The notes beneath the pieces are model-generated. The model was not told the origin of the DNA and did no database searches. It saw nothing but the letters and a program-made list of their open reading frames with translations. Source: Porticoccaceae bacterium (lineage in GTDB: Bacteria; Pseudomonadota; Gammaproteobacteria; Pseudomonadales; Porticoccaceae). Taken from it: DNA of 64,000 nucleotides. A program made the position numbers and the translations under genes. Below, piece after piece: positions 1-64,000 of this stretch. Position 1 is the stretch's first letter. Each line of letters starts with the position of its first letter. The DNA is taken from NCBI GenBank assembly GCA_029254005.1, contig JAQWYJ010000066.1:1-64000 (forward strand), given 5' to 3'.

Positions 1-2
1 GT

Positions 3-323
3 TTAAAAGATATTATTATTTCAGGTGGAGAGAATATATCCTCAGTGGAGATAGAAGGTATATTGCATAAACATGAAGCTGTCTCTTTGGCTGCCGTTGT
101 TGCTCTCCCTGATGATAAATGGGGCGAAGTGCCCTGTGCTTTTTTGGAACTGTTAGAAGGTGCTGAGGTGTCAGAGCAAGAAATAGAATTATTTTGCAGA
201 GCCCACTTGGCCAGTTACAAACGTCCAAAAAAAATAATATTTGGAGAACTGCCAAAAACCGCTACTGGTAAAATACAGAAATATGAATTGCGTGCCTTGG
301 CGCGCAGCGGTAATGTAAAATAA
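3..323 (+). CDS. C-terminal part of an AMP-forming acyl-CoA synthetase (5' truncated by window edge)
   Basis: Frame 3 reads [21 protein letters not shown]...[14 protein letters not shown], the typical ANL-superfamily C-terminal motifs (GGENI, TGKIQK). Confidence 0.9.
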
Positions 324-434
324 ATTGTCAACCTCGGCTAGACTGGCGTGGTTAACTCACTATAATCGCTATTTAATCAGTCAGAAATAAATAAATATTA
401 TTAACCATCTTGAGATGGTGAGTTAGGAGCAACT

Positions 435-1238
435 ATGTTGGAAAAACTTGATAACTTCGAGCTTGAAAATCTCGCATTAATTGGTAATGAAGACGGCATT
501 GTGCAAGTGGTTTTATCACGACCTGCCAAACGTAACGCATTAAATGCCGATACTATTGAGGAATTGATAGACGTTTTTTCAAAACTTCCAAGATTAGGCG
601 CCAGAGCTGTAGTATTAAGAGCAGAAGGAGATCATTTTTGTGCGGGACTAGATCTTGTAGAGCACCATAACGAGCAGCGTCGCCCAGAAGAGTTTATGCA
701 TATTTGTCTACGCTGGCATGAAGCCTTTAATAAAATGGAATATGGTGGAGTGCCTATCATTGCCGCACTAAAAGGCGCTGTTGTTGGCGGAGGTTTAGAG
801 TTAGCCTCAGCTGCTCATGTCCGTGTTGCCGATCAAAGCACCTATTTTGCCCTCCCAGAGGGACAGCGAGGCTTGTTCACCGGTGGCGGAGCCACTATTC
901 GCGTGGCTGATCTGGTGGGTAAAGCGCGCATGATTGATATGATGCTAACCGGCAGAGTTTATAAGCAGGAGGAAGCATTTCAAGTGGGTCTTTGTCAGTA
1001 TCTTATTGACGGTAACAGCGATGACAAGGCCATGGAAATCGCCAGGACAGCAGCCCAAAATCCGGTGCTATCAAATTTTGCCATCTGTTCTGCCATCAGC
1101 CATATGCAAAATATGTCAGCCATGGATGCAGCATACGCAGAATCGGTTATGGCGGGGATAGTCAACACGCAGCCGGCATCGAATGAGCGCTTAGAGGCCT
1201 TTGCCAACAAGAGTGCACCTCGGGTGCGGCCAGACTAG
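435..1238 (+). CDS. Enoyl-CoA hydratase/isomerase (crotonase) family protein
   Basis: Crotonase motifs [43 protein letters not shown] upstream of ATG. Confidence 0.9.
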
Positions 1239-1249
1239 CTCAGCGCACT

Positions 1250-2527
1250 TCACTCCTCAGCTTGGGGCAACCAACAGTCAAAAGTTGCCCCCTGACCAAG
1301 CCGGCTTCTGATGGTGAGCGTACCACCGGCCTTGTTAAGACCGTGCTTAGCGATGGCTAATCCCAAACCGCTGCCACCGGTCTGGGAATTGCGGCTGTTG
1401 TCGCCACGATAGAAGCGTTCAGTCAAGCGGGGAATGTCGAAACTATCAATACCCACACCATCATCTTTAATGGAAATCATCACGCCTTGATGACGCCTAG
1501 TGACTGACAGATTAATTTCTGCGCCCCGGGGATTGTGCTTAACTGCATTGAATAAAATATTACTTAGCACGCTGTGAATATCTTTTTCGTTGCCCATGAT
1601 TTCTTTAACGCCACACGCCAAATGAAATATGTGTAATCCGTTGCCGAGTGATTGAGCCTCAGAAACTAAGCTATTAAGTAGCTCAGCAAGATTAAAATTT
1701 TCCTGTTCTGGCGACTGATCTGATTCTTCTAATCGGGACAGAAGAATCAAGTCATCGGCAAGGGACTGCATGCGCACCACTTGATCAGACATTTGACCAA
1801 AAGCTTTTTGTTGCAGCTCTGATCCACCGGGAATGTCTTGCAAGGTCTCAATATACCCGCGCATGACCGTCAGAGGTGTACGCAGTTCATGAGAAACATT
1901 TCCAACAAATTCAGTTCTCAATCGTTGCAGGTGATTAACGTCACTGACATCTTCGATCAGCAAAACAACTTCACGCTTGGCACCAAAATAAGAGGCCGAG
2001 AACTCAAGAAGGATGTCATCATGGTTAACCGACCGCAGCTTAACTGACCCACTAAAGTCCTCTGAATTAATATAGTCGACAAAGTCAGGATCACGTATCA
2101 GGTTTAACACCGAGGTTCCGCGATCAGACGTGCGCAGCGACAATAGTCGCTTTGCCGAGCTATTCCACCAATCTAAATTTCGATCGTTAGTGAGAATAAC
2201 CAGCCCCTCGTCTAGGACCTCAGTGACTCTGGTGACCCGCTTGATGGTTCCGCGCATTTTCTCTTGAGCACGACGATGGCGTCGACGCTGACGATTGAGT
2301 GTATCGGTTATTTCACCCCAGACACCATCGATATCTGGAGGTATGCCTCGCATACCACGATCAATCCATTGAAAAACTCGGCCGGCAACTATGAACATCC
2401 AAATTAGATACCCGATGGCGCCAATTAGAATGAATTCCATAAAGAAACCCACACTCCAGCCAGCCAGTGTAAAGGCCGCGCCGACAAGCATCATTCGCCG
2501 AATTTCGGCCCGCATTCCTGGTCGCAA
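1250..2527 (-). CDS. phoR: Phosphate regulon sensor histidine kinase PhoR
   Basis: N-terminal TM segments, HATPase motifs, FVGNVSHELRTPLTVMRGYIETL; follows phoB on the same strand. Confidence 0.92.
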   Translation of the reverse strand: MRPGMRAEIRRMMLVGAAFTLAGWSVGFFMEFILIGAIGYLIWMFIVAGRVFQWIDRGMRGIPPDIDGVWGEITDTLNRQRRRHRRAQEKMRGTIKRVTRVTEVLDEGLVILTNDRNLDWWNSSAKRLLSLRTSDRGTSVLNLIRDPDFVDYINSEDFSGSVKLRSVNHDDILLEFSASYFGAKREVVLLIEDVSDVNHLQRLRTEFVGNVSHELRTPLTVMRGYIETLQDIPGGSELQQKAFGQMSDQVVRMQSLADDLILLSRLEESDQSPEQENFNLAELLNSLVSEAQSLGNGLHIFHLACGVKEIMGNEKDIHSVLSNILFNAVKHNPRGAEINLSVTRRHQGVMISIKDDGVGIDSFDIPRLTERFYRGDNSRNSQTGGSGLGLAIAKHGLNKAGGTLTIRSRLGQGATFDCWLPQAEE

Positions 2528-2551
2528 AAAATAAAATCCTCAACACACTAA

Positions 2552-3250
2552 TCAGCTTTGTAACTGGGTAGAAAATCGGTAACCCGATCCACGGACAGTC
2601 TGCACGTAGTTATCGTGTCCTGCAACTGCTATTGCTTTGCGCAATCGACGAATGTGAACGTCGACGGTGCGTTCATCAAGATAGACGTTACCTCCCCAGA
2701 CGTGATCGAGGATTTGATCACGAGAATAAACACGCTCTTGGTGGGTCAAAAAAAATTGTAGCAACCGGTATTCAGTGGGTCCCACATTAATTGGTTTTCC
2801 GCTGATACTGACGCGGTGACCAAGGGGATCGAACAAGAGCTCGCCAACAGTGATGGGATCTTTTAACTCTTCGCGACCCACTCGGCGTAAAACGGCTTTA
2901 ACTCGAGACACCAATTCCCGGGGAGAAAATGGTTTAGCAATGTAATCATCAGCGCCCGAATCAAGGCCCGATATCTTGCTGGTTTCCTCCGCTTTCGCGG
3001 TCAACATTATTACCGGTAGTGTCTCGGTCATTTCATCGCGTTTGAGCCGACGCAGCAACTCCAAGCCTGTGGTGCCGGGCATCATCCAATCGAGCAAGAC
3101 TAAATCTGGATGACGATCTATAATCAGCGCGTGAGCTTCCCGGGCTCCCTTTGCCTGTATTACATTGTATCCAGCCGCATCAAGGGAAATGGTCAACATA
3201 TCGCGAATAGACTGTTCATCGTCAACAACCAAGATTGTATGCTTTGGCAT
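2552..3250 (-). CDS. phoB: Phosphate regulon response regulator PhoB (start probably at 3250 rather than 3295)
   Basis: MPKHTILVVDDEQSIRDML receiver plus winged-helix GGNVYLDERTVDVHIRRLRKA; AGGAAA upstream of the internal ATG. Confidence 0.93.
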   Translation of the reverse strand: MPKHTILVVDDEQSIRDMLTISLDAAGYNVIQAKGAREAHALIIDRHPDLVLLDWMMPGTTGLELLRRLKRDEMTETLPVIMLTAKAEETSKISGLDSGADDYIAKPFSPRELVSRVKAVLRRVGREELKDPITVGELLFDPLGHRVSISGKPINVGPTEYRLLQFFLTHQERVYSRDQILDHVWGGNVYLDERTVDVHIRRLRKAIAVAGHDNYVQTVRGSGYRFSTQLQS

Positions 3251-3437
3251 AAAATTTTCCTGACCTGACATAATTTTCTCGATATTAAAAGACAATGATG
3301 TGGCAATAATATGACATAACTGAGTTTACATTGCACATTTATTCTAGCTCTCCCACCAGCAATTTATACGCCAGAGAAGTCGATATTTTGACACTTATCA
3401 AGCATAATGGTCATCTTATTTACCAAGGGACGTCCTA

Positions 3438-3923
3438 ATGAGTATCAAAAATAACAGCGCAGTCAGCTTCCACTACACATTGACCGATGATAGCGGTCAG
3501 CAGCTGGACAGCTCAGACGGGCGGCAGCCTTTGTCTTATTTGCACGGTGCCGGCAATATCATTCCTGGCCTTGAAAATGCTTTGGAAGGTAAAAGTACTG
3601 GTGACAAAATGATTGTTGCAGTGACTGCAGCAGAGGGCTACGGAGAAGTGCAACCCGCACTTATTCAGGAAGTTCCTCGAGGATCTTTTGAGGGTGTCGA
3701 AAACATCGAAGTCGGCATGCAGTTTGAAGCTCAAACAGGAAATGGGGACAGTGTCCCGGTAACCGTAACTGCGGTAACAGACGAATCAATTACTGTGGAT
3801 GGAAATCACCCCTTAGCCGGTAAAAATCTTAACTTCGATGTATCTATTGAGGAAGTGAGAGACGCAAGTCAAGAAGAGCTAGATCACGGGCATGTTCATG
3901 GACCAACTGGACATAATCATTAA
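3438..3923 (+). CDS. FKBP-type peptidyl-prolyl cis-trans isomerase, SlyD-like
   Basis: SlyD architecture (YLHGAGNIIPGLENALEGKSTGD, EGYGE, NHPLAGKNLNFDV) with a short His-rich tail. Confidence 0.9.
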   Translation: MSIKNNSAVSFHYTLTDDSGQQLDSSDGRQPLSYLHGAGNIIPGLENALEGKSTGDKMIVAVTAAEGYGEVQPALIQEVPRGSFEGVENIEVGMQFEAQTGNGDSVPVTVTAVTDESITVDGNHPLAGKNLNFDVSIEEVRDASQEELDHGHVHGPTGHNH

Positions 3924-3997
3924 AACATAGCCTTGGCAGATGGTTTAGCTTAGCACTAGGGTTTTATGGCAGGCTCCGGCATTTGTACGGTGTTTTG

Positions 3998-4016
3998 ATG
4001 TCACAAAAATGTCATC
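3998..4016 (+). promoter_or_regulatory. Candidate Pho box upstream of GAPDH-arsJ
   Basis: aTGTCACAAAAATGTCATC: TGTCA half-sites at 3999 and 4010, exactly 11 bp apart, as in the PhoB consensus CTGTCATAAATCTGTCAY. Confidence 0.55.
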
Positions 4017-4058
4017 ATTACAGATCATACTTGTAATCTTTGTTTCTTGGAATTCACT

Positions 4059-5066
4059 ATGCCTATTAGAGTCGGTATCAACGGATTTGGCCGCATTGGT
4101 CGCATGGCTATGCGCGCAGCTTGGGGCTCAGACATACTTCAAATAGTACATATAAATGAAATTGCTGGAGATGCTGTCAGTGCTGCGCATCTGCTGAAGT
4201 TCGATTCTATTCATGGTACTTGGATACATGATGTTTCGGCCTCCAAAGCGGATGATGCAATTATTATTGACAACGTCTCAGTCAGTTACTCTCAATGCGA
4301 ATCTATTCAAAACCAAGCGTGGATTGATAAGAATATCGATCTTGTCATTGACTGTAGCGGTAAGTTTAAATCTGCTAGAGCACTTAGCGACTATTTTTCA
4401 CAGGGTATAAAAAGGGTTGTAGTATCAGCTCCTATTCATGATCAGACCTTGAATATCGTAATGGGCGTCAATGATCATCTGTATGTCGACCAATCTATTG
4501 TCAGTGCAGCATCTTGCACCACTAACTGTCTAGCACCAGTAGTGGATGTCCTTCAGCAAGAATTTGGAATCGAACATGCGTCAATTACGACCATTCATGA
4601 TCTCACTAACACCCAGAGTATACTGGATGAGCACCACAAGGATTTGCGCCGCGCTCGAGCAAGTAGCCTGTCATTGATACCTACAACTACCGGCTCTGCC
4701 ACCGCTATTACACGTATTTTTCCTGAACTTATTGGTCGTATTAATGGTCTTGCCGTTCGCGTACCCCTTGCTAATGCATCCCTTACTGACTGTGTTTTTG
4801 AGCTAAAAGTCACCACTACGAAAGAGGCTGTCAACAAGGCGTTTAAAGTTGCATCGGAAACAAGACTGAACGGCATTTTAGGATTTGAGGAGCGTCCTCT
4901 AGTCTCGGTTGATTACACCAATGATAAACGCTCTGGGGTTATTGACGCCCCGTCCACCATGGTGGTCAATGGCACGCAGCTCAAAGTGCTTATCTGGTAT
5001 GACAACGAAATAGGTTATGTACAGCGTATGATAGAACTCTCCCAAAAAGTCGCGCTTTCTATATAA
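4059..5066 (+). CDS. Glyceraldehyde-3-phosphate dehydrogenase, ArsJ-associated type
   Basis: [34 protein letters not shown]; directly upstream of an ArsJ-like MFS gene. ATG at 4059 preferred over TTG at 4047. Confidence 0.88.
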
Positions 5067-5076
5067 AGGTCTATAG

Positions 5077-6306
5077 ATGGCCTCAGCATCTACTCAGAGT
5101 ATTCGACAATATGGTCTAGTCACTGTTAGCTATTGGGCTTTTACGCTGACAGATGGTGCTTTGCGCATGCTGGTGTTGCTGTTTTTTCATGGACTTGGTT
5201 TTAGCCCCATAGAAATAGCTAGCCTATTTATTCTTTACGAATTATCAGGCGTGGTCACTAGCTTACTTGGTGGCTGGATAGCTGCTAAAATTGGCCTAGT
5301 AACCACACTTCAGTGTGGTTTATTACTGCAAATTTTAGCTATTGCAATGCTTCTTAGAGATGATCAGCAATTAACTATAGTTTATGTTATGTGTGCCCAA
5401 GCATTATCAGGTGTTGCCAAAGACCTAAATAAAATAAGCGCCAAAAGTAGTCTTAAGAGTCTTTTGCCTGACCATGAACATGGGAGACTTTTCAGCTGGG
5501 TTGCAAGGCTTACTGGCTCTAAAAATGCACTCAAAGGAGCGGGATTTTTCCTTGGCGGCGCTTTACTCTCCAGTATCGGTTTTACCTTCACTATTGTACT
5601 CATGATAACGCTGTTAATAGCCGTTGTGATTCTTGGAATAATCTTTTTAAAAGTCCTTGAGAGTCCAGAGCACAAGCCCGCTATTAACCAAATATTTTCA
5701 AAGAGTACTGCGATAAACAGGCTGTCGGTTGCACGCTTATTTTTATTTGGCGCACGAGATGTTTGGTTTGTAATAGCACTACCAGTATACCTACAAAGCC
5801 AACTACTTTGGAGTTACTGGCAAGTTGGCAGCCTGATGGCACTTTGGGTTGTTGGTTATGGCTTGATCCAAGCATTCGCACCGAAAATTATTTCAATGGG
5901 AAAATCAAATAAACTATCCTCTGAAGTTGGCGGAAGCACATTAGTATTCTGGGGTATTTTATTAGTTGCAGTACCTGCGGCAATGGCAATTGCACTGTCA
6001 GTTTATAAAAGCTCCGATCTAGTCATTCTTGTTGGACTAATTCCCTTCGCGTTTTTATTTGCTATTAACTCTAGCGTCCATTCGTACTTGATTTTATCCT
6101 TCGCGCAACGGGATAGAGTATCCTTAGATGTGGGTTTCTATTATATGGCAAATGCCGGTGGTCGCCTGTTAGGAACATTGCTATCTGGATTTATGTACCA
6201 AAAATTTGGCTTGGCCAGCTGTTTGTTTGTTTCATCAGGCATGCTCATTGCAAGTACATTGGCCGCACACTCATTGCCACAAATCACATCATCAAATAAT
6301 AATTAG
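5077..6306 (+). CDS. arsJ: MFS transporter, ArsJ-like organoarsenical (1-arseno-3-phosphoglycerate) efflux protein
   Basis: YWAFTLTDGALRMLVLLFFHGLGFSPIEIA..., ALSGVAKDLNKISAKSSLKSLLP, LTGSKNALKGAGFFLGG resemble ArsJ; 10-bp gap to GAPDH. Confidence 0.82.
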   Translation: MASASTQSIRQYGLVTVSYWAFTLTDGALRMLVLLFFHGLGFSPIEIASLFILYELSGVVTSLLGGWIAAKIGLVTTLQCGLLLQILAIAMLLRDDQQLTIVYVMCAQALSGVAKDLNKISAKSSLKSLLPDHEHGRLFSWVARLTGSKNALKGAGFFLGGALLSSIGFTFTIVLMITLLIAVVILGIIFLKVLESPEHKPAINQIFSKSTAINRLSVARLFLFGARDVWFVIALPVYLQSQLLWSYWQVGSLMALWVVGYGLIQAFAPKIISMGKSNKLSSEVGGSTLVFWGILLVAVPAAMAIALSVYKSSDLVILVGLIPFAFLFAINSSVHSYLILSFAQRDRVSLDVGFYYMANAGGRLLGTLLSGFMYQKFGLASCLFVSSGMLIASTLAAHSLPQITSSNNN

Positions 6307-6383
6307 GTAGTCCCTTAATCTTCACCTCTGGTGATATCTCTGGTAGGGTGTTATCTAATCGTTAAAGATCAAAGAGAGTTACA

Positions 6384-6758
6384 ATGAGTAATGAAGATAA
6401 TACCTCCATGGACCCCAATGCGCTCTTTCGCGAGGAAAATTATACCGACCAAAAAATGGGTTCTATTCGCAAACTCACACCGGTTGATGCCAACGGAGAT
6501 GAGGATCAAAGTAGAGATGTTCTATTTTTTGGCTCAGCACAAGTGATGACGCCCATGGGAGCAATTCCTCTTAATTTTGCCCTAGAAGGTCCTACAATTG
6601 GTGCTGCAGCAATAGACTTTGCTAACAAAGCCGCCATCGCCGTGGAAGAAGCTGCAAAAGAGCTTGAGCAAATGCGCCGAGATCAAGCATCACAGATCGT
6701 AATGCCCGGCCAAGGCGGTGGAATGGGTGGCCCATCTTCTGGCGGCATTATTACTTAA
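6384..6758 (+). CDS. Conserved hypothetical protein (124 aa) with a Gly-rich C-terminus
   Basis: Intact ORF with an upstream AGAGAG; codon usage like neighbours. Confidence 0.7.
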   Translation: MSNEDNTSMDPNALFREENYTDQKMGSIRKLTPVDANGDEDQSRDVLFFGSAQVMTPMGAIPLNFALEGPTIGAAAIDFANKAAIAVEEAAKELEQMRRDQASQIVMPGQGGGMGGPSSGGIIT

Positions 6759-6780
6759 ACCGAATTTGTCATCTTTGCAG

Positions 6781-7302
6781 TTATCGCAAAAGAAGCTCAT
6801 CGCCAATGGGTCGATGTTCAGTGGCCGCTAAAATCAGCGAATGAGCGGTTAAATCTGCAACACTATACACCAGAGTACGAATGTCGCTGTCTTGTGCAAC
6901 CCTGCGTAATAAGTAATCAAAATCACCATCTCCTGACAACAGCACGACACAATCAATGGGATTCTGGGTATCTGTTATTGCATCCATCATATCAACTGCC
7001 AAGCCTACGTCCCAGTCTCCCTTAGCTGAGCCATCACGTCGTTGAATAAATGGCTTCAATTTAACCGTATAACCCATACTGAGAAGTGCTTTTTGAAAGC
7101 TTTTTTGTTGGCTATCATTAGGCTCAATAGCATAGGCATGCGCGATTTTAATCTCACCTAATAGAGACAACTGTCGCCATAATTCTCGGTAATTAAAATG
7201 ACAGCCAAACCGCTCCTTCACTGTGTAGTAAATATTCTGAACATCAATAAATATCGCTATCTTTTGCTTGTCGTATTGATCACTTTTGAGCATCTGAAAC
7301 AT
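6781..7302 (-). CDS. NYN (LabA/DUF88-like, PIN-fold) domain protein
   Basis: AIFIDVQNIYYTV, KGDWDVGLAVDMMDA, VVLLSGDGDFDYLLRR: acidic NYN active-site motifs. Confidence 0.88.
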   Translation of the reverse strand: MFQMLKSDQYDKQKIAIFIDVQNIYYTVKERFGCHFNYRELWRQLSLLGEIKIAHAYAIEPNDSQQKSFQKALLSMGYTVKLKPFIQRRDGSAKGDWDVGLAVDMMDAITDTQNPIDCVVLLSGDGDFDYLLRRVAQDSDIRTLVYSVADLTAHSLILAATEHRPIGDELLLR

Positions 7303-8011
7303 CCGCTACTAATTGATATTGTTGGCCTGCATGCACAGCTACTGAATTACTTACCAATACACCATCTAACCAGTGCCTTTTGACAATCTTGAGACAAGCA
7401 TTATCTTCCTCAAGTAACTCTAAATAATGTTTTTGGTCCTCATTAGCCACCGCAGCGCTGATGTTATAGTCAGTAGACGTTGCTGGCAAAATCCATTTCA
7501 AATAGGCATCAGCAGTGATCTTATTGAAGTTTTGCTTAATAAATGCAGGAACAAGCACTGAATTCACCAAAATCTCTTGGTATTGAATAGGTTTATTTCT
7601 ATCAAAATGTAAAAAGACGCCCTTAAAAATATATCTGTCACTGGCGATATGCATCTGCTGGGCAAGCGCATTATTGGTTCGAAAACTGCTTACATCAAGT
7701 ACTTTGCATTGGTAACCATTGGACGCCTGAGCAGTTGCAATCGCATCTTTAATTATTACTGAAGGCTGCATGGACGGCTTCGTAACAAAAGAACCTAGGC
7801 CTGGAGATCTTGACAATGAACCTTCATCAGCTAGCTCTTTTAAAGCCCGGCGCGCGGTCATTCGACTAACTGAGAAGCGCTCGGCAAGCTGATTTTCTGA
7901 GGGGACCAAATCTCCTACCGCCAAGATGCCCGAGCTAATACGATCTTCGATATAATGCTTTATCAATAAAAACTGCGGCTTTTTACCAATTATAGACACC
8001 ATATTAATCAC
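7280..8011 (-). CDS. GntR-family transcriptional regulator, HutC/UTRA type
   Basis: wHTH VPSENQLAERFSVSRMTARRALKELADEGSLSRSPGLGSFV followed by a UTRA-like ligand domain; 3' end overlaps the NYN gene by 23 bp. Confidence 0.9.
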   Translation of the reverse strand: MINMVSIIGKKPQFLLIKHYIEDRISSGILAVGDLVPSENQLAERFSVSRMTARRALKELADEGSLSRSPGLGSFVTKPSMQPSVIIKDAIATAQASNGYQCKVLDVSSFRTNNALAQQMHIASDRYIFKGVFLHFDRNKPIQYQEILVNSVLVPAFIKQNFNKITADAYLKWILPATSTDYNISAAVANEDQKHYLELLEEDNACLKIVKRHWLDGVLVSNSVAVHAGQQYQLVADVSDAQK

Positions 8012-8015
8012 TCAG

Positions 8016-8032
8016 TAAATGTATATACAACT
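8016..8032. promoter_or_regulatory. Candidate HutC-like operator, copy 1
   Basis: TAAATGTATATACAACT containing the perfect palindrome TGTATATACA, just 5' of the regulator start. Confidence 0.6.
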
Positions 8033-8117
8033 TATCATAAATATACGTTTATTCAAAGCATGGTAATAGTTTATAAATACTATTTTTATGGAATTTGTAC
8101 AATTAAAAGTAGAGCTT

Positions 8118-8134
8118 TAAATGTATATACAACT
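8118..8134. promoter_or_regulatory. Candidate HutC-like operator, copy 2
   Basis: Identical 17-mer TAAATGTATATACAACT, 102 bp from copy 1. Confidence 0.55.
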
Positions 8135-8139
8135 ATACA

Positions 8140-8400
8140 TTAAGTTACCGAATAAATTAGCTCTAGCTTAGCTTTACGTGTTAATTTTTTTATTTCGGCC
8201 TCACGCTTACTTGCGCTACTACGATTATGATTATTCTCAGAATAGACAATACCCAACGCACGACGGCCACGAAAATACTTGGCCCCCACCCTTCCTTTCT
8301 GATGTTCTACCAAACGTCTATCTAAATCAACTGTAATGCCTGTATATAAGCTCTCATCACTGGCTTTAATAATATAAACATACCACTGCCCTTCATCCAT
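8140..8400 (-). CDS. GIY-YIG nuclease superfamily protein (YhbQ/UPF0213-like)
   Basis: WYVYIIKASDESLYTGITVDLDRRLVEHQKG.. typical GIY-YIG fold. Confidence 0.9.
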   Translation of the reverse strand: MDEGQWYVYIIKASDESLYTGITVDLDRRLVEHQKGRVGAKYFRGRRALGIVYSENNHNRSSASKREAEIKKLTRKAKLELIYSVT

Positions 8401-8957
8401 TACTCAAGAACCTGCCGTAAAAATCCGTGGCAGTACTGACAGCGATATCGCACACCATTTTGAACAATTTTTCGGTGTCTAAGAGCGGTTAATTGATGAA
8501 TGCGACAACTGCACTGATAAGAGTATTTAGTATACTGTCGCATCGGAATTCCCGCCAAATCATAGTTGCCAGTGACCACTGGCTCCGCTCCCATAGCACG
8601 CATTGTGTTGCGCCACTCTGCGCCATGCGGCTTGACCTTTGCCAATCCCCAAATACGATCGACAATATAGTGACAAACTTCGTGAGTGACTGTGTTGTGT
8701 AGACTGTCCTGAAAAAATTTTGCAAAAATCCAAGGATTATATCGGATACGCCGTTGTTGGCCCTTTACCTGATACATGCCTGCACATTTTCCCTTCAAAT
8801 CAAAGAATATGGGTACAGGCTCAAAGGATCTGCCAAAAACCGTTTGAGCTTTGGATACGCATAGATTAGTTGCATCAACAATCTTCACTTGTTGCGCGAC
8901 ACTAACAGGCGTAATGGTGTCTTGATTGGTCATTATGAGAGTATAAAGACTGTACAT
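8400..8957 (-). CDS. sprT: SprT-like zinc metalloprotease domain protein
   Basis: TVTHEVCHYIVDRIWG (HExxH) plus C-terminal Cys zinc-binding pattern (CSCRIHQL...YRCQYCHG). Confidence 0.85.
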   Translation of the reverse strand: MYSLYTLIMTNQDTITPVSVAQQVKIVDATNLCVSKAQTVFGRSFEPVPIFFDLKGKCAGMYQVKGQQRRIRYNPWIFAKFFQDSLHNTVTHEVCHYIVDRIWGLAKVKPHGAEWRNTMRAMGAEPVVTGNYDLAGIPMRQYTKYSYQCSCRIHQLTALRHRKIVQNGVRYRCQYCHGFLRQVLE

Positions 8958-8995
8958 ACTGGTACAATAGTTTTTTTATAGCATGCATTAACATT

Positions 8996-9814
8996 ATGAT
9001 CGTGGATCTACACTGCCATACCAATATCTCAGACGGCGCATTGTCACCTGATCAACTTATTTCGCTTGCTGTTTCCAGAGGAGTGGATATGTTGTCGATC
9101 ACTGACCACGATACTTTAGGCGCCTATACTGAAATTACGTCTATACCCACTGAAATGCAGTTGATATGTGGTATCGAGATTTCCAGTCAGTGGCGAGGAC
9201 AAGGTATCCACATCGTTGGCCTTAATGTCGATATGGAAAATAGCGAGCTAAATGACGCAATCTTGCAACAATCACAAATACGAAGACAACGGGCTGAAAA
9301 AATTGCCTATCGGCTTGGTCGTCTGGGATTTTCCAATTGTCTGGAAGGTGCCGCAACTTTGGCAACGAATCAAATTGGCAGGCCGCATTTCGCTCAATAT
9401 TTAACAGATATTGGCGCTGTGAAGAGTACCAACGAGGCCTTTAAAAAATATCTGGGCGCAGGCAAGCTGGGTGATATTAAGGAACATTGGCCAGATATCG
9501 AATTGTCTATAAAATTGATTCGACAAGCTGGAGGTATTGCAGTGCTAGCACACCCGAGTAAATATAAAATGACACGTAGTAAATTGACCTCACTTATCAG
9601 TGATTTTAAAGATTCAAAAGGGCAGGCAATAGAAGTTGTCTCGGGCCTTCAAATACCCTCTCTGACCAAGGATCTTGCAAAACTTAGCCTTCAATTCAAT
9701 CTATTAGCATCCTGCGGATCAGACTTCCATTCCCTCGACAAGTCTTGGGCCTCACTGGGTAAAGCCAGTCAACTGCCTGAGATATGCAAGCCGGTTTGGT
9801 CGCAGTGGAGTTAA
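8996..9814 (+). CDS. PHP-domain phosphoesterase (TrpH/YciV, RNase AM-like)
   Basis: MIVDLHCHTNISDGALSPDQLI, SITDHDTLG, GSDFH motifs. Confidence 0.88.
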   Translation: MIVDLHCHTNISDGALSPDQLISLAVSRGVDMLSITDHDTLGAYTEITSIPTEMQLICGIEISSQWRGQGIHIVGLNVDMENSELNDAILQQSQIRRQRAEKIAYRLGRLGFSNCLEGAATLATNQIGRPHFAQYLTDIGAVKSTNEAFKKYLGAGKLGDIKEHWPDIELSIKLIRQAGGIAVLAHPSKYKMTRSKLTSLISDFKDSKGQAIEVVSGLQIPSLTKDLAKLSLQFNLLASCGSDFHSLDKSWASLGKASQLPEICKPVWSQWS

Positions 9815-9912
9815 TCCTTCGCGGGTTAATTCCGTAGATCGACATTCATGTGTATACTCCTTCCCGCCCAGGCGGGAAATAATGCAAACCTCAACTTGAA
9901 GGATATAGCTAC

Positions 9913-10323
9913 GTGGATATTTTTATTTTTGCCAGCGAACAATGGCTGCTACTCAGTACATTTTTGGTGCTTTTGTACCTGTTTATTTTTACTGAGCGAA
10001 CAAAAGGTGGGAAACCTATTTCTAGCACTGAACTTGTGTCCGCGATGAATGCAGAGACCGCCATTCTAATTGACGTACGACCCTCAAATGAATTTCAGGC
10101 AGGTCATATCCATGGTGCGATTGATATTCCACATACGAAAATTGCTAGCCGGATAAGTGAGCTAGAAAAATATCGTGAAAGAACCATCGTCTTAGTTGAC
10201 CAAATGGGGCAACATGCAGGCTCCGCGGGTAAAATTCTTTCTAAAGATGGTTTTAATGTGCGCCGCCTAAGCGGCGGTATGAACGACTGGCAACATCAAA
10301 ATATGCCTGTTGTTAAGAATTAA
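9913..10323 (+). CDS. Membrane-anchored rhodanese-like protein (YibN-like)
   Basis: N-terminal TM helix then AILIDVRPSNEFQAGHIHGAIDIP; located immediately before grxC-secB. The usual catalytic Cys position reads DQMGQHAGSAG. Confidence 0.82.
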   Translation: MDIFIFASEQWLLLSTFLVLLYLFIFTERTKGGKPISSTELVSAMNAETAILIDVRPSNEFQAGHIHGAIDIPHTKIASRISELEKYRERTIVLVDQMGQHAGSAGKILSKDGFNVRRLSGGMNDWQHQNMPVVKN

Positions 10324-10359
10324 TAGATCGACACACATCTAGGTTTCTAAGGAATTACT

Positions 10360-10620
10360 ATGCCATCCATAACAGTCTACAGTACGCGATTTTGCCCCTA
10401 TTGCACTGCAGCAAAAAGTCTCTTGTCAGCCAAGGGCGCAGACTATAATGAAATCGCTGTTGATAGCGATCCACAGCTACGACTGGAAATTGCCGAGCGA
10501 AGCGGGCAGAGAACAGTTCCGCAAATTTGGATAAATGAAGATCATATTGGCGGCTACTCAGAGCTTGCGGCACTAGAGGCCAGCGGCACTTTAGATGAGT
10601 TGCTATCCCCTCAGGGTTGA
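10360..10620 (+). CDS. grxC: Glutaredoxin 3
   Basis: TRFCPYCTAAKSLL and TVPQIWINEDHIGGYSEL motifs. Confidence 0.93.
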   Translation: MPSITVYSTRFCPYCTAAKSLLSAKGADYNEIAVDSDPQLRLEIAERSGQRTVPQIWINEDHIGGYSELAALEASGTLDELLSPQG

Positions 10621-10684
10621 ATTCGACAAAATTGGCGCCATATTAATATAGTAGATTGACAATATACCTTAAAAGGCTTTAAAC

Positions 10685-11194
10685 ATGACTGACGAAACAA
10701 CTGCTGCAGCACCCTCTGCAGAACCATCAAAGGCTGGACCAGAGTTTGCAGTCCAGCGCATCTATCTCAAAGACCTTTCCTTTGAGACCCCTATGGGAGC
10801 AGCTGCCTTCCAAAAGCAGTGGCAACCAAAAGTAAATCAAGATCTGAACACCAAGAGTGGCAAGGTGGCCGACGATGTTTATGAGGTGGCTTTACGTCTT
10901 ACCATAACAGTCACCGATGGTGAAAATACTATTTATTTGATTGAAGTAGAACAGGCAGGTCTGTTTACAATAAAGGGTTTGGAATCTCAACAACTCACCC
11001 ACGTGATCAACACGACCTGTCCTAGTATGTTGTTCCCCTATGCTAGAGAAGTAATTGATAATGTGCTCACTAAAGGTTCTTTTCCTGCGCTAATGTTACC
11101 GCCAATCAATTTTGAAGCCTTATTTGCTTCTGCAGTCAAACAGGCTGAAGAGAATGCAGCTGAGGAAGCCAACAAAGAAGGCACTACGCACTAG
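10685..11194 (+). CDS. secB: Protein-export chaperone SecB
   Basis: FAVQRIYLKDLSFETPMG... and LPPINFEALFASAVKQ. Confidence 0.95.
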   Translation: MTDETTAAAPSAEPSKAGPEFAVQRIYLKDLSFETPMGAAAFQKQWQPKVNQDLNTKSGKVADDVYEVALRLTITVTDGENTIYLIEVEQAGLFTIKGLESQQLTHVINTTCPSMLFPYAREVIDNVLTKGSFPALMLPPINFEALFASAVKQAEENAAEEANKEGTTH

Positions 11195-11233
11195 ACACAA
11201 GACCATGTAAAATCCTTAGGCCTTACCTAACAG

Positions 11234-11257
11234 CAGACTCTCTTGCCAGGGAGTCTG
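11234..11257. terminator. Hairpin between convergent secB and ntrC (terminator-like, no clear U-tract)
   Basis: CAGACTCTCT-TGCC-AGGGAGTCTG, 10-bp stem with one G-U pair. Confidence 0.45.
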
Positions 11258-11262
11258 TGATC

Positions 11263-12684
11263 TCAAGTTTCATTATCTTCCATGCTATAGTCTTGCAGCT
11301 TTCGAGTGAGCGTATTGCGTCCCCAGCCCAGAAGCAATGCTGCATCCTTTTTACGCCCCCCTGTGTGAGCTAACGCTATCTCAATCATTGCCTTTTCAAA
11401 GTCGGGAATTGCCTGCTCTAAAATATTTTGATGACCACCTTGTAACTCTTTTTCAGCCCAAGATCGTAGCATTTGCCGCCAGTCACCATCTACGGTGGAT
11501 CTTCGCTTAGCACTTTCTGCCTTTAGCTCAGTAGGTAAATCCGAAAGTAAAACCTCTCGACCAGCCGCCATAACCGTTAACCAACGACAAATATTTTCTA
11601 GTTGACGAACATTCCCAGGCCACGTCAAATCCAAAAAAAACGCTCGGGCTTCGGGCGATAAAATTTTCGGCTCCATTTCTAACTCTTTGGCAGCACGCTG
11701 AAAAAAGTGCTCCATTAACTGTGGAATATCCTCGCGGCGGTCAGCTAACCTAGGCAAATGCACACGAATCACGTTAATACGGTGAAAGAGATCTTCCCGA
11801 AAACGACCATTTTTTACCAATTCTTCCAAATTTTGGTGGGTTGCCGCTATGATTCGCACATTAACCTTAATCGCTGTTTGTCCACCAACGCGATAGAATT
11901 CTCCATCAGCCAACACACGCAGTAATCGAGTTTGGGCCTCGCCGGGCATATCACCAATTTCATCAAGAAATAGGGTACCTCCATTGGCCTGCTCAAATCG
12001 ACCCTCTCGCCGCTGAGATGCTCCGGTAAAGGACCCTTTTTCATGTCCAAATAACTCGGACTCGATAAGATCTCGAGGAATAGCCGCCATGTTTAAAGCA
12101 ATGAACTTGGCGCTTTTTCGCGGACTATGCTTGTGTAAAGCCTGAGCAACAAGCTCTTTACCTGTGCCTGATTCACCATTAATTAATACGGTTATATTAG
12201 AGTTGGACAGCCTACCAATCGCTCTAAATACTTCCTGCATCGCTGGTGCTTCACCAATAATTTCCTGCTGTATAGGTGCTGGTGGTGTAGGCTCCGAACT
12301 TGACCGCAATTCGAGAGAAAAGGACGCCGCTCTTCGACTTACATCAACTAACTCGTCAAGATCAAACGGTTTGGGAAGATATTCAAAAGCACCTCCTTGA
12401 TATGCCGCAACAGCACTGTCAAGATCTGAATGTGCAGTGGTAATAATTACTGGAATAGTGGGATAGCGACTATTAAGCTCTTTTAATAAATCAAGGCCAT
12501 CAATGCCTGGCATACGAATATCAGATACGATGATGTCTGGCTGAGCCGAACCTAAAGCCGTCAATAAAGCATCGCCGTTTTCAAAACTGCGAACCTTATT
12601 ACCATCTCTTGTTATCGCCTTCTCCATGACCCATCTAAGCGATCGATCATCTTCGGCAATCCACACCTGTGCATTACTGTTCAT
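11263..12684 (-). CDS. ntrC: Nitrogen regulation response regulator NtrC (GlnG); start at 12684
   Basis: Receiver domain, sigma54 activator motifs [15 protein letters not shown] and GSFTGA, Fis-type HTH at the C-terminus; ATG at 12684 overlaps the ntrB 3' end by 11 bp. Confidence 0.95.
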
Positions 12685-13765
12685 AGCTATCTCTAATTGG
12701 TATATAAATAGAGAACCTGGTATTGCCAGGTTCAGAGATGCACTCAATAGTTCCCTGATGTGCATTAATAGCAGTTTGGGCAATAGTTAAGCCCAGGCCA
12801 GAACCATCACTTCGTCCGCTAATCATAGGAAAAAAAATCTTCTGAGCAATATCAGATAAAATACCGGGTCCATTATCAATAATATCTATTCGACACACGA
12901 CACGATGACGACGTCCGGCTATCGTAAAACTTCGCTGAATTCTTGATTTAAATATGATCTTTGGGACGAAAGTATTCGACTCTAAAACCGCCTGCATTGC
13001 GTTGCGCGCGACATTTAAAACAGCTTGGATAAGCTGCGAGCGATCAACATTTAGCATCGGAATACTGGGATCATAGTCTCGAGTAATATCTAGCGTTCCC
13101 TGAACTTCAGCCTGCAAAAGACCAGCAACATGCTCGGTAACCTCATGCACATTGAGTAGCTCGTACTGAGGCACCTGATTAGGTCCTAGCAACCGATCCA
13201 CAAGATTTCTTAACCGATCAACCTCAGCTTTGATAATTTGACAAAACTCTAGGGTTTCATCACCTAAACCACGCTCGGTTATTTCTTGCTCTAATAATTG
13301 TGCCGCACCACGTATACCTCCTAAAGGATTTTTAATTTCATGAGCAAGACCGCGGACCAAACTTTTTGAGGTGTCATGGACCGATAACAGTGCTTCTTCT
13401 CGATTAATTTTGAGAAATCGATCTATAGGCTGCAATTCCATAATCAACATACGCTGACCATCCACGTCCATGGGTGTCACCGTGTAATCGACCTTGGGTA
13501 AAACATTGGAGGCTAAAATACGCAGAGTTTCATGGCGTCGCGTATGCGGACTGCCAGATCTCAGAACATCATGCAAGGTTAGCTTACAATCTTCGGCATC
13601 ACGAAATAGATCCACTATATCAGACCCCATTAAGCGAGAACTGCCCATTTGTAATAGAGATTCGGCAGATGAATTGACGTAACCGATCATTAGATTGGAG
13701 TTGAGTAATAACACTGCAGAATTCAAGTTATCAAGCAATGATCTGTGAAATAGCTCTGAATCCAT
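12674..13765 (-). CDS. ntrB: Nitrogen regulation sensor histidine kinase NtrB (GlnL)
   Basis: PAS domain plus RGLAHEIKNPLGGIRGAAQLLE and HATPase motifs. Confidence 0.94.
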   Translation of the reverse strand: MDSELFHRSLLDNLNSAVLLLNSNLMIGYVNSSAESLLQMGSSRLMGSDIVDLFRDAEDCKLTLHDVLRSGSPHTRRHETLRILASNVLPKVDYTVTPMDVDGQRMLIMELQPIDRFLKINREEALLSVHDTSKSLVRGLAHEIKNPLGGIRGAAQLLEQEITERGLGDETLEFCQIIKAEVDRLRNLVDRLLGPNQVPQYELLNVHEVTEHVAGLLQAEVQGTLDITRDYDPSIPMLNVDRSQLIQAVLNVARNAMQAVLESNTFVPKIIFKSRIQRSFTIAGRRHRVVCRIDIIDNGPGILSDIAQKIFFPMISGRSDGSGLGLTIAQTAINAHQGTIECISEPGNTRFSIYIPIRDSYEQ

Positions 13766-13920
13766 AAACGTTGCAGATCTCTATAAGTGATGGGCATTAG
13801 TAATAGTGTTGATATAGTTCAATGCAATAAGCACGCCAATTGTCAAAAAGCATTAACCAGCTTACAGCGTGCATTTCGGCCGAGTAGTTAAAAAAACACC
13901 TACCAGTCATCACATTAAAG

Positions 13921-13937
13921 CGCACCATTATAGTGCA
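13921..13937. promoter_or_regulatory. Candidate NtrC-binding site upstream of ntrB
   Basis: CGCACCATTATAGTGCA against consensus TGCACCAnnnTGGTGCA (two mismatches over the 14 specified positions). Confidence 0.6.
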
Positions 13938-14038
13938 TACTATGAATACTCATTATGCCGATTGCAAATTTATTGCCTAGTAATAAAGTTAAAAACACGA
14001 TACGAAGGATTTCGAGATTAGGTCAAACCGTCTAGGCA

Positions 14039-14078
14039 AAAAAAACCCCGAAGGTCTCGTAGACATCCGGGGTTTTTC
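14039..14078. terminator. Rho-independent terminator downstream of glnA (bidirectional-looking)
   Basis: AAAAACCCCG ... CGGGGTTTTT perfect arms separated by 17 nt. Confidence 0.85.
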
Positions 14079-14101
14079 TATCACGCGGGTATAACGTCGT
14101 T

Positions 14102-15112
14102 TTACGCCAACGCTTCTTTCGTCGTTTTAATAATTGCTGCTGCAACCTTGTAGGGATCTGCGTTAGACGCAGTTCTGCGATCCTCTAGACGACCTTTCCA
14201 ACCGTCTTCAACGGTACCGATGGGGATACGAATTGAAGACCCTCGATCAGATACACCAAAGCTAAACTCGTCAATTGACTGAGTCTCATGCAATCCTGTC
14301 AAACGTTGATTGTTGTCAGCGCCGTATACACTGATGTGACGTTCAATATTTTTACCAAACTCTTCACAAATTTTGGTGAAAATTGACTCATCACCTAAAT
14401 CACGCATTGGCCCATTAGAGAAATTGGCGTGCATGCCCGATCCATTCCAGTCCGTGTTACCAAGTGGTTTGGGGTGATAATTAATGGAAAAACCATATTT
14501 TTCACCCGTACGCTCAAGCAGGTATCTAGCAACCCAAATCTCGTCTCCCGCTTCTTTTGCACCTTTGGCAAAGCACTGAAATTCCCACTGACCCGCTGCA
14601 ACTTCAGCATTAATGCCTTCAACATTAATACCCGCCTCTAAACAGATATCTAAATGCTCTTCAACACACGCTCTGCCGTAGGCATTAGCTGCACCAACAG
14701 AACAATAATAAGGGCCCTGTGGACGAGGGAAACCACCGTGGGGGAAACCAGGAGGTAATTGAGTGTCCTCATCCCACAAGAAGTACTCTTGCTCAAATCC
14801 GAACCAAAAGTCATTGTCATCGTCATCAATAGTTGCCCGGCCATTTGAGACGTGAGGAGTACCGTCAGCATTGAGTACTTCAGTCATTACCAAAAATGCG
14901 TTGCTCCTATCTGGATCTGGATAGATAGCGACAGGTCTGAGCAAGCAATCGCTCGCGTTTCCCTCAGCTTGCTCAGTAGAACTACCGTCGAAAGACCACA
15001 TTGGGCACTCTTCAAGGGTTCCGCCGAAATTGTTGCGAACTTGGGTTTTGCTACGCAAGCTTTGCGTTGGCGCATAACCGTCCAGCCAAATATATTCTAA
15101 CTTTGCTTTCAT
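14102..15112 (-). CDS. Glutamine synthetase, type II (eukaryotic-like GSII)
   Basis: 336 aa with YIWLDGY, WSFDGSSTEQAEG, PQGPYYCSVGAANAYGR, GINAEVAAGQWEFQ, WNGSGMHANFS, QRLTGLHET, SIRIPIG..EDRRTASNADPY: GSII signatures, not GSI. Confidence 0.93.
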   Translation of the reverse strand: MKAKLEYIWLDGYAPTQSLRSKTQVRNNFGGTLEECPMWSFDGSSTEQAEGNASDCLLRPVAIYPDPDRSNAFLVMTEVLNADGTPHVSNGRATIDDDDNDFWFGFEQEYFLWDEDTQLPPGFPHGGFPRPQGPYYCSVGAANAYGRACVEEHLDICLEAGINVEGINAEVAAGQWEFQCFAKGAKEAGDEIWVARYLLERTGEKYGFSINYHPKPLGNTDWNGSGMHANFSNGPMRDLGDESIFTKICEEFGKNIERHISVYGADNNQRLTGLHETQSIDEFSFGVSDRGSSIRIPIGTVEDGWKGRLEDRRTASNADPYKVAAAIIKTTKEALA

Positions 15113-15321
15113 TTTTGTTGACTCTCCGTTTTGGTAAATTCGTAAGATTTATGATTACAGCCTGATTTCGTTAGTATAACAGTCAAACTAACCCTGCGGC
15201 CTTGAAAACTGCTCCGCGATATTTTATCTACAATTAAATTAAGCCGCAGAATATATCGGGGGTCGTAATAACGTCATTGCACATAGCACGGTACGTCAAT
15301 TGCTTAGGTTATGTTTCGAAG

Positions 15322-15337
15322 TGCAATTGTCGTGCCA
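15322..15337 (-). promoter_or_regulatory. Sigma-54 (-24/-12) promoter of the GSII gene
   Basis: Minus strand TGGCACGACAATTGCA, matching TGGCACG-N4-TTGCW in full. Confidence 0.88.
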
Positions 15338-15440
15338 ATGAAATTGATAACTAAGAAATCAAACCAAGCCGCATAGAATGGGGCTTTTGAGCATCCAGAT
15401 ACTTTATCTTTTATCGAGCACATCATCAAATCCTTCTTAT

Positions 15441-15457
15441 TGCTCTTTTTTGGTGCA
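15441..15457. promoter_or_regulatory. NtrC-binding enhancer-like site 1
   Basis: TGCTCTTTTTTGGTGCA versus TGCACYNNNNTGGTGCA; one strong half-site. Confidence 0.65.
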
Positions 15458-15471
15458 AAATTTCTACTTTA

Positions 15472-15488
15472 CGCACTTTTTTGGTGCG
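15472..15488. promoter_or_regulatory. NtrC-binding enhancer-like site 2
   Basis: CGCACTTTTTTGGTGCG; 31 bp from site 1 (about three helical turns). Confidence 0.72.
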
Positions 15489-15631
15489 ATAAGGCGTTTC
15501 CCGCCAACGCTTCTATTTATTATGTCTCATTTGTACTACGCATCATCCAAAGAGCAGAAAATCAACTTACATATAAACACTAACCCCTGTGTCAACAACA
15601 GAGGTACACTCTTGTTGGCCAATACTAAGGA

Positions 15632-15916
15632 ATTAAGACCATCATCAACACAGTATATAATCCAGACACTGGCGATATAATCATTGATATCAGACATCCT
15701 AGTGAAGCCAACGATAGGCCGTTCAAATGGACCGAAAATGAAGTACTGCGCATTCCATTTTTCAATTTAGCATCACAAATTCCAACCCTCGACACCAGTA
15801 AAAAGTATCTGATTTATTGTGAAAAAGGCATCATGAGTAAAATGCAGGCAATTACCATGAAAGATCATGGATTTTTTCATGTCAGTGTTTTAAAGCATAC
15901 TTCTGTGAATAAATAG
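15632..15916 (+). pseudogene. ThiI C-terminal rhodanese domain remnant (no canonical start codon; open through the TAG at 15914)
   Basis: Frame after the TAA at 15626 reads IKTIINTVYNPDTGDIIIDIRHPSEANDRPFKWTENEVLRIPFFNLASQIPTLDTSKKYLIYCEKGIMSKMQAITMKDHGFFHVSVLKHTSVNK*, matching the ThiI C-terminal rhodanese domain including YCEKGIMSKMQA. Confidence 0.82.
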
Positions 15917-16037
15917 CTGTTTTTGCAGTTTTTAAGCGCTAAATTGATACTGATTGACCCCAACTGAAAAAGATCCGTAGCAGTTTTCTAGAATTCCACT
16001 ATAATCGCGCCTTTTTTAGCTCACTCGGGTAACAAGC

Positions 16038-17849
16038 ATGTCAATCTCTAACTTGCGTAATATCGCAATCATCGCTCACGTCGACCATGGTAAAACGACC
16101 CTTGTAGACAAACTGCTTAGCCAGTCGGGTACGCTAGATAGAAAAGATATTGGCTCTGAACGCCTGATGGATTCAAACGACCAAGAAAAAGAACGTGGCA
16201 TTACTATTCTAGCGAAAAACACTGCCATTAATTGGCAAGACTACCGCATTAATATCGTAGATACACCCGGACACGCCGACTTTGGAGGTGAAGTAGAGCG
16301 GGTTTTATCTATGGTAGATTCGGTCCTACTGCTGGTCGACGCAGTAGACGGCCCAATGCCGCAAACACGATTTGTTACTTCTAAAGCGTTTGAACAAGGA
16401 CTACGACCAATTGTAGTAATTAATAAGGTTGATCGTCCTGGTGCGCGACCTGACTGGGTGATGGATCAGGTATTTGATCTCTTTGATAACCTAGGCGCTA
16501 CCGATGAACAACTAGACTTTCCGGTAATCTATACCTCGGCCATTAATGGAATTGCCGGTAGCGATCATGAAAATATGGCAGAAGATATGACGCCACTATA
16601 TAAAATGATTGTCTCTGAAGTTCCAGTCCCTCAGGTTGATGCAGATGGGCCCTTTCAAATGCAGGTATCCGCGCTGGCCTATGATAGTTATGTTGGTGTT
16701 ATTGGGGTTGGCCGAATCACCAGAGGTGAACTAAAACCAGGACAGCAGGTTATTGTCAAAAGTGCTAATGGTGACCAACGAAAAGGAAAGATCCTCAACG
16801 TCAAAGGCTATTTAGGCCTTGAGCAAATCGAAACCCAACTGGCTGGTGCAGGCGATATCGTTTGTATAAATGGCATCGATGGTTTGGCTATCTCAGATAC
16901 ACTTTGTGATCCAGAGCATATAGAGGCATTGCCAGCACTGAGTGTAGATGAACCTACCGTAAGCATGACGTTTATCGTCAATGACTCACCTTTCGCAGGT
17001 CTTGAAGGAAAATACGTTACCACACGTAATATCAAAGACCGCTTAGCTCAGGAATTGATTCACAATGTTGCTCTACGGGTAACTCCTGGTGACACACCTG
17101 ATAAATTCATCGTGTCTGGGCGGGGTGAATTGCATCTTTCGGTGTTAATCGAAACAATGCGTCGCGAAGGATTTGAAATGGGTGTATCGCGTCCTGAAGT
17201 TGTGCAAAAAATAGTTGATGGCGCCGTTCATGAGCCCTTTGAGCACGTTGTAATAGATGTCGAAGAGCAACACCAAGGATCAGTCATGGAAGAACTTGGT
17301 ATGCGAAAAGCTGAGTTGACTAATATGGAACCAGATGGAAAAGGTAGAGTCCGCCTCGAATTTTCTATGCCCTCAAGAGGTCTTATCGGCTTTCGTGGAG
17401 CCTTTCTTACACTTACCTCTGGGTCAGGTATTATGACTAGTATTTTTGATCGCTATGCGCCAGCCAAAGAAGGAGAGAAGTTTACTCGTAAAAATGGTGC
17501 ACTGGTTAGCATGGTTAAGGGCAAGACTGCAGCATTTGCGCTGTTTAATATTCAAGCGCGGGGTAGATTATTCTTAGGTCATGCGGTCGATGTCTACGAG
17601 GGACAAATTGTTGGTATTCATTCACGTGCCAACGACCTGGTGGTTAACCCTATCAAAGGCAAACAACTTACTAATGTTCGAGCCTCGGGCACTGATGAAG
17701 CTTTAACGTTGGTACCGCCGATTAAGCACACACTTGAGCAAGCACTCGAGTTTATTGAAGATGACGAGTTAGTCGAAGTAACTCCCTCAAGCATTCGAAT
17801 TCGCAAAAAGCTACTTACTGAAATTCTTCGCAAAAGAAGCTCTCGGTAA
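16038..17849 (+). CDS. typA: Ribosome-associated GTPase TypA/BipA
   Basis: [45 protein letters not shown], full-length 603 aa. Confidence 0.97.
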
Positions 17850-17897
17850 TATCAAAAAGACATTTATTGAGAGTCTTTAAGCATTAGGTGCTATAGT

Positions 17898-18953
17898 TTG
17901 AGAGTCACTCAACACTATAAGCGCCTGATGGAAGAGAACATAAGTAGTCAATTAAACAGTGAGAAACATTACCTCACCACAGTCACGGTGCAGGCAGGGA
18001 TTACTATATGTTTTTCTTGTCTGGCGTATTGGGCGGCATCTCCACCAACACTCTTCCTAAGCGTCGGCTGTGGCCTCGTTGTAAGTTTGAGTCTGTTCAA
18101 AGCGTCTAAATCCCTCTCCTTGGGGATACTTTCTCTTGGCACTTTTTTAACCCTAGGATTTTTGTACGTCACAATAGTGAGTGCAGACGCTTTACCACTG
18201 CTATGGTGTCTCACAGTTTTCCCCGCACTTTTACTAATAACAAATCCACATAAGAGTATTTACATAGGCATAGCGCTGATTTTGCTTTCAGCTATTGGCA
18301 ACTATATGCAACTGGGGCCCCAGTGGCTTAAGCTGCAAGCAGGTATCTATGGCGTACAGTTTTCACTGATACTGATAATCCTTTTTTGCTTATCGCTGAT
18401 TATTGCCCACCTCAGATTTACTCATCAGTTGAACATAAATAAGTTACAAGCCATACAGTTTGAAACCAACACAATAGATAATGTTACTGGGCTAAAAACC
18501 CGAAACTCAATTGAGAAACTCCTGTTTAAAAGGTTCACCCAAGCGCCTGATGAAGAACCAGCTACGTCTGCTATCGTCCTTGATATTGACAATTTCAGAT
18601 CGATCAACGAACGTTACGGCCATAAGATTGGCAATGACCTGTTATGCTCAGTCAGCAAATTGCTCAGCACTACCCTTGCTAATGAATATATATTTGGCCG
18701 GTGGGATGGTAATGCTTTTATTATTATATTGCCCCATGATAATGATGAAGTCAGTTTACTTATAGCAGAGACATTGCGACAAAAAATCAATGGAAATCGA
18801 TTTAACATACAAGAGCATAGTCTGTCTATTGCGTGTAGTGTAGGCATTGCCTCAAGTAAAAAAAGTCATGACCTAAATGATTTTTTGTCACAAACCGAAA
18901 ACAACCTTTACCAAGCTAAGAGTTTAGGCGGAAACCAATCCATCTCTAGTTAA
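17898..18953 (+). CDS. Membrane protein with degenerate GGDEF domain
   Basis: Several TM helices followed by a GGDEF fold (DNVTGLKTRNSIEKL, LDIDNFRSINERYGHKIGNDLL) with the signature replaced by DGNAF. Confidence 0.85.
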   Translation: MRVTQHYKRLMEENISSQLNSEKHYLTTVTVQAGITICFSCLAYWAASPPTLFLSVGCGLVVSLSLFKASKSLSLGILSLGTFLTLGFLYVTIVSADALPLLWCLTVFPALLLITNPHKSIYIGIALILLSAIGNYMQLGPQWLKLQAGIYGVQFSLILIILFCLSLIIAHLRFTHQLNINKLQAIQFETNTIDNVTGLKTRNSIEKLLFKRFTQAPDEEPATSAIVLDIDNFRSINERYGHKIGNDLLCSVSKLLSTTLANEYIFGRWDGNAFIIILPHDNDEVSLLIAETLRQKINGNRFNIQEHSLSIACSVGIASSKKSHDLNDFLSQTENNLYQAKSLGGNQSISS

Positions 18954-18963
18954 TTAGTACAGT

Positions 18964-19524
18964 TTATAATCGCTTAAAGCAATCTATGCAGTGGTCATCC
19001 ACAATACCCATTGCCTGCAAATAAGCATAACAAATAGTACTACCGAAAAATTTGAATCCACGCCTTTTCATATCATGACTAATCGTGTCTGACAGTGTTG
19101 TCGTTGCGGGAATTTCATCATGACATGTCCAGTGGTTTACCACCGGCGTATTCTCAACAAAAGCCCATATATAGTTACTGAAACTGCCAAATTCATTTTG
19201 AACAGTCAAATAGTGTTGCGCATTAGAAATGGCACTTTGAATCTTCAAACGATTTCGAATAATACCCTTATCGTCCATCAATCGAGTCACATCGCTGTCA
19301 GAGAATTGAGCCACTATATTTACATCAAAGTTGGCAAACGCACGTCGGTAGTGATCGCGGCGTTTGAGAATAGTTATCCAAGAGAGTCCGGCTTGAGCAC
19401 CTTCTAAAATCAAAAATTCAAACAATGTTTTATCATCTCTGCAGGGAACACCCCACTGAGTGTCATGATAATGTTGATAGGTTTCATCATAACCACACCA
19501 ACTACATCGCTTGAGTTGTCCCAT
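18964..19524 (-). CDS. tag: DNA-3-methyladenine glycosylase I
   Basis: KRCSWCGYDETYQHYHDTQWGVP and LEGAQAGLSWITILKRRDHYRRAF. Confidence 0.94.
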   Translation of the reverse strand: MGQLKRCSWCGYDETYQHYHDTQWGVPCRDDKTLFEFLILEGAQAGLSWITILKRRDHYRRAFANFDVNIVAQFSDSDVTRLMDDKGIIRNRLKIQSAISNAQHYLTVQNEFGSFSNYIWAFVENTPVVNHWTCHDEIPATTTLSDTISHDMKRRGFKFFGSTICYAYLQAMGIVDDHCIDCFKRL

Positions 19525-19648
19525 AAATAACCTCTAAACTAACTGATAACATCAGGCAGTTGTGACATACCATGAATAAAAAAGCTAACTTGTCTACAAG
19601 ACCCTCTGTCGTTTAAGATTAGGGTTCATAAATTGTGAATACTACCCC

Positions 19649-20608
19649 ATGAAAAAAGCATTTCCAGCAATTCGGCCCTACCATACACAACTAATAGCTG
19701 TGACCCCTCCTCATGTTTTGTATGTAGAGGAGTCTGGAAATCCAGAGGGTATTCCGGTACTTTTTGTTCACGGTGGCCCCGGTGGTGGTACCCGCACTAC
19801 CGATCGCTGTTTTTTTGATCCAGACAAGTACCGTATCGTGCTTTTTGACCAACGTGGCGCTGGACAATCAACACCCCACGCTTTGCTAGAGGACAATAAC
19901 ACAGAAGCACTGATTGCGGATATTGAAACCATTCGTAACACATTAGGCATTAAAAGGTGGGTCGTTTTTGGAGGATCTTGGGGTTCTACACTCAGCCTTG
20001 TGTACGCTCAGCAATACCCTGAATTGGTGATGGGCCTAATTTTACGCGGTATTTTTCTGTGTCGTGATGAAGACATTCAATGGTTTTATCAAAATGGTGT
20101 AAAACATATCTTCCCTGATTATTGGCAAGATTACATTCATGTTATCCCAGAAAATGAACGCAGCGATCTGCTAGGCGCATTTTATAAAAGACTAACAGGC
20201 AGTAACGATTTAGAGAGGATGGCGGCTGCCAAAGCATGGTCCATATTAGAAGGAAGATGCGCCACCTTGCATCCTGATGAAGATTTTGTTGCTCATTTTG
20301 CTCATCCACACTTAGCCATCGCCATGGCAAGAATCGAAGCTCATTATTTTATCAACAAGGCCTTTTTGGAGCCGAACCAAATTATTAATAATGCCCACAA
20401 ACTAAAAAACATTCCCGCCACCATTGTTCATGGTCGTTATGACATGGTGTGTCCTGTCAATCAGGCCTTTGCCTTGAGTGAAGCCTGGCCAGAAGCGCGA
20501 CTGGATATTATTGCTGATGCTGGACATTCCTCAGCTGAACCAGGAACCCTTGACGCCCTTGTACGAGCAACTCAAAGACTTGCACACCATCTAGCAGATC
20601 AAGTATAG
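19649..20608 (+). CDS. pip: Proline iminopeptidase
   Basis: HGGPGGGTRTTDRCFFDP, FDQRGAGQSTPHA, FGGSWGSTLSL. Confidence 0.94.
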   Translation: MKKAFPAIRPYHTQLIAVTPPHVLYVEESGNPEGIPVLFVHGGPGGGTRTTDRCFFDPDKYRIVLFDQRGAGQSTPHALLEDNNTEALIADIETIRNTLGIKRWVVFGGSWGSTLSLVYAQQYPELVMGLILRGIFLCRDEDIQWFYQNGVKHIFPDYWQDYIHVIPENERSDLLGAFYKRLTGSNDLERMAAAKAWSILEGRCATLHPDEDFVAHFAHPHLAIAMARIEAHYFINKAFLEPNQIINNAHKLKNIPATIVHGRYDMVCPVNQAFALSEAWPEARLDIIADAGHSSAEPGTLDALVRATQRLAHHLADQV

Positions 20609-20611
20609 CTA

Positions 20612-21049
20612 ATGATTGGACTAATTCAGCGTGTCAACAGCGCAAAAGTGATGGTCAACCAAGCAACCATTGGACAAATAGATCGGGGTATTTTGTTGTT
20701 ATTGGGTATCGAAAAAAAAGACGACACTAAAACCGCTGAAAAATTGTTACATAAAATACTTAACTACCGTATTTTTTCAGACCTTCAGGGCAAAATGAAC
20801 TTATCCTTAGCAGATACTGGGGGAGGTTTGTTGGTCGTTTCCCAGTTCACGTTGGCAGCTGATACTAAAAAAGGCCTCCGACCGAGCTTTTCCTCCGCAG
20901 CGCCACCGGTGCAAGCCAAGGATCTTTACACTTACTTTGTTGCGACGGCCCACCTACAACACCCTGTGGTGCAACAGGGTTGCTTTGGCGCTGACATGCA
21001 GGTATCTCTGATTAATGATGGACCTGTCAGCTTCTTATTGAACAGCTAA
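20612..21049 (+). CDS. dtd: D-aminoacyl-tRNA deacylase
   Basis: MIGLIQRVNSAKVMV, LLVVSQFTLAADTKKGLRPSF, NDGPVSFLL. Confidence 0.95.
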   Translation: MIGLIQRVNSAKVMVNQATIGQIDRGILLLLGIEKKDDTKTAEKLLHKILNYRIFSDLQGKMNLSLADTGGGLLVVSQFTLAADTKKGLRPSFSSAAPPVQAKDLYTYFVATAHLQHPVVQQGCFGADMQVSLINDGPVSFLLNS

Positions 21050-22440
21050 GAATTATCAAAAGCCGCTGTAAGTTTGCCATGAATACCCCCAAAACCACCA
21101 TTACTCATAATGACGATATGGGTCTTTTGTTGAGAAAATTTTATAGCTATATCGATGACCTCCTGCAGATTATGCAATACCTTTGAGTTTGCAACAGTCA
21201 AGGTCTCAAGCACTGACATATCCCATCTCACTGCGCTGTTACCATACCACAATACTTCATCTGCACTAGCCACAGACGTACCCAGGCTATCTTGGTGGAA
21301 ACCCATTTTCATAGTTGCTGAGCGGGGCTCAATAATCGCTAAAATAGGCTCAGTGCCGACTTTAGCCCTCAGCCCATCCAAGGTAGTTTTAATCGCTGTG
21401 GGGTGATGGGCAAAATCATCATAGATCACAACATTTTGATCATCATAAATAACTTCCATCCGACGTTTAACCCCTACAAATCGGCTTAGCGCCTGACATG
21501 ACTGGTCAAGGCTTACACCCACCTGATATGCAGCTATGGTGGCAGCCAAGCCATTGTTAACATTATGCATACCAGTATGTCGCCAATCTACAGAAGCGCG
21601 AGCTCTCTCTGCTCCATCTGCATCAAAGTGGACAATGTCGAACTTAGAGCCGTCTGCACTTAGTATATCACTGCGCCACTGATCATTTTTCTGGTCCCCG
21701 AAAGAGCTAAGCTCACTCCAGTAACCCTGAGACATTACCCCCTTAATACCTCTATCAGCAGAGGGTAATATAATATGTCCATTGCTGGGAACCGTTCTGA
21801 CTAAATGATGAAACTGTCTCTGAATAGCATTCAAATCGTCAAAAATATCGGCGTGATCAAACTCAAGATTATTAATGATTAGCGTGTTGGAAAAGTAATG
21901 GACAAATTTTGACCGTTTATCAAAAAATGCGCTGTCATATTCGTCCGCTTCTACAACAAAGTAATTACTGTCTGATAAGGTAGCAGAACAACCAAAATCC
22001 TGAGGAATCCCACCAATCAAAAACCCAGGTTGCAAGCCTGCATGATCAAGAATTTTTGCCAACATACTACTAGTGGATGTTTTTCCATGAGTTCCAGCAA
22101 CCGCGAATACATGCTTATCTCTGAGAATATTTTCACCGAGCCACTGTGGCCCTGACATATAGGGCAGTTTATGGTCGAGCATATACTCAACGCAGGGATT
22201 GCCACGAGATATAGCATTACCAACAATAATCAAATCAGGCGGCGTGTGTAGCTGTTTAGCATCATATCCAACGATTAATGCGATCCCAAATGCTTCTAAC
22301 TGAGTACTCATTGGAGGATAGACATTAGCATCACACCCAGACACCTGATGCCCCGCCTGCTTAGCAAGTAACGCCAAACTACCCATAAAGGTACCGCAAA
22401 TACCAAGGATATGTATATGCATAAAAAAACCTATAAACAA
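21046..22440 (-). CDS. mpl: UDP-N-acetylmuramate:L-alanyl-gamma-D-glutamyl-meso-diaminopimelate ligase
   Basis: MHIHILGICGTFMGSLALLAKQAGHQVSGCDANVYPPMS, AGTHGKTSTSSMLA, DDFAHHPTAI. Confidence 0.95.
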   Translation of the reverse strand: MFIGFFMHIHILGICGTFMGSLALLAKQAGHQVSGCDANVYPPMSTQLEAFGIALIVGYDAKQLHTPPDLIIVGNAISRGNPCVEYMLDHKLPYMSGPQWLGENILRDKHVFAVAGTHGKTSTSSMLAKILDHAGLQPGFLIGGIPQDFGCSATLSDSNYFVVEADEYDSAFFDKRSKFVHYFSNTLIINNLEFDHADIFDDLNAIQRQFHHLVRTVPSNGHIILPSADRGIKGVMSQGYWSELSSFGDQKNDQWRSDILSADGSKFDIVHFDADGAERARASVDWRHTGMHNVNNGLAATIAAYQVGVSLDQSCQALSRFVGVKRRMEVIYDDQNVVIYDDFAHHPTAIKTTLDGLRAKVGTEPILAIIEPRSATMKMGFHQDSLGTSVASADEVLWYGNSAVRWDMSVLETLTVANSKVLHNLQEVIDIAIKFSQQKTHIVIMSNGGFGGIHGKLTAAFDNS

Positions 22441-22566
22441 ATCGATTGAATAAATACTCTGAGGATTTCCACTATAACCTAAAACGAATAAGTTTTGCCT
22501 TTCACCTTCGGCTCCTAAAGACTAAAATAGAGACTTACTGAATCAGAACAATCAGAGCACAGCCAT

Positions 22567-23832
22567 ATGACTAAAAACAGAAACGCTTTTTACGCACAGT
22601 CAGGCGGTGTAACCTCCGTCATCAATGCCTCAGCCTCAGGTGTCATAGAGGCCGTCAGGGAAAATAAAGATACCTTCGGAAAGCTTTATGCTGGACTAAA
22701 TGGCATCATAGGGGCACTCCAAGAGGAACTTGTAGATACAAGCAAAGAATCTGCATCGGCCATCGCAGCATTAAAACACACCCCTGGAGGGGCATTTGGA
22801 TCCTGCCGTTACAAAATGAAAAACTATGAAGATAGCCCCGCTGAATACAACCGATTAATTGACGTATTCAAAGCTCACAATATCGGCTACTTTTTTTATA
22901 ATGGCGGCGGCGACTCAGCAGATACCTGCCTTAAAGTATCACAAATTTCTGAAAAGCTCGGTTATCCAATTCAAGCTATACATATTCCAAAAACTATTGA
23001 CAATGATCTACCACTTACAGACTGTAGTCCAGGGTTTGGTTCTGTAGCAAAGTATATTGCTACCTCCACAAAGGAGGCTAGTCTGGATACCCAATCGATG
23101 TGTGCCACCTCTACTAAAGTGTTTATCCTTGAAGTGATGGGTCGTCACGCTGGTTGGATAGCCGCAGCAGGGGGGCTGGCGGCTGAAAAAGTTGGTGATC
23201 CGCCGCATATTATTTTATTTCCTGAAATTGCCTTCTCCCGTGAAGCTTTTATCAGCAAAGTTGAAGAAACTATCACGGCAAAAGGCTACTGTGTGATTGT
23301 CGCTTCCGAGGGTGTCCAGTACAGCGATGGCGCCCATATTTCTGGCTCTCTAAACAAAGATGCCTTTGGTCATCAACAACTAGGAGGTGTTGCACCTACA
23401 CTTGCAAGCATGATCAAGCAGTCAACTGGATATAAATATCACTGGGCTCTCGCTGACTACTTACAGCGTTCTGCCAGGCATATTGCGTCTAAAACAGACG
23501 TCGACCAAGCCTATGCAGTGGGCAGAAGAGCTGTGGAACTTGCTATTCAAGGAAAAAGTTCAGTGATGGTATCTATAGAACGAGACACAGGGAACAATTA
23601 CAGCTGGTCACTTGGTGAAGTGCCTTTGGATAAAGTTGCGAACATGGAAAAGAAGATGCCGCGCTCCTTTATAACCAAAGACGGTTTTGGCATTACCAAA
23701 AAGGCTCGAACTTATCTAGAACCACTTATCGTTGGGGAGGATCATCCCCCGTATAAACATGGACTACCGGACTATGTAACATTGAAAAATATCATGGTAC
23801 CAAAGAAAATCAATAGTCCTTTTGAACGTTGA
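22567..23832 (+). CDS. 6-phosphofructokinase, probably pyrophosphate-dependent
   Basis: PFK fold with NGGGDSAD and IPKTIDNDLP (Asp and Lys at the PPi-type positions). Confidence 0.87.
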   Translation: MTKNRNAFYAQSGGVTSVINASASGVIEAVRENKDTFGKLYAGLNGIIGALQEELVDTSKESASAIAALKHTPGGAFGSCRYKMKNYEDSPAEYNRLIDVFKAHNIGYFFYNGGGDSADTCLKVSQISEKLGYPIQAIHIPKTIDNDLPLTDCSPGFGSVAKYIATSTKEASLDTQSMCATSTKVFILEVMGRHAGWIAAAGGLAAEKVGDPPHIILFPEIAFSREAFISKVEETITAKGYCVIVASEGVQYSDGAHISGSLNKDAFGHQQLGGVAPTLASMIKQSTGYKYHWALADYLQRSARHIASKTDVDQAYAVGRRAVELAIQGKSSVMVSIERDTGNNYSWSLGEVPLDKVANMEKKMPRSFITKDGFGITKKARTYLEPLIVGEDHPPYKHGLPDYVTLKNIMVPKKINSPFER

Positions 23833-23843
23833 CTAACACAGAT

Positions 23844-24821
23844 TTAGACAACTTGGTTTTGGGGCTTTCCCTGTAAAAACGATTCTACATTCCTTGCAAC
23901 TTGGTCAATCAGCCGCTGTCGGGCTTCTTGTGCTATCCACGCAACATGTGGCGTAATAATTAGATTAGGGATCGATTCGTCGAGTAAAACATTGCCATCC
24001 ACAGGAGGCTCTACACTTAGTACATCTAGCGCGGCACCAGCAATGCGCTCTTCTATTAATGCCTGTCGAAGTGCCGGCTCATCAATGAGAGCGCCTCGTG
24101 AGGTATTAATCAATAGTGATGTACTTGGCATTAAGCCTAATTCTTTTTCACCAATTAACTTTTCCGTTGTCTCAGTCAATGGACAATGTAAACTTACAAT
24201 ATCAGCTTTGCTAAGAAGACTATTCAAGGGCATACGGTTTGGTTGGTGAGAATGGACTCTGCCTGGAAGACTCGCAAAAATAACCTCCATACCAAAGGCT
24301 TCAGCTATCTTTGCAACACCGCACCCAAGCTCGCCAGCACCCACAATGCCAAGTATTTTTCCTTGCAATTCACGTACTGAAAAATCCATGAAACAAAAGA
24401 ATTCACTGTCTTCCCAGCGACCATCCATAGCGGCTTGGCGATAGCCGTCGAGATTGGTTGTCAACGCTAAAATAAGCGACCATACATGCTGAACAACCGA
24501 ACCGGTTCCATATTTTACCGCATTACTGACAACAATCTTATGAGCTTTGGCAGTTTCTAGATCAATAATATTGGTACCAGTGGCAAATATCGAAATAAAT
24601 TTTAAACGTTTTGCTGCCTTAATTTGAGGTGCTAATATTGGCGTCTTGTTGATTAACACAATATCAGCATCCGCAATTCGCTCTGTAACCTCAGACGGTA
24701 AACAGTGTGAATAAACCGTCCATTTGACGGGTAGTTCATAGAGCTTTGACAAATCTAAGTCTGCGGGGCCAACACTATCAAAATCAAGAATTACGCCTTG
24801 CATCATATCCAATGTCCTCAT
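23844..24821 (-). CDS. D-isomer-specific 2-hydroxyacid dehydrogenase (glycerate dehydrogenase-like)
   Basis: GKILGIVGAGELGCGVAKIAEAFGMEV, HCPLTETTEKLIGEKEL, NTSRGALIDE. Confidence 0.88.
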   Translation of the reverse strand: MRTLDMMQGVILDFDSVGPADLDLSKLYELPVKWTVYSHCLPSEVTERIADADIVLINKTPILAPQIKAAKRLKFISIFATGTNIIDLETAKAHKIVVSNAVKYGTGSVVQHVWSLILALTTNLDGYRQAAMDGRWEDSEFFCFMDFSVRELQGKILGIVGAGELGCGVAKIAEAFGMEVIFASLPGRVHSHQPNRMPLNSLLSKADIVSLHCPLTETTEKLIGEKELGLMPSTSLLINTSRGALIDEPALRQALIEERIAGAALDVLSVEPPVDGNVLLDESIPNLIITPHVAWIAQEARQRLIDQVARNVESFLQGKPQNQVV

Positions 24822-24853
24822 TGATTGATCACCACAATGGCGTAAAAAAAGGT

Positions 24854-25729
24854 TTATGCTTTTTGGCGTGGAGGAGACAGCATCAGCTTAGAAGTGCTAC
24901 CGATATATGCCAGATAGCTAGGATCTTCCCCCCATTTTTTCTTCGCTGCTCGATCCAAAAGAGGAATACCGCTAACCCGGGTAAGCAATAAAAATACGAA
25001 CAGGGGCGAGACGAGAGTCACTAATTGGAATCCAGATAGGACCGGAAGAGCCAATAAGGTTAAACCGAACCAAAGTGTTATTTCACCAAAATAATTTGGG
25101 TGCTGAGACCAAGACCATATACCGGTAGTGATAAAGCGCCCTTTGTTCTGAGGATTATTTTTAAACCGAGTCTTTTGTCTGTCAGCGATGACTTCTATGA
25201 CAAACCCAAAGACCCAAAGACCAATTCCCAGATAGCCCATTAATCCTATCTCTATAGTCGTATTAGATGTTAGAGCTGCAAGACCAGCAGCCATCGTCAC
25301 CAAAACCCATAGTCCTCCGATAGTCCATGTCATCAAAAACCAAGTAAATTTTGTCTTCATAACAACAAAGCGAGAATCTTGACCATCTTTTTTTATTCGC
25401 AAAAACAAAAAAGAACCCAAACGCCCAGCCCAAATTATAATCATAGCGCAGATAATCAGGTCTCTGGTGTCAATAGAGGGGTTTAATAGCACTGCAGCAA
25501 CAACAGTGGCTATGTAAGAAAGCGAGCCGGTAAGATCGAAATAGTGCTCAGTTTGAAACAGATACGAGGGGACAAAAACAGCCCAATGAAGGATAAATCC
25601 GATAGCGCCGCACACCACAAACAGCGACCATCCACTCCAAATAATACTCTCAAAACTTCCTGCTAGTAAGATTAAAGTCGCTATTACCAGCGACATCAAA
25701 ATACCAATAACACTCTTGGATCTGTCCAT
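24854..25729 (-). CDS. DUF1295 / steroid 5-alpha-reductase-like membrane protein (start preferred at 25729)
   Basis: WSWSQHPNYFGEITLWFG motif, multiple TM helices; AGGAGGA precedes the ATG at 25729. Confidence 0.85.
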   Translation of the reverse strand: MDRSKSVIGILMSLVIATLILLAGSFESIIWSGWSLFVVCGAIGFILHWAVFVPSYLFQTEHYFDLTGSLSYIATVVAAVLLNPSIDTRDLIICAMIIIWAGRLGSFLFLRIKKDGQDSRFVVMKTKFTWFLMTWTIGGLWVLVTMAAGLAALTSNTTIEIGLMGYLGIGLWVFGFVIEVIADRQKTRFKNNPQNKGRFITTGIWSWSQHPNYFGEITLWFGLTLLALPVLSGFQLVTLVSPLFVFLLLTRVSGIPLLDRAAKKKWGEDPSYLAYIGSTSKLMLSPPRQKA

Positions 25730-25984
25730 GGCAAATTCCTCCTCTTGTTTATTATTGTTATGTAAGCTTATGTTGCCGCTCATTTAATGGTACTCATGAA
25801 ACCAAAATATGGGCCAACTTTAAAGCAATTTACGTCCTTACGGAGCCAGCAGGCTAAGTAGATGATGCGAACCTACATAAAATAGGCAATAAGATACATC
25901 ACATGATGCTACCTACCTATAATTTGTGGCAACAAAGCCGCATAATAGCCTTCGGATTTTTTAACTTCAGGGTCGACTTAAGGT

Positions 25985-28552
25985 ATGCAATCTTCGTTAT
26001 TTACACTCTATAACAGGACCATTTTACAAAACCCATGGAAAGCTATTTTATCCGTTTGCCTTGTTGCTGTTCTCATGGCCATGGGATTGCCTAATTTTAA
26101 GCTCGATGCCTCAGCTGACTCACTGACCCTTGAGCGAGATGACGACTTAAATTTTTCCCGAGAAATTGCTAAACGCTATGGTAGTGATAACTTTTTGATT
26201 GTGACTTTTTCTCCAAAAGAAGGCGACTTATTTGATCAAGATAATCTTAGTATCCTTGAGTCTCTGCGTGAAGATTTAATGAAGATCCAAGGTATACAAA
26301 GTGTTTTATCCATGCTCGATGTTCCTCTCCTCTACAGTCCAAAAATTGAGATTACTGACCTCACCAAAGAACTAAAAACCTTAATTTCTGAGGATGTTGA
26401 TAAACGCTTGGCAAAACAAGAATTTCTTAACAGTCCAATTTACAAAGACGTGATTCTTAGTGCTGATGGAAAAACTACAGGCATGCTGGCAACTCTGACA
26501 TTGGATGAAACCTATTTACAGCTAGTAACAGAACGTGATGATTTGCGCTTTGTAAGAGATACAGAGGGACTGACTGTCGCACAACAAAAAACGCTAGATG
26601 AAGTAAGTTTAAAGTTTTTAAACTACCGAACAGCGAAAGCTGAAATAGATCATCAGCGAGTTGCTCAAATACGTGCACTGATCGAAAACTACAGATATGG
26701 AGCAACTATATACCTGGGTGGCCCAGATATGATCACCGCAGATATGGTGGATTTTATAAAAAGCGACTTAATTATTTTCGGCACCGGAATTTTACTATTC
26801 ATTATCATCACACTGACACTAATTTTTCGACAACTGCGCTACGTTATTCTTCCACTAGCCACCTGCGCACTCTGCTTAGTGACTATTTTAGGCTATTTAA
26901 GTTGGATAGACTGGCGATTAACAGTGATATCCTCGAACTTTGTGTTGCTACTGCTGATAATAACGCTAGCGCTGACTATCCATTTAATCGTGCGGTATCG
27001 TGAACTCCACAGCGCATATCCAGAGCAACATCAGTATCAACTGGTCAGCGAAACTGTCAGGTCAATGGCGAAACCATGCTTTTACACTGTTCTTACAACT
27101 ATTGTTGCCTTTACCTCTTTGGTTGTTAGTAATATCCGACCGGTTATCGACTTTGGCTGGATGATGACCATTGGTATCTCATTGGCGCTACTCATAGCAT
27201 TTATTGTGATCCCGGCGGGTATGCTTATTTTTGGCAAAAATTCACACATTGCTGCGAAAGACAACTCCTCAGCAATAACTAGCAAATTTGCTTGGTTTAC
27301 CGAACATTACGGAACTGCTGTGCTTCTGGTCGCTGCCGGACTATCTGCATTATCGATTTATGGCATTAATAAACTCGAAGTAGAAAATCGATTTATTGAC
27401 TACTTTCGCTCAGACACTGAAATTTATCAGGGTATGCAAATTATTGATACCGCACTGGGAGGAACAACACCTTTAGATATTATTATTCAAGCGCCTACAT
27501 TTGACGTTACTGACGATGACAGCCTAGATGCATTCCTAGAGGACGATTATGAGACACAAGATGACTATGGCGATATAGACGATGACTATGGCGACATAGG
27601 TGGCAATACATCTGATCAATCCACCTCGTCAGAGCTAAAGAATAGCTACTGGTTTTCTTCTCAAGGTTTGGCCGATCTACAACAGCTTCAAGACTTTATT
27701 GAAGCTCAACCTGAAGTTGGCAAAGTGAATTCGTTAGCCCAAGTTTATGCAGTGGCTAGAGACCTTAGTGGACGGGAACTTAATGATCTAGAAATCGCTA
27801 TCATGCGGCAGAGCTTAAGTGACGACATATACCAGCAAATGGTGGCCCCATACCTGTTAGAAGATATTGATGAGGCAAGAATACAACTTCGTGTAATGGA
27901 AACTGGTGGTCAATTACGTCGCGCAGAATTACTTGAAAAAATTCAAAACTACGCTATCAATAATGTTGGTATTGCGTCAGAAAATATTCGCTTTACCGGT
28001 ATCTTAGTGCTTTATAACAACATGTTACAAAGCCTTTACAAATCACAAATATTAACCTTGGGTGCTGTTTTTGTCGGCATTATGCTGATGTTTTTAGTAC
28101 TCTTTAGATCGATTAAAATTTCCATTATTGCAATTTTACCGAACTTTTTGGCAGCGGGAGTGGTTCTTGGTGGCATGGGAATTATGTCCATTCCGCTAGA
28201 CATGATGACTATTACTATTGCCGCCATAACTGTTGGCATTGGCGTCGATCATGCCATTCACTACCTCACTCGATTTGGCAAAGAGTTTGCTGTGGACCAA
28301 AACTACGTTGCCTCCATGCATAGAGCTCATGCTAGTATTGGCCAAGCATTATTTTATACCGCCATTACAATTATTGTCGGCTTCTCCATTTTAGCCCTAT
28401 CAAACTTTATTCCATCGGTTTACTTTGGACTTCTCACTGGCCTAGCAATGCTCGCTGCCTTGCTCGGGTCTATGACCTTACTTCCAAAACTGATACTCCT
28501 AACCGAGCCATTTGGCAAGCAAAGTAAAATTGCTCCACTACAAAGAAGCTAA
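25985..28552 (+). CDS. RND/MMPL-family transporter
   Basis: 855 aa, two halves of TM blocks, GIGVDHAIHYLTRF motif. Confidence 0.9.
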   Translation: MQSSLFTLYNRTILQNPWKAILSVCLVAVLMAMGLPNFKLDASADSLTLERDDDLNFSREIAKRYGSDNFLIVTFSPKEGDLFDQDNLSILESLREDLMKIQGIQSVLSMLDVPLLYSPKIEITDLTKELKTLISEDVDKRLAKQEFLNSPIYKDVILSADGKTTGMLATLTLDETYLQLVTERDDLRFVRDTEGLTVAQQKTLDEVSLKFLNYRTAKAEIDHQRVAQIRALIENYRYGATIYLGGPDMITADMVDFIKSDLIIFGTGILLFIIITLTLIFRQLRYVILPLATCALCLVTILGYLSWIDWRLTVISSNFVLLLLIITLALTIHLIVRYRELHSAYPEQHQYQLVSETVRSMAKPCFYTVLTTIVAFTSLVVSNIRPVIDFGWMMTIGISLALLIAFIVIPAGMLIFGKNSHIAAKDNSSAITSKFAWFTEHYGTAVLLVAAGLSALSIYGINKLEVENRFIDYFRSDTEIYQGMQIIDTALGGTTPLDIIIQAPTFDVTDDDSLDAFLEDDYETQDDYGDIDDDYGDIGGNTSDQSTSSELKNSYWFSSQGLADLQQLQDFIEAQPEVGKVNSLAQVYAVARDLSGRELNDLEIAIMRQSLSDDIYQQMVAPYLLEDIDEARIQLRVMETGGQLRRAELLEKIQNYAINNVGIASENIRFTGILVLYNNMLQSLYKSQILTLGAVFVGIMLMFLVLFRSIKISIIAILPNFLAAGVVLGGMGIMSIPLDMMTITIAAITVGIGVDHAIHYLTRFGKEFAVDQNYVASMHRAHASIGQALFYTAITIIVGFSILALSNFIPSVYFGLLTGLAMLAALLGSMTLLPKLILLTEPFGKQSKIAPLQRS

Positions 28553-28558
28553 TTTGAT

Positions 28559-30430
28559 ATGCCCCTTATTACCCTTCAAAATGTGTTTTTAAGCTATGGT
28601 CAACCACCATTAATAGACCATATAAATTTGGTCATCGACCGAGGTGAGCGTGTCTGTCTGATAGGCAGAAATGGTGCCGGTAAATCAACCTTGCTAAAAA
28701 TAATTAACGGCCAGGTTATCGCTGATGATGGCACCATCAAACGCTCAAGTGGTGTAAAGGTAGCCCAGCTTGAACAATCAGTTCCACAGAATACAGAAGG
28801 CAGTGTGTTCGATGTAATAGCCCAAGGGCTTGGTGAAGAGGGAAAATTGATCCAACGGTTTCATCATCTTACCCAGCAACTCAGCCATGATGCTAGCCCT
28901 AAAATCTTTAGTCAACTTGAAGATTGTCAGTCTGAGCTTGAGCGCATCAATGGCTGGGATATCAATCAACGTGTTGAATCGATTATCACTAAAATGGATC
29001 TAGATGCCGATGTTGACATTTCTAGTTTATCTGGTGGCTATAAGCGTCGCGTACTACTGGCTCGAGCACTTGTGGCAAACCCAGACCTATTACTACTAGA
29101 TGAGCCTACTAACCATCTGGATATTGAAGCCATCCAATGGGTCGAACAATTTCTATTGAACTGGGAAGGCTCCTTGTTATTTATTAGTCATGATAGACGC
29201 TTTATGGACAACCTAGCGCATAGATTTATTGAGATAGATCGCGGCCAACTTGCAGAATTTCACTGCGACTACAGTACATATTTAGTTCGAAAAGAAGAAA
29301 ACCTAGAAATAGAAGATCGACAAAATGCTCTATTCGACAAACGCCTATCTCAAGAAGAAATCTGGATCCGTCAAGGTATCAAAGCTCGGCGCACACGCAA
29401 TGAGGGTCGTGTGCGTTCACTTGAAGCGATGCGTAAAGAATTTTCTGACCGCCGCAAACGTCTAGGCACGGCAAAGATGGATATTCAGCAAGCTGAAAAA
29501 TCTGGAAAAATTGTAGCTGAAGCCAAAGATATTTCCTTTGCGTTTGATAAGGATAATGTCGTTCGAAATTTTTCGACTTTAATCCAGCGAGGCGATAAAG
29601 TAGGATTTATCGGACGCAATGGAGTTGGTAAAACAACCTTAATTAAACTACTGCTTGGACAACTTCAACCGCAAACAGGAGTCATTAAAACCGGTACTAA
29701 TTTAAATGTGGCTTATTTTGATCAGTATCGTTCTGCTCTGGATGAAGAAAAGTCAGTACAAGATAATGTATCTGGTGGTAGAGATATGCTCGACATAGGC
29801 GGAAAACCTCGCCATGTAATTAGTTATCTGCAAGATTTCCTCTTTGCCCCTGATCGCTGTCGACAACCAGTCAAAGCACTATCAGGCGGCGAGAGAAATA
29901 GGCTACTTTTAGCCAAGCTATTTACTAAACCGTCTAATATTCTCGTCCTAGATGAACCTACTAATGATCTAGATATAGATACACTCGATCTACTGGAAGA
30001 ATTACTCATAAACTATGAGGGAACCATTATTTTGGTGAGCCATGATCGAGCATTTTTAAACAATGTGGTTACCAGCACCTTAGTATTTGAAGGCAATGGT
30101 TTGATTAATCAATATGTGGGTGGATACGATGACTGGCTTAGACAACGTAAAACAGAAACATCACAACCAGTTGTAACCGCTCATAAAGAAAAGCCTAAAG
30201 CCGCTCCAGCTAACAAAAAACTCTCCTATAAAGAGCAGAGGGAGCTTGATGAATTACCTAAAAAAATAGAACAAATTGAAACGCAGATAAGTGCCATATC
30301 ATTGCAAATGAGCGATCCTCAGTTTTATCAATCTGAGCGCAATATCATCACGCAAGCAGAGACACAGTTAACAGACTATCAGCAGCAACTCAGCCATTGT
30401 TACCAGCGCTGGGAGATTCTTGACCCATAG
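28559..30430 (+). CDS. uup: ABC-F family ATPase, Uup-like
   Basis: Two ABC domains (GRNGAGKSTLLKII; GRNGVGKTTLIKLL; LSGGYKRR; LSGGERNR) and a C-terminal coiled coil. Confidence 0.9.
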   Translation: MPLITLQNVFLSYGQPPLIDHINLVIDRGERVCLIGRNGAGKSTLLKIINGQVIADDGTIKRSSGVKVAQLEQSVPQNTEGSVFDVIAQGLGEEGKLIQRFHHLTQQLSHDASPKIFSQLEDCQSELERINGWDINQRVESIITKMDLDADVDISSLSGGYKRRVLLARALVANPDLLLLDEPTNHLDIEAIQWVEQFLLNWEGSLLFISHDRRFMDNLAHRFIEIDRGQLAEFHCDYSTYLVRKEENLEIEDRQNALFDKRLSQEEIWIRQGIKARRTRNEGRVRSLEAMRKEFSDRRKRLGTAKMDIQQAEKSGKIVAEAKDISFAFDKDNVVRNFSTLIQRGDKVGFIGRNGVGKTTLIKLLLGQLQPQTGVIKTGTNLNVAYFDQYRSALDEEKSVQDNVSGGRDMLDIGGKPRHVISYLQDFLFAPDRCRQPVKALSGGERNRLLLAKLFTKPSNILVLDEPTNDLDIDTLDLLEELLINYEGTIILVSHDRAFLNNVVTSTLVFEGNGLINQYVGGYDDWLRQRKTETSQPVVTAHKEKPKAAPANKKLSYKEQRELDELPKKIEQIETQISAISLQMSDPQFYQSERNIITQAETQLTDYQQQLSHCYQRWEILDP

Positions 30431-30549
30431 ATTTTAGCGCTATGAAAAGGCATTATTAGAGTCTGAGAGAGTAAGAAATCCAATAAAAATATTATTCTGA
30501 TACCATTTTTAACAAACTATTTAAAAACCTAAAATAAAGAAGGAACTCA

Positions 30550-32094
30550 ATGAGCGAGTCAAAAAAACCCATTCTATTGGTCATTTTAGACGGTTGCGGC
30601 CATAGTGAAGACTTACACTACAATGCGGTAGCGAATGCTGAAAGGCCAATTTGGGAGCGACTTTGGGCTAAAAATCATCCGTCAACATTTATTGACACCT
30701 CAGGACTAGCCGTGGGGTTACCGGAGGGGCAGATGGGTAATTCAGAAGTCGGTCATATGACTCTTGGCGCTGGTAGAGTTATTTATCAAAATTTCACTCG
30801 TATCAATAAAGCAATTGATGATGGTGAGTTTCAAAAGAATAAGGCGTACTGTGAAGCAATTGATCACACTATAGAGAATGATAAGGCTCTTCATATTTTT
30901 GGGGTTCTCTCTCAAGGTGGCGTTCATGGGCATCAGGATCACATTAATGCCATGATTGCACTAGCTGCAACTCGGGGCGCCACAAAAATTTTTCTGCATG
31001 CCTTTTTAGATGGTCGAGATTGTGCTCCACGCAGCGCACAACCGTCTCTGTTAAAAACACATGAACTATGCCAAAAAATTGGTGTGGCAAAAATAGCTTC
31101 AGTCATTGGTCGATTTTATGCGATGGACCGTGATAATCGCTGGGAGCGTGTCGGCAAAGCGTATCGCTTAATCACTGAGGGCGCTGGAGATTTCACAGCT
31201 AGTTGCCCCATGAAAGCACTTCAGGCTGCTTATGATCGCAATGAAAATGACGAGTTTGTCAGTGCAACTAGCATTTCTGGGGCTAATGAAACGCCTTGTA
31301 CACTAAATGATGGCGATGCTGTTATTTTCATGAATTTTCGACCAGATCGTGCAAGGCAAATAACCCATGCTTTTGTTGATAGCGACTTTACCGGTTTCGA
31401 GCGTTCCCTCATACCGCAACTTAGCCACTTCGTTATGACCACGGAATATGAAGCCAACCTAAATCTACCCTGTGCCTTCCCACCAACCCCTATTATAAAC
31501 TCTCTTGGTGAAGTACTAGCTAATAATCACAAGCAGCAGCTACGTATTGCTGAGACCGAAAAATATGCCCATGTAACCTTCTTTCTAAGCGGCGGTCGTG
31601 AGGAAAACTATATAGGAGAAGAACGTGCGTTGCTGGCTTCGCCAAAGATAGCAACCTATGATTTGAAACCCGAAATGAGTGCTTATGAGGTAACCGACAA
31701 ATTAATTCAAGCTATAGAATCAGATCGCTTTGACGCCATCATATGTAATTATGCCAACTGCGATATGGTCGGGCATACTGGTGACTATAGCGCTGCGATG
31801 AGATCTGTAAATGTCGTTGATGAGTGCCTAGAAAAAGTATTGGCAAGTATGTTAAAAATTGGCGGACATACCTTAATCACCGCTGATCACGGTAATGTTG
31901 AAACCATGTATGACGCAACCACACAGCAACCCCATACACAGCATACAACGCTACCAGTGCCACTGGTCTATGTTGGTGACAAAACTATTACATTAAGCCC
32001 AGGCGGCTCTCTTGCAGACATAGCACCAACAATACTGTCATTGATGAATCTACCAAAACCGGCAGAAATGACCGGACAATCTTTAATTGACTAA
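30550..32094 (+). CDS. gpmI: 2,3-bisphosphoglycerate-independent phosphoglycerate mutase
   Basis: LVILDGCGHSE, GNSEVGHMTLGAGRVIYQ, HAFLDGRDCAPRSA. Confidence 0.96.
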   Translation: MSESKKPILLVILDGCGHSEDLHYNAVANAERPIWERLWAKNHPSTFIDTSGLAVGLPEGQMGNSEVGHMTLGAGRVIYQNFTRINKAIDDGEFQKNKAYCEAIDHTIENDKALHIFGVLSQGGVHGHQDHINAMIALAATRGATKIFLHAFLDGRDCAPRSAQPSLLKTHELCQKIGVAKIASVIGRFYAMDRDNRWERVGKAYRLITEGAGDFTASCPMKALQAAYDRNENDEFVSATSISGANETPCTLNDGDAVIFMNFRPDRARQITHAFVDSDFTGFERSLIPQLSHFVMTTEYEANLNLPCAFPPTPIINSLGEVLANNHKQQLRIAETEKYAHVTFFLSGGREENYIGEERALLASPKIATYDLKPEMSAYEVTDKLIQAIESDRFDAIICNYANCDMVGHTGDYSAAMRSVNVVDECLEKVLASMLKIGGHTLITADHGNVETMYDATTQQPHTQHTTLPVPLVYVGDKTITLSPGGSLADIAPTILSLMNLPKPAEMTGQSLID

Positions 32095-33284
32095 TGAATA
32101 TTAAAGCCCGTAAAAGCAAAAATACTGCCAATATTGCTTTTAAATCAAGAATCTTTTTCATTACTTTCAGTTGTACTCTAGTAGTAGCCTTGTCAACCAA
32201 CTATTCATTAGCCGATGATGCACGCCAAGCTGAACTGAGTGATCTAAAAAGTGCTATCAAAACGGTACAGAGAAACATAGCGACTGAAAGCTTGAAACAT
32301 ACGGCATTAGAGAAAGAACTTCAAAGTATAGAAGTAAAACATAGCAAAATATCATCAAAAGTCGGTGAATTGAGTCGAAAAATCAACATAATTAAAAATC
32401 GTATAAGCACCAGACAGCGCGAAAAGAGCCAGCTCAAAAAGAGTATTGAGCGCCAAGAGCAAGTAATTACTGAAGAGTTACTGTCGGCCCATAAAATTGG
32501 TGACCAAGAACCTATTAAATTACTTCTCAATCAAGAAGATCCTCAAAAAATTGCTCGAATCTTCAAATATTACGATTATTTTCTTAAAGCACGCAGTGAA
32601 AAAATTGACAGTTACTCTAGAGACGTGTCAACCCTTACCAAAATAATTCAAGAAATTAATCGACAAAAATTAGACTTGATTGGAGCAAAAAATAGCTTAA
32701 AAATCCAACAAACAGATTTGAAAAACAGCGCGACCATACGCGAAAAAACCCTGACAAAAATCAAAGGTACCCTGGATAGCGATGAAGCAAATTTAGCCCA
32801 TCTCAAAAAACAGCGTGCTCAACTGGAGATTCTGCTGCATGAAGTACAAGAAGCGGTTGAAAATATTGTTTTGCCTCAAAATATGCAGCCATTTGCCTCT
32901 AAGAAAGGCACATTAACCTGGCCAATAACAGGGTTGCTTATTGATCAGTTCGGTAGCCGACGCAAAGGCCCCATTCGCTCTCAAGGCTGGCTAATAAGCA
33001 GCGCAATCGGTAATCCGGTCACAGCCGTACATGCTGGTCGAGTAGTATTTTCTGACTATCTCCGTGGGTTTGGCTTGCTCCTTATTATTGATCATAGCGA
33101 TGGCTACATGACACTGTATGGTCATAACCAAGAATTACTCAAAGACGCTGGTGGATGGGTTATGGCGAACGAAACAATCGCCAGAAGTGGTAATACTGGT
33201 GGCTTATCTAGCCCCGCGCTATACTTTGAAATCCGTCAGCAAGGGAAGCCAAAAAATCCTAAATTTTGGCTGAAAGGTGCCTAG
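32094..33284 (+). CDS. envC: Murein hydrolase activator EnvC (coiled coil + degenerate LytM)
   Basis: Long coiled coil followed by an M23-like domain (VHAGRVVFSDYLRGFGLLLIIDHSDGYMTLYGHN); between gpmI and ctpA. Confidence 0.9.
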   Translation: MNIKARKSKNTANIAFKSRIFFITFSCTLVVALSTNYSLADDARQAELSDLKSAIKTVQRNIATESLKHTALEKELQSIEVKHSKISSKVGELSRKINIIKNRISTRQREKSQLKKSIERQEQVITEELLSAHKIGDQEPIKLLLNQEDPQKIARIFKYYDYFLKARSEKIDSYSRDVSTLTKIIQEINRQKLDLIGAKNSLKIQQTDLKNSATIREKTLTKIKGTLDSDEANLAHLKKQRAQLEILLHEVQEAVENIVLPQNMQPFASKKGTLTWPITGLLIDQFGSRRKGPIRSQGWLISSAIGNPVTAVHAGRVVFSDYLRGFGLLLIIDHSDGYMTLYGHNQELLKDAGGWVMANETIARSGNTGGLSSPALYFEIRQQGKPKNPKFWLKGA

Positions 33285-33365
33285 ATTGTGGTTTCAATTA
33301 CTTATTCAGTCCATAGGTTATCCACTAGAGAATATACTCTTATCACCAGTCATACAGGAAATTCT

Positions 33366-34703
33366 ATGATCTCGAAAACGCTCGCGCGATTAAGCCTTCT
33401 CATGGTGCTTACTTTTACTTCGTCAATTCAGGCACAAACTCTCAAATCAGAGCCTGAAATCGACCTGCTGACAACCCAAGAAAGTCGACTCCCTTTACAA
33501 GAACTGCGTACATTTACCCAGGTTTTTGAACAGATACGTTTGGGCTATGTGGAGGAGGTGAGCGATACAGAACTATTAGAGAATGCTATTACAGGGCTCT
33601 TAACAGGTTTAGATCCTCATTCAACCTATCTGAAAGCCGATGACTACAAAGATCTGCAGGAAAACGCAACCGGAGAGTATGGTGGCCTAGGCATTGAAGT
33701 TGTTGGAGAGAATGGGGTTATTCGAATAATTTCTCCAATTGATGAATCTCCTGCAGCCAAAGCAGGCATCAAAGCTGGCGATCTAATAATAGACATTAAT
33801 GATGCACCTGTGAGACGTATGGACACTCAAGCTGCAATTGATAAACTTCGAGGAGAACAGGGTACCTCGATTAAATTAACTATCTATCGTGAAGGTGAAG
33901 ATGCACCACTGATATTTAACCTTGACCGAGATATTATTCAGATTGGTGCTGTACGCAGCCGACTGCTGCAAGAACACTATGGTTATGTACGAATTTCGCA
34001 CTTCCAAGTGACCTCTGGAGATGACTTTATTGCTGAAATAAACACCTTGAAAAGCGCACCAAATAAGCCACTCAAAGGACTTATTATTGACCTGCGCAAT
34101 AATCCGGGAGGTCTTGTTCCCGCATCGGTGAAAGTCGCCAATGCACTTCTTAATGAAGGTACACTGGTTTATACAGAAGGACGTTTGCCCAGTGCTAATA
34201 AGCGCTTTGAGGCCGAGCATGGAGATATTCTCCAAGGACTCCCAGTAATAGTTTTGATTAATGGCGGCAGCGCATCAGCCTCTGAAATTGTTGCAGGCGC
34301 CTTGCAGGATAATAAAAGAGCAGTGGTAGTAGGAACCCAAAGTTTTGGTAAAGGTTCAGTACAAAGAGTGATTCCACTGGACGAGGGTCGAGCCATTAAA
34401 CTAACAACAGCACGATATTTCACCCCCAGTGGTCGCTCGATACAGGCCGAGGGTATCGTTCCTGATATTGTGATTGAACCGGCGGAAATTCGTCCTTATA
34501 AAGTCAACCAACGGCTTCGTGAAAAAAATCTTGACGGCCATCTTGAATCAAATGCTAACCAAGATAATGAAATCACTGGAAAAAGCCAAGAGGATAGTTT
34601 AATCAGTGACAATCAGCTTTATCAGGCACTGAATCTTCTCAAAGGTTTCGCCCTTTTATCAACTACCAACGAAACCTTAGAGAAAGATCTACGTGACCAA
34701 TAA
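33366..34703 (+). CDS. Carboxyl-terminal processing protease (S41) CtpA-like; start likely at 33366
   Basis: Signal peptide MISKTLARLSLLMVLTFTSSIQA, PDZ domain, GGSASASEIVAGALQDNKRAVVVGTQSFGKGSVQ. Confidence 0.92.
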   Translation: MISKTLARLSLLMVLTFTSSIQAQTLKSEPEIDLLTTQESRLPLQELRTFTQVFEQIRLGYVEEVSDTELLENAITGLLTGLDPHSTYLKADDYKDLQENATGEYGGLGIEVVGENGVIRIISPIDESPAAKAGIKAGDLIIDINDAPVRRMDTQAAIDKLRGEQGTSIKLTIYREGEDAPLIFNLDRDIIQIGAVRSRLLQEHYGYVRISHFQVTSGDDFIAEINTLKSAPNKPLKGLIIDLRNNPGGLVPASVKVANALLNEGTLVYTEGRLPSANKRFEAEHGDILQGLPVIVLINGGSASASEIVAGALQDNKRAVVVGTQSFGKGSVQRVIPLDEGRAIKLTTARYFTPSGRSIQAEGIVPDIVIEPAEIRPYKVNQRLREKNLDGHLESNANQDNEITGKSQEDSLISDNQLYQALNLLKGFALLSTTNETLEKDLRDQ

Positions 34704-34711
34704 GGTTTTAG

Positions 34712-36967
34712 TTAAGTACCTGAATCTACATCGAGTCGATCCACTTTTTGGAAGCCGCGAGGGAGCTTATGTCCTCGTCTGCCGCGCTCCCCACAATAAT
34801 GTTCAAGATCTTTAGGCTTCATTACCAAATAACGCCTACCTGAGTGAACGACCAACGCTTCACCCTCGGGTACTACAGCGTAATCAACCACATATTCTTC
34901 TCTACTTTGCAATCGTGAACTAGGAATATTAATTATTTTATTACCTTTACCACGAGCAAGCTGAGGAATATCGGCTATTGGAAAGACCAGCATGCGACCT
35001 TCATTGCTCACAGCCGCAATCTGAGCATTAACATCATGGACTAATTTTGGATTTAAAATTCGCCCTCCAGTAGGAATACTTACTACGGCTTTACCGGCCT
35101 TATTTTTCGTAAATAGACTACCCACTGTCGTGATAAATCCATAGCCTGCATCTGAACTCATCAACACTTTTTGCTCATCAGCTCCCATCAACACATCGGT
35201 GAAAAGCGCACCCGAGGGCATGTTCAGACGTCCTGTGGCAGGCTCTCCCTGCCCTCTTGCAGAGGCTAGGGTATGTCCTGCTAAGGAATAATATCGTCCG
35301 GTGGAATCCTGTAAAAATACATTTTGATTGCTGCGTCCCAACGCTGAGGCAAGGAACTTATCTCCCGACTTATAATTAAGCGTCATTGGATCTATATCAT
35401 GACCCTTCGCTGCTCTGATCCAGCCTTTGTCTGACAACACTACGGTAATTGGCTCAGCTGTCAGCAAGTCTTTTTCACTAAATGCTTGGGCCTCACTACG
35501 CTCCTGCAGAGGCGAGCGACGAGCATCTCCGTACTCTAGTGCAGTACTTTTTAACTCATTTTTAACTAAGGTCTTAAGACGGATATCGGAACCTAATAGT
35601 AACTCCAATTCAGCTTTCTCTGTTGCAAGTTCATCTTGCTCTCCACGAATTTTAAATTCTTCAAGTCGAGCTAGCTGTCGTAGTTTAGTATCTAAAATAT
35701 ATTCAGTTTGTGTATCTGATAGCCCAAACCGAGCTATCAAAGCAGGTTTTGGTTCGTCTTCAGTACGAATGATATTAATAACTTCATCAATATTTAAAAA
35801 AGCAATCAATAAACCGTCCAACAAATGCAGCCGTTTATTTACTTTTTCCAGTCTATGATCGAGTCGACGACGAGTTACATCAATACGAAAGCGCAACCAC
35901 TCTTTTAAGATCTGCCGAAGATTCATCACCGTTGGCTTGCCATCAATACCAATAATATTGAGATTAATACGATAGCTTTTTTCAAGATCAGTGGTAGCAA
36001 ACAGGTGATCCATCAGCATTTCGACATCCACGCGGTTTGAGCGTGGCGTAATGACTAATCGAGTCGGGCTCTCATGGTCCGATTCATCTCGTAAATCTTC
36101 CACCATTGGTAATTTTTTACTACGCATCTGCGCTGCAATCTGTTCAAGAATTTTAGATCCTGAGGCTTGAAAAGGCAGAGCAGTAACAATGACATCACCA
36201 TCTTCTTTATGCCATATACCGCGCATTTTTACCGAGCCACGCCCAGTTTCGTAAGTTCTAAGAATATCCGCTCGAGGAGTAATAATTTCACCCTCGGTTG
36301 GAAAATCAGGCGCCTTGATGAAACCCATTAAGTCCAAAATGGTCGCCTTTGGATTATCCAACAGATGTAAACATGCATTAACAACCTCATTAAGGTTATG
36401 AGGAGGGATATCTGTGGCCATACCAACTGCAATTCCAGTTGTACCATTTAATAAAATATTAGGTACCCGAGCTGGCAAAATTTCTGGCTCGTCCATGGTG
36501 GCATCAAAATTAGGCCTCCATGTGGCAGTGCCTTGTCCTAATTCAGATAGGAGCACATCGGCATAGGCTGAGAATTTGGACTCGGTATAACGCATCGCGG
36601 CAAAAGATTTTGGGTCATCTGCAGAACCCCAGTTGCCTTGACCATCTACTAGGGGATAGCGATAAGAAAATGGTTGAGCCATCAATACCATAGCTTCGTA
36701 TGCGGCAGAATCACCATGAGGATGAAATTTACCTATGACATCACCCACCGTTCGCGCTGACTTTTTGTACTTGGCACTGGCCTTTAATCCCAGTTCACTC
36801 ATAGCATAAACAATTCGACGCTGAACAGGTTTTAAGCCGTCTCCTATATGGGGTAGCGCACGATCTAAGATGACATACATGGAATAGTCTAGGTATGCCT
36901 GCTCTGCATAATTACTAACTGGCCGGCTTTCAAGGCCTTGGTCGTTGAAGGTTACGACATCGCTCAT
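34712..36967 (-). CDS. parC: DNA topoisomerase IV subunit A
   Basis: [50 protein letters not shown]. Confidence 0.97.
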
Positions 36968-36988
36968 CGTGTTTCCTTATCAAATAAT

Positions 36989-38902
36989 TTATAGGTTATT
37001 ACTATTAGCTAAATTTCCTTTAGACTCCAGCCAGGTACGTCGATCTGAAGCGCGCTTCTTCGATAGCAGCATGTCCATAACACTATTAGTATCATCCCCA
37101 TGCTCTAAACTTAATTGCACCAAGCGCCGAGTATCAGGATCCATAGTGGTTTCCCTAAGCTGCAAAGGATTCATTTCACCCAAGCCTTTAAAGCGCTGAA
37201 CATTTACCTTACCACGTTTTTTTTCTACCTTAATACGATCCAAAATACCCTGTTTTTCTGCCTCATCAAGAGCATAATAAACGTCTTTACCCGCATCGAT
37301 TCTAAAAAGTGGCGGCATAGCAACATAAATATGGCCACGGCTAACTAGAGACCGAAAATGGCGAACAAACAGCGCACATAAAAGCGTCGCTATGTGTAAT
37401 CCATCTGAATCTGCATCTGCCAGAATACATATTTTATGGTAACGCAGAGAATCTAAATCTTCTGACACAGGGTCCACACCTAAAGCAACAGAAATATCAT
37501 GAACTTCTTGTGACCCCAAAATTTCTTGAGAATCGACCTCCCAAGTGTTCAAAATTTTACCACGCAACGGCATGATAGCTTGATTCTCTCGGTTTCTAGC
37601 CTGTTTAGCCGAGCCACCCGCAGAATCTCCCTCAACTAAAAATATTTCACAGCGTTCAGGCTCACCACTGGAGCAATCGGCCAACTTACCAGGCAATGCC
37701 GGACCCTGAGTAATTTTTTTACGCACCACCTTTTTACTCGCTCGCATCCGACGCTGAGCGGCAAATATACAAAGATCAGCCAGTTTTTCTGCGTCCTCTG
37801 TATGCTGATTCAACCACAGACTAAATGCATCCTTGACCACACCAGAAACGAAGCTTGCGACCTCACGTGAGGAAAGACGATCCTTAGTTTGTCCAGAAAA
37901 CTGTGGATCAGCTAACTTAGATGAAAGTACAAAACTGCAACGATCCCAGATGTCATCTGGCGTTAATTTAATACCACGAGGCAACAGATTACGAAATTCA
38001 CAAAACTCACGCATTGCCTCTAATAGACCTGTGCGCATCCCATTGACATGGGTTCCACCCTGTGGAGTAGGAATTAAATTCACGTAACTTTCTTGTACAA
38101 GCTCCCCTCCCTCTGGCATCCACTGCACAGCCCAATCTGCCGCCTCATTTTCAGCAGAAAAAGAACCAATAAAGGGCTCGGCAGGAATCACCTCCCATCC
38201 TTGCAATGCACCGGACAAGTAATCTTTTAGGCCATCTTCATAAAACCATTCATCGCTATCACTGGTGTTTTCATCACGAAAACTGACGGTTAAACCACCG
38301 CAAAGAACTGCCTTAGCACGAAGAACATGCCGTAATCGTGACACCGAAAACTTAATAGTGTCAAAATAGCCAGGATTGGGCCAGAAGCGCAAAATTGTGC
38401 CTGTATTACGTTGGCCACAGGTATCAATAACTTTTAAATCTGAAGTCTTATCGCCATTAGCAAAGTGCATTTGATGTACTTTACCTTCACGCTTAACCGT
38501 TACTTCTAGAGTATTTGAAAGTGCATTAACCACTGACACACCAACCCCATGCAGGCCGCCAGAAAATTGATAGTTATCGCTTGAAAACTTACCTCCCGCA
38601 TGCAAAGTCGACAGAATAACTTCGATCCCCGGCAAGCCCTGCTCAGGATGAATATCCACCGGCATTCCACGACCATCATCGCAGACAGACAAGGAACCGT
38701 CTTTGTGCAATGTAACATCAATTCGCTTGGCATGCCCTGCCAGAGCCTCGTCCACACTATTATCAATAACCTCTTGAGCAAGATGGTTGGGACGGCTGGT
38801 GTCAGTGTACATTCCGGGTCGTTTTCTCACTGGATCTAACCCAGTGAGAACTTCAATATCTTTTGCGTCGTAATTGCTCATAGCGTCCTTATCATTAGTC
38901 AT
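36989..38902 (-). CDS. parE: DNA topoisomerase IV subunit B
   Basis: RKRPGMYTDTSRPNHLAQEVIDNSVDEALAGH, LVEGDSAGGSAKQARNRENQAIMPLRGKILN. Confidence 0.97.
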   Translation of the reverse strand: MTNDKDAMSNYDAKDIEVLTGLDPVRKRPGMYTDTSRPNHLAQEVIDNSVDEALAGHAKRIDVTLHKDGSLSVCDDGRGMPVDIHPEQGLPGIEVILSTLHAGGKFSSDNYQFSGGLHGVGVSVVNALSNTLEVTVKREGKVHQMHFANGDKTSDLKVIDTCGQRNTGTILRFWPNPGYFDTIKFSVSRLRHVLRAKAVLCGGLTVSFRDENTSDSDEWFYEDGLKDYLSGALQGWEVIPAEPFIGSFSAENEAADWAVQWMPEGGELVQESYVNLIPTPQGGTHVNGMRTGLLEAMREFCEFRNLLPRGIKLTPDDIWDRCSFVLSSKLADPQFSGQTKDRLSSREVASFVSGVVKDAFSLWLNQHTEDAEKLADLCIFAAQRRMRASKKVVRKKITQGPALPGKLADCSSGEPERCEIFLVEGDSAGGSAKQARNRENQAIMPLRGKILNTWEVDSQEILGSQEVHDISVALGVDPVSEDLDSLRYHKICILADADSDGLHIATLLCALFVRHFRSLVSRGHIYVAMPPLFRIDAGKDVYYALDEAEKQGILDRIKVEKKRGKVNVQRFKGLGEMNPLQLRETTMDPDTRRLVQLSLEHGDDTNSVMDMLLSKKRASDRRTWLESKGNLANSNNL

Positions 38903-39482
38903 TTATTGTGTCAGTGATCAAAAATTTATAAATTGTATCAAGATGATTTTCATAATTGATAAAGCTGTGGTCCCCTCCGGTCTCAACGAGCATCTTAGCA
39001 CCCCTGTAGCGGATCTGAGCATCTTGATAATCTAAGATGTCATCGCCTGTCTGCAACATAACCAAATAATTAGAACTTCGCTTTATTTGTGGCGGGTCAT
39101 AGTCTTGAAACTCATTTATGTGATGTGGCTCAAAAATCCATTTTTCGCCCGTTGAATAATTCACATTTTCACCGATCCAACTTTCTAGGCCCCTCGCAGG
39201 ACTCACAGCTGGGTTAATTAACACACCACGAAGATTGTATTGCTCGATCAAGCAGGTAGCAAAAAACCCACCCATAGAACTTCCTAGGACAAATACCGGC
39301 GAACTCTTCACCGATGTAAGTACTTCTTTTAATAGGTCTATGGCACTCTTTGCAAATGGTGGTAAATCCGGACACAAAAAATGTACCTCCGGCGCATTCA
39401 GCATTAACCAGTGCTTAGTTTGTATAGCTTTTTTAGATTGAGAAGAGCTATTGAAGCCATGTAGGTAAAGCAGAGTCGGCAT
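38895..39482 (-). CDS. YqiA-like esterase
   Basis: LLYLHGFNSSSQSKKA, VLGSSMGGFFATCL; parE-yqiA-cpdA order. Confidence 0.9.
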   Translation of the reverse strand: MPTLLYLHGFNSSSQSKKAIQTKHWLMLNAPEVHFLCPDLPPFAKSAIDLLKEVLTSVKSSPVFVLGSSMGGFFATCLIEQYNLRGVLINPAVSPARGLESWIGENVNYSTGEKWIFEPHHINEFQDYDPPQIKRSSNYLVMLQTGDDILDYQDAQIRYRGAKMLVETGGDHSFINYENHLDTIYKFLITDTIND

Positions 39483-39551
39483 AAAAGTCTCGTCATAAAG
39501 GCATTACACATTATAGCTAAACATCAGCAGAAGTCAGCGAATGATTTAGCT

Positions 39552-40340
39552 TCAATAGCCTTCACTAGCGGTGTCTGGGAACTGATTAAACTCGGTAAGA
39601 AACTCAACGCCAGTAGACAAGAGTCCAGTAGATTCCAAACCGAACCAGCGGTAACCCGGCTTTTGATTTGAGATAGCAAATTGTTGGCTATATCTTTTAA
39701 ATTGGACGCACGAAGAAGGCGTAGTGAACAGTGGTAAATGTCCCCAAAAGCCATCAAACTGCTGATGTACATGTCCCGTTACAACGGCTTTTACATTGTC
39801 AAAGGAAGTTAAAAGTTGATAAAGCCTCTCAGGATTCTTGATTTTCTGTTTATCTAACCAAGGGCAATCAAGCGCTATAGGGCAATGATGCATAGAAACC
39901 AAAACAGGTCGTCCCCTCACTTGGTCCAAGAGCTTACTGAGCAGCATCAATTCGTTATCATTAACATGTCCAACCGGCGTCCCAGGCTGAGCACTATCCA
40001 GAGTGACAATACTCCAATCACCAACGTGATTGACACGCTGTCTTGGAAAATCTACTAGATAGTTCGCCATCAACTCAACATCATCATGATTGCCGGGCAG
40101 CCAGATAACTTTTTTCTTTTGCTCTTTTAATATCTGATTGAGTATTTTGTAAGACTGCGGACTACACTCACCAGAGAGGTCGCCTGACAAAAGTAGTAGA
40201 TCATCTCCGCGACCTTCCAAGTCAATAGCCTCCAGGACAGAATTAAAGCTATCAACCGGATTAATCCCCGCAAGAAGTGAGTCTACTGAAGCGCCGAAAT
40301 GCAAGTCAGTAATCTGTACTATATCCACGTGGCTCATCAC
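39552..40340 (-). CDS. cpdA: 3',5'-cyclic-AMP phosphodiesterase CpdA-like metallophosphoesterase
   Basis: QITDLHFGAS, LLLSGDLSGE, WLPGNHDD, VTGHVHQQF. Confidence 0.92.
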   Translation of the reverse strand: MMSHVDIVQITDLHFGASVDSLLAGINPVDSFNSVLEAIDLEGRGDDLLLLSGDLSGECSPQSYKILNQILKEQKKKVIWLPGNHDDVELMANYLVDFPRQRVNHVGDWSIVTLDSAQPGTPVGHVNDNELMLLSKLLDQVRGRPVLVSMHHCPIALDCPWLDKQKIKNPERLYQLLTSFDNVKAVVTGHVHQQFDGFWGHLPLFTTPSSCVQFKRYSQQFAISNQKPGYRWFGLESTGLLSTGVEFLTEFNQFPDTASEGY

Positions 40341-40783
40341 TATGGATTCTCAGTAACAGCCATGCCTTGCCGCGCAGCATAGATTAAAATCTCACTGAGA
40401 AACATATTCCACTGCCATTTCTCATCACGCGCTTGAATCCCTTTACGCTCAGATAACTCCCATGGAATGGTGCGATCAGAGCACCACTCAATTATCTCAA
40501 CCATCTTAGCATCTCGATATATTCGCGCTTTTATGTTGATAGGTGGAAGCCACTGTGGACCAAACCCCTTGGCAATCATCGACAGTGTGCTAGTGTATTT
40601 GGTCACCTCAGTAACTTCGAGATACACCAAACTAGTGGCATTTATGCCGACCATGATCTCTGCTGAAGCACCCATCTGGCAGGTATCAATGGGCACTTTT
40701 AAAAACCGCCTGTAGTTATGTTCACACTCTTTGTGTAACCGGGCTAAATCTAAATGATGTTTATCTGTTCGAAAAAATGACAC
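40340..40783 (-). CDS. DUF1249 (YqiB-like) protein
   Basis: Position between cpdA and nudF and family-like sequence. Confidence 0.82.
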   Translation of the reverse strand: MSFFRTDKHHLDLARLHKECEHNYRRFLKVPIDTCQMGASAEIMVGINATSLVYLEVTEVTKYTSTLSMIAKGFGPQWLPPINIKARIYRDAKMVEIIEWCSDRTIPWELSERKGIQARDEKWQWNMFLSEILIYAARQGMAVTENP

Positions 40784-40840
40784 CTGTAAGCTTTCCTCCC
40801 TTAATACATCTGTAATCCTATCAATACCTAGAAAACTTTC

Positions 40841-41446
40841 CTACAACGTTTTGTGACTGATTTCTAACCACTGCAGAGCAATAGTCACCGCAGCACTGTT
40901 GAGCAACCCTGCGGATCGGGCCTCTAAAACCTCCTGATAAGACCAAACATGCAGTGCTATATCTTCACTTTCGCTATCCAAACCAAAGAGGCCCTGTTTA
41001 TTCTTTAAATCCACTAAACCGCAAAACATATACATTTTTTCGTCGGTACCACCTGCGCTAACAAGGTAATCACAAATAGGAATCAATTTGTCCACAGACA
41101 AACCAGCTTCCTCCTGTACCTCTCGATGAGCGACATCAGCAGGCATTTCACCGGCTTCGAGCATGCCTGCAACAACTTCGAACTGCCAAGGGCCCAAAGG
41201 TTCGCTTAAAGCACCGATTCGAAATTGTTCAACTAAGCCTATTAGTTGATTCTGTGGGTCATACAAAAGTACCCCCACAGCCTCACCACGCTGAAAAATT
41301 TCTCGTTGTACGGGTTGACTCCAACCGCCACCAAAAAGGCGATGACGAAGACTGACACGCCGTATTTGGAAGAAGCCTTGGTAGGCTAGCTCTGATGCGA
41401 TGACACATACGTCATCGCTGTTAAACTTATGCTTGTCAATTGGCAT
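40841..41446 (-). CDS. nudF: ADP-ribose pyrophosphatase
   Basis: Nudix box AGEMPADVAHREVQEEAGL; QFRIGA. Confidence 0.92.
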   Translation of the reverse strand: MPIDKHKFNSDDVCVIASELAYQGFFQIRRVSLRHRLFGGGWSQPVQREIFQRGEAVGVLLYDPQNQLIGLVEQFRIGALSEPLGPWQFEVVAGMLEAGEMPADVAHREVQEEAGLSVDKLIPICDYLVSAGGTDEKMYMFCGLVDLKNKQGLFGLDSESEDIALHVWSYQEVLEARSAGLLNSAAVTIALQWLEISHKTL

Positions 41447-41859
41447 AATTACTCTTGTTTAGTGTCCAACATTCAAATTATGTATTAGTTCACAGAAAAT
41501 TCGCTGCGCCAAATATTCCAAAATAACTAACTGTTTTGTTTCGCACCACAAGCGTAAGGGCTGACAAACGCTGTCTTGCCATAAAAACAGGCAAGACAGG
41601 TAACCCTATCAAGGCTACAATTAGACCCTATACAGATACGTGATACGTTTGCTTACGTATGTTGTTCGAGCTTAGTCCACTAACGTCGAAATTAGAACGG
41701 TATTGAAAAATAAAACAATATAAAAAGTAATCGAAATAAAAATATCTGTCATCCAATGCAAGTATCAAAGCGTTGTTAGATGCTTAACGCAGAGCAAAAA
41801 TGGTATGCTTAGACAAGTAGCAGTCAAATCGATAAATATTATAAATATTGGAGAAACTA

Positions 41860-43253
41860 TGATAAGGGTAAGAAACGGAATTTTCACAGCTTGTATCGCA
41901 GCATTACTTGCGCCAATAGCTGTTGCTGAAACGCTAGGAGATATTTATCAAAGTGCACTACTCAATGACCCTGTACTGCGCGCGGCTCGGGCAAGTTTCA
42001 ATGCCGGTAAAGAGGGTGAAAATATCAGCCGAGCATATTTACTGCCGACAATTAGCGCAACTGGAAGTTATACTGAATCTGAACAAGATTCAGAGTCGGC
42101 GAGAATCTATTTTGGCGGGCAACCCGCGCTAAGTAAGACCTTCTCTGATTCTAGCCAAACTAGCTATGGTGTGTCTCTTAGACAACCATTATTCGATATG
42201 CCCGCCTGGTACCAATTTCAACGTGGCAAGGCCCTGAGCAAAAGTGCCAGTGCGCAATTCGCAGCTGAGCAACAATCACTGATATTGCGGGTCAGTTCTG
42301 CCTATTTAGACGCCTTGCGAGCCTTTGATAATAACGAAACACGCAAAGCTGAGCAACGTGCTATTCAGCGGCAGCTCGAGCAGACCCAAGAACGCTTTGA
42401 AGTAGGCCTTCTACCAATTACTGATGTTCATGAGGCGCAGGCAGTGTTTGATGACTCCTCTGTAAACACTCTAGAGGCCAGAGGCGCTTTGAATGTTGCC
42501 TTTGACGGCTTACAAGTACTTACGGGCAAAAACCATAAAGTCCTTGCTGGTCTGAAAGATTCGTTTGTAGCAGTCAACCCAGAGCCGCTGGCTAGTGATG
42601 ATTGGGTTAACTTTGCAGTGCGCAACAATTATCAATTGAAAGTGGCAAAACTGGGTAAAGATGCCAGCTATAACCAAGCAAAAGCAGCCACAGCAGAACT
42701 CTACCCAACCGTCACTTTTAGAGCCGATTACTCCAACAGCGATTCTGATGGAACAACTATTGCCTACCTCCAGGAAGGCGATGCATTGGCAAATACATTT
42801 GCAAAAGGTGATGGCCATAGTTTTAGTGTCAGCCTATCAATGCCATTATGGTCAAGCGGTATTAATTCAGGTCGCCGACAATTTAAACAGCAAGCCATCG
42901 CATCTAGTGAAAACTACGAAGCATCTAAGCGTAACACAGCGCAGTCTGCTCGAGGGCTTCACCAGTTAGTGTTGACCAATGCAGCGCGAGTTAAAGCCCG
43001 CAAGCAAGCTATTACCTCTGCCAATAGTGCTCTAGGAGCTACCCAAGCAGGTTATGAAGTAGGTACCCGAAATATTGTTGATGTATTGGCAGCACAACGA
43101 ACCGTTTTTCAGGCGAAACGCAATTATGCCAATGCTCGGTACGACTATATTCTAGCGATGATGCGCCTTAAAGAAGTTGCAGGCCAACTTTCTCCAGATG
43201 ACATCTACCAGTTAGATGCATGGCTGGACCCAAGCCTAGCAGTGGCTAAATAA
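41860..43253 (+). CDS. tolC: Outer membrane efflux protein TolC (start preferred at 41860)
   Basis: Signal peptide MIRVRNGIFTACIAALLAPIAVA then ETLGDIYQSALLNDPVLRAARAS; VGTRNIVDVLAAQRTVFQAKRNYANARYDY. Confidence 0.92.
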
Positions 43254-44514
43254 ATCGCTTGATAATGTTTAGCAATCGACTTAAAGCTCCACGATTAGAC
43301 TCCGCCACCCGACGCGCCGCATCGCTAGCGTAACGTCGGCTGGTATGGTCCTGAAGTAGCCTAGTGAATTGACGCGCTAAACTGTTACTATCGTCACACA
43401 CCATTAGACCGCCGCTTTTAATCAACAAAGCCGAGGCTTGCGCAAAGTTAAATAAATGAGGGCCTGTCAATATAGGTACACCCCAAGCTGCAGGCTCGAT
43501 GATATTGTGACCACCGGTGGGAACTAAGCTACCGCCTACAAATGTGACATCGCAAGCACCAAAAAACAGCATAAGTTCTCCCATAGTATCACCCAAAAGG
43601 ATATCTGCATCGGTAACCGATGTGCCCTGACTACGGCGTACTAAAGTGAGATTGGTATCATTACAGAGCGCTGCAACCTCATCAAACCGTTCGGGATGAC
43701 GAGGAACAATCACTAGCAATGCTGATTCGAATACGTCTTTTATTTTTTGAAAAGCCGTCAAAATTATCTGATCTTCTCCTTTATGGGTACTAGCTGCCAA
43801 CAATATAGGTCGTTGGTTTACGCCCCGCCACACCGTTGATAATTCTTCAGCTCTCATTCTTGTTGATTCATCAAGAGTGAGATCAAATTTAATATTACCC
43901 GAAATAGATAGGGCACTCTCAGCCACTCCCAACTTAAGAAATCTATCTGCATCCTGTTTGTATTGCGCAACTACAAAGGATATTTGATTCATCATTGGGT
44001 GAACTAGATACTTTACACGCCGATAAGCTTGAAAAGATTTTTCAGACAGTCGCCCATTTGCTAAAACCACTGGTATTCCGCGGGCACGACAGGCCGCTAT
44101 TGTATTTGGCCACAGCTCTGTTTCCATAATTACCAGAATCTGCGGCCTAATCCGCTTCAAAAAACGTGTCACAGCATCAGGTATATCATAGGGAACATAA
44201 CAGTGGTCGACTGTATTTGAAAAAATTCTGCGCACCTGATCTGAGCCGGTTGGTGTCATACAGGTTATTAAAATTCTATGTCCAGGGTAGCTATGTTTTA
44301 AGTTGTTGATTAAAGGTACAGCCGCTAAAGTCTCACCTACCGAAACCGCATGAACCCAAATTACGTTTTGTGGTTGATTGGCTACCCGCACAAAACCAAA
44401 GCGCTCTAACCAACGTTTTGCATAATCAGGGGATTTTAACGCGCGCCAAAGTAATCTTAAGAGAATTAATGGCACTATTAGGTAAAAAATTACAGTGTAT
44501 AGAGCTCTAAACAT
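43246..44514 (-). CDS. waaA: 3-deoxy-D-manno-octulosonic acid transferase
   Basis: WVHAVSVGETLAAVPLI, ETELWPN, VGGSLVPTGGHNIIEPAAWGVPILTGPH. Confidence 0.95.
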   Translation of the reverse strand: MFRALYTVIFYLIVPLILLRLLWRALKSPDYAKRWLERFGFVRVANQPQNVIWVHAVSVGETLAAVPLINNLKHSYPGHRILITCMTPTGSDQVRRIFSNTVDHCYVPYDIPDAVTRFLKRIRPQILVIMETELWPNTIAACRARGIPVVLANGRLSEKSFQAYRRVKYLVHPMMNQISFVVAQYKQDADRFLKLGVAESALSISGNIKFDLTLDESTRMRAEELSTVWRGVNQRPILLAASTHKGEDQIILTAFQKIKDVFESALLVIVPRHPERFDEVAALCNDTNLTLVRRSQGTSVTDADILLGDTMGELMLFFGACDVTFVGGSLVPTGGHNIIEPAAWGVPILTGPHLFNFAQASALLIKSGGLMVCDDSNSLARQFTRLLQDHTSRRYASDAARRVAESNRGALSRLLNIIKRFI

Positions 44515-44695
44515 TTGGATTTATATACGCTCCTGGAAATGAAGATAATTATGTTCTCAATTGAAGACTACGCTTTTATTGCATATAAAACATTAATATA
44601 ACTGAAAAATAGCCCACTGCGGAATAACTATGAACACTTTGTTTGTACGCCAATAAAAACCGGATCTCAATATAAGACTAATCAGTCTGACAATG

Positions 44696-44730
44696 AAAAG
44701 GGACAGAAGCACAGCGTTGCCTACCCTTTT
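44696..44730. terminator. Possible terminator hairpin downstream of the capsule-like glycosyltransferase gene
   Basis: AAAAGGG ... CCCTTTT arms with a 21-nt spacer, adjacent to the gene end. Confidence 0.35.
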
Positions 44731-44732
44731 AA

Positions 44733-45875
44733 CTACCCAGTTATAACCGCCTTAAAACGCTGTTCCAAAGCATTTATATGAATTTTGTTGGGTTCACGCC
44801 ATGACTGAGGAATACAGTAGACATTAGCTAAATAATCAATGTATTTCTCAATTAACTCTTTATTTACATGCCAACTAGAAAGTCGATTAATTTCTTGAGC
44901 TAGCTGATCTGGGGTCATTATTGGTTTAGTTATACCATCGATGGCAAAACAAGCATTGCCAAGCACAAAAACACGCTTATCTAACAAAAGAGACTCCAAC
45001 CCCACACTAGAATTAATAGTAACTACAGCCTCTGCGGACTTAATTAACTCCGTAGTGTCTCTATTACTAAACATTATTCGTGAATTTGCATGGTAAAGGT
45101 CGTCGTAGCGATGAGGATCTGATGGATGCTCTTTAATCACAAACTGTAAGTTAACATCTGTGCAATTAGACGCCACAAAGTTTATCCACTCATATAATTC
45201 GCGCATGTTTTTTAAGCGTGGAGAATTAATTAACACCTGACTATCAAAGAGAACTTGAAATGGCACAAATACAAATCGCTCAGGCAAGGGTCGATGAAAG
45301 TCGTCTTTTTGTGCATGGGATACCTTAGCGCGATGGAACTGGCGTTGAACCAACACCTTTTCTACGGGTCTCTGTGACGTTCCACTTAAACAATACTGTT
45401 GATAAAAAGCACTCGTTCTTGGCACATTATTATCATCGTTAACACCACTTAGATCAAACGTGGTGGTGTTGGGTAGCAAACCATTTTCAAAATGTACTAC
45501 TGGAATAGATTTCTGTCTAGCCATATTTTTTACCGCCTGTTCTGGTAATCTGTGGCCGTTAAAAATAGCAATACACTTAGGATTACACTGATCTGCGAGT
45601 CGTTCAAAACGCCTAAAAAAATACCAGTATTTAAATCGGTAATAGGTTTCTAAAAATCGCCAAACTATCTGAGGGAAATCGTGCTTAGATCGCTTTCTTT
45701 TAAGGTGGAAGCTTATCCCTTGGTCAATTTCTTCTTTCCTAAGATGCAGCGTTCTCTGATAAACAAAAGGTCGAAAAGAAAAATCGAAAACCTTTGTGTC
45801 CAATGAAAGCTCTCTTGTTAAACAATTAAAATAGCGATACATAGAACCGCGTTTAGAGATAAACATCACATCCAT
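44733..45875 (-). CDS. Capsule polysaccharide biosynthesis (KpsS-like) glycosyltransferase-fold protein
   Basis: FVIKEHPSDPHRY and AEAVVTINSSVGLESLLLDKRVFVLGNACF, typical of Kps/capsule synthesis family proteins. Confidence 0.75.
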   Translation of the reverse strand: MDVMFISKRGSMYRYFNCLTRELSLDTKVFDFSFRPFVYQRTLHLRKEEIDQGISFHLKRKRSKHDFPQIVWRFLETYYRFKYWYFFRRFERLADQCNPKCIAIFNGHRLPEQAVKNMARQKSIPVVHFENGLLPNTTTFDLSGVNDDNNVPRTSAFYQQYCLSGTSQRPVEKVLVQRQFHRAKVSHAQKDDFHRPLPERFVFVPFQVLFDSQVLINSPRLKNMRELYEWINFVASNCTDVNLQFVIKEHPSDPHRYDDLYHANSRIMFSNRDTTELIKSAEAVVTINSSVGLESLLLDKRVFVLGNACFAIDGITKPIMTPDQLAQEINRLSSWHVNKELIEKYIDYLANVYCIPQSWREPNKIHINALEQRFKAVITG

Positions 45876-45969
45876 CTATAATAACTCGTCAGATTGGTCG
45901 AGATAAAAATAGTCACTTGGGCAGCAAAACCCTGTAGTTACCGTGCATACAAAAAAGCAAACAAAAACC

Positions 45970-46749
45970 TTAACGCCAGTGCTTGGTAATCCAACTGGCA
46001 GGTTTGAAGTGTCGATACCACTTACCACTTACCCCAATAACCGCGTCGTGAGGATCCGGCTTGCCGTGAAAGACGATTATTCGTGCATCATTAGGAATTT
46101 CAGTCTCTCTTGTAAGAAAAAGAGAGAGAGGCTTTATACAATGACGCTTAAAGCTACGACACCAATGGTCAGGCCAGTACACTAAAGCATTTTTTTCCAT
46201 CAATTTGGCGGAGAGATATTCTTGCTCATTGCGATGACGTTGCTTAATAGACTCGAACGATGCCTCAAATTCAACCAATACTTCAGGGTGAGCACCAACC
46301 TCGAATCGATATACTGAAGAATTTCCTGTACCGTCCTTTTTAATCCAATCTTTGATGATCATCACGTCTCCAGGATAATCAAAAAGATCGTCAAGGCTGC
46401 CTGTGATAATAAGATCAAGATCAAGGCAAAGTACCTGTCCCTTTAGATCATAAAGTTTTTCAGCAAATACCGATAATTTGTTCCAACCACGTTCAGGACC
46501 CCCAAGATTTACAGATAATTCTGGTAACGGAAAAGACTCTACTTCTGTCCTAAGGCCAACAGCATCCTCTGTAAGACAAACGAAACGAAACGGCCTTCGC
46601 AAATTTCGTTCCACCATTGAGTAAAGTGTATTGACATAATCTGCCGGGTATTTGCTGCCCCACTTCATACACAGCACATTAACAATATCATCTGTTTTTA
46701 TGTCCATAGCTTGATCGTTACTCACATTTTTTTGATCGGATTCACTCAA
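45970..46749 (-). CDS. Putative glycosyltransferase (GT8-like, DxD)
   Basis: QVLCLDLDLIITGSLDDLFDY and IIVFHGKPDPHD. Confidence 0.7.
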   Translation of the reverse strand: MSESDQKNVSNDQAMDIKTDDIVNVLCMKWGSKYPADYVNTLYSMVERNLRRPFRFVCLTEDAVGLRTEVESFPLPELSVNLGGPERGWNKLSVFAEKLYDLKGQVLCLDLDLIITGSLDDLFDYPGDVMIIKDWIKKDGTGNSSVYRFEVGAHPEVLVEFEASFESIKQRHRNEQEYLSAKLMEKNALVYWPDHWCRSFKRHCIKPLSLFLTRETEIPNDARIIVFHGKPDPHDAVIGVSGKWYRHFKPASWITKHWR

Positions 46750-46822
46750 TTATGATTTCTACTCTTGTCGCTTACAACAACGCCAGGGACAGTAGTCATA
46801 GATACCATCTTTTCGCATGAAT

Positions 46823-47752
46823 TCATTCAGCCACTGGCGCTAACCAATGAGCATATTTGGCATTTTCACCTTTGACGATGTTGAAATAACCTGACTGCAA
46901 AGCTGTAGCAACTGGCCCGCGCTTACCGGTACCCACAACGCGACCATCATACTCGCAAATAGGCACCACTTCGGCCGCAGTACCCGTAAAAAACGCCTCA
47001 TCACAAATGTACACTTCATCTCGAGTAATACGTTTCTCACGCACTTCAAAACCATGGTCAGCTGCTAATTTAAAAATTGTGTCTCGGGTGATGCCGTCAA
47101 GACAAGAGGTTAAATCTGGCGTATAAATCACACCATCGCGTACCATAAAAAAGTTTTCTCCACTTCCTTCAGCCACATAACCCTCGTTATCCAGCATCAT
47201 TGCCTCATCACAACCTGAGTCTAGGGCCTCGCGCAGAGCCAACATAGAGTTCATATAGTTACCACTGGCTTTTGCTTTGCACATGGTAATGTTTACGTGG
47301 TGCCTAGTGTAAGAAGAGGTACGAACTTTAATCCCTGCCTCCAGAGCTTCAGGTGACATATAAGACGGCCACTCCCACGCTGCGATGCCCACATGAACTT
47401 GTAAATCTTTAGCTCTAAGGCCCATACCTTGAGAGCCTAAAAATACTAGGGGGCGAATATAGGCTTCTTTAAGATTATTGACCCTGACAACTTCACGATG
47501 AGCCGAATTTATTTCTTCTTGGCTAAACGGCACCTCTAATTGCAGAATTTTTGCAGAATTAAACAGCCTTTTAGTGTGGTCTTCTAATCTATAGATACAG
47601 GTTCCTGACGCAGCGTTGTGATATGCCCGAACACCTTCAAAAACTGATAATCCATAATGTAGTGAATGAGTAAGAAAATGTGTTTTAGCATCTCGCCAAT
47701 CAACTAACTCTCCGTCCATCCAAATATAACCGTCACGATTTGCGAATGTCAT
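46823..47752 (-). CDS. ilvE: Branched-chain amino acid aminotransferase
   Basis: GYIWMDGELVDWRDAKTHFLTHSLHYGLSVFEGVRAY, YVAEGSGENFFMV. Confidence 0.95.
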   Translation of the reverse strand: MTFANRDGYIWMDGELVDWRDAKTHFLTHSLHYGLSVFEGVRAYHNAASGTCIYRLEDHTKRLFNSAKILQLEVPFSQEEINSAHREVVRVNNLKEAYIRPLVFLGSQGMGLRAKDLQVHVGIAAWEWPSYMSPEALEAGIKVRTSSYTRHHVNITMCKAKASGNYMNSMLALREALDSGCDEAMMLDNEGYVAEGSGENFFMVRDGVIYTPDLTSCLDGITRDTIFKLAADHGFEVREKRITRDEVYICDEAFFTGTAAEVVPICEYDGRVVGTGKRGPVATALQSGYFNIVKGENAKYAHWLAPVAE

Positions 47753-48139
47753 TAACTTTTACCTTTTAGTCATATGTCTTTTACATTGTCGTTCACACTT
47801 AACATAAATAACTTTCCTTTCAAGAAACACTAGTAAATAGTAACTCGGAAGATCGTTGTTTTAGCCTAAGTATACCACTCTATTTTCTCTTAATTTAAGC
47901 CTAGTGAGAAACTAATGCTCTTGCCAAACTGAACCATAGATTATGTAAAGACGGTATCCTCTAGCATATAATGGTCAAAAAATATGGGCTAATAGTAGCA
48001 TGGATAGAATGGCGATTTTAATGTGCGTTTTTAGCTTTATTATGTGAAAACGCTAATGCCCTGCGATTAATTCATGATTTGTTGCTAAACGATCATATTT
48101 TAACTCCCCTTATGTCCCTCTGTTGCTTATACTCTGTAT

Positions 48140-49444
48140 ATGAATGAGAAAAATTACGTAGATTTTTTTAGACAAACATCGCCTTATATACATGCGCATA
48201 GAGGCAAAACTTTCGTGATTGCCCTGTCAGGAGATGCGTTATTAGCTAGAAATTTCCATAGCATGATCCATGATATAGCTCTATTAAAAAGTTTAGGTAT
48301 AAGAATAGTTATTATTCATGGCGCGCGGCCACAAATAAACCAACGACTTCAACTATCTGAATTAAATAGCACCTTTGTACAAAATATTCGTGTCACCGAT
48401 CCAGCCAGCATGCAGTGTGTAAAAGAGGCTATAGGTAGTACTCGTTTTGCCATAGAGTCTGAGTTATCTATGGGACTTCCTGACTCACCTATGCATGGAT
48501 CACATATTCGTGTAGTGGGAGGTAATTTCATTACAGCCAAGCCCTATGGCGTTGAGGAAGGTATTGATTTTCAGCGTGCCGGCCAAATTCGTCGCGTCGA
48601 TACCTCTGCGATTAATCAACAACTTAGTCATGGTTCACTAGTACTAATATCGCCTATTGGGTTTTCTCCCACTGGAGAGGCTTTTAATTTAAGTTTCCAA
48701 GATATTGCGACTCATGTAGCTATCTCTCTGCAGGCAGAGAAGCTGATTTTTATCAGTCAGGCTACCGCTATAAAAGATGGTGATAACATATTGAGGAGCT
48801 TGTCTCTACCGCAGTTAGCTGAGTTGCAGGAAACTACAAGAGACAGCGAACATGCAGATCTTTTAGGTGCTGCGTCTTATGCCTGTCATGGCGGGGTTCA
48901 ACGAGTCCATCTTGTGGGTTATGAACAAGACGGTGCATTATTGTCAGAATTATTTACTAGGGAAGGCAGTGGCACGCTTATTATGAAGCAATGTGCTGAA
49001 ATCATACGCTCTGCCAATATTGAAGATGTTGGTGGTATTTTAAACCTAATTGCTCCCCTCGAAGAGAGGTCAGTGCTGGTTAAGCGCTCTCGAGAACTGC
49101 TTGAAAACGAAATTTCACAATTCAGAGTGGTGGTCCATCCTGAGGGCCTTATCATTGGTTGTGCTGCACTCTACCCAACCACAAATGACGTTGATGGTGA
49201 ACTTGCATGTGTGGCTATACATGAAGAATTTCATGCGCAAGGGATAGGTGAGCGTCTGTTAAATCAAATCGAACAAGATGCCCGTAGCATTGGAATGAGT
49301 CAATTATTGGTAATGACTACAAAAGCGGCTCATTGGTTCCTAGAAAAAGGATTTAGCGAAGCCAATATACGAGATTTGCCAGAAAACAAACAATCTATGT
49401 ATAACTATCAGCGCAATGCACGAATCTTCAGGAAAGCAATTTAA
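48140..49444 (+). CDS. argA: Amino-acid N-acetyltransferase (N-acetylglutamate synthase)
   Basis: FVDFFR..SPYIHAHRGKTFVIALSGDAL, C-terminal GNAT domain. Confidence 0.93.
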   Translation: MNEKNYVDFFRQTSPYIHAHRGKTFVIALSGDALLARNFHSMIHDIALLKSLGIRIVIIHGARPQINQRLQLSELNSTFVQNIRVTDPASMQCVKEAIGSTRFAIESELSMGLPDSPMHGSHIRVVGGNFITAKPYGVEEGIDFQRAGQIRRVDTSAINQQLSHGSLVLISPIGFSPTGEAFNLSFQDIATHVAISLQAEKLIFISQATAIKDGDNILRSLSLPQLAELQETTRDSEHADLLGAASYACHGGVQRVHLVGYEQDGALLSELFTREGSGTLIMKQCAEIIRSANIEDVGGILNLIAPLEERSVLVKRSRELLENEISQFRVVVHPEGLIIGCAALYPTTNDVDGELACVAIHEEFHAQGIGERLLNQIEQDARSIGMSQLLVMTTKAAHWFLEKGFSEANIRDLPENKQSMYNYQRNARIFRKAI

Positions 49445-49512
49445 AGATTACACTGATTTCTGGTATTCTGCGCTTTGAATTCAGCTAACAACCCCACATC
49501 AAGAGAAAAATA

Positions 49513-51345
49513 ATGCCTAAGTATCGCTCCCATACCACCACCCAGGGCCGCAACATGGCCGGTGCCCGCGCCCTTTGGAGGGCAACGGGAATGAAAGATG
49601 ATGATTTCAATAAACCAATGATTGCCATTGCAAATTCTTATACACAATTTGTTCCCGGGCATGTGCATCTAAAAAATATGGGCGACTTGGTTGCCGGCGA
49701 AATCGCCAAAGCTGGTGGTATCGCACGAGAATTTCACACTATTGCCGTAGACGACGGCATCGCCATGGGCCATGACGGTATGCTCTACTCGCTACCATCA
49801 CGAGATATTATTGCGGATTCTGTAGAATATATGGTCAATGCACACTGCGCCGATGCGCTGGTGTGTATATCCAACTGCGATAAAATCACACCAGGGATGC
49901 TGATGGCCGCTATGCGCCTGAATATTCCTGCCATTTTTGTCTCAGGCGGTCCAATGGAAGCAGGCAAGACCAAGCTTGCAGAACACAAGTTAGATCTAGT
50001 GGACGCTATGGTTATCGCTGTTGATGACTCAGCTAGTGATGAAAAAGTCGCCGAATATGAACGCTCTGCTTGCCCGACCTGCGGATCCTGTTCCGGTATG
50101 TTTACAGCTAACTCAATGAACTGTTTAACAGAAGCATTAGGCTTATCACTGCCCGGCAATGGCACTGTGCTTGCTACCCATTCTGACCGTAGAGAGCTCT
50201 TTCTAGAAGCTGGCCGAACTATTGTAAAGATGGCAAAAAAGCACTATGAACAGGACGATTATTCTGTTCTACCAAGGTCTATAGCCAACTTTAAAGCCTT
50301 CGAAAATGCTATGACACTTGATATCTGTATGGGTGGATCGACCAATACCATCTTACATTTGTTAGCCGCAGTGCAAGAAGCTGGCATTGATTTTGATCTT
50401 TCCAATATTGATCAGCTTTCTCGCGTAGTACCTCAGCTATGCAAAGTAGCACCTAATACACCAGAATATCATATGGAAGATGTCCACAGAGCCGGTGGCA
50501 TCATGGGAATACTGGCCGAATTACATCGGGCAGGCTTGATCCATGGTGATCTTCCCACGGTGCATTCTGCAAGTATGAAAGAAGCCCTAGAAAAATGGGA
50601 TGTTGCTGGACGACCTACTGAGGAGATTAAACGTTTTTATAAGGCAGGTCCCGCTGGCATTCCAACACAAACCGCATTTAGTCAAAGCACCCGATGGCCC
50701 TCAGTGGATGCTGATCGTGAAAATGGTTGTATTCGAAATTTAGAAAATGCTTTTAGTCTCGAAGGAGGCTTGGCCGTTCTGACTGGTAATCTAGCCCCTG
50801 ATGGCTGTGTTGTTAAGACTTCTGGTGTGGATGAATCCATCCATGTCTTCGAAGGTCCTGCTTTCATTACCGAAAGCCAGGATGCAGCTGTAGCGGCCAT
50901 CCTAAACGATGAGGTGGTCGCTGGAGATGTTGTTATTGTGCGCTATGAAGGACCTCGTGGTGGCCCCGGTATGCAAGAGATGCTATACCCAACCAGTTAT
51001 ATTAAATCGAAAAATCTTGGCGCTGCCTGTGCGTTAATTACCGATGGCCGCTTCTCTGGAGGAACTTCAGGCCTGTCGATAGGGCATGTCTCGCCAGAGG
51101 CTGCTGCAGGTGGCACTATTGGGTTAGTAAAAGCTGGAGACACAATAAGAATTGATATACCCAACCGAACCATTGATGTACTGATTTCAGACATAGAACT
51201 AGATGAACGACGAAAACACCAAGATAGCATTGGTTGGACACCTTTAGAGGATAGACCGAGAAAAGTAACTGCTGCTTTAAAGGCCTACGCTAAATTGGCT
51301 ACCAGCGCTGATAAAGGTGCGGTGCGCGATCTCTCTCAGCTATAG
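49513..51345 (+). CDS. ilvD: Dihydroxy-acid dehydratase
   Basis: [73 protein letters not shown]. Confidence 0.97.
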
Positions 51346-51390
51346 CACCCTCCAGGTCAGATGAACTGGCTAAATAATTGTCTTAAGTAC

Positions 51391-51418
51391 AAAAAAGCCC
51401 AGCGACACTGGGCTTTTT
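51391..51418. terminator. Bidirectional Rho-independent terminator between convergent ilvD and the TPR gene
   Basis: AAAAAAGCCCAG-CGACA-CTGGGCTTTTTT. Confidence 0.92.
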
Positions 51419-51452
51419 TATTTCATCTATCATTTAGCTAACATTACAAAGG

Positions 51453-52860
51453 TTACGCCTTACTACAACCAGGCACGGTTGCACCAACATCTCTAAGCTT
51501 TTGAAGCCTGTCACCTTCATAATTTGCGAACTTAATCCACTGCTTAGGAAATCGTTTTGCTCGCTTGGTTTTGGCCGCTTTTACTGACCGATTAAAAGCT
51601 TTAACAGCGTCCTTATAGCAATGCAAATTGATAAGGGCACTGCCCATCTTGCTAAAATTCGCAGCAGGGTTTTTTACACCACCTTTTTTTGCAGCTTTTT
51701 TGGACGCTAAATAGGCCTTTTTGTCTTGACCAAGATCTAGGTAGATCGAAGCAATCCTATACTGTATTTCTCCAGAATCTGAGAACGTAGAAGCACCTTC
51801 AAATGCCTTCAGAGCCTCTGGAAGATGCTTTGCTTGCAACCAAGCGTTACCTAGCAGGTCTAAATTCTTAGAGTTCCTTTTTATAATATCGTCACTCATA
51901 CCTTTTTCAAGAATTCTAGCAGCCGTATAAGGGACGTCTGCGCCAAGGTACATGTAGGCCATACTCATTACGTCACTTTCAGTCGTCAGTTCGCCATTTA
52001 AGTACACAACTTCGTAAGACACCAGTTGGTTCATTTCCTGTTCCTGAGCACCATACATGCCACCCAAATTCTTCCAATACATCCACTTAGGGTAGTGAGT
52101 TACCAGTTGCTTCAATATTGAAGTGACTTTCTTAAGGTCATCTTTCTCATAATATAGCACTCTCTGCAAAGCCCACATACGCTCTTTTGGCAGAATGCCT
52201 TTAGCCTCTGCATCCGCAATACCCAACTCTACAGTCCGTAACGCGTCTTCTTTCCGCTCAAGCTGATAATAAATAGACGCCATAGTCAAACGCTGATCAG
52301 CGCCGATCACAAAAGCTTTTTCAGCCCATAATTCATACTGCACAATGGCCAACTCATAGAACTCGGTCGCTGCATAGAACTGCGCTAAGGTTAAACGAGT
52401 ATCCAACTTAAACTCAGGTGGAGCACCTTCACTGTTAACAATCTTCTTGTAGTAATTAATCGCGCCGGGAATATTATCCAGAGAATATTCGACATAGCCA
52501 AGCATATTCCAAACCTGAGTCTCCTCATAGGCGGATGCACAGACTTTAGCCCGAGAGTCAATATCTGACAGCATAGTTTTAGCTTCGGCCCACAAGCCGG
52601 ACACATCAACATTCTCCTCAGCATCACTGGCCAATGTAATTGGGCCTTTTTCACCCTGCACCTTGTCAAGGGCCTTGGCGCAAGTCTTACCTACAGACGC
52701 TCGCTTACGAGTTTTAACATTCTTATATTTCGGCTCCTTCTTCTCTTCCGCTGCGACTGCTGAAACAGCCATAGTAGAATCAGAACTTACCAAACCCGTC
52801 AACATTGGCACAGTGAAGGCTAATACGAAGACGCTTAAATATCTAAATTTATTGAGCATA
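51453..52860 (-). CDS. Secreted TPR protein of the TonB cluster (start preferred near 52860)
   Basis: Signal peptide MLNKFRYLSVFVLAFTVPMLTGLVSS followed by TPR-like repeats; directly downstream of tonB. Confidence 0.82.
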
Positions 52861-52869
52861 AATAACTCC

Positions 52870-53475
52870 TTATTTTGCCATCTGGAAGGTAAACTTATAA
52901 AGCACTCCAGTGACCTCTTGACCAACCCCGTCTATTACTCGCGGATTGTATTTAAGCTTGTTTGCCGCTTTAACAGCAGCGCGACCAAAACCCCAACCTT
53001 CGGGAAATTCCTCGATCATTACTGGATCACGAACACCACCGGTAGTCGTGATAATAACCTGTACTACTGCATATCCTTCTTTACCGCGAGTCTGCGCACG
53101 CCGGGGATATTGAGGTTGCGGCACATAGACGGGGATATAATCTGAATCCCTGGAAAACGCCCCCAACCCCACATTTAAACCGCCGTCCACTACGGGTGCT
53201 GCCATGCTCACAGCATTATCTGGCACTTCGACATCTAACTGATCTTCTGGAAGCTCAGGTGGGGGAGTATCCGGCTCGTCAGGTTTTACAACGTCTGTTT
53301 TTTTGGCATTCTCGGTTGTTTCACGCTCAACGTGAAGAAAATCCGGAATCTTAATTGCATCACTTTCATCTAGTTCTTTTGATCCAGAATCAATCAATTT
53401 ATACATCAAAACTACCAACCCTAGGGTCACTAGCATTCCCAGAACCCCTGAGATTCCAATTCTTATGGCTGCCAT
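52870..53475 (-). CDS. tonB: TonB family energy transducer
   Basis: Single TM, Pro-rich spacer, PVYVPQPQYPRRAQTRGKEGYAVVQVIITTTGGV C-terminal domain. Confidence 0.9.
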   Translation of the reverse strand: MAAIRIGISGVLGMLVTLGLVVLMYKLIDSGSKELDESDAIKIPDFLHVERETTENAKKTDVVKPDEPDTPPPELPEDQLDVEVPDNAVSMAAPVVDGGLNVGLGAFSRDSDYIPVYVPQPQYPRRAQTRGKEGYAVVQVIITTTGGVRDPVMIEEFPEGWGFGRAAVKAANKLKYNPRVIDGVGQEVTGVLYKFTFQMAK

Positions 53476-53484
53476 AGTGTTAAC

Positions 53485-53889
53485 TCAATCGTTTTCAACT
53501 GAAATAGCTACCGGGGAAATTCCGATATCGCGCGCGATATCAGCTACCTTGGCAACAGATTCAATATTGGATTCATTATCGGCCTGGATAACCATGCCGC
53601 CCTTAGGGTTTTCGTTGAACAACCGAGTAAGATTTATCTTTAAAGCACTAGGTTCAACTCGTTTTTTATCGATCCAGAATTCGTTGACTTCTGTTACCGC
53701 CACTAAAATGCCTACCTTCTTGTAGGCCACATCAGTTTCGGTATCTAGTTTATTAACTTCAGGTCCAGGAAGCTTAATAAAGGTCGCAGTCACGATGAAA
53801 AAGATCAACATAATGAAAACCACGTCTAGCATTGGAGTCAGATCAATTGTCTGGCCCTGCGGTTGTGATTTGCCTCTTCTATTGCGCAT
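53485..53889 (-). CDS. exbD: ExbD/TolR family biopolymer transport protein
   Basis: IDLTPMLDVVFIMLIFFIVTATFI. Confidence 0.93.
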   Translation of the reverse strand: MRNRRGKSQPQGQTIDLTPMLDVVFIMLIFFIVTATFIKLPGPEVNKLDTETDVAYKKVGILVAVTEVNEFWIDKKRVEPSALKINLTRLFNENPKGGMVIQADNESNIESVAKVADIARDIGISPVAISVEND

Positions 53890-53933
53890 ATTTTTTTCTC
53901 ATTTTTGCTGCTAGAAAGATCACACTAATTGAA

Positions 53934-54458
53934 TCAGTGATCTAAAATTAGATGATCTTCTAAAAGGTGCTTTTCACGCTCAGCCACTCTCTCAATATAG
54001 GTCATGCCAAAGACACCCGACAGGGCCGCTACCATACCAGACATCGTTGGAATGGTAGCTTGGGAGACACCGCCAGCCATGGCTTTTGCATCGCCACCGC
54101 CGGTAAAAGCCATCACGTCAAACACTGTGATCATTCCAGTTACAGTACCTAAAAGACCGAACAGTGGCGCGACCGCAACCAAAGTCTTTATCATCATCAT
54201 ATTAGCATCAATTTCAATGCTGACCTCAGAGATTAACTTTTCTCTAATCTGATGAGCGTGCTTTGATTTTCGCTCGCTGCGCTCTGACCAACTGGTTAGA
54301 GCGCGATTAACGTCAACACCTACAATTGATCGAAGATACCACATACGTTCGAAAATAAGTGTCCACATGAGGAAGAGCAGAACGACGATGGCCCAAAGAA
54401 CCATGCCGCCTGAATCCATAAACTTACCCATTTCTGCAATGGTATCTTCAAAGAACAT
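53934..54458 (-). CDS. exbB: ExbB/TolQ/MotA proton channel family protein (short ExbB2-like)
   Basis: VAVAPLFGLLGTVTGMITVFDVMAFTGGGDAKAMAGGVSQA. Confidence 0.93.
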   Translation of the reverse strand: MFFEDTIAEMGKFMDSGGMVLWAIVVLLFLMWTLIFERMWYLRSIVGVDVNRALTSWSERSERKSKHAHQIREKLISEVSIEIDANMMMIKTLVAVAPLFGLLGTVTGMITVFDVMAFTGGGDAKAMAGGVSQATIPTMSGMVAALSGVFGMTYIERVAEREKHLLEDHLILDH

Positions 54459-54459
54459 C

Positions 54460-55827
54460 TTAGCGTCCCTCGACTGAACCGGCGACTATGCCAGCACTTT
54501 GCTCTTCAAGCACATGCAAAATTCGTTGTGCCTTGCCGTTGACCAAGGTGTGCATCAATACCGTTGGAATAGCAACCACCAGTCCAAGAACTGTGGTAAT
54601 TAGTGCCTGTGAAATACCGCCAGCCATGGCCTTCGGATCACCGGCACCAAACAGAGTGATCATCTGGAACGTAATGATCATACCAGTCACCGTTCCCAAG
54701 AGACCCATTAGAGGTGCAACCATTGAAATTACTTTCAATAGGTTAAGTCCCGACTCAATACTTGGACGTTCTTTTAACACAGCTTCATGGAGCTTTAATT
54801 CTAATGATTCTGCATCAAGGCCTGGATTATCCAGCGCCACTTGTAATACACGTCCAAGCGGATTGTTAGTGTCTGAAGTATTTGTAGCTAACTGGGAATC
54901 AACCTTCCTTGACATTCCAGAGAGCACTATGAATCGCCATAAAGCTAACAAAATTGCGACAACAAAAACACCGGTAATAACATAGCCAACGATACCACCG
55001 AAGTGCCAGCGCTCCACAAGAGTTGGCGCATTGATCAACGCACGAAGCAGACCGCCACCAAATGGACCACTAGGATCTAGACCAACTTTGGTAAAACCAG
55101 ACGTGGCCGCTTGTAATGCTGCCGCACTAGACTGGTGTCCGGAGGGCTGTCGAGCTAGTTCTGACACTAAGCCAGTTTCTGGGCTGTATTCTAGATACAT
55201 ACCATCAGCCAAAAGGTTGTAGGTACCTACACGTACAACTTCCATTTCGGCCTGTTCGCCGTTAGCCATAAGAACTGAACGGTTGAACTTGACCACGCGT
55301 GAGCTTTCAACCATTTCCCTCTGCTGTTCAAACCACAGCTTCTCGATATCTTCAATTGAAGGCAGACGAGTATCACTACTCATTTTTTCAATTAACTCAC
55401 TCAAGAATACGTCGCGATCAGCTAACTGGGCGCTAACAATAGACTGTTTGATATTCTCTCTAATATCACCAGCAGCACCAGTTAGGTGTCCAAATAATTC
55501 TTTCAAAGATCCCAAGCGCTTGTCACGCTGTTCCTTTAACTTAGTAATTTGAATGTCATTATCACGAATGGTTTGCTCTAGCCGATCTGAACGACGCTCT
55601 TCAGCAGTACGAGTATTCTCAGCACTCTTAAGGGCATTTGCTTGGTTACGTTGATCACTTTTAAACGCAGATTCACGCTTTTTTGACTCAGCAGAGTCAG
55701 AGATCGCAGAACTTTCGATCATCTGTAAAAGCTCATCCAAGGATTTTGCATCCTGAGCTAAAGCTGGAACACTAAACATAAAGGTGGCAACGAAGGCCGC
55801 AATAATATTTGCAAATTTATTTTTCAT
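54460..55827 (-). CDS. TtpC-like large ExbB/MotA/TolQ proton channel protein
   Basis: Signal peptide plus long coiled N-terminal region, then SMVAPLMGLLGTVTGMIITFQMITLFGAGDPKAMAGGISQA. Confidence 0.88.
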   Translation of the reverse strand: MKNKFANIIAAFVATFMFSVPALAQDAKSLDELLQMIESSAISDSAESKKRESAFKSDQRNQANALKSAENTRTAEERRSDRLEQTIRDNDIQITKLKEQRDKRLGSLKELFGHLTGAAGDIRENIKQSIVSAQLADRDVFLSELIEKMSSDTRLPSIEDIEKLWFEQQREMVESSRVVKFNRSVLMANGEQAEMEVVRVGTYNLLADGMYLEYSPETGLVSELARQPSGHQSSAAALQAATSGFTKVGLDPSGPFGGGLLRALINAPTLVERWHFGGIVGYVITGVFVVAILLALWRFIVLSGMSRKVDSQLATNTSDTNNPLGRVLQVALDNPGLDAESLELKLHEAVLKERPSIESGLNLLKVISMVAPLMGLLGTVTGMIITFQMITLFGAGDPKAMAGGISQALITTVLGLVVAIPTVLMHTLVNGKAQRILHVLEEQSAGIVAGSVEGR

Positions 55828-56606
55828 TGTGCTGCCTCCGGCGCTGTAATGGGCATTTCCATAACATCCTGTGGCGATAATTTCTTCGCTATACGGATGC
55901 CTTGATCAACAGGACGACGGTATTCAGAACCTAGGGTCTCCCAGGACCCAGTATTCTTGTTCCAGGCGCCAGTCTGCGATTTGTCTTTCGTTTGGTACAT
56001 TAGGGCAACGCGGCCAATACGAAGCATCTCTACTTCAACTTCATTACCATCTGCGTTAATGTCAACCATATCTCGGTAGGATTCCAACGACAGACTGTAT
56101 TCAGATTCGATATCGTACAACTCAAGAATCTGGCGGAACTTTTCTGCTGCAGAAAAACGCGCACTATCAAGGTTAGTGGTTAGATCAGACACTGCCTCCA
56201 AACGCATATCTCGTTTGAAAGGAATATCCAGTCCAACGAATTCCTCAAGCCCAGCCAACATGTTGACCATCAAAGGAGTAACGCCCCTTTCGATAACGGT
56301 TGCATTAGCAATAGATTCTTTCAGCTCTGCCATCATTTGTTCCTGATTAGCGATCTGCCGATCCAACTGAGAGTTATAAACTCGCAGGGACTCTATCTGC
56401 TTGTTAACCTGTTTGAATTCTTGCAAAAGACCATCTGTTTGATCAGCGATTCGATCAATCTTAGTTTGCGAGCTCTTTGCGGATTGAACCTTGGCGGCTC
56501 CCGTTTTTAGTATATCGTCAACTTCAGTTGCCTGTACTGCTGCTGCAGCCAGACCACCTACAAGAGCGCCGACAATTACCAATGCTTTTAATGGTTGCTT
56601 GTTCAT
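55824..56606 (-). CDS. DUF3450 periplasmic coiled-coil protein
   Basis: Signal peptide, coiled coil, ERGVTPLMVNMLAGLEEFVGLDIPFKRDMRLEAV. Confidence 0.88.
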   Translation of the reverse strand: MNKQPLKALVIVGALVGGLAAAAVQATEVDDILKTGAAKVQSAKSSQTKIDRIADQTDGLLQEFKQVNKQIESLRVYNSQLDRQIANQEQMMAELKESIANATVIERGVTPLMVNMLAGLEEFVGLDIPFKRDMRLEAVSDLTTNLDSARFSAAEKFRQILELYDIESEYSLSLESYRDMVDINADGNEVEVEMLRIGRVALMYQTKDKSQTGAWNKNTGSWETLGSEYRRPVDQGIRIAKKLSPQDVMEMPITAPEAAQ

Positions 56607-56777
56607 AGTTCCCTCAATTTGGGTCTACCGGTTTAAATTTCCAATGGCACTTTATAGTTAGCGCCTTGATTCGACAAAGAGAAAAATCTTTTTCGATGCC
56701 TATTTGTAACAGTCCAATGTGGAAGAAGCAATTTGCTGGAGTCCGAAAGGCTAGATTTTATGATAAAGTTTAACATT

Positions 56778-56794
56778 TGTTACCTAAGGTAACA
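56778..56794. promoter_or_regulatory. 17-bp inverted repeat upstream of the DUF3450-TonB cluster (candidate operator)
   Basis: TGTTACC-TAA-GGTAACA. Confidence 0.5.
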
Positions 56795-56929
56795 TTTTTT
56801 ATTAAAATACGGCGCTAAAAATGCAGTAATGAATTCATAAATACAGAGGCTGTAATTGAACAAAAAAAAGACTGCAAATCACTTAATGCGCAAATGATTC
56901 GCTGTTGAAAATGCACTACCTAGCAGACC

Positions 56930-57427
56930 TCAATGGCGCTCAAAAATAACGAACCTGTAGGGATATTCAGCGGTGACTTTAGGCAGTTTCACCTCGACTT
57001 CCTGCCAAATCGTCGGGTCTACCTCTGGAAAATAAGCGTCTCCTTCAACATGAGCATCAACCTGAGTAACATAGAGTCTTTGGGCAACGGCCATAGTCAT
57101 ACGATAAATTTGCTCTCCACCAATTATCATCGTTTCATCAACGCCAGATTCCACACATGCGGTCTTTGCAAGTGATAGCGCAATATCAAGATCTGCTGCC
57201 ACCACAACTCCATCAGCGCTCCAATGCTGATCGCGGGTCAAGACTATATTGGTACGCCCAGGCAAAGGTCGGCCAATTGACTCAAAGGTTTTTCTACCCA
57301 TTATTAAGGGCTTGCCCATGGTGACAGATTTAAAATACTGAAGATCATCAGGAAGATGCCACGGCAACTGATTATCTAAACCGATGACACTATTACGACT
57401 GCTAGCTACAATAATCGATAGCTTCAT
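56930..57427 (-). CDS. folA: Dihydrofolate reductase
   Basis: SIIVASSRNSVIGLDNQLPWHLPDDLQYFKSVTMGKPLIMGRKTFESIGRPLPGR. Confidence 0.96.
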   Translation of the reverse strand: MKLSIIVASSRNSVIGLDNQLPWHLPDDLQYFKSVTMGKPLIMGRKTFESIGRPLPGRTNIVLTRDQHWSADGVVVAADLDIALSLAKTACVESGVDETMIIGGEQIYRMTMAVAQRLYVTQVDAHVEGDAYFPEVDPTIWQEVEVKLPKVTAEYPYRFVIFERH

Positions 57428-57439
57428 AAATATTCCTTG

Positions 57440-58345
57440 TTAAACAGCCACTGGAGCAGAAATAGCACCATGGGACTGGTAATTCCGCAACTCAAAATCA
57501 TCGTATACAAAATCAAATAACCCAGTGATCTTAGGATTAATGTCCAATGTCGGCAGCGCAAACGTGGTTCGCGACAACTGTTGATCTACCTGATCCATAT
57601 GGTTCAAATAAAGATGCGCATCACCAAAAGTATGAACAAAATCACCCACTTCTAGGCCTGTGACCTGGGCAATCATCATAGTAAGAATAGCGTATGACGC
57701 AATGTTAAAAGGAACACCTAAGAAAGCATCAGCACTGCGTTGATACAACTGACAGCTCAGACGTCCATTGGCAACATAGAATTGGAATAAGCTGTGACAA
57801 GGCGGCAATCCCGACTTTACCATCACAGGAATGTCCTGAGGATTCCACGCTGACACAATCAAGCGCCTTGAATCAGGGTTGTTATTAATATCCTCTATTA
57901 GCTGACTTAGCTGATCAATGCCGCCAAAATCACGCCACTGTTTGCCATAGACTGGACCCAAGTCACCGTATTTTTGAGCAAACAACCGATCGGTTTTGAT
58001 TCGCTCAATGAATTCACTCATGACTGAGCGCCACTCGTCTGAATACATCGTCAACGATTTATCTTGTCCTGTTTCACGGAGCCAATTTTGGTAGGGCCAG
58101 TCGTTCCAAATGCCAACCCCATTTTCCACCAGATAACGAATATTAGTATCACCACGAATAAACCATAAAAGCTCATGAAGAATAGATTTCAAATGGACTT
58201 TTTTACTGGTGACCAGAGGGAACCCTTCAGCCAAGTCAAAGCGCATCTGATAACCAAAAATACTTAAGGTTCCAGTACCGGTGCGATCCTCTTTTTTAAC
58301 GCCATGGTTTTGTATGTGTCTAATTAGATCTAGATATTGCTTCAT
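57440..58345 (-). CDS. thyA: Thymidylate synthase
   Basis: [59 protein letters not shown]. Confidence 0.97.
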
Positions 58346-59169
58346 TAAGATGACTCCGCTGGGGATTGGCCAAATAACTTACGTATGTTTGCTCGCATAA
58401 ACCATAGCCCCAGCAAAATCATTGGTATACAGAGCGTCTGACCTCTGGTCATCCAATTAAATGATTCTAAAAGCGCAGGCTGACCTGCAAATTGTGCATC
58501 TGGTTGGCGAACAAATTCTATGGCGAAACGGAAACACCCATAAAGCACTAAAAACATACCGACCACTGAGCCATATAATCGAGGTTTTTGAGCGTACCAA
58601 TTGAGAATAAAAAACAGAACTAAGCCTTCTAAAGCAGCCTCATAGAGCTGCGAAGGGTGACGCGCTAACTGCGCTGAATCAGCGGGAAAAATCATTGCCC
58701 AAGGCACATCGGTAGGGCGCCCATAGAGTTCTTGACCAATAAAATTTCCGATACGGCCAAACAATAATCCTGAAGGAATCAAAGGGGCAACAAAATCTGC
58801 TAATCCTAAAAAAGAAATCTGATATTTACGACTGTAAATAAGGATAGCAATGGCAACGCCAATTAAGCCACCATGAAATGACATGCCACCCTCCCAAATT
58901 CGAATCAACATAGTTGGGTCCGCCAGCCATTTGTCAGCACTATAAAATAGTAAATAGCCCAACCGACCTCCCAAAATGACGCCAAATGCTCCATAGACAA
59001 TTAAATCTTCAACTTGGGCTTTGTTAATTGGAGACCAGGGTCTTTGGCTATTACGCAACGCTAAAAACCAAGCAACCGCAAAGGCCAAAAGGTACATGAT
59101 GCCATACCAGTGAATCTTTATTGGGCCAAGGGATAAGGCGACCGGATCAATCACAGGATAGGTGAGCAT
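58345..59169 (-). CDS. lgt: Phosphatidylglycerol-prolipoprotein diacylglyceryl transferase
   Basis: [51 protein letters not shown]. Confidence 0.97.
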
Positions 59170-59271
59170 ACAGGACGAGCTCCAATAAATTAAAAAATCG
59201 ATAATAGCTGTTTCTCTACAAAACTGCCAAGATAGATGACCATTAGTAGAATAAAAAGTTACACTGTAAGC

Positions 59272-60060
59272 ATGTGCCTACTATCATTTGCTTTCGATAG
59301 AAATTCGGAAACTCCACTTATTGTGGTTTCAAATCGTGATGAATTTTACGACCGAGCTACCTTGCCTATGCATTGGTGGCCAGAAGAAGGGATATTGGCA
59401 GGCCAAGATCAACAAGCTGGAGGTACCTGGTTAGGCCTCTCTAAACAAGGTCGTTTTGCTGCAGTAACCAATTTTCGCGATCTTCATCAGCAGCATGTTT
59501 CGACACTAGATCCTCTTTCCCGAGGCGACTTAGTAACCAGTTTTCTGCGCTCTGCCTTATCTGCCAACGACTGGGCCGACAACATAAATAATAGCTTATA
59601 TCAGTATGGTCCGTTTAATTTGATTATTTATGATGGCAAAGATATGTTTTATCTAAACAATCAGGGAGACCCAAAAATAGCGTTGAGCTCTGGATGTTAT
59701 GCCTTGAGTAATCATAAGCTAGATAGTCCGTGGCCAAAGGTCAATCACGCTCGATCACAACTTAAAAGCATTTTACAAAACGGCAACATAGATACTGATG
59801 TAATAATGTCGCAGCTGATAACTGCACTTTCATCGGAAAAAACCTTTCCACAAAACATCTTGCCTAACACTGGTATTCCAATTGAATGGGAGACGCTTCT
59901 CTCATCACCGTTTATAGTCTCAGAAGGTTACGGGACACGGGCTGCCAGTGCAGTGATGATATCAAAAAAAGGACTGATCAATGTAGTAGAGAGAGGCTTC
60001 CACAATGGTGCTGAAATTCACCTGAACACATTTAGTTATGAAGTTTTAGATACTAAATGA
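59272..60060 (+). CDS. NRDE/TANGO2 family protein (start at 59272, N-terminal MC)
   Basis: MCLLSFAFDRNSETPLIVVSNRDEFYDRATLPMHWWPEEGILAGQDQQAGGTWLGLSKQGRFAAVTNFRD. Confidence 0.93.
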   Translation: MCLLSFAFDRNSETPLIVVSNRDEFYDRATLPMHWWPEEGILAGQDQQAGGTWLGLSKQGRFAAVTNFRDLHQQHVSTLDPLSRGDLVTSFLRSALSANDWADNINNSLYQYGPFNLIIYDGKDMFYLNNQGDPKIALSSGCYALSNHKLDSPWPKVNHARSQLKSILQNGNIDTDVIMSQLITALSSEKTFPQNILPNTGIPIEWETLLSSPFIVSEGYGTRAASAVMISKKGLINVVERGFHNGAEIHLNTFSYEVLDTK

Positions 60061-62354
60061 GTTGCGGCGGCGCGGCGCTGAGGATTAGTCGCATTAATTA
60101 GTCTAGTTACTCTAGAGTCTTTTAAAGATGCTGCCAAAAAGTTTGTTATCTGTTGTGAGCTGGACATTTTTAACGCTTTTTTAGCCAACTGTTGAGATTC
60201 TTTTAGGGTAATGTTTAACAACATAGACTTGACCTTGAGTAGGCTGCTTGCACTCATAGAAAAAGTTTCATAACCTAAACCTAACAGCACCATCACACTC
60301 AAAGGATCACCAGCCATCTCACCGCATATACTTATTTGGCAATCCATACCAGCTACCTGATCTTGGATCTGTTTCAGTGCCATTAACACGCTGGGATGCA
60401 AAGTATGATAGAGGTCAGCCACTCTAGGATTATTACGGTCTACGGCTAACAAGTATTGAGTTAAGTCGTTAGTTCCAATCGACAAAAAATCAACACGACG
60501 AGCAATCTCTTTAACTTGATAAACCGCTGCTGGAACCTCAATCATGGCTCCAACAAGTGGACGTTGCAACTTGAAACCTTCCTCAATAGTTAGTTCACCG
60601 TAAACTCTATTAATCAGCTCGAGTGCCCGGTCAAGTTCAGGTATGTTACTTATCATGGGTAGCATAATTCGCAAATTTTTAGTTTTTTCGCTTGCTCTGA
60701 GCATCGCTCTGATCTGAACCAAAAAAATCTCAGGGTGATCCAAGGAAATACGAATCCCTCGCCACCCCAAAAATGGATTTTCTTCCTCAATGGGAAAGTA
60801 AGGCAAGTCTTTGTCACCACCAATATCTAGAGTGCGCATGGTTACTGGTCGCGGTGAGAAATCAGTTAACTGCTCCTTATAAATGTCAACCTGCTCATCT
60901 TCAGTAGGAAAACTTGAACGCATCAAAAAGGGTATTTCAGTACGGAAAAGACCGACAGCTTCGGCGCCACTTTGAAGAGACTTTTCTGTATCTTGACGCA
61001 AGCCTGTATTCACCCAAAGAGAAAACCTTTTGCCATCCGCAGTGTGACAAGGTAAGTTTCTTAGTTTTTCCAAATCTTTGTTAAAACGCTTTTCTTCTCG
61101 CTGTCGCTGCAAATAGTGTCTTCGGACAGTTCGCGTAGCACGGCTTATAATATCTCCAGAGGACCCGTCAACAATTAGTTCTTGACCCTCAAGTTCTCCC
61201 CAAGGAAGTGTTACTGCACCCATCACTGTAGGAACGCCAAGAGCTCGACCAACAATTGCCATGTGCGAGTTACTTGACCCCTTTAGAGAAATAATACCGA
61301 CTAATTGGTCAACAGGGATATCTGCCAAAGCTGTAGCGGACAGATCCTCACCAACAAGCACTATGCGCCGTGGTAGGGGTTCTTTCTCGCGATCAGTTGT
61401 CTGTAAATAGCCCAACACTCTGCGGCCTAAATCACGGACATCTGCGGCTCGTTCTCGTAGATATGAGTCCTCCATTTTCTGGAAGGTTCGAACATGCCTA
61501 AGTACCACAGAACTCCAAGCACTAGTGGCCATTTGCCCAGATTTAATACTTGCTATGACTTCATTTATGAGAACCTTATCATCAAGAAGTCGGATATAAA
61601 CCTCGAAAAGTGCAAACTCCTCCGCACTTAATTTGTCAGCCAAGCCGGCACCTAAATCAAGCATATCTTGCTTAGCGGCTTTAACCGATGCACGAAATCG
61701 TCGTATCTCTGCAGCAGGATCCTTAGTGAAGCGCTCAGGCACTGCTTTTAAATCAGCATGAGTGCCAACTAAAACAACTCGGCCAATACCCACACCAGGT
61801 GAACTGGCAATGCCTAAAAACGTAGCCTCTTTACTTTTACCTCGCCCCGCCGAAGCCAATTTACGCAATGCACCTGTAGCTTCAGCATGAGCAATTGCAC
61901 CAGACAGTTGTGCGCAGACAGTCACCACAAAGGCTTCCTCTTCAGAAGCAAATCGACGTCGGTTTTCTTGCTGCAATACAAGCACTCCGAGGACTTTGCG
62001 GTGATGAATAATAGGAACGCCTAAAAAGGAATGGAACGGAGACTCACCGGTTTCTTCAAAGTAACTAAAATTAGGGTGTTGATCAGCATCTTCAAGATTT
62101 AGCGGTTCCTCTTTGGCAGCAACCAAACCTACCAGACCCTGGCGCATAGAAAGTCGTACTTTGCCAATTGATTCTTGGCGCAGCCCCTCTGTTGCCATCA
62201 GCACATATCGAGTATCTGAAGGGTCATACAGATAAACCGAACAAACACCGGCGTTCATAGCAAAACGAACTTCTTTGACAATTATCGCCAAAACCTCAGG
62301 AAGGCTTCGCGCACTATTGACCTCTTGGACAATCGTTCGCAGCGAAGACAACAT
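60036..62354 (-). CDS. ptsP: Phosphoenolpyruvate-protein phosphotransferase PtsP (EI-Ntr, GAF domain)
   Basis: GAF domain then the EI domain: GSSNSHMAIVGRALGVPTVMG, GLFRTEIPFL, SICGEMAGDP. Confidence 0.96.
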   Translation of the reverse strand: MLSSLRTIVQEVNSARSLPEVLAIIVKEVRFAMNAGVCSVYLYDPSDTRYVLMATEGLRQESIGKVRLSMRQGLVGLVAAKEEPLNLEDADQHPNFSYFEETGESPFHSFLGVPIIHHRKVLGVLVLQQENRRRFASEEEAFVVTVCAQLSGAIAHAEATGALRKLASAGRGKSKEATFLGIASSPGVGIGRVVLVGTHADLKAVPERFTKDPAAEIRRFRASVKAAKQDMLDLGAGLADKLSAEEFALFEVYIRLLDDKVLINEVIASIKSGQMATSAWSSVVLRHVRTFQKMEDSYLRERAADVRDLGRRVLGYLQTTDREKEPLPRRIVLVGEDLSATALADIPVDQLVGIISLKGSSNSHMAIVGRALGVPTVMGAVTLPWGELEGQELIVDGSSGDIISRATRTVRRHYLQRQREEKRFNKDLEKLRNLPCHTADGKRFSLWVNTGLRQDTEKSLQSGAEAVGLFRTEIPFLMRSSFPTEDEQVDIYKEQLTDFSPRPVTMRTLDIGGDKDLPYFPIEEENPFLGWRGIRISLDHPEIFLVQIRAMLRASEKTKNLRIMLPMISNIPELDRALELINRVYGELTIEEGFKLQRPLVGAMIEVPAAVYQVKEIARRVDFLSIGTNDLTQYLLAVDRNNPRVADLYHTLHPSVLMALKQIQDQVAGMDCQISICGEMAGDPLSVMVLLGLGYETFSMSASSLLKVKSMLLNITLKESQQLAKKALKMSSSQQITNFLAASLKDSRVTRLINATNPQRRAAATHLVSKTS

Positions 62355-62356
62355 GT

Positions 62357-62854
62357 TTATGATCCCTTGAGCGGTGATTCAAAGCGCATATTTGACTCAG
62401 CAAATTCATGCAGTGCTTGTCTATAAACATTGCGCTTAAACGATACAACAGCACTCACCGGGTACCAAAAATTAACCCATTCCCAGCCGTCGAATTCGGG
62501 AGCACCGGTAGCGTCAAAATGAATTTTAGAAACATCACTAGTCAATTCTAAGAAAAACCATTTTTGCTTTTGACCTACACATAACGGCTTGGAATACTTA
62601 CGCTGCATAGAGGGCGGAATGCGGTAACGTAGCCATTTTCGACTTCGCTGAATAATTTTAACATCGCAGGCTTTTAGGCCTACCTCTTCATATAGCTCAC
62701 GAAAAAGTGCATGCTCGCAGGACTCACCCTGATCAACTCCACCCTGCGGGAACTGCCATGCCTGCTGACCAATTCTTTTGGCAAGTAAGACCTTACCTCG
62801 CCCATCACTTATGACGATAGCAATATTAGAGCGAAAACCATCTTTATCTACCAC
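62357..62854 (-). CDS. rppH: RNA pyrophosphohydrolase
   Basis: GFRSNIAIVISDGRGKVLLAKRIGQQAWQFPQGGVDQGESCEHALFRELYEEVGL. Confidence 0.95.
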   Translation of the reverse strand: MVDKDGFRSNIAIVISDGRGKVLLAKRIGQQAWQFPQGGVDQGESCEHALFRELYEEVGLKACDVKIIQRSRKWLRYRIPPSMQRKYSKPLCVGQKQKWFFLELTSDVSKIHFDATGAPEFDGWEWVNFWYPVSAVVSFKRNVYRQALHEFAESNMRFESPLKGS

Positions 62855-62988
62855 AGTATGTCTGCCTGTTATGATACCTTACATTACTTTAACATTGTTC
62901 CACAGTATTAGCTCGCCAGCAATTTTCTCTTGAGGATTATCGTCTTGATCGCTATTCTTCTATTTCTCTGATTCTATGCGGTAAATCA

Positions 62989-63645
62989 ATGGCACTGGCA
63001 ATTTTCGATTTGGACAATACTCTTTTGCGTGGTGACAGTGATCACAGCTGGGGACAGTTTATGGTGACTCAAGGACTAGTAGACAAAGCATTATACTCGT
63101 CCATGAATGATAAATTTCTAGCTGACTATAAAGCCGAGCAGCTTAATATTTTTGAGTATTTAACATTTTCACTTGCTCCATTAACCACTCTTTCTTCAAG
63201 TGAGCTAAAACGTCTACATGCTCTGTTCATGCAAGATATTATCGAGCCACTCAAACAACCTAAAGCAACTAAGTTGATTGAAGCACACCGCAATGCGGGG
63301 GATCGATTATTAGTAATTACAGCCACTAACAGATTCATTATTGAACCCATTGTCAAATCACTTTTGATAGACGAGTTTCTAGCTACAGAGCCAGAGCAAA
63401 TCAATGGCTGTATCACGGGAAACATTATTGGCACACCCACTTACAGAGAAGGAAAGGTTGAACGTCTCAATGTGTGGCTACAAGAGCATAATGAAAGCTT
63501 GGCAGGCAGCTATTTTTACAGCGACTCAATTAATGACCTACCGCTTTTACAGGAAGTTGACAATCCCATTGCGGTAGACCCTGATGATCGTTTAAGACAA
63601 GCCGCTCAACAACAAGGCTGGGAAATTATTTCCCTGCGCAGCTGA
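62989..63645 (+). CDS. HAD-superfamily IB hydrolase (SerB-like)
   Basis: MALAIFDLDNTLLRGDSDHSWGQFM, YSDSINDLPLLQEVDNPIAVDPD. Confidence 0.92.
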   Translation: MALAIFDLDNTLLRGDSDHSWGQFMVTQGLVDKALYSSMNDKFLADYKAEQLNIFEYLTFSLAPLTTLSSSELKRLHALFMQDIIEPLKQPKATKLIEAHRNAGDRLLVITATNRFIIEPIVKSLLIDEFLATEPEQINGCITGNIIGTPTYREGKVERLNVWLQEHNESLAGSYFYSDSINDLPLLQEVDNPIAVDPDDRLRQAAQQQGWEIISLRS

Positions 63646-63653
63646 AGCTGGGG

Positions 63654-64000
63654 CTAACTATTGTCAATAATATTTTGATAATCATCCGCATCAATCAACT
63701 CACCTAAAGATTCATCATCAGCCAAACGGACACGAAATAACCAGCCGTCAATGTAAGACGATTGGTTGATTAATTCAGGCTCATCCTCTAATCCAAGATT
63801 TACCTCAATAACCTCCCCGGTTATTGGCGCATAAATGTCCGAAGCCGCTTTTACGGACTCAACAACGGCAACTTCAGTACCGGCATCGATTAATGTGCCT
63901 ACATCAGGCAACTCAACATAGACTACATCACCAAGAGATTCTTGTGCAAATTCAGTTATACCGACTGTCGCTGTGCCATCACTGTCTAACCTGACCCACT
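63654..64000 (-). CDS. gcvH: Glycine cleavage system H protein (5' end beyond window)
   Basis: Frame reads [63 protein letters not shown] (lipoyl-Lys motif), continuing past 64000. Confidence 0.93.

Follow-up and report, generated by a model that had tools for sequence, protein, structure and literature searches.

The interval between glnA and typA in a Porticoccaceae genome (GCA_029254005.1) contains an open reading frame for a rhodanese domain that has no ordinary start codon, and this raises the question whether the frame is what remains of a decaying thiI or a gene that is still translated. The window analysed, i.e. the whole stretch of DNA, comprises 64,000 nt (contig JAQWYJ010000066.1, positions 1 to 64,000, forward strand). 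Its genome (G000) belongs to the SAR92 clade, is 94% complete and was compared within a genus set of 50 genomes (G000-G049). The frame consists of 95 codons (15629-15913) between a TAA (15626-15628) and a TAG (15914-15916). As the earlier note had stated, the window has no in-frame ATG, GTG or TTG from the stop at 15626 up to the core of the domain; the first in-frame ATG falls within the active-site loop. The divergent upstream neighbour is glnA, an ORF for a glutamine synthetase of 336 aa (14102-15112, minus strand), and the downstream neighbour is typA (603 aa, 16038-17849, plus strand); the synteny of both was examined in relatives, for glnA by tblastn.

A profile search bore out the identification of the frame as the C-terminal rhodanese domain of ThiI. 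It matched TIGR04271 (ThiI_C_thiazole) with 98.1 bits (E 2.4e-28), against a curated cut-off of 70 bits, and Pfam Rhodanese with 24.1 bits. A stop-to-stop run of 95 codons has a probability of about 0.002 at the base composition of the window; judged by the profile comparison, the TIGR04271 score alone excludes a chance origin. The translation contains the ThiI-type loop CEKGIMSK, of which the Cys (C60, codon TGT at 15818-15820, plus strand) is invariant in alignments A1 and A2. It is the putative catalytic residue, equivalent by motif to Cys456 of E. coli ThiI. The AlphaFold2 model, with 43 homologues in the input, is compact, confident and rhodanese-like (pLDDT 90, pTM 0.82). Its fold matches in the PDB are rhodaneses, including persulfide reductase and dioxygenase rhodanese domains, and the solved structures closest to it in sequence are likewise rhodanese domains. 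Counted from the start codon proposed below, the stand-alone domain runs from 15641 to 15916 on the plus strand (91 codons plus the TAG).

The stand-alone domain was found in 44 of the 50 SAR92-clade genomes, in frames of about 95-160 aa. It is intact in 41 of these; one copy (G017) has a one-base frameshift inside the domain and two (G049 and G033) are truncated at contig ends. Five genomes of 1.2-1.4 Mb (G005, G008, G010, G014 and G035) lack the domain on contigs that span typA into glnA. The remaining genome, G048 (74% complete), has no typA and was left out of the judgement of presence or absence. None of the 50 genomes contained the THUMP/PP-loop part of ThiI (TIGR00342) over the cut-off, and six sister genera encode full-length ThiI in frames of 495-575 aa. 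A full-length thiI elsewhere, which the earlier note had named as the sign of an inert remnant, was not found in G000, where the best genome match is MnmA; a weak ThiI match on contig C79 was rejected, being MnmA at a contig end. Of the best 80 GTDB hits, 27 showed a short upstream frame, and all 27 belong to the SAR92 clade. No relatives of the locus were found among viral contigs.

In the sister genera thiI adjoins typA, and the location in the glnA-typA interval has been retained in part of the genus, with a glnA type that varies by clade. The short 336-aa type is present in clades A and B, and a different glnA type is found there in the other clades and the sister genera; the glnA beside the rhodanese gene in clades A and B looks like an in-place replacement. 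A TATAATGC-type -10 element lies 33-50 nt 5' of full-length thiI in most related genera examined, and in clades C, D and E an element of the same type is found ahead of the stand-alone gene. Based on this synteny, the clade distribution and the shared -10 element, we infer an N-terminal deletion in the ancestor followed by vertical inheritance, which agrees with the suggestion that the N-terminal part had been lost from an ancestral glnA-thiI-typA locus. The deletion in the SAR92 ancestor would have removed the THUMP and PP-loop part and spared the thiI promoter region together with the rhodanese domain at the C-terminus.

The frame could be open by inheritance only, as the remainder of a decaying thiI that lost its N-terminal part. 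The missing canonical start in G000, the frameshift in G017 and the clean absence from five small genomes fit this explanation. However, 44 of the 50 genomes retain the domain in spite of the diversity of the clade, the catalytic loop is conserved and Shine-Dalgarno sites are retained at the starts. In addition, dN/dS (Nei-Gojobori, domain core, close pairs) was 0.05-0.14 in most pairs, and species that have no canonical start were no exception (G009/G030, 0.08; G012/G041, 0.11). Higher values were obtained for G011/G022 (0.23), G006/G020 (0.20) and G021/G041 (0.29, on almost no changes). The stand-alone domain is under purifying selection across the SAR92 clade. For G000 against the others dS is near saturation, the nearest copies being about 50% identical over the locus. 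Its substitutions affect 1 of the 19 strongly conserved columns and 36 of the 59 other columns, similar to its relatives. Since dN/dS is low in the relatives and the conserved columns are kept in G000, decay of the window domain appears unlikely, and the remnant explanation as a whole is very improbable. The earlier note would have taken frameshifts and stops in close relatives, with dN/dS near 1, as the mark of a pseudogene; the relatives show neither frameshifts in general nor a neutral dN/dS. The window domain is best explained as a gene still in function rather than as a leftover of thiI.

It is likely (probability roughly 0.7) that this functional gene uses a near-cognate start codon, putatively the AUC encoded at 15641-15643 (plus strand), directly followed by a second ATC at 15644. 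A Shine-Dalgarno sequence, TAAGGA (15626-15631, plus strand), overlaps the in-frame stop TAA and lies 9 nt before the ATC, with a predicted anti-Shine-Dalgarno duplex of -5.3 kcal/mol. The AAGGA at 15627-15631 to which the earlier note had drawn attention is correct and forms part of this fuller site. An 8-bp inverted repeat (ACCCCTGTGTCAACAACAGAGGT) is present just 5' of it, at 15583-15605. No Rfam RNA (TPP riboswitch or other) was detected 5' of the frame, and the best match in a search for sigma-70-like promoters (15633-15661) lies inside the frame and is at chance level.

Clade C, among others, has an ATG 6-9 nt 3' of the Shine-Dalgarno sequence. Fourteen species have no credible canonical start (G000, G004, G009, G011, G012, G021, G022, G026, G027, G029, G030, G038, G041 and G047), and most of them have AUC, AUU or AUA 6-9 nt past the best Shine-Dalgarno sequence. 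The homologous start column of clade E contains ATG (G013, G019), ATC (G029, G011, G022), ATA (G004) and ATT (G038). That of clade D contains ATC (G009, G012, G021, G030, G041) and ATT (G026, G047), with GAGGA-type sites 5' of it. G011 and G022 also contain a GTG two bases past AGGG. The start was also predicted blindly, as the in-frame codon for which pairing with the anti-Shine-Dalgarno sequence, at a distance of 5-8 nt, was best. AT[TCA] was the best-paired codon in 11 of the 14 species versus 2.2 expected (0 of 20,000 permutations), the 14 having been assigned after sequence inspection and the relatives not being independent. When the species were collapsed to seven lineages, AT[TCA] was obtained in six (P 0.0002). 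The blind test recovers ATG in only 14 of the 27 species that have one. With AT[C/T/A] recurring in the corresponding position of relatives, initiation at a near-cognate codon that follows a Shine-Dalgarno sequence, one of the two options in the earlier note, seems the best reading. For G000 itself, whose nearest copies are distant, the start codon is a prediction from these patterns in relatives.

The gene for initiation factor IF3, infC, was used as a control. In E. coli, infC starts with ATT behind GGAG. The infC genes of G000 (L212, G000:C116:3026-3532) and six relatives (together L208-L214) likewise have an ATT start with GGAG 5' of it at a spacing of about 8 nt; G000 therefore very probably uses AUU initiation. 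Non-canonical starts known from the literature are ATT/ATC in infC and GTC in sigR (PMC5472188).

Alternatively, the gene may be functional and have an ordinary start that escaped detection, either an ATG, GTG or TTG further upstream or frameshifting from an overlapping frame. An out-of-frame ORF of 100 aa (15378-15680) overlaps the proposed start, and some relatives have an ATG or GTG far upstream. However, an in-frame stop precedes the proposed start by only 4 codons in G000 and 5 codons in G029, with no canonical codon in between. Moreover, the upstream ATG of G026 (clade D) falls within a TATAATG box, and inspection revealed no conserved overlapping frame supplying a start in the relatives. 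This makes an ordinary start unlikely. Under the preferred reading, the near-cognate start, the rhodanese domain would be translated from the AUC at 15641, positioned by the UAAGGA at 15626. Because this layout matches that of infC (AUU), expression of the domain is expected to be low and IF3-sensitive.

Two jobs of ThiI are known, the formation of s4U in tRNA and the supply of sulfur for thiazole. No thiG or thiC was found in G000, and in all 48 of the 50 genus genomes have neither gene (ThiG-like TIM-barrel matches of 18-28 bits were not counted as thiG). Only in G001 (G001:C232) and G037 (G037:C59) were thiC and thiG present, together on a single contig that also has, close to the thi genes, a frame of the ThiF-rhodanese type; thiamin synthesis was probably regained in these two. 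By gene content, neither known job of ThiI is left in the 48 genomes without thiG and thiC. Where both the thiazole genes and the s4U synthetase domains have been lost, neither ThiS/ThiG nor tRNA U8 can be the client of the free domain. The earlier note had implied a role in thiazole synthesis. This finds a precedent in Salmonella, where the rhodanese domain of ThiI alone suffices (PMC5372745), and the presence of thiC and thiG in G001 and G037 would suit it. However, the lack of thiG and thiC in G000 and 47 other genomes contradicts it for G000, barring an unknown thiazole route, and the thi contig of G001 and G037 has its own ThiF-rhodanese fusion. A thiazole role is thus extremely improbable. 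A search of the literature on SAR92 thiamin auxotrophy and stand-alone ThiI rhodaneses yielded nothing describing the present gene.

Synthesis of s2U34 in tRNA by MnmA is another process to which the domain might supply sulfur, and MnmA-like PP-loop genes are indeed present in nearly all genomes. However, MnmA-like frames also occur in G005, G008, G014 and G035, which lack the domain. TusE was detected in 22 of the 23 genomes tested, irrespective of the presence of the domain, and s2U34 is therefore an improbable client.

G000 encodes moaC, moaD, moaE and moeB of the molybdenum cofactor pathway, which is present in most of the genus. There, MoeB is about 250 aa long and has no rhodanese. In G005, one of the genomes from which the free domain is missing, the gene next to moaE encodes a MoeB-type protein of 346 aa whose C-terminal part matches rhodanese weakly. 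The order of the genes is identical in G010, where the MoeB-type copy is cut by the contig end. MoaE and MoeB were not detected in G008, G014 and G035, all without the free domain, and in two genomes of other genera (G052 and G054) no ThiI, MoaE or MoeB was found. Among genus genomes at least 90% complete, 26 had both the domain and a rhodanese-less MoeB, one had the domain only, none had MoeB only and three had neither (Fisher P 0.001, with kinship ignored and few independent events). The domain-only genome, G036, has a divergent domain, and MoaE and MoeB were not detected in it.

G033 had been considered as a counterexample, with a rhodanese-less MoeB and no domain, and was rejected as such. 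Its typA contig ends within the last 20 residues of the domain and derives from a different SAR92 lineage than its moeB contig, so that G033 is probably a mixed bin from which the domain is not absent. In G033 (L199, G033:C95) the rhodanese gene is separated from typA by a GGDEF-EAL gene of about 790 aa.

Sulfur donors of MoaD include rhodaneses (PMC3227635), and in E. coli IscS is the primary sulfur donor (PMC8300815). MoaD is the likeliest candidate client of the free domain, at somewhat less than even odds; the co-occurrence, on few independent losses, is suggestive only. Against MoaD speak G036, with its divergent domain, and a second single-domain rhodanese in G000. The free domain is a putative persulfide carrier of about 90 aa: the Cys encoded at 15818 would take sulfur from a cysteine desulfurase and hand it on, most likely to MoaD activated by the rhodanese-less MoeB. 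The complete scheme is more tentative and on balance doubtful: a clade-wide orphan ThiI rhodanese as dedicated persulfide donor of MoaD, kept at a low dose by a non-AUG start (AUC, AUU or AUA) and IF3 discrimination, the start drifting among AUN codons.

A free rhodanese could also serve general persulfide, thiosulfate or cyanide detoxification. The single-domain rhodaneses GlpE and PspE are described as passing sulfur to thiophilic acceptors (PMC2593051). The persulfide reductase and dioxygenase domains among the fold matches point the same way. However, the loop CxKGIMSR is of the ThiI type, and its strong conservation hints at a specific partner, which makes detoxification rather unlikely.

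To our knowledge, very few bacterial genes with AUU, AUC or AUA starts have been documented. Such starts are invisible to standard gene callers. An orthologous start that alternates between AUG and other AUN codons across many species offers a natural series for asking why near-cognate starts persist. Likewise, a bifunctional enzyme of which a single domain has been kept, although neither known function remains, suggests that the ThiI rhodanese has a client not yet recognised. The gene is testable, since cultured SAR92 strains such as H231, H921 (G026, with a predicted ATT start) and MOLA455 have orthologues.

Compared with known systems, the window gene shares with ThiI of E. coli and Salmonella the TIGR04271 family, the catalytic Cys loop and the ancestral place beside typA. 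In contrast to these, it is separate, lacks the NFLD, THUMP and PP-loop parts, and resides in a genome without thiG, thiC and the s4U synthetase. Like infC (IF3; AUU/AUC) and Streptomyces sigR (GUC), it has no canonical start and a putative non-AUG codon behind a good Shine-Dalgarno sequence, and infC of G000 has the same layout. Unlike them, it encodes a small putative sulfur carrier, its homologous start appears to alternate between AUG, AUC, AUU and AUA among species, and control by IF3 is only putative. YnjE, MoeB-R/MoeZ-R and MOCS3, rhodanese partners of MoaD/MoeB, may be functional equivalents, the MoeB here being without rhodanese; however, the window gene belongs to a different rhodanese subfamily at a separate locus. 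GlpE and PspE resemble the window domain in size and fold, whereas its sequence and active-site loop are of the ThiI type. To judge from these comparisons, the window gene is a ThiI rhodanese that has become independent and whose start codon drifts and is, it seems, often not AUG.
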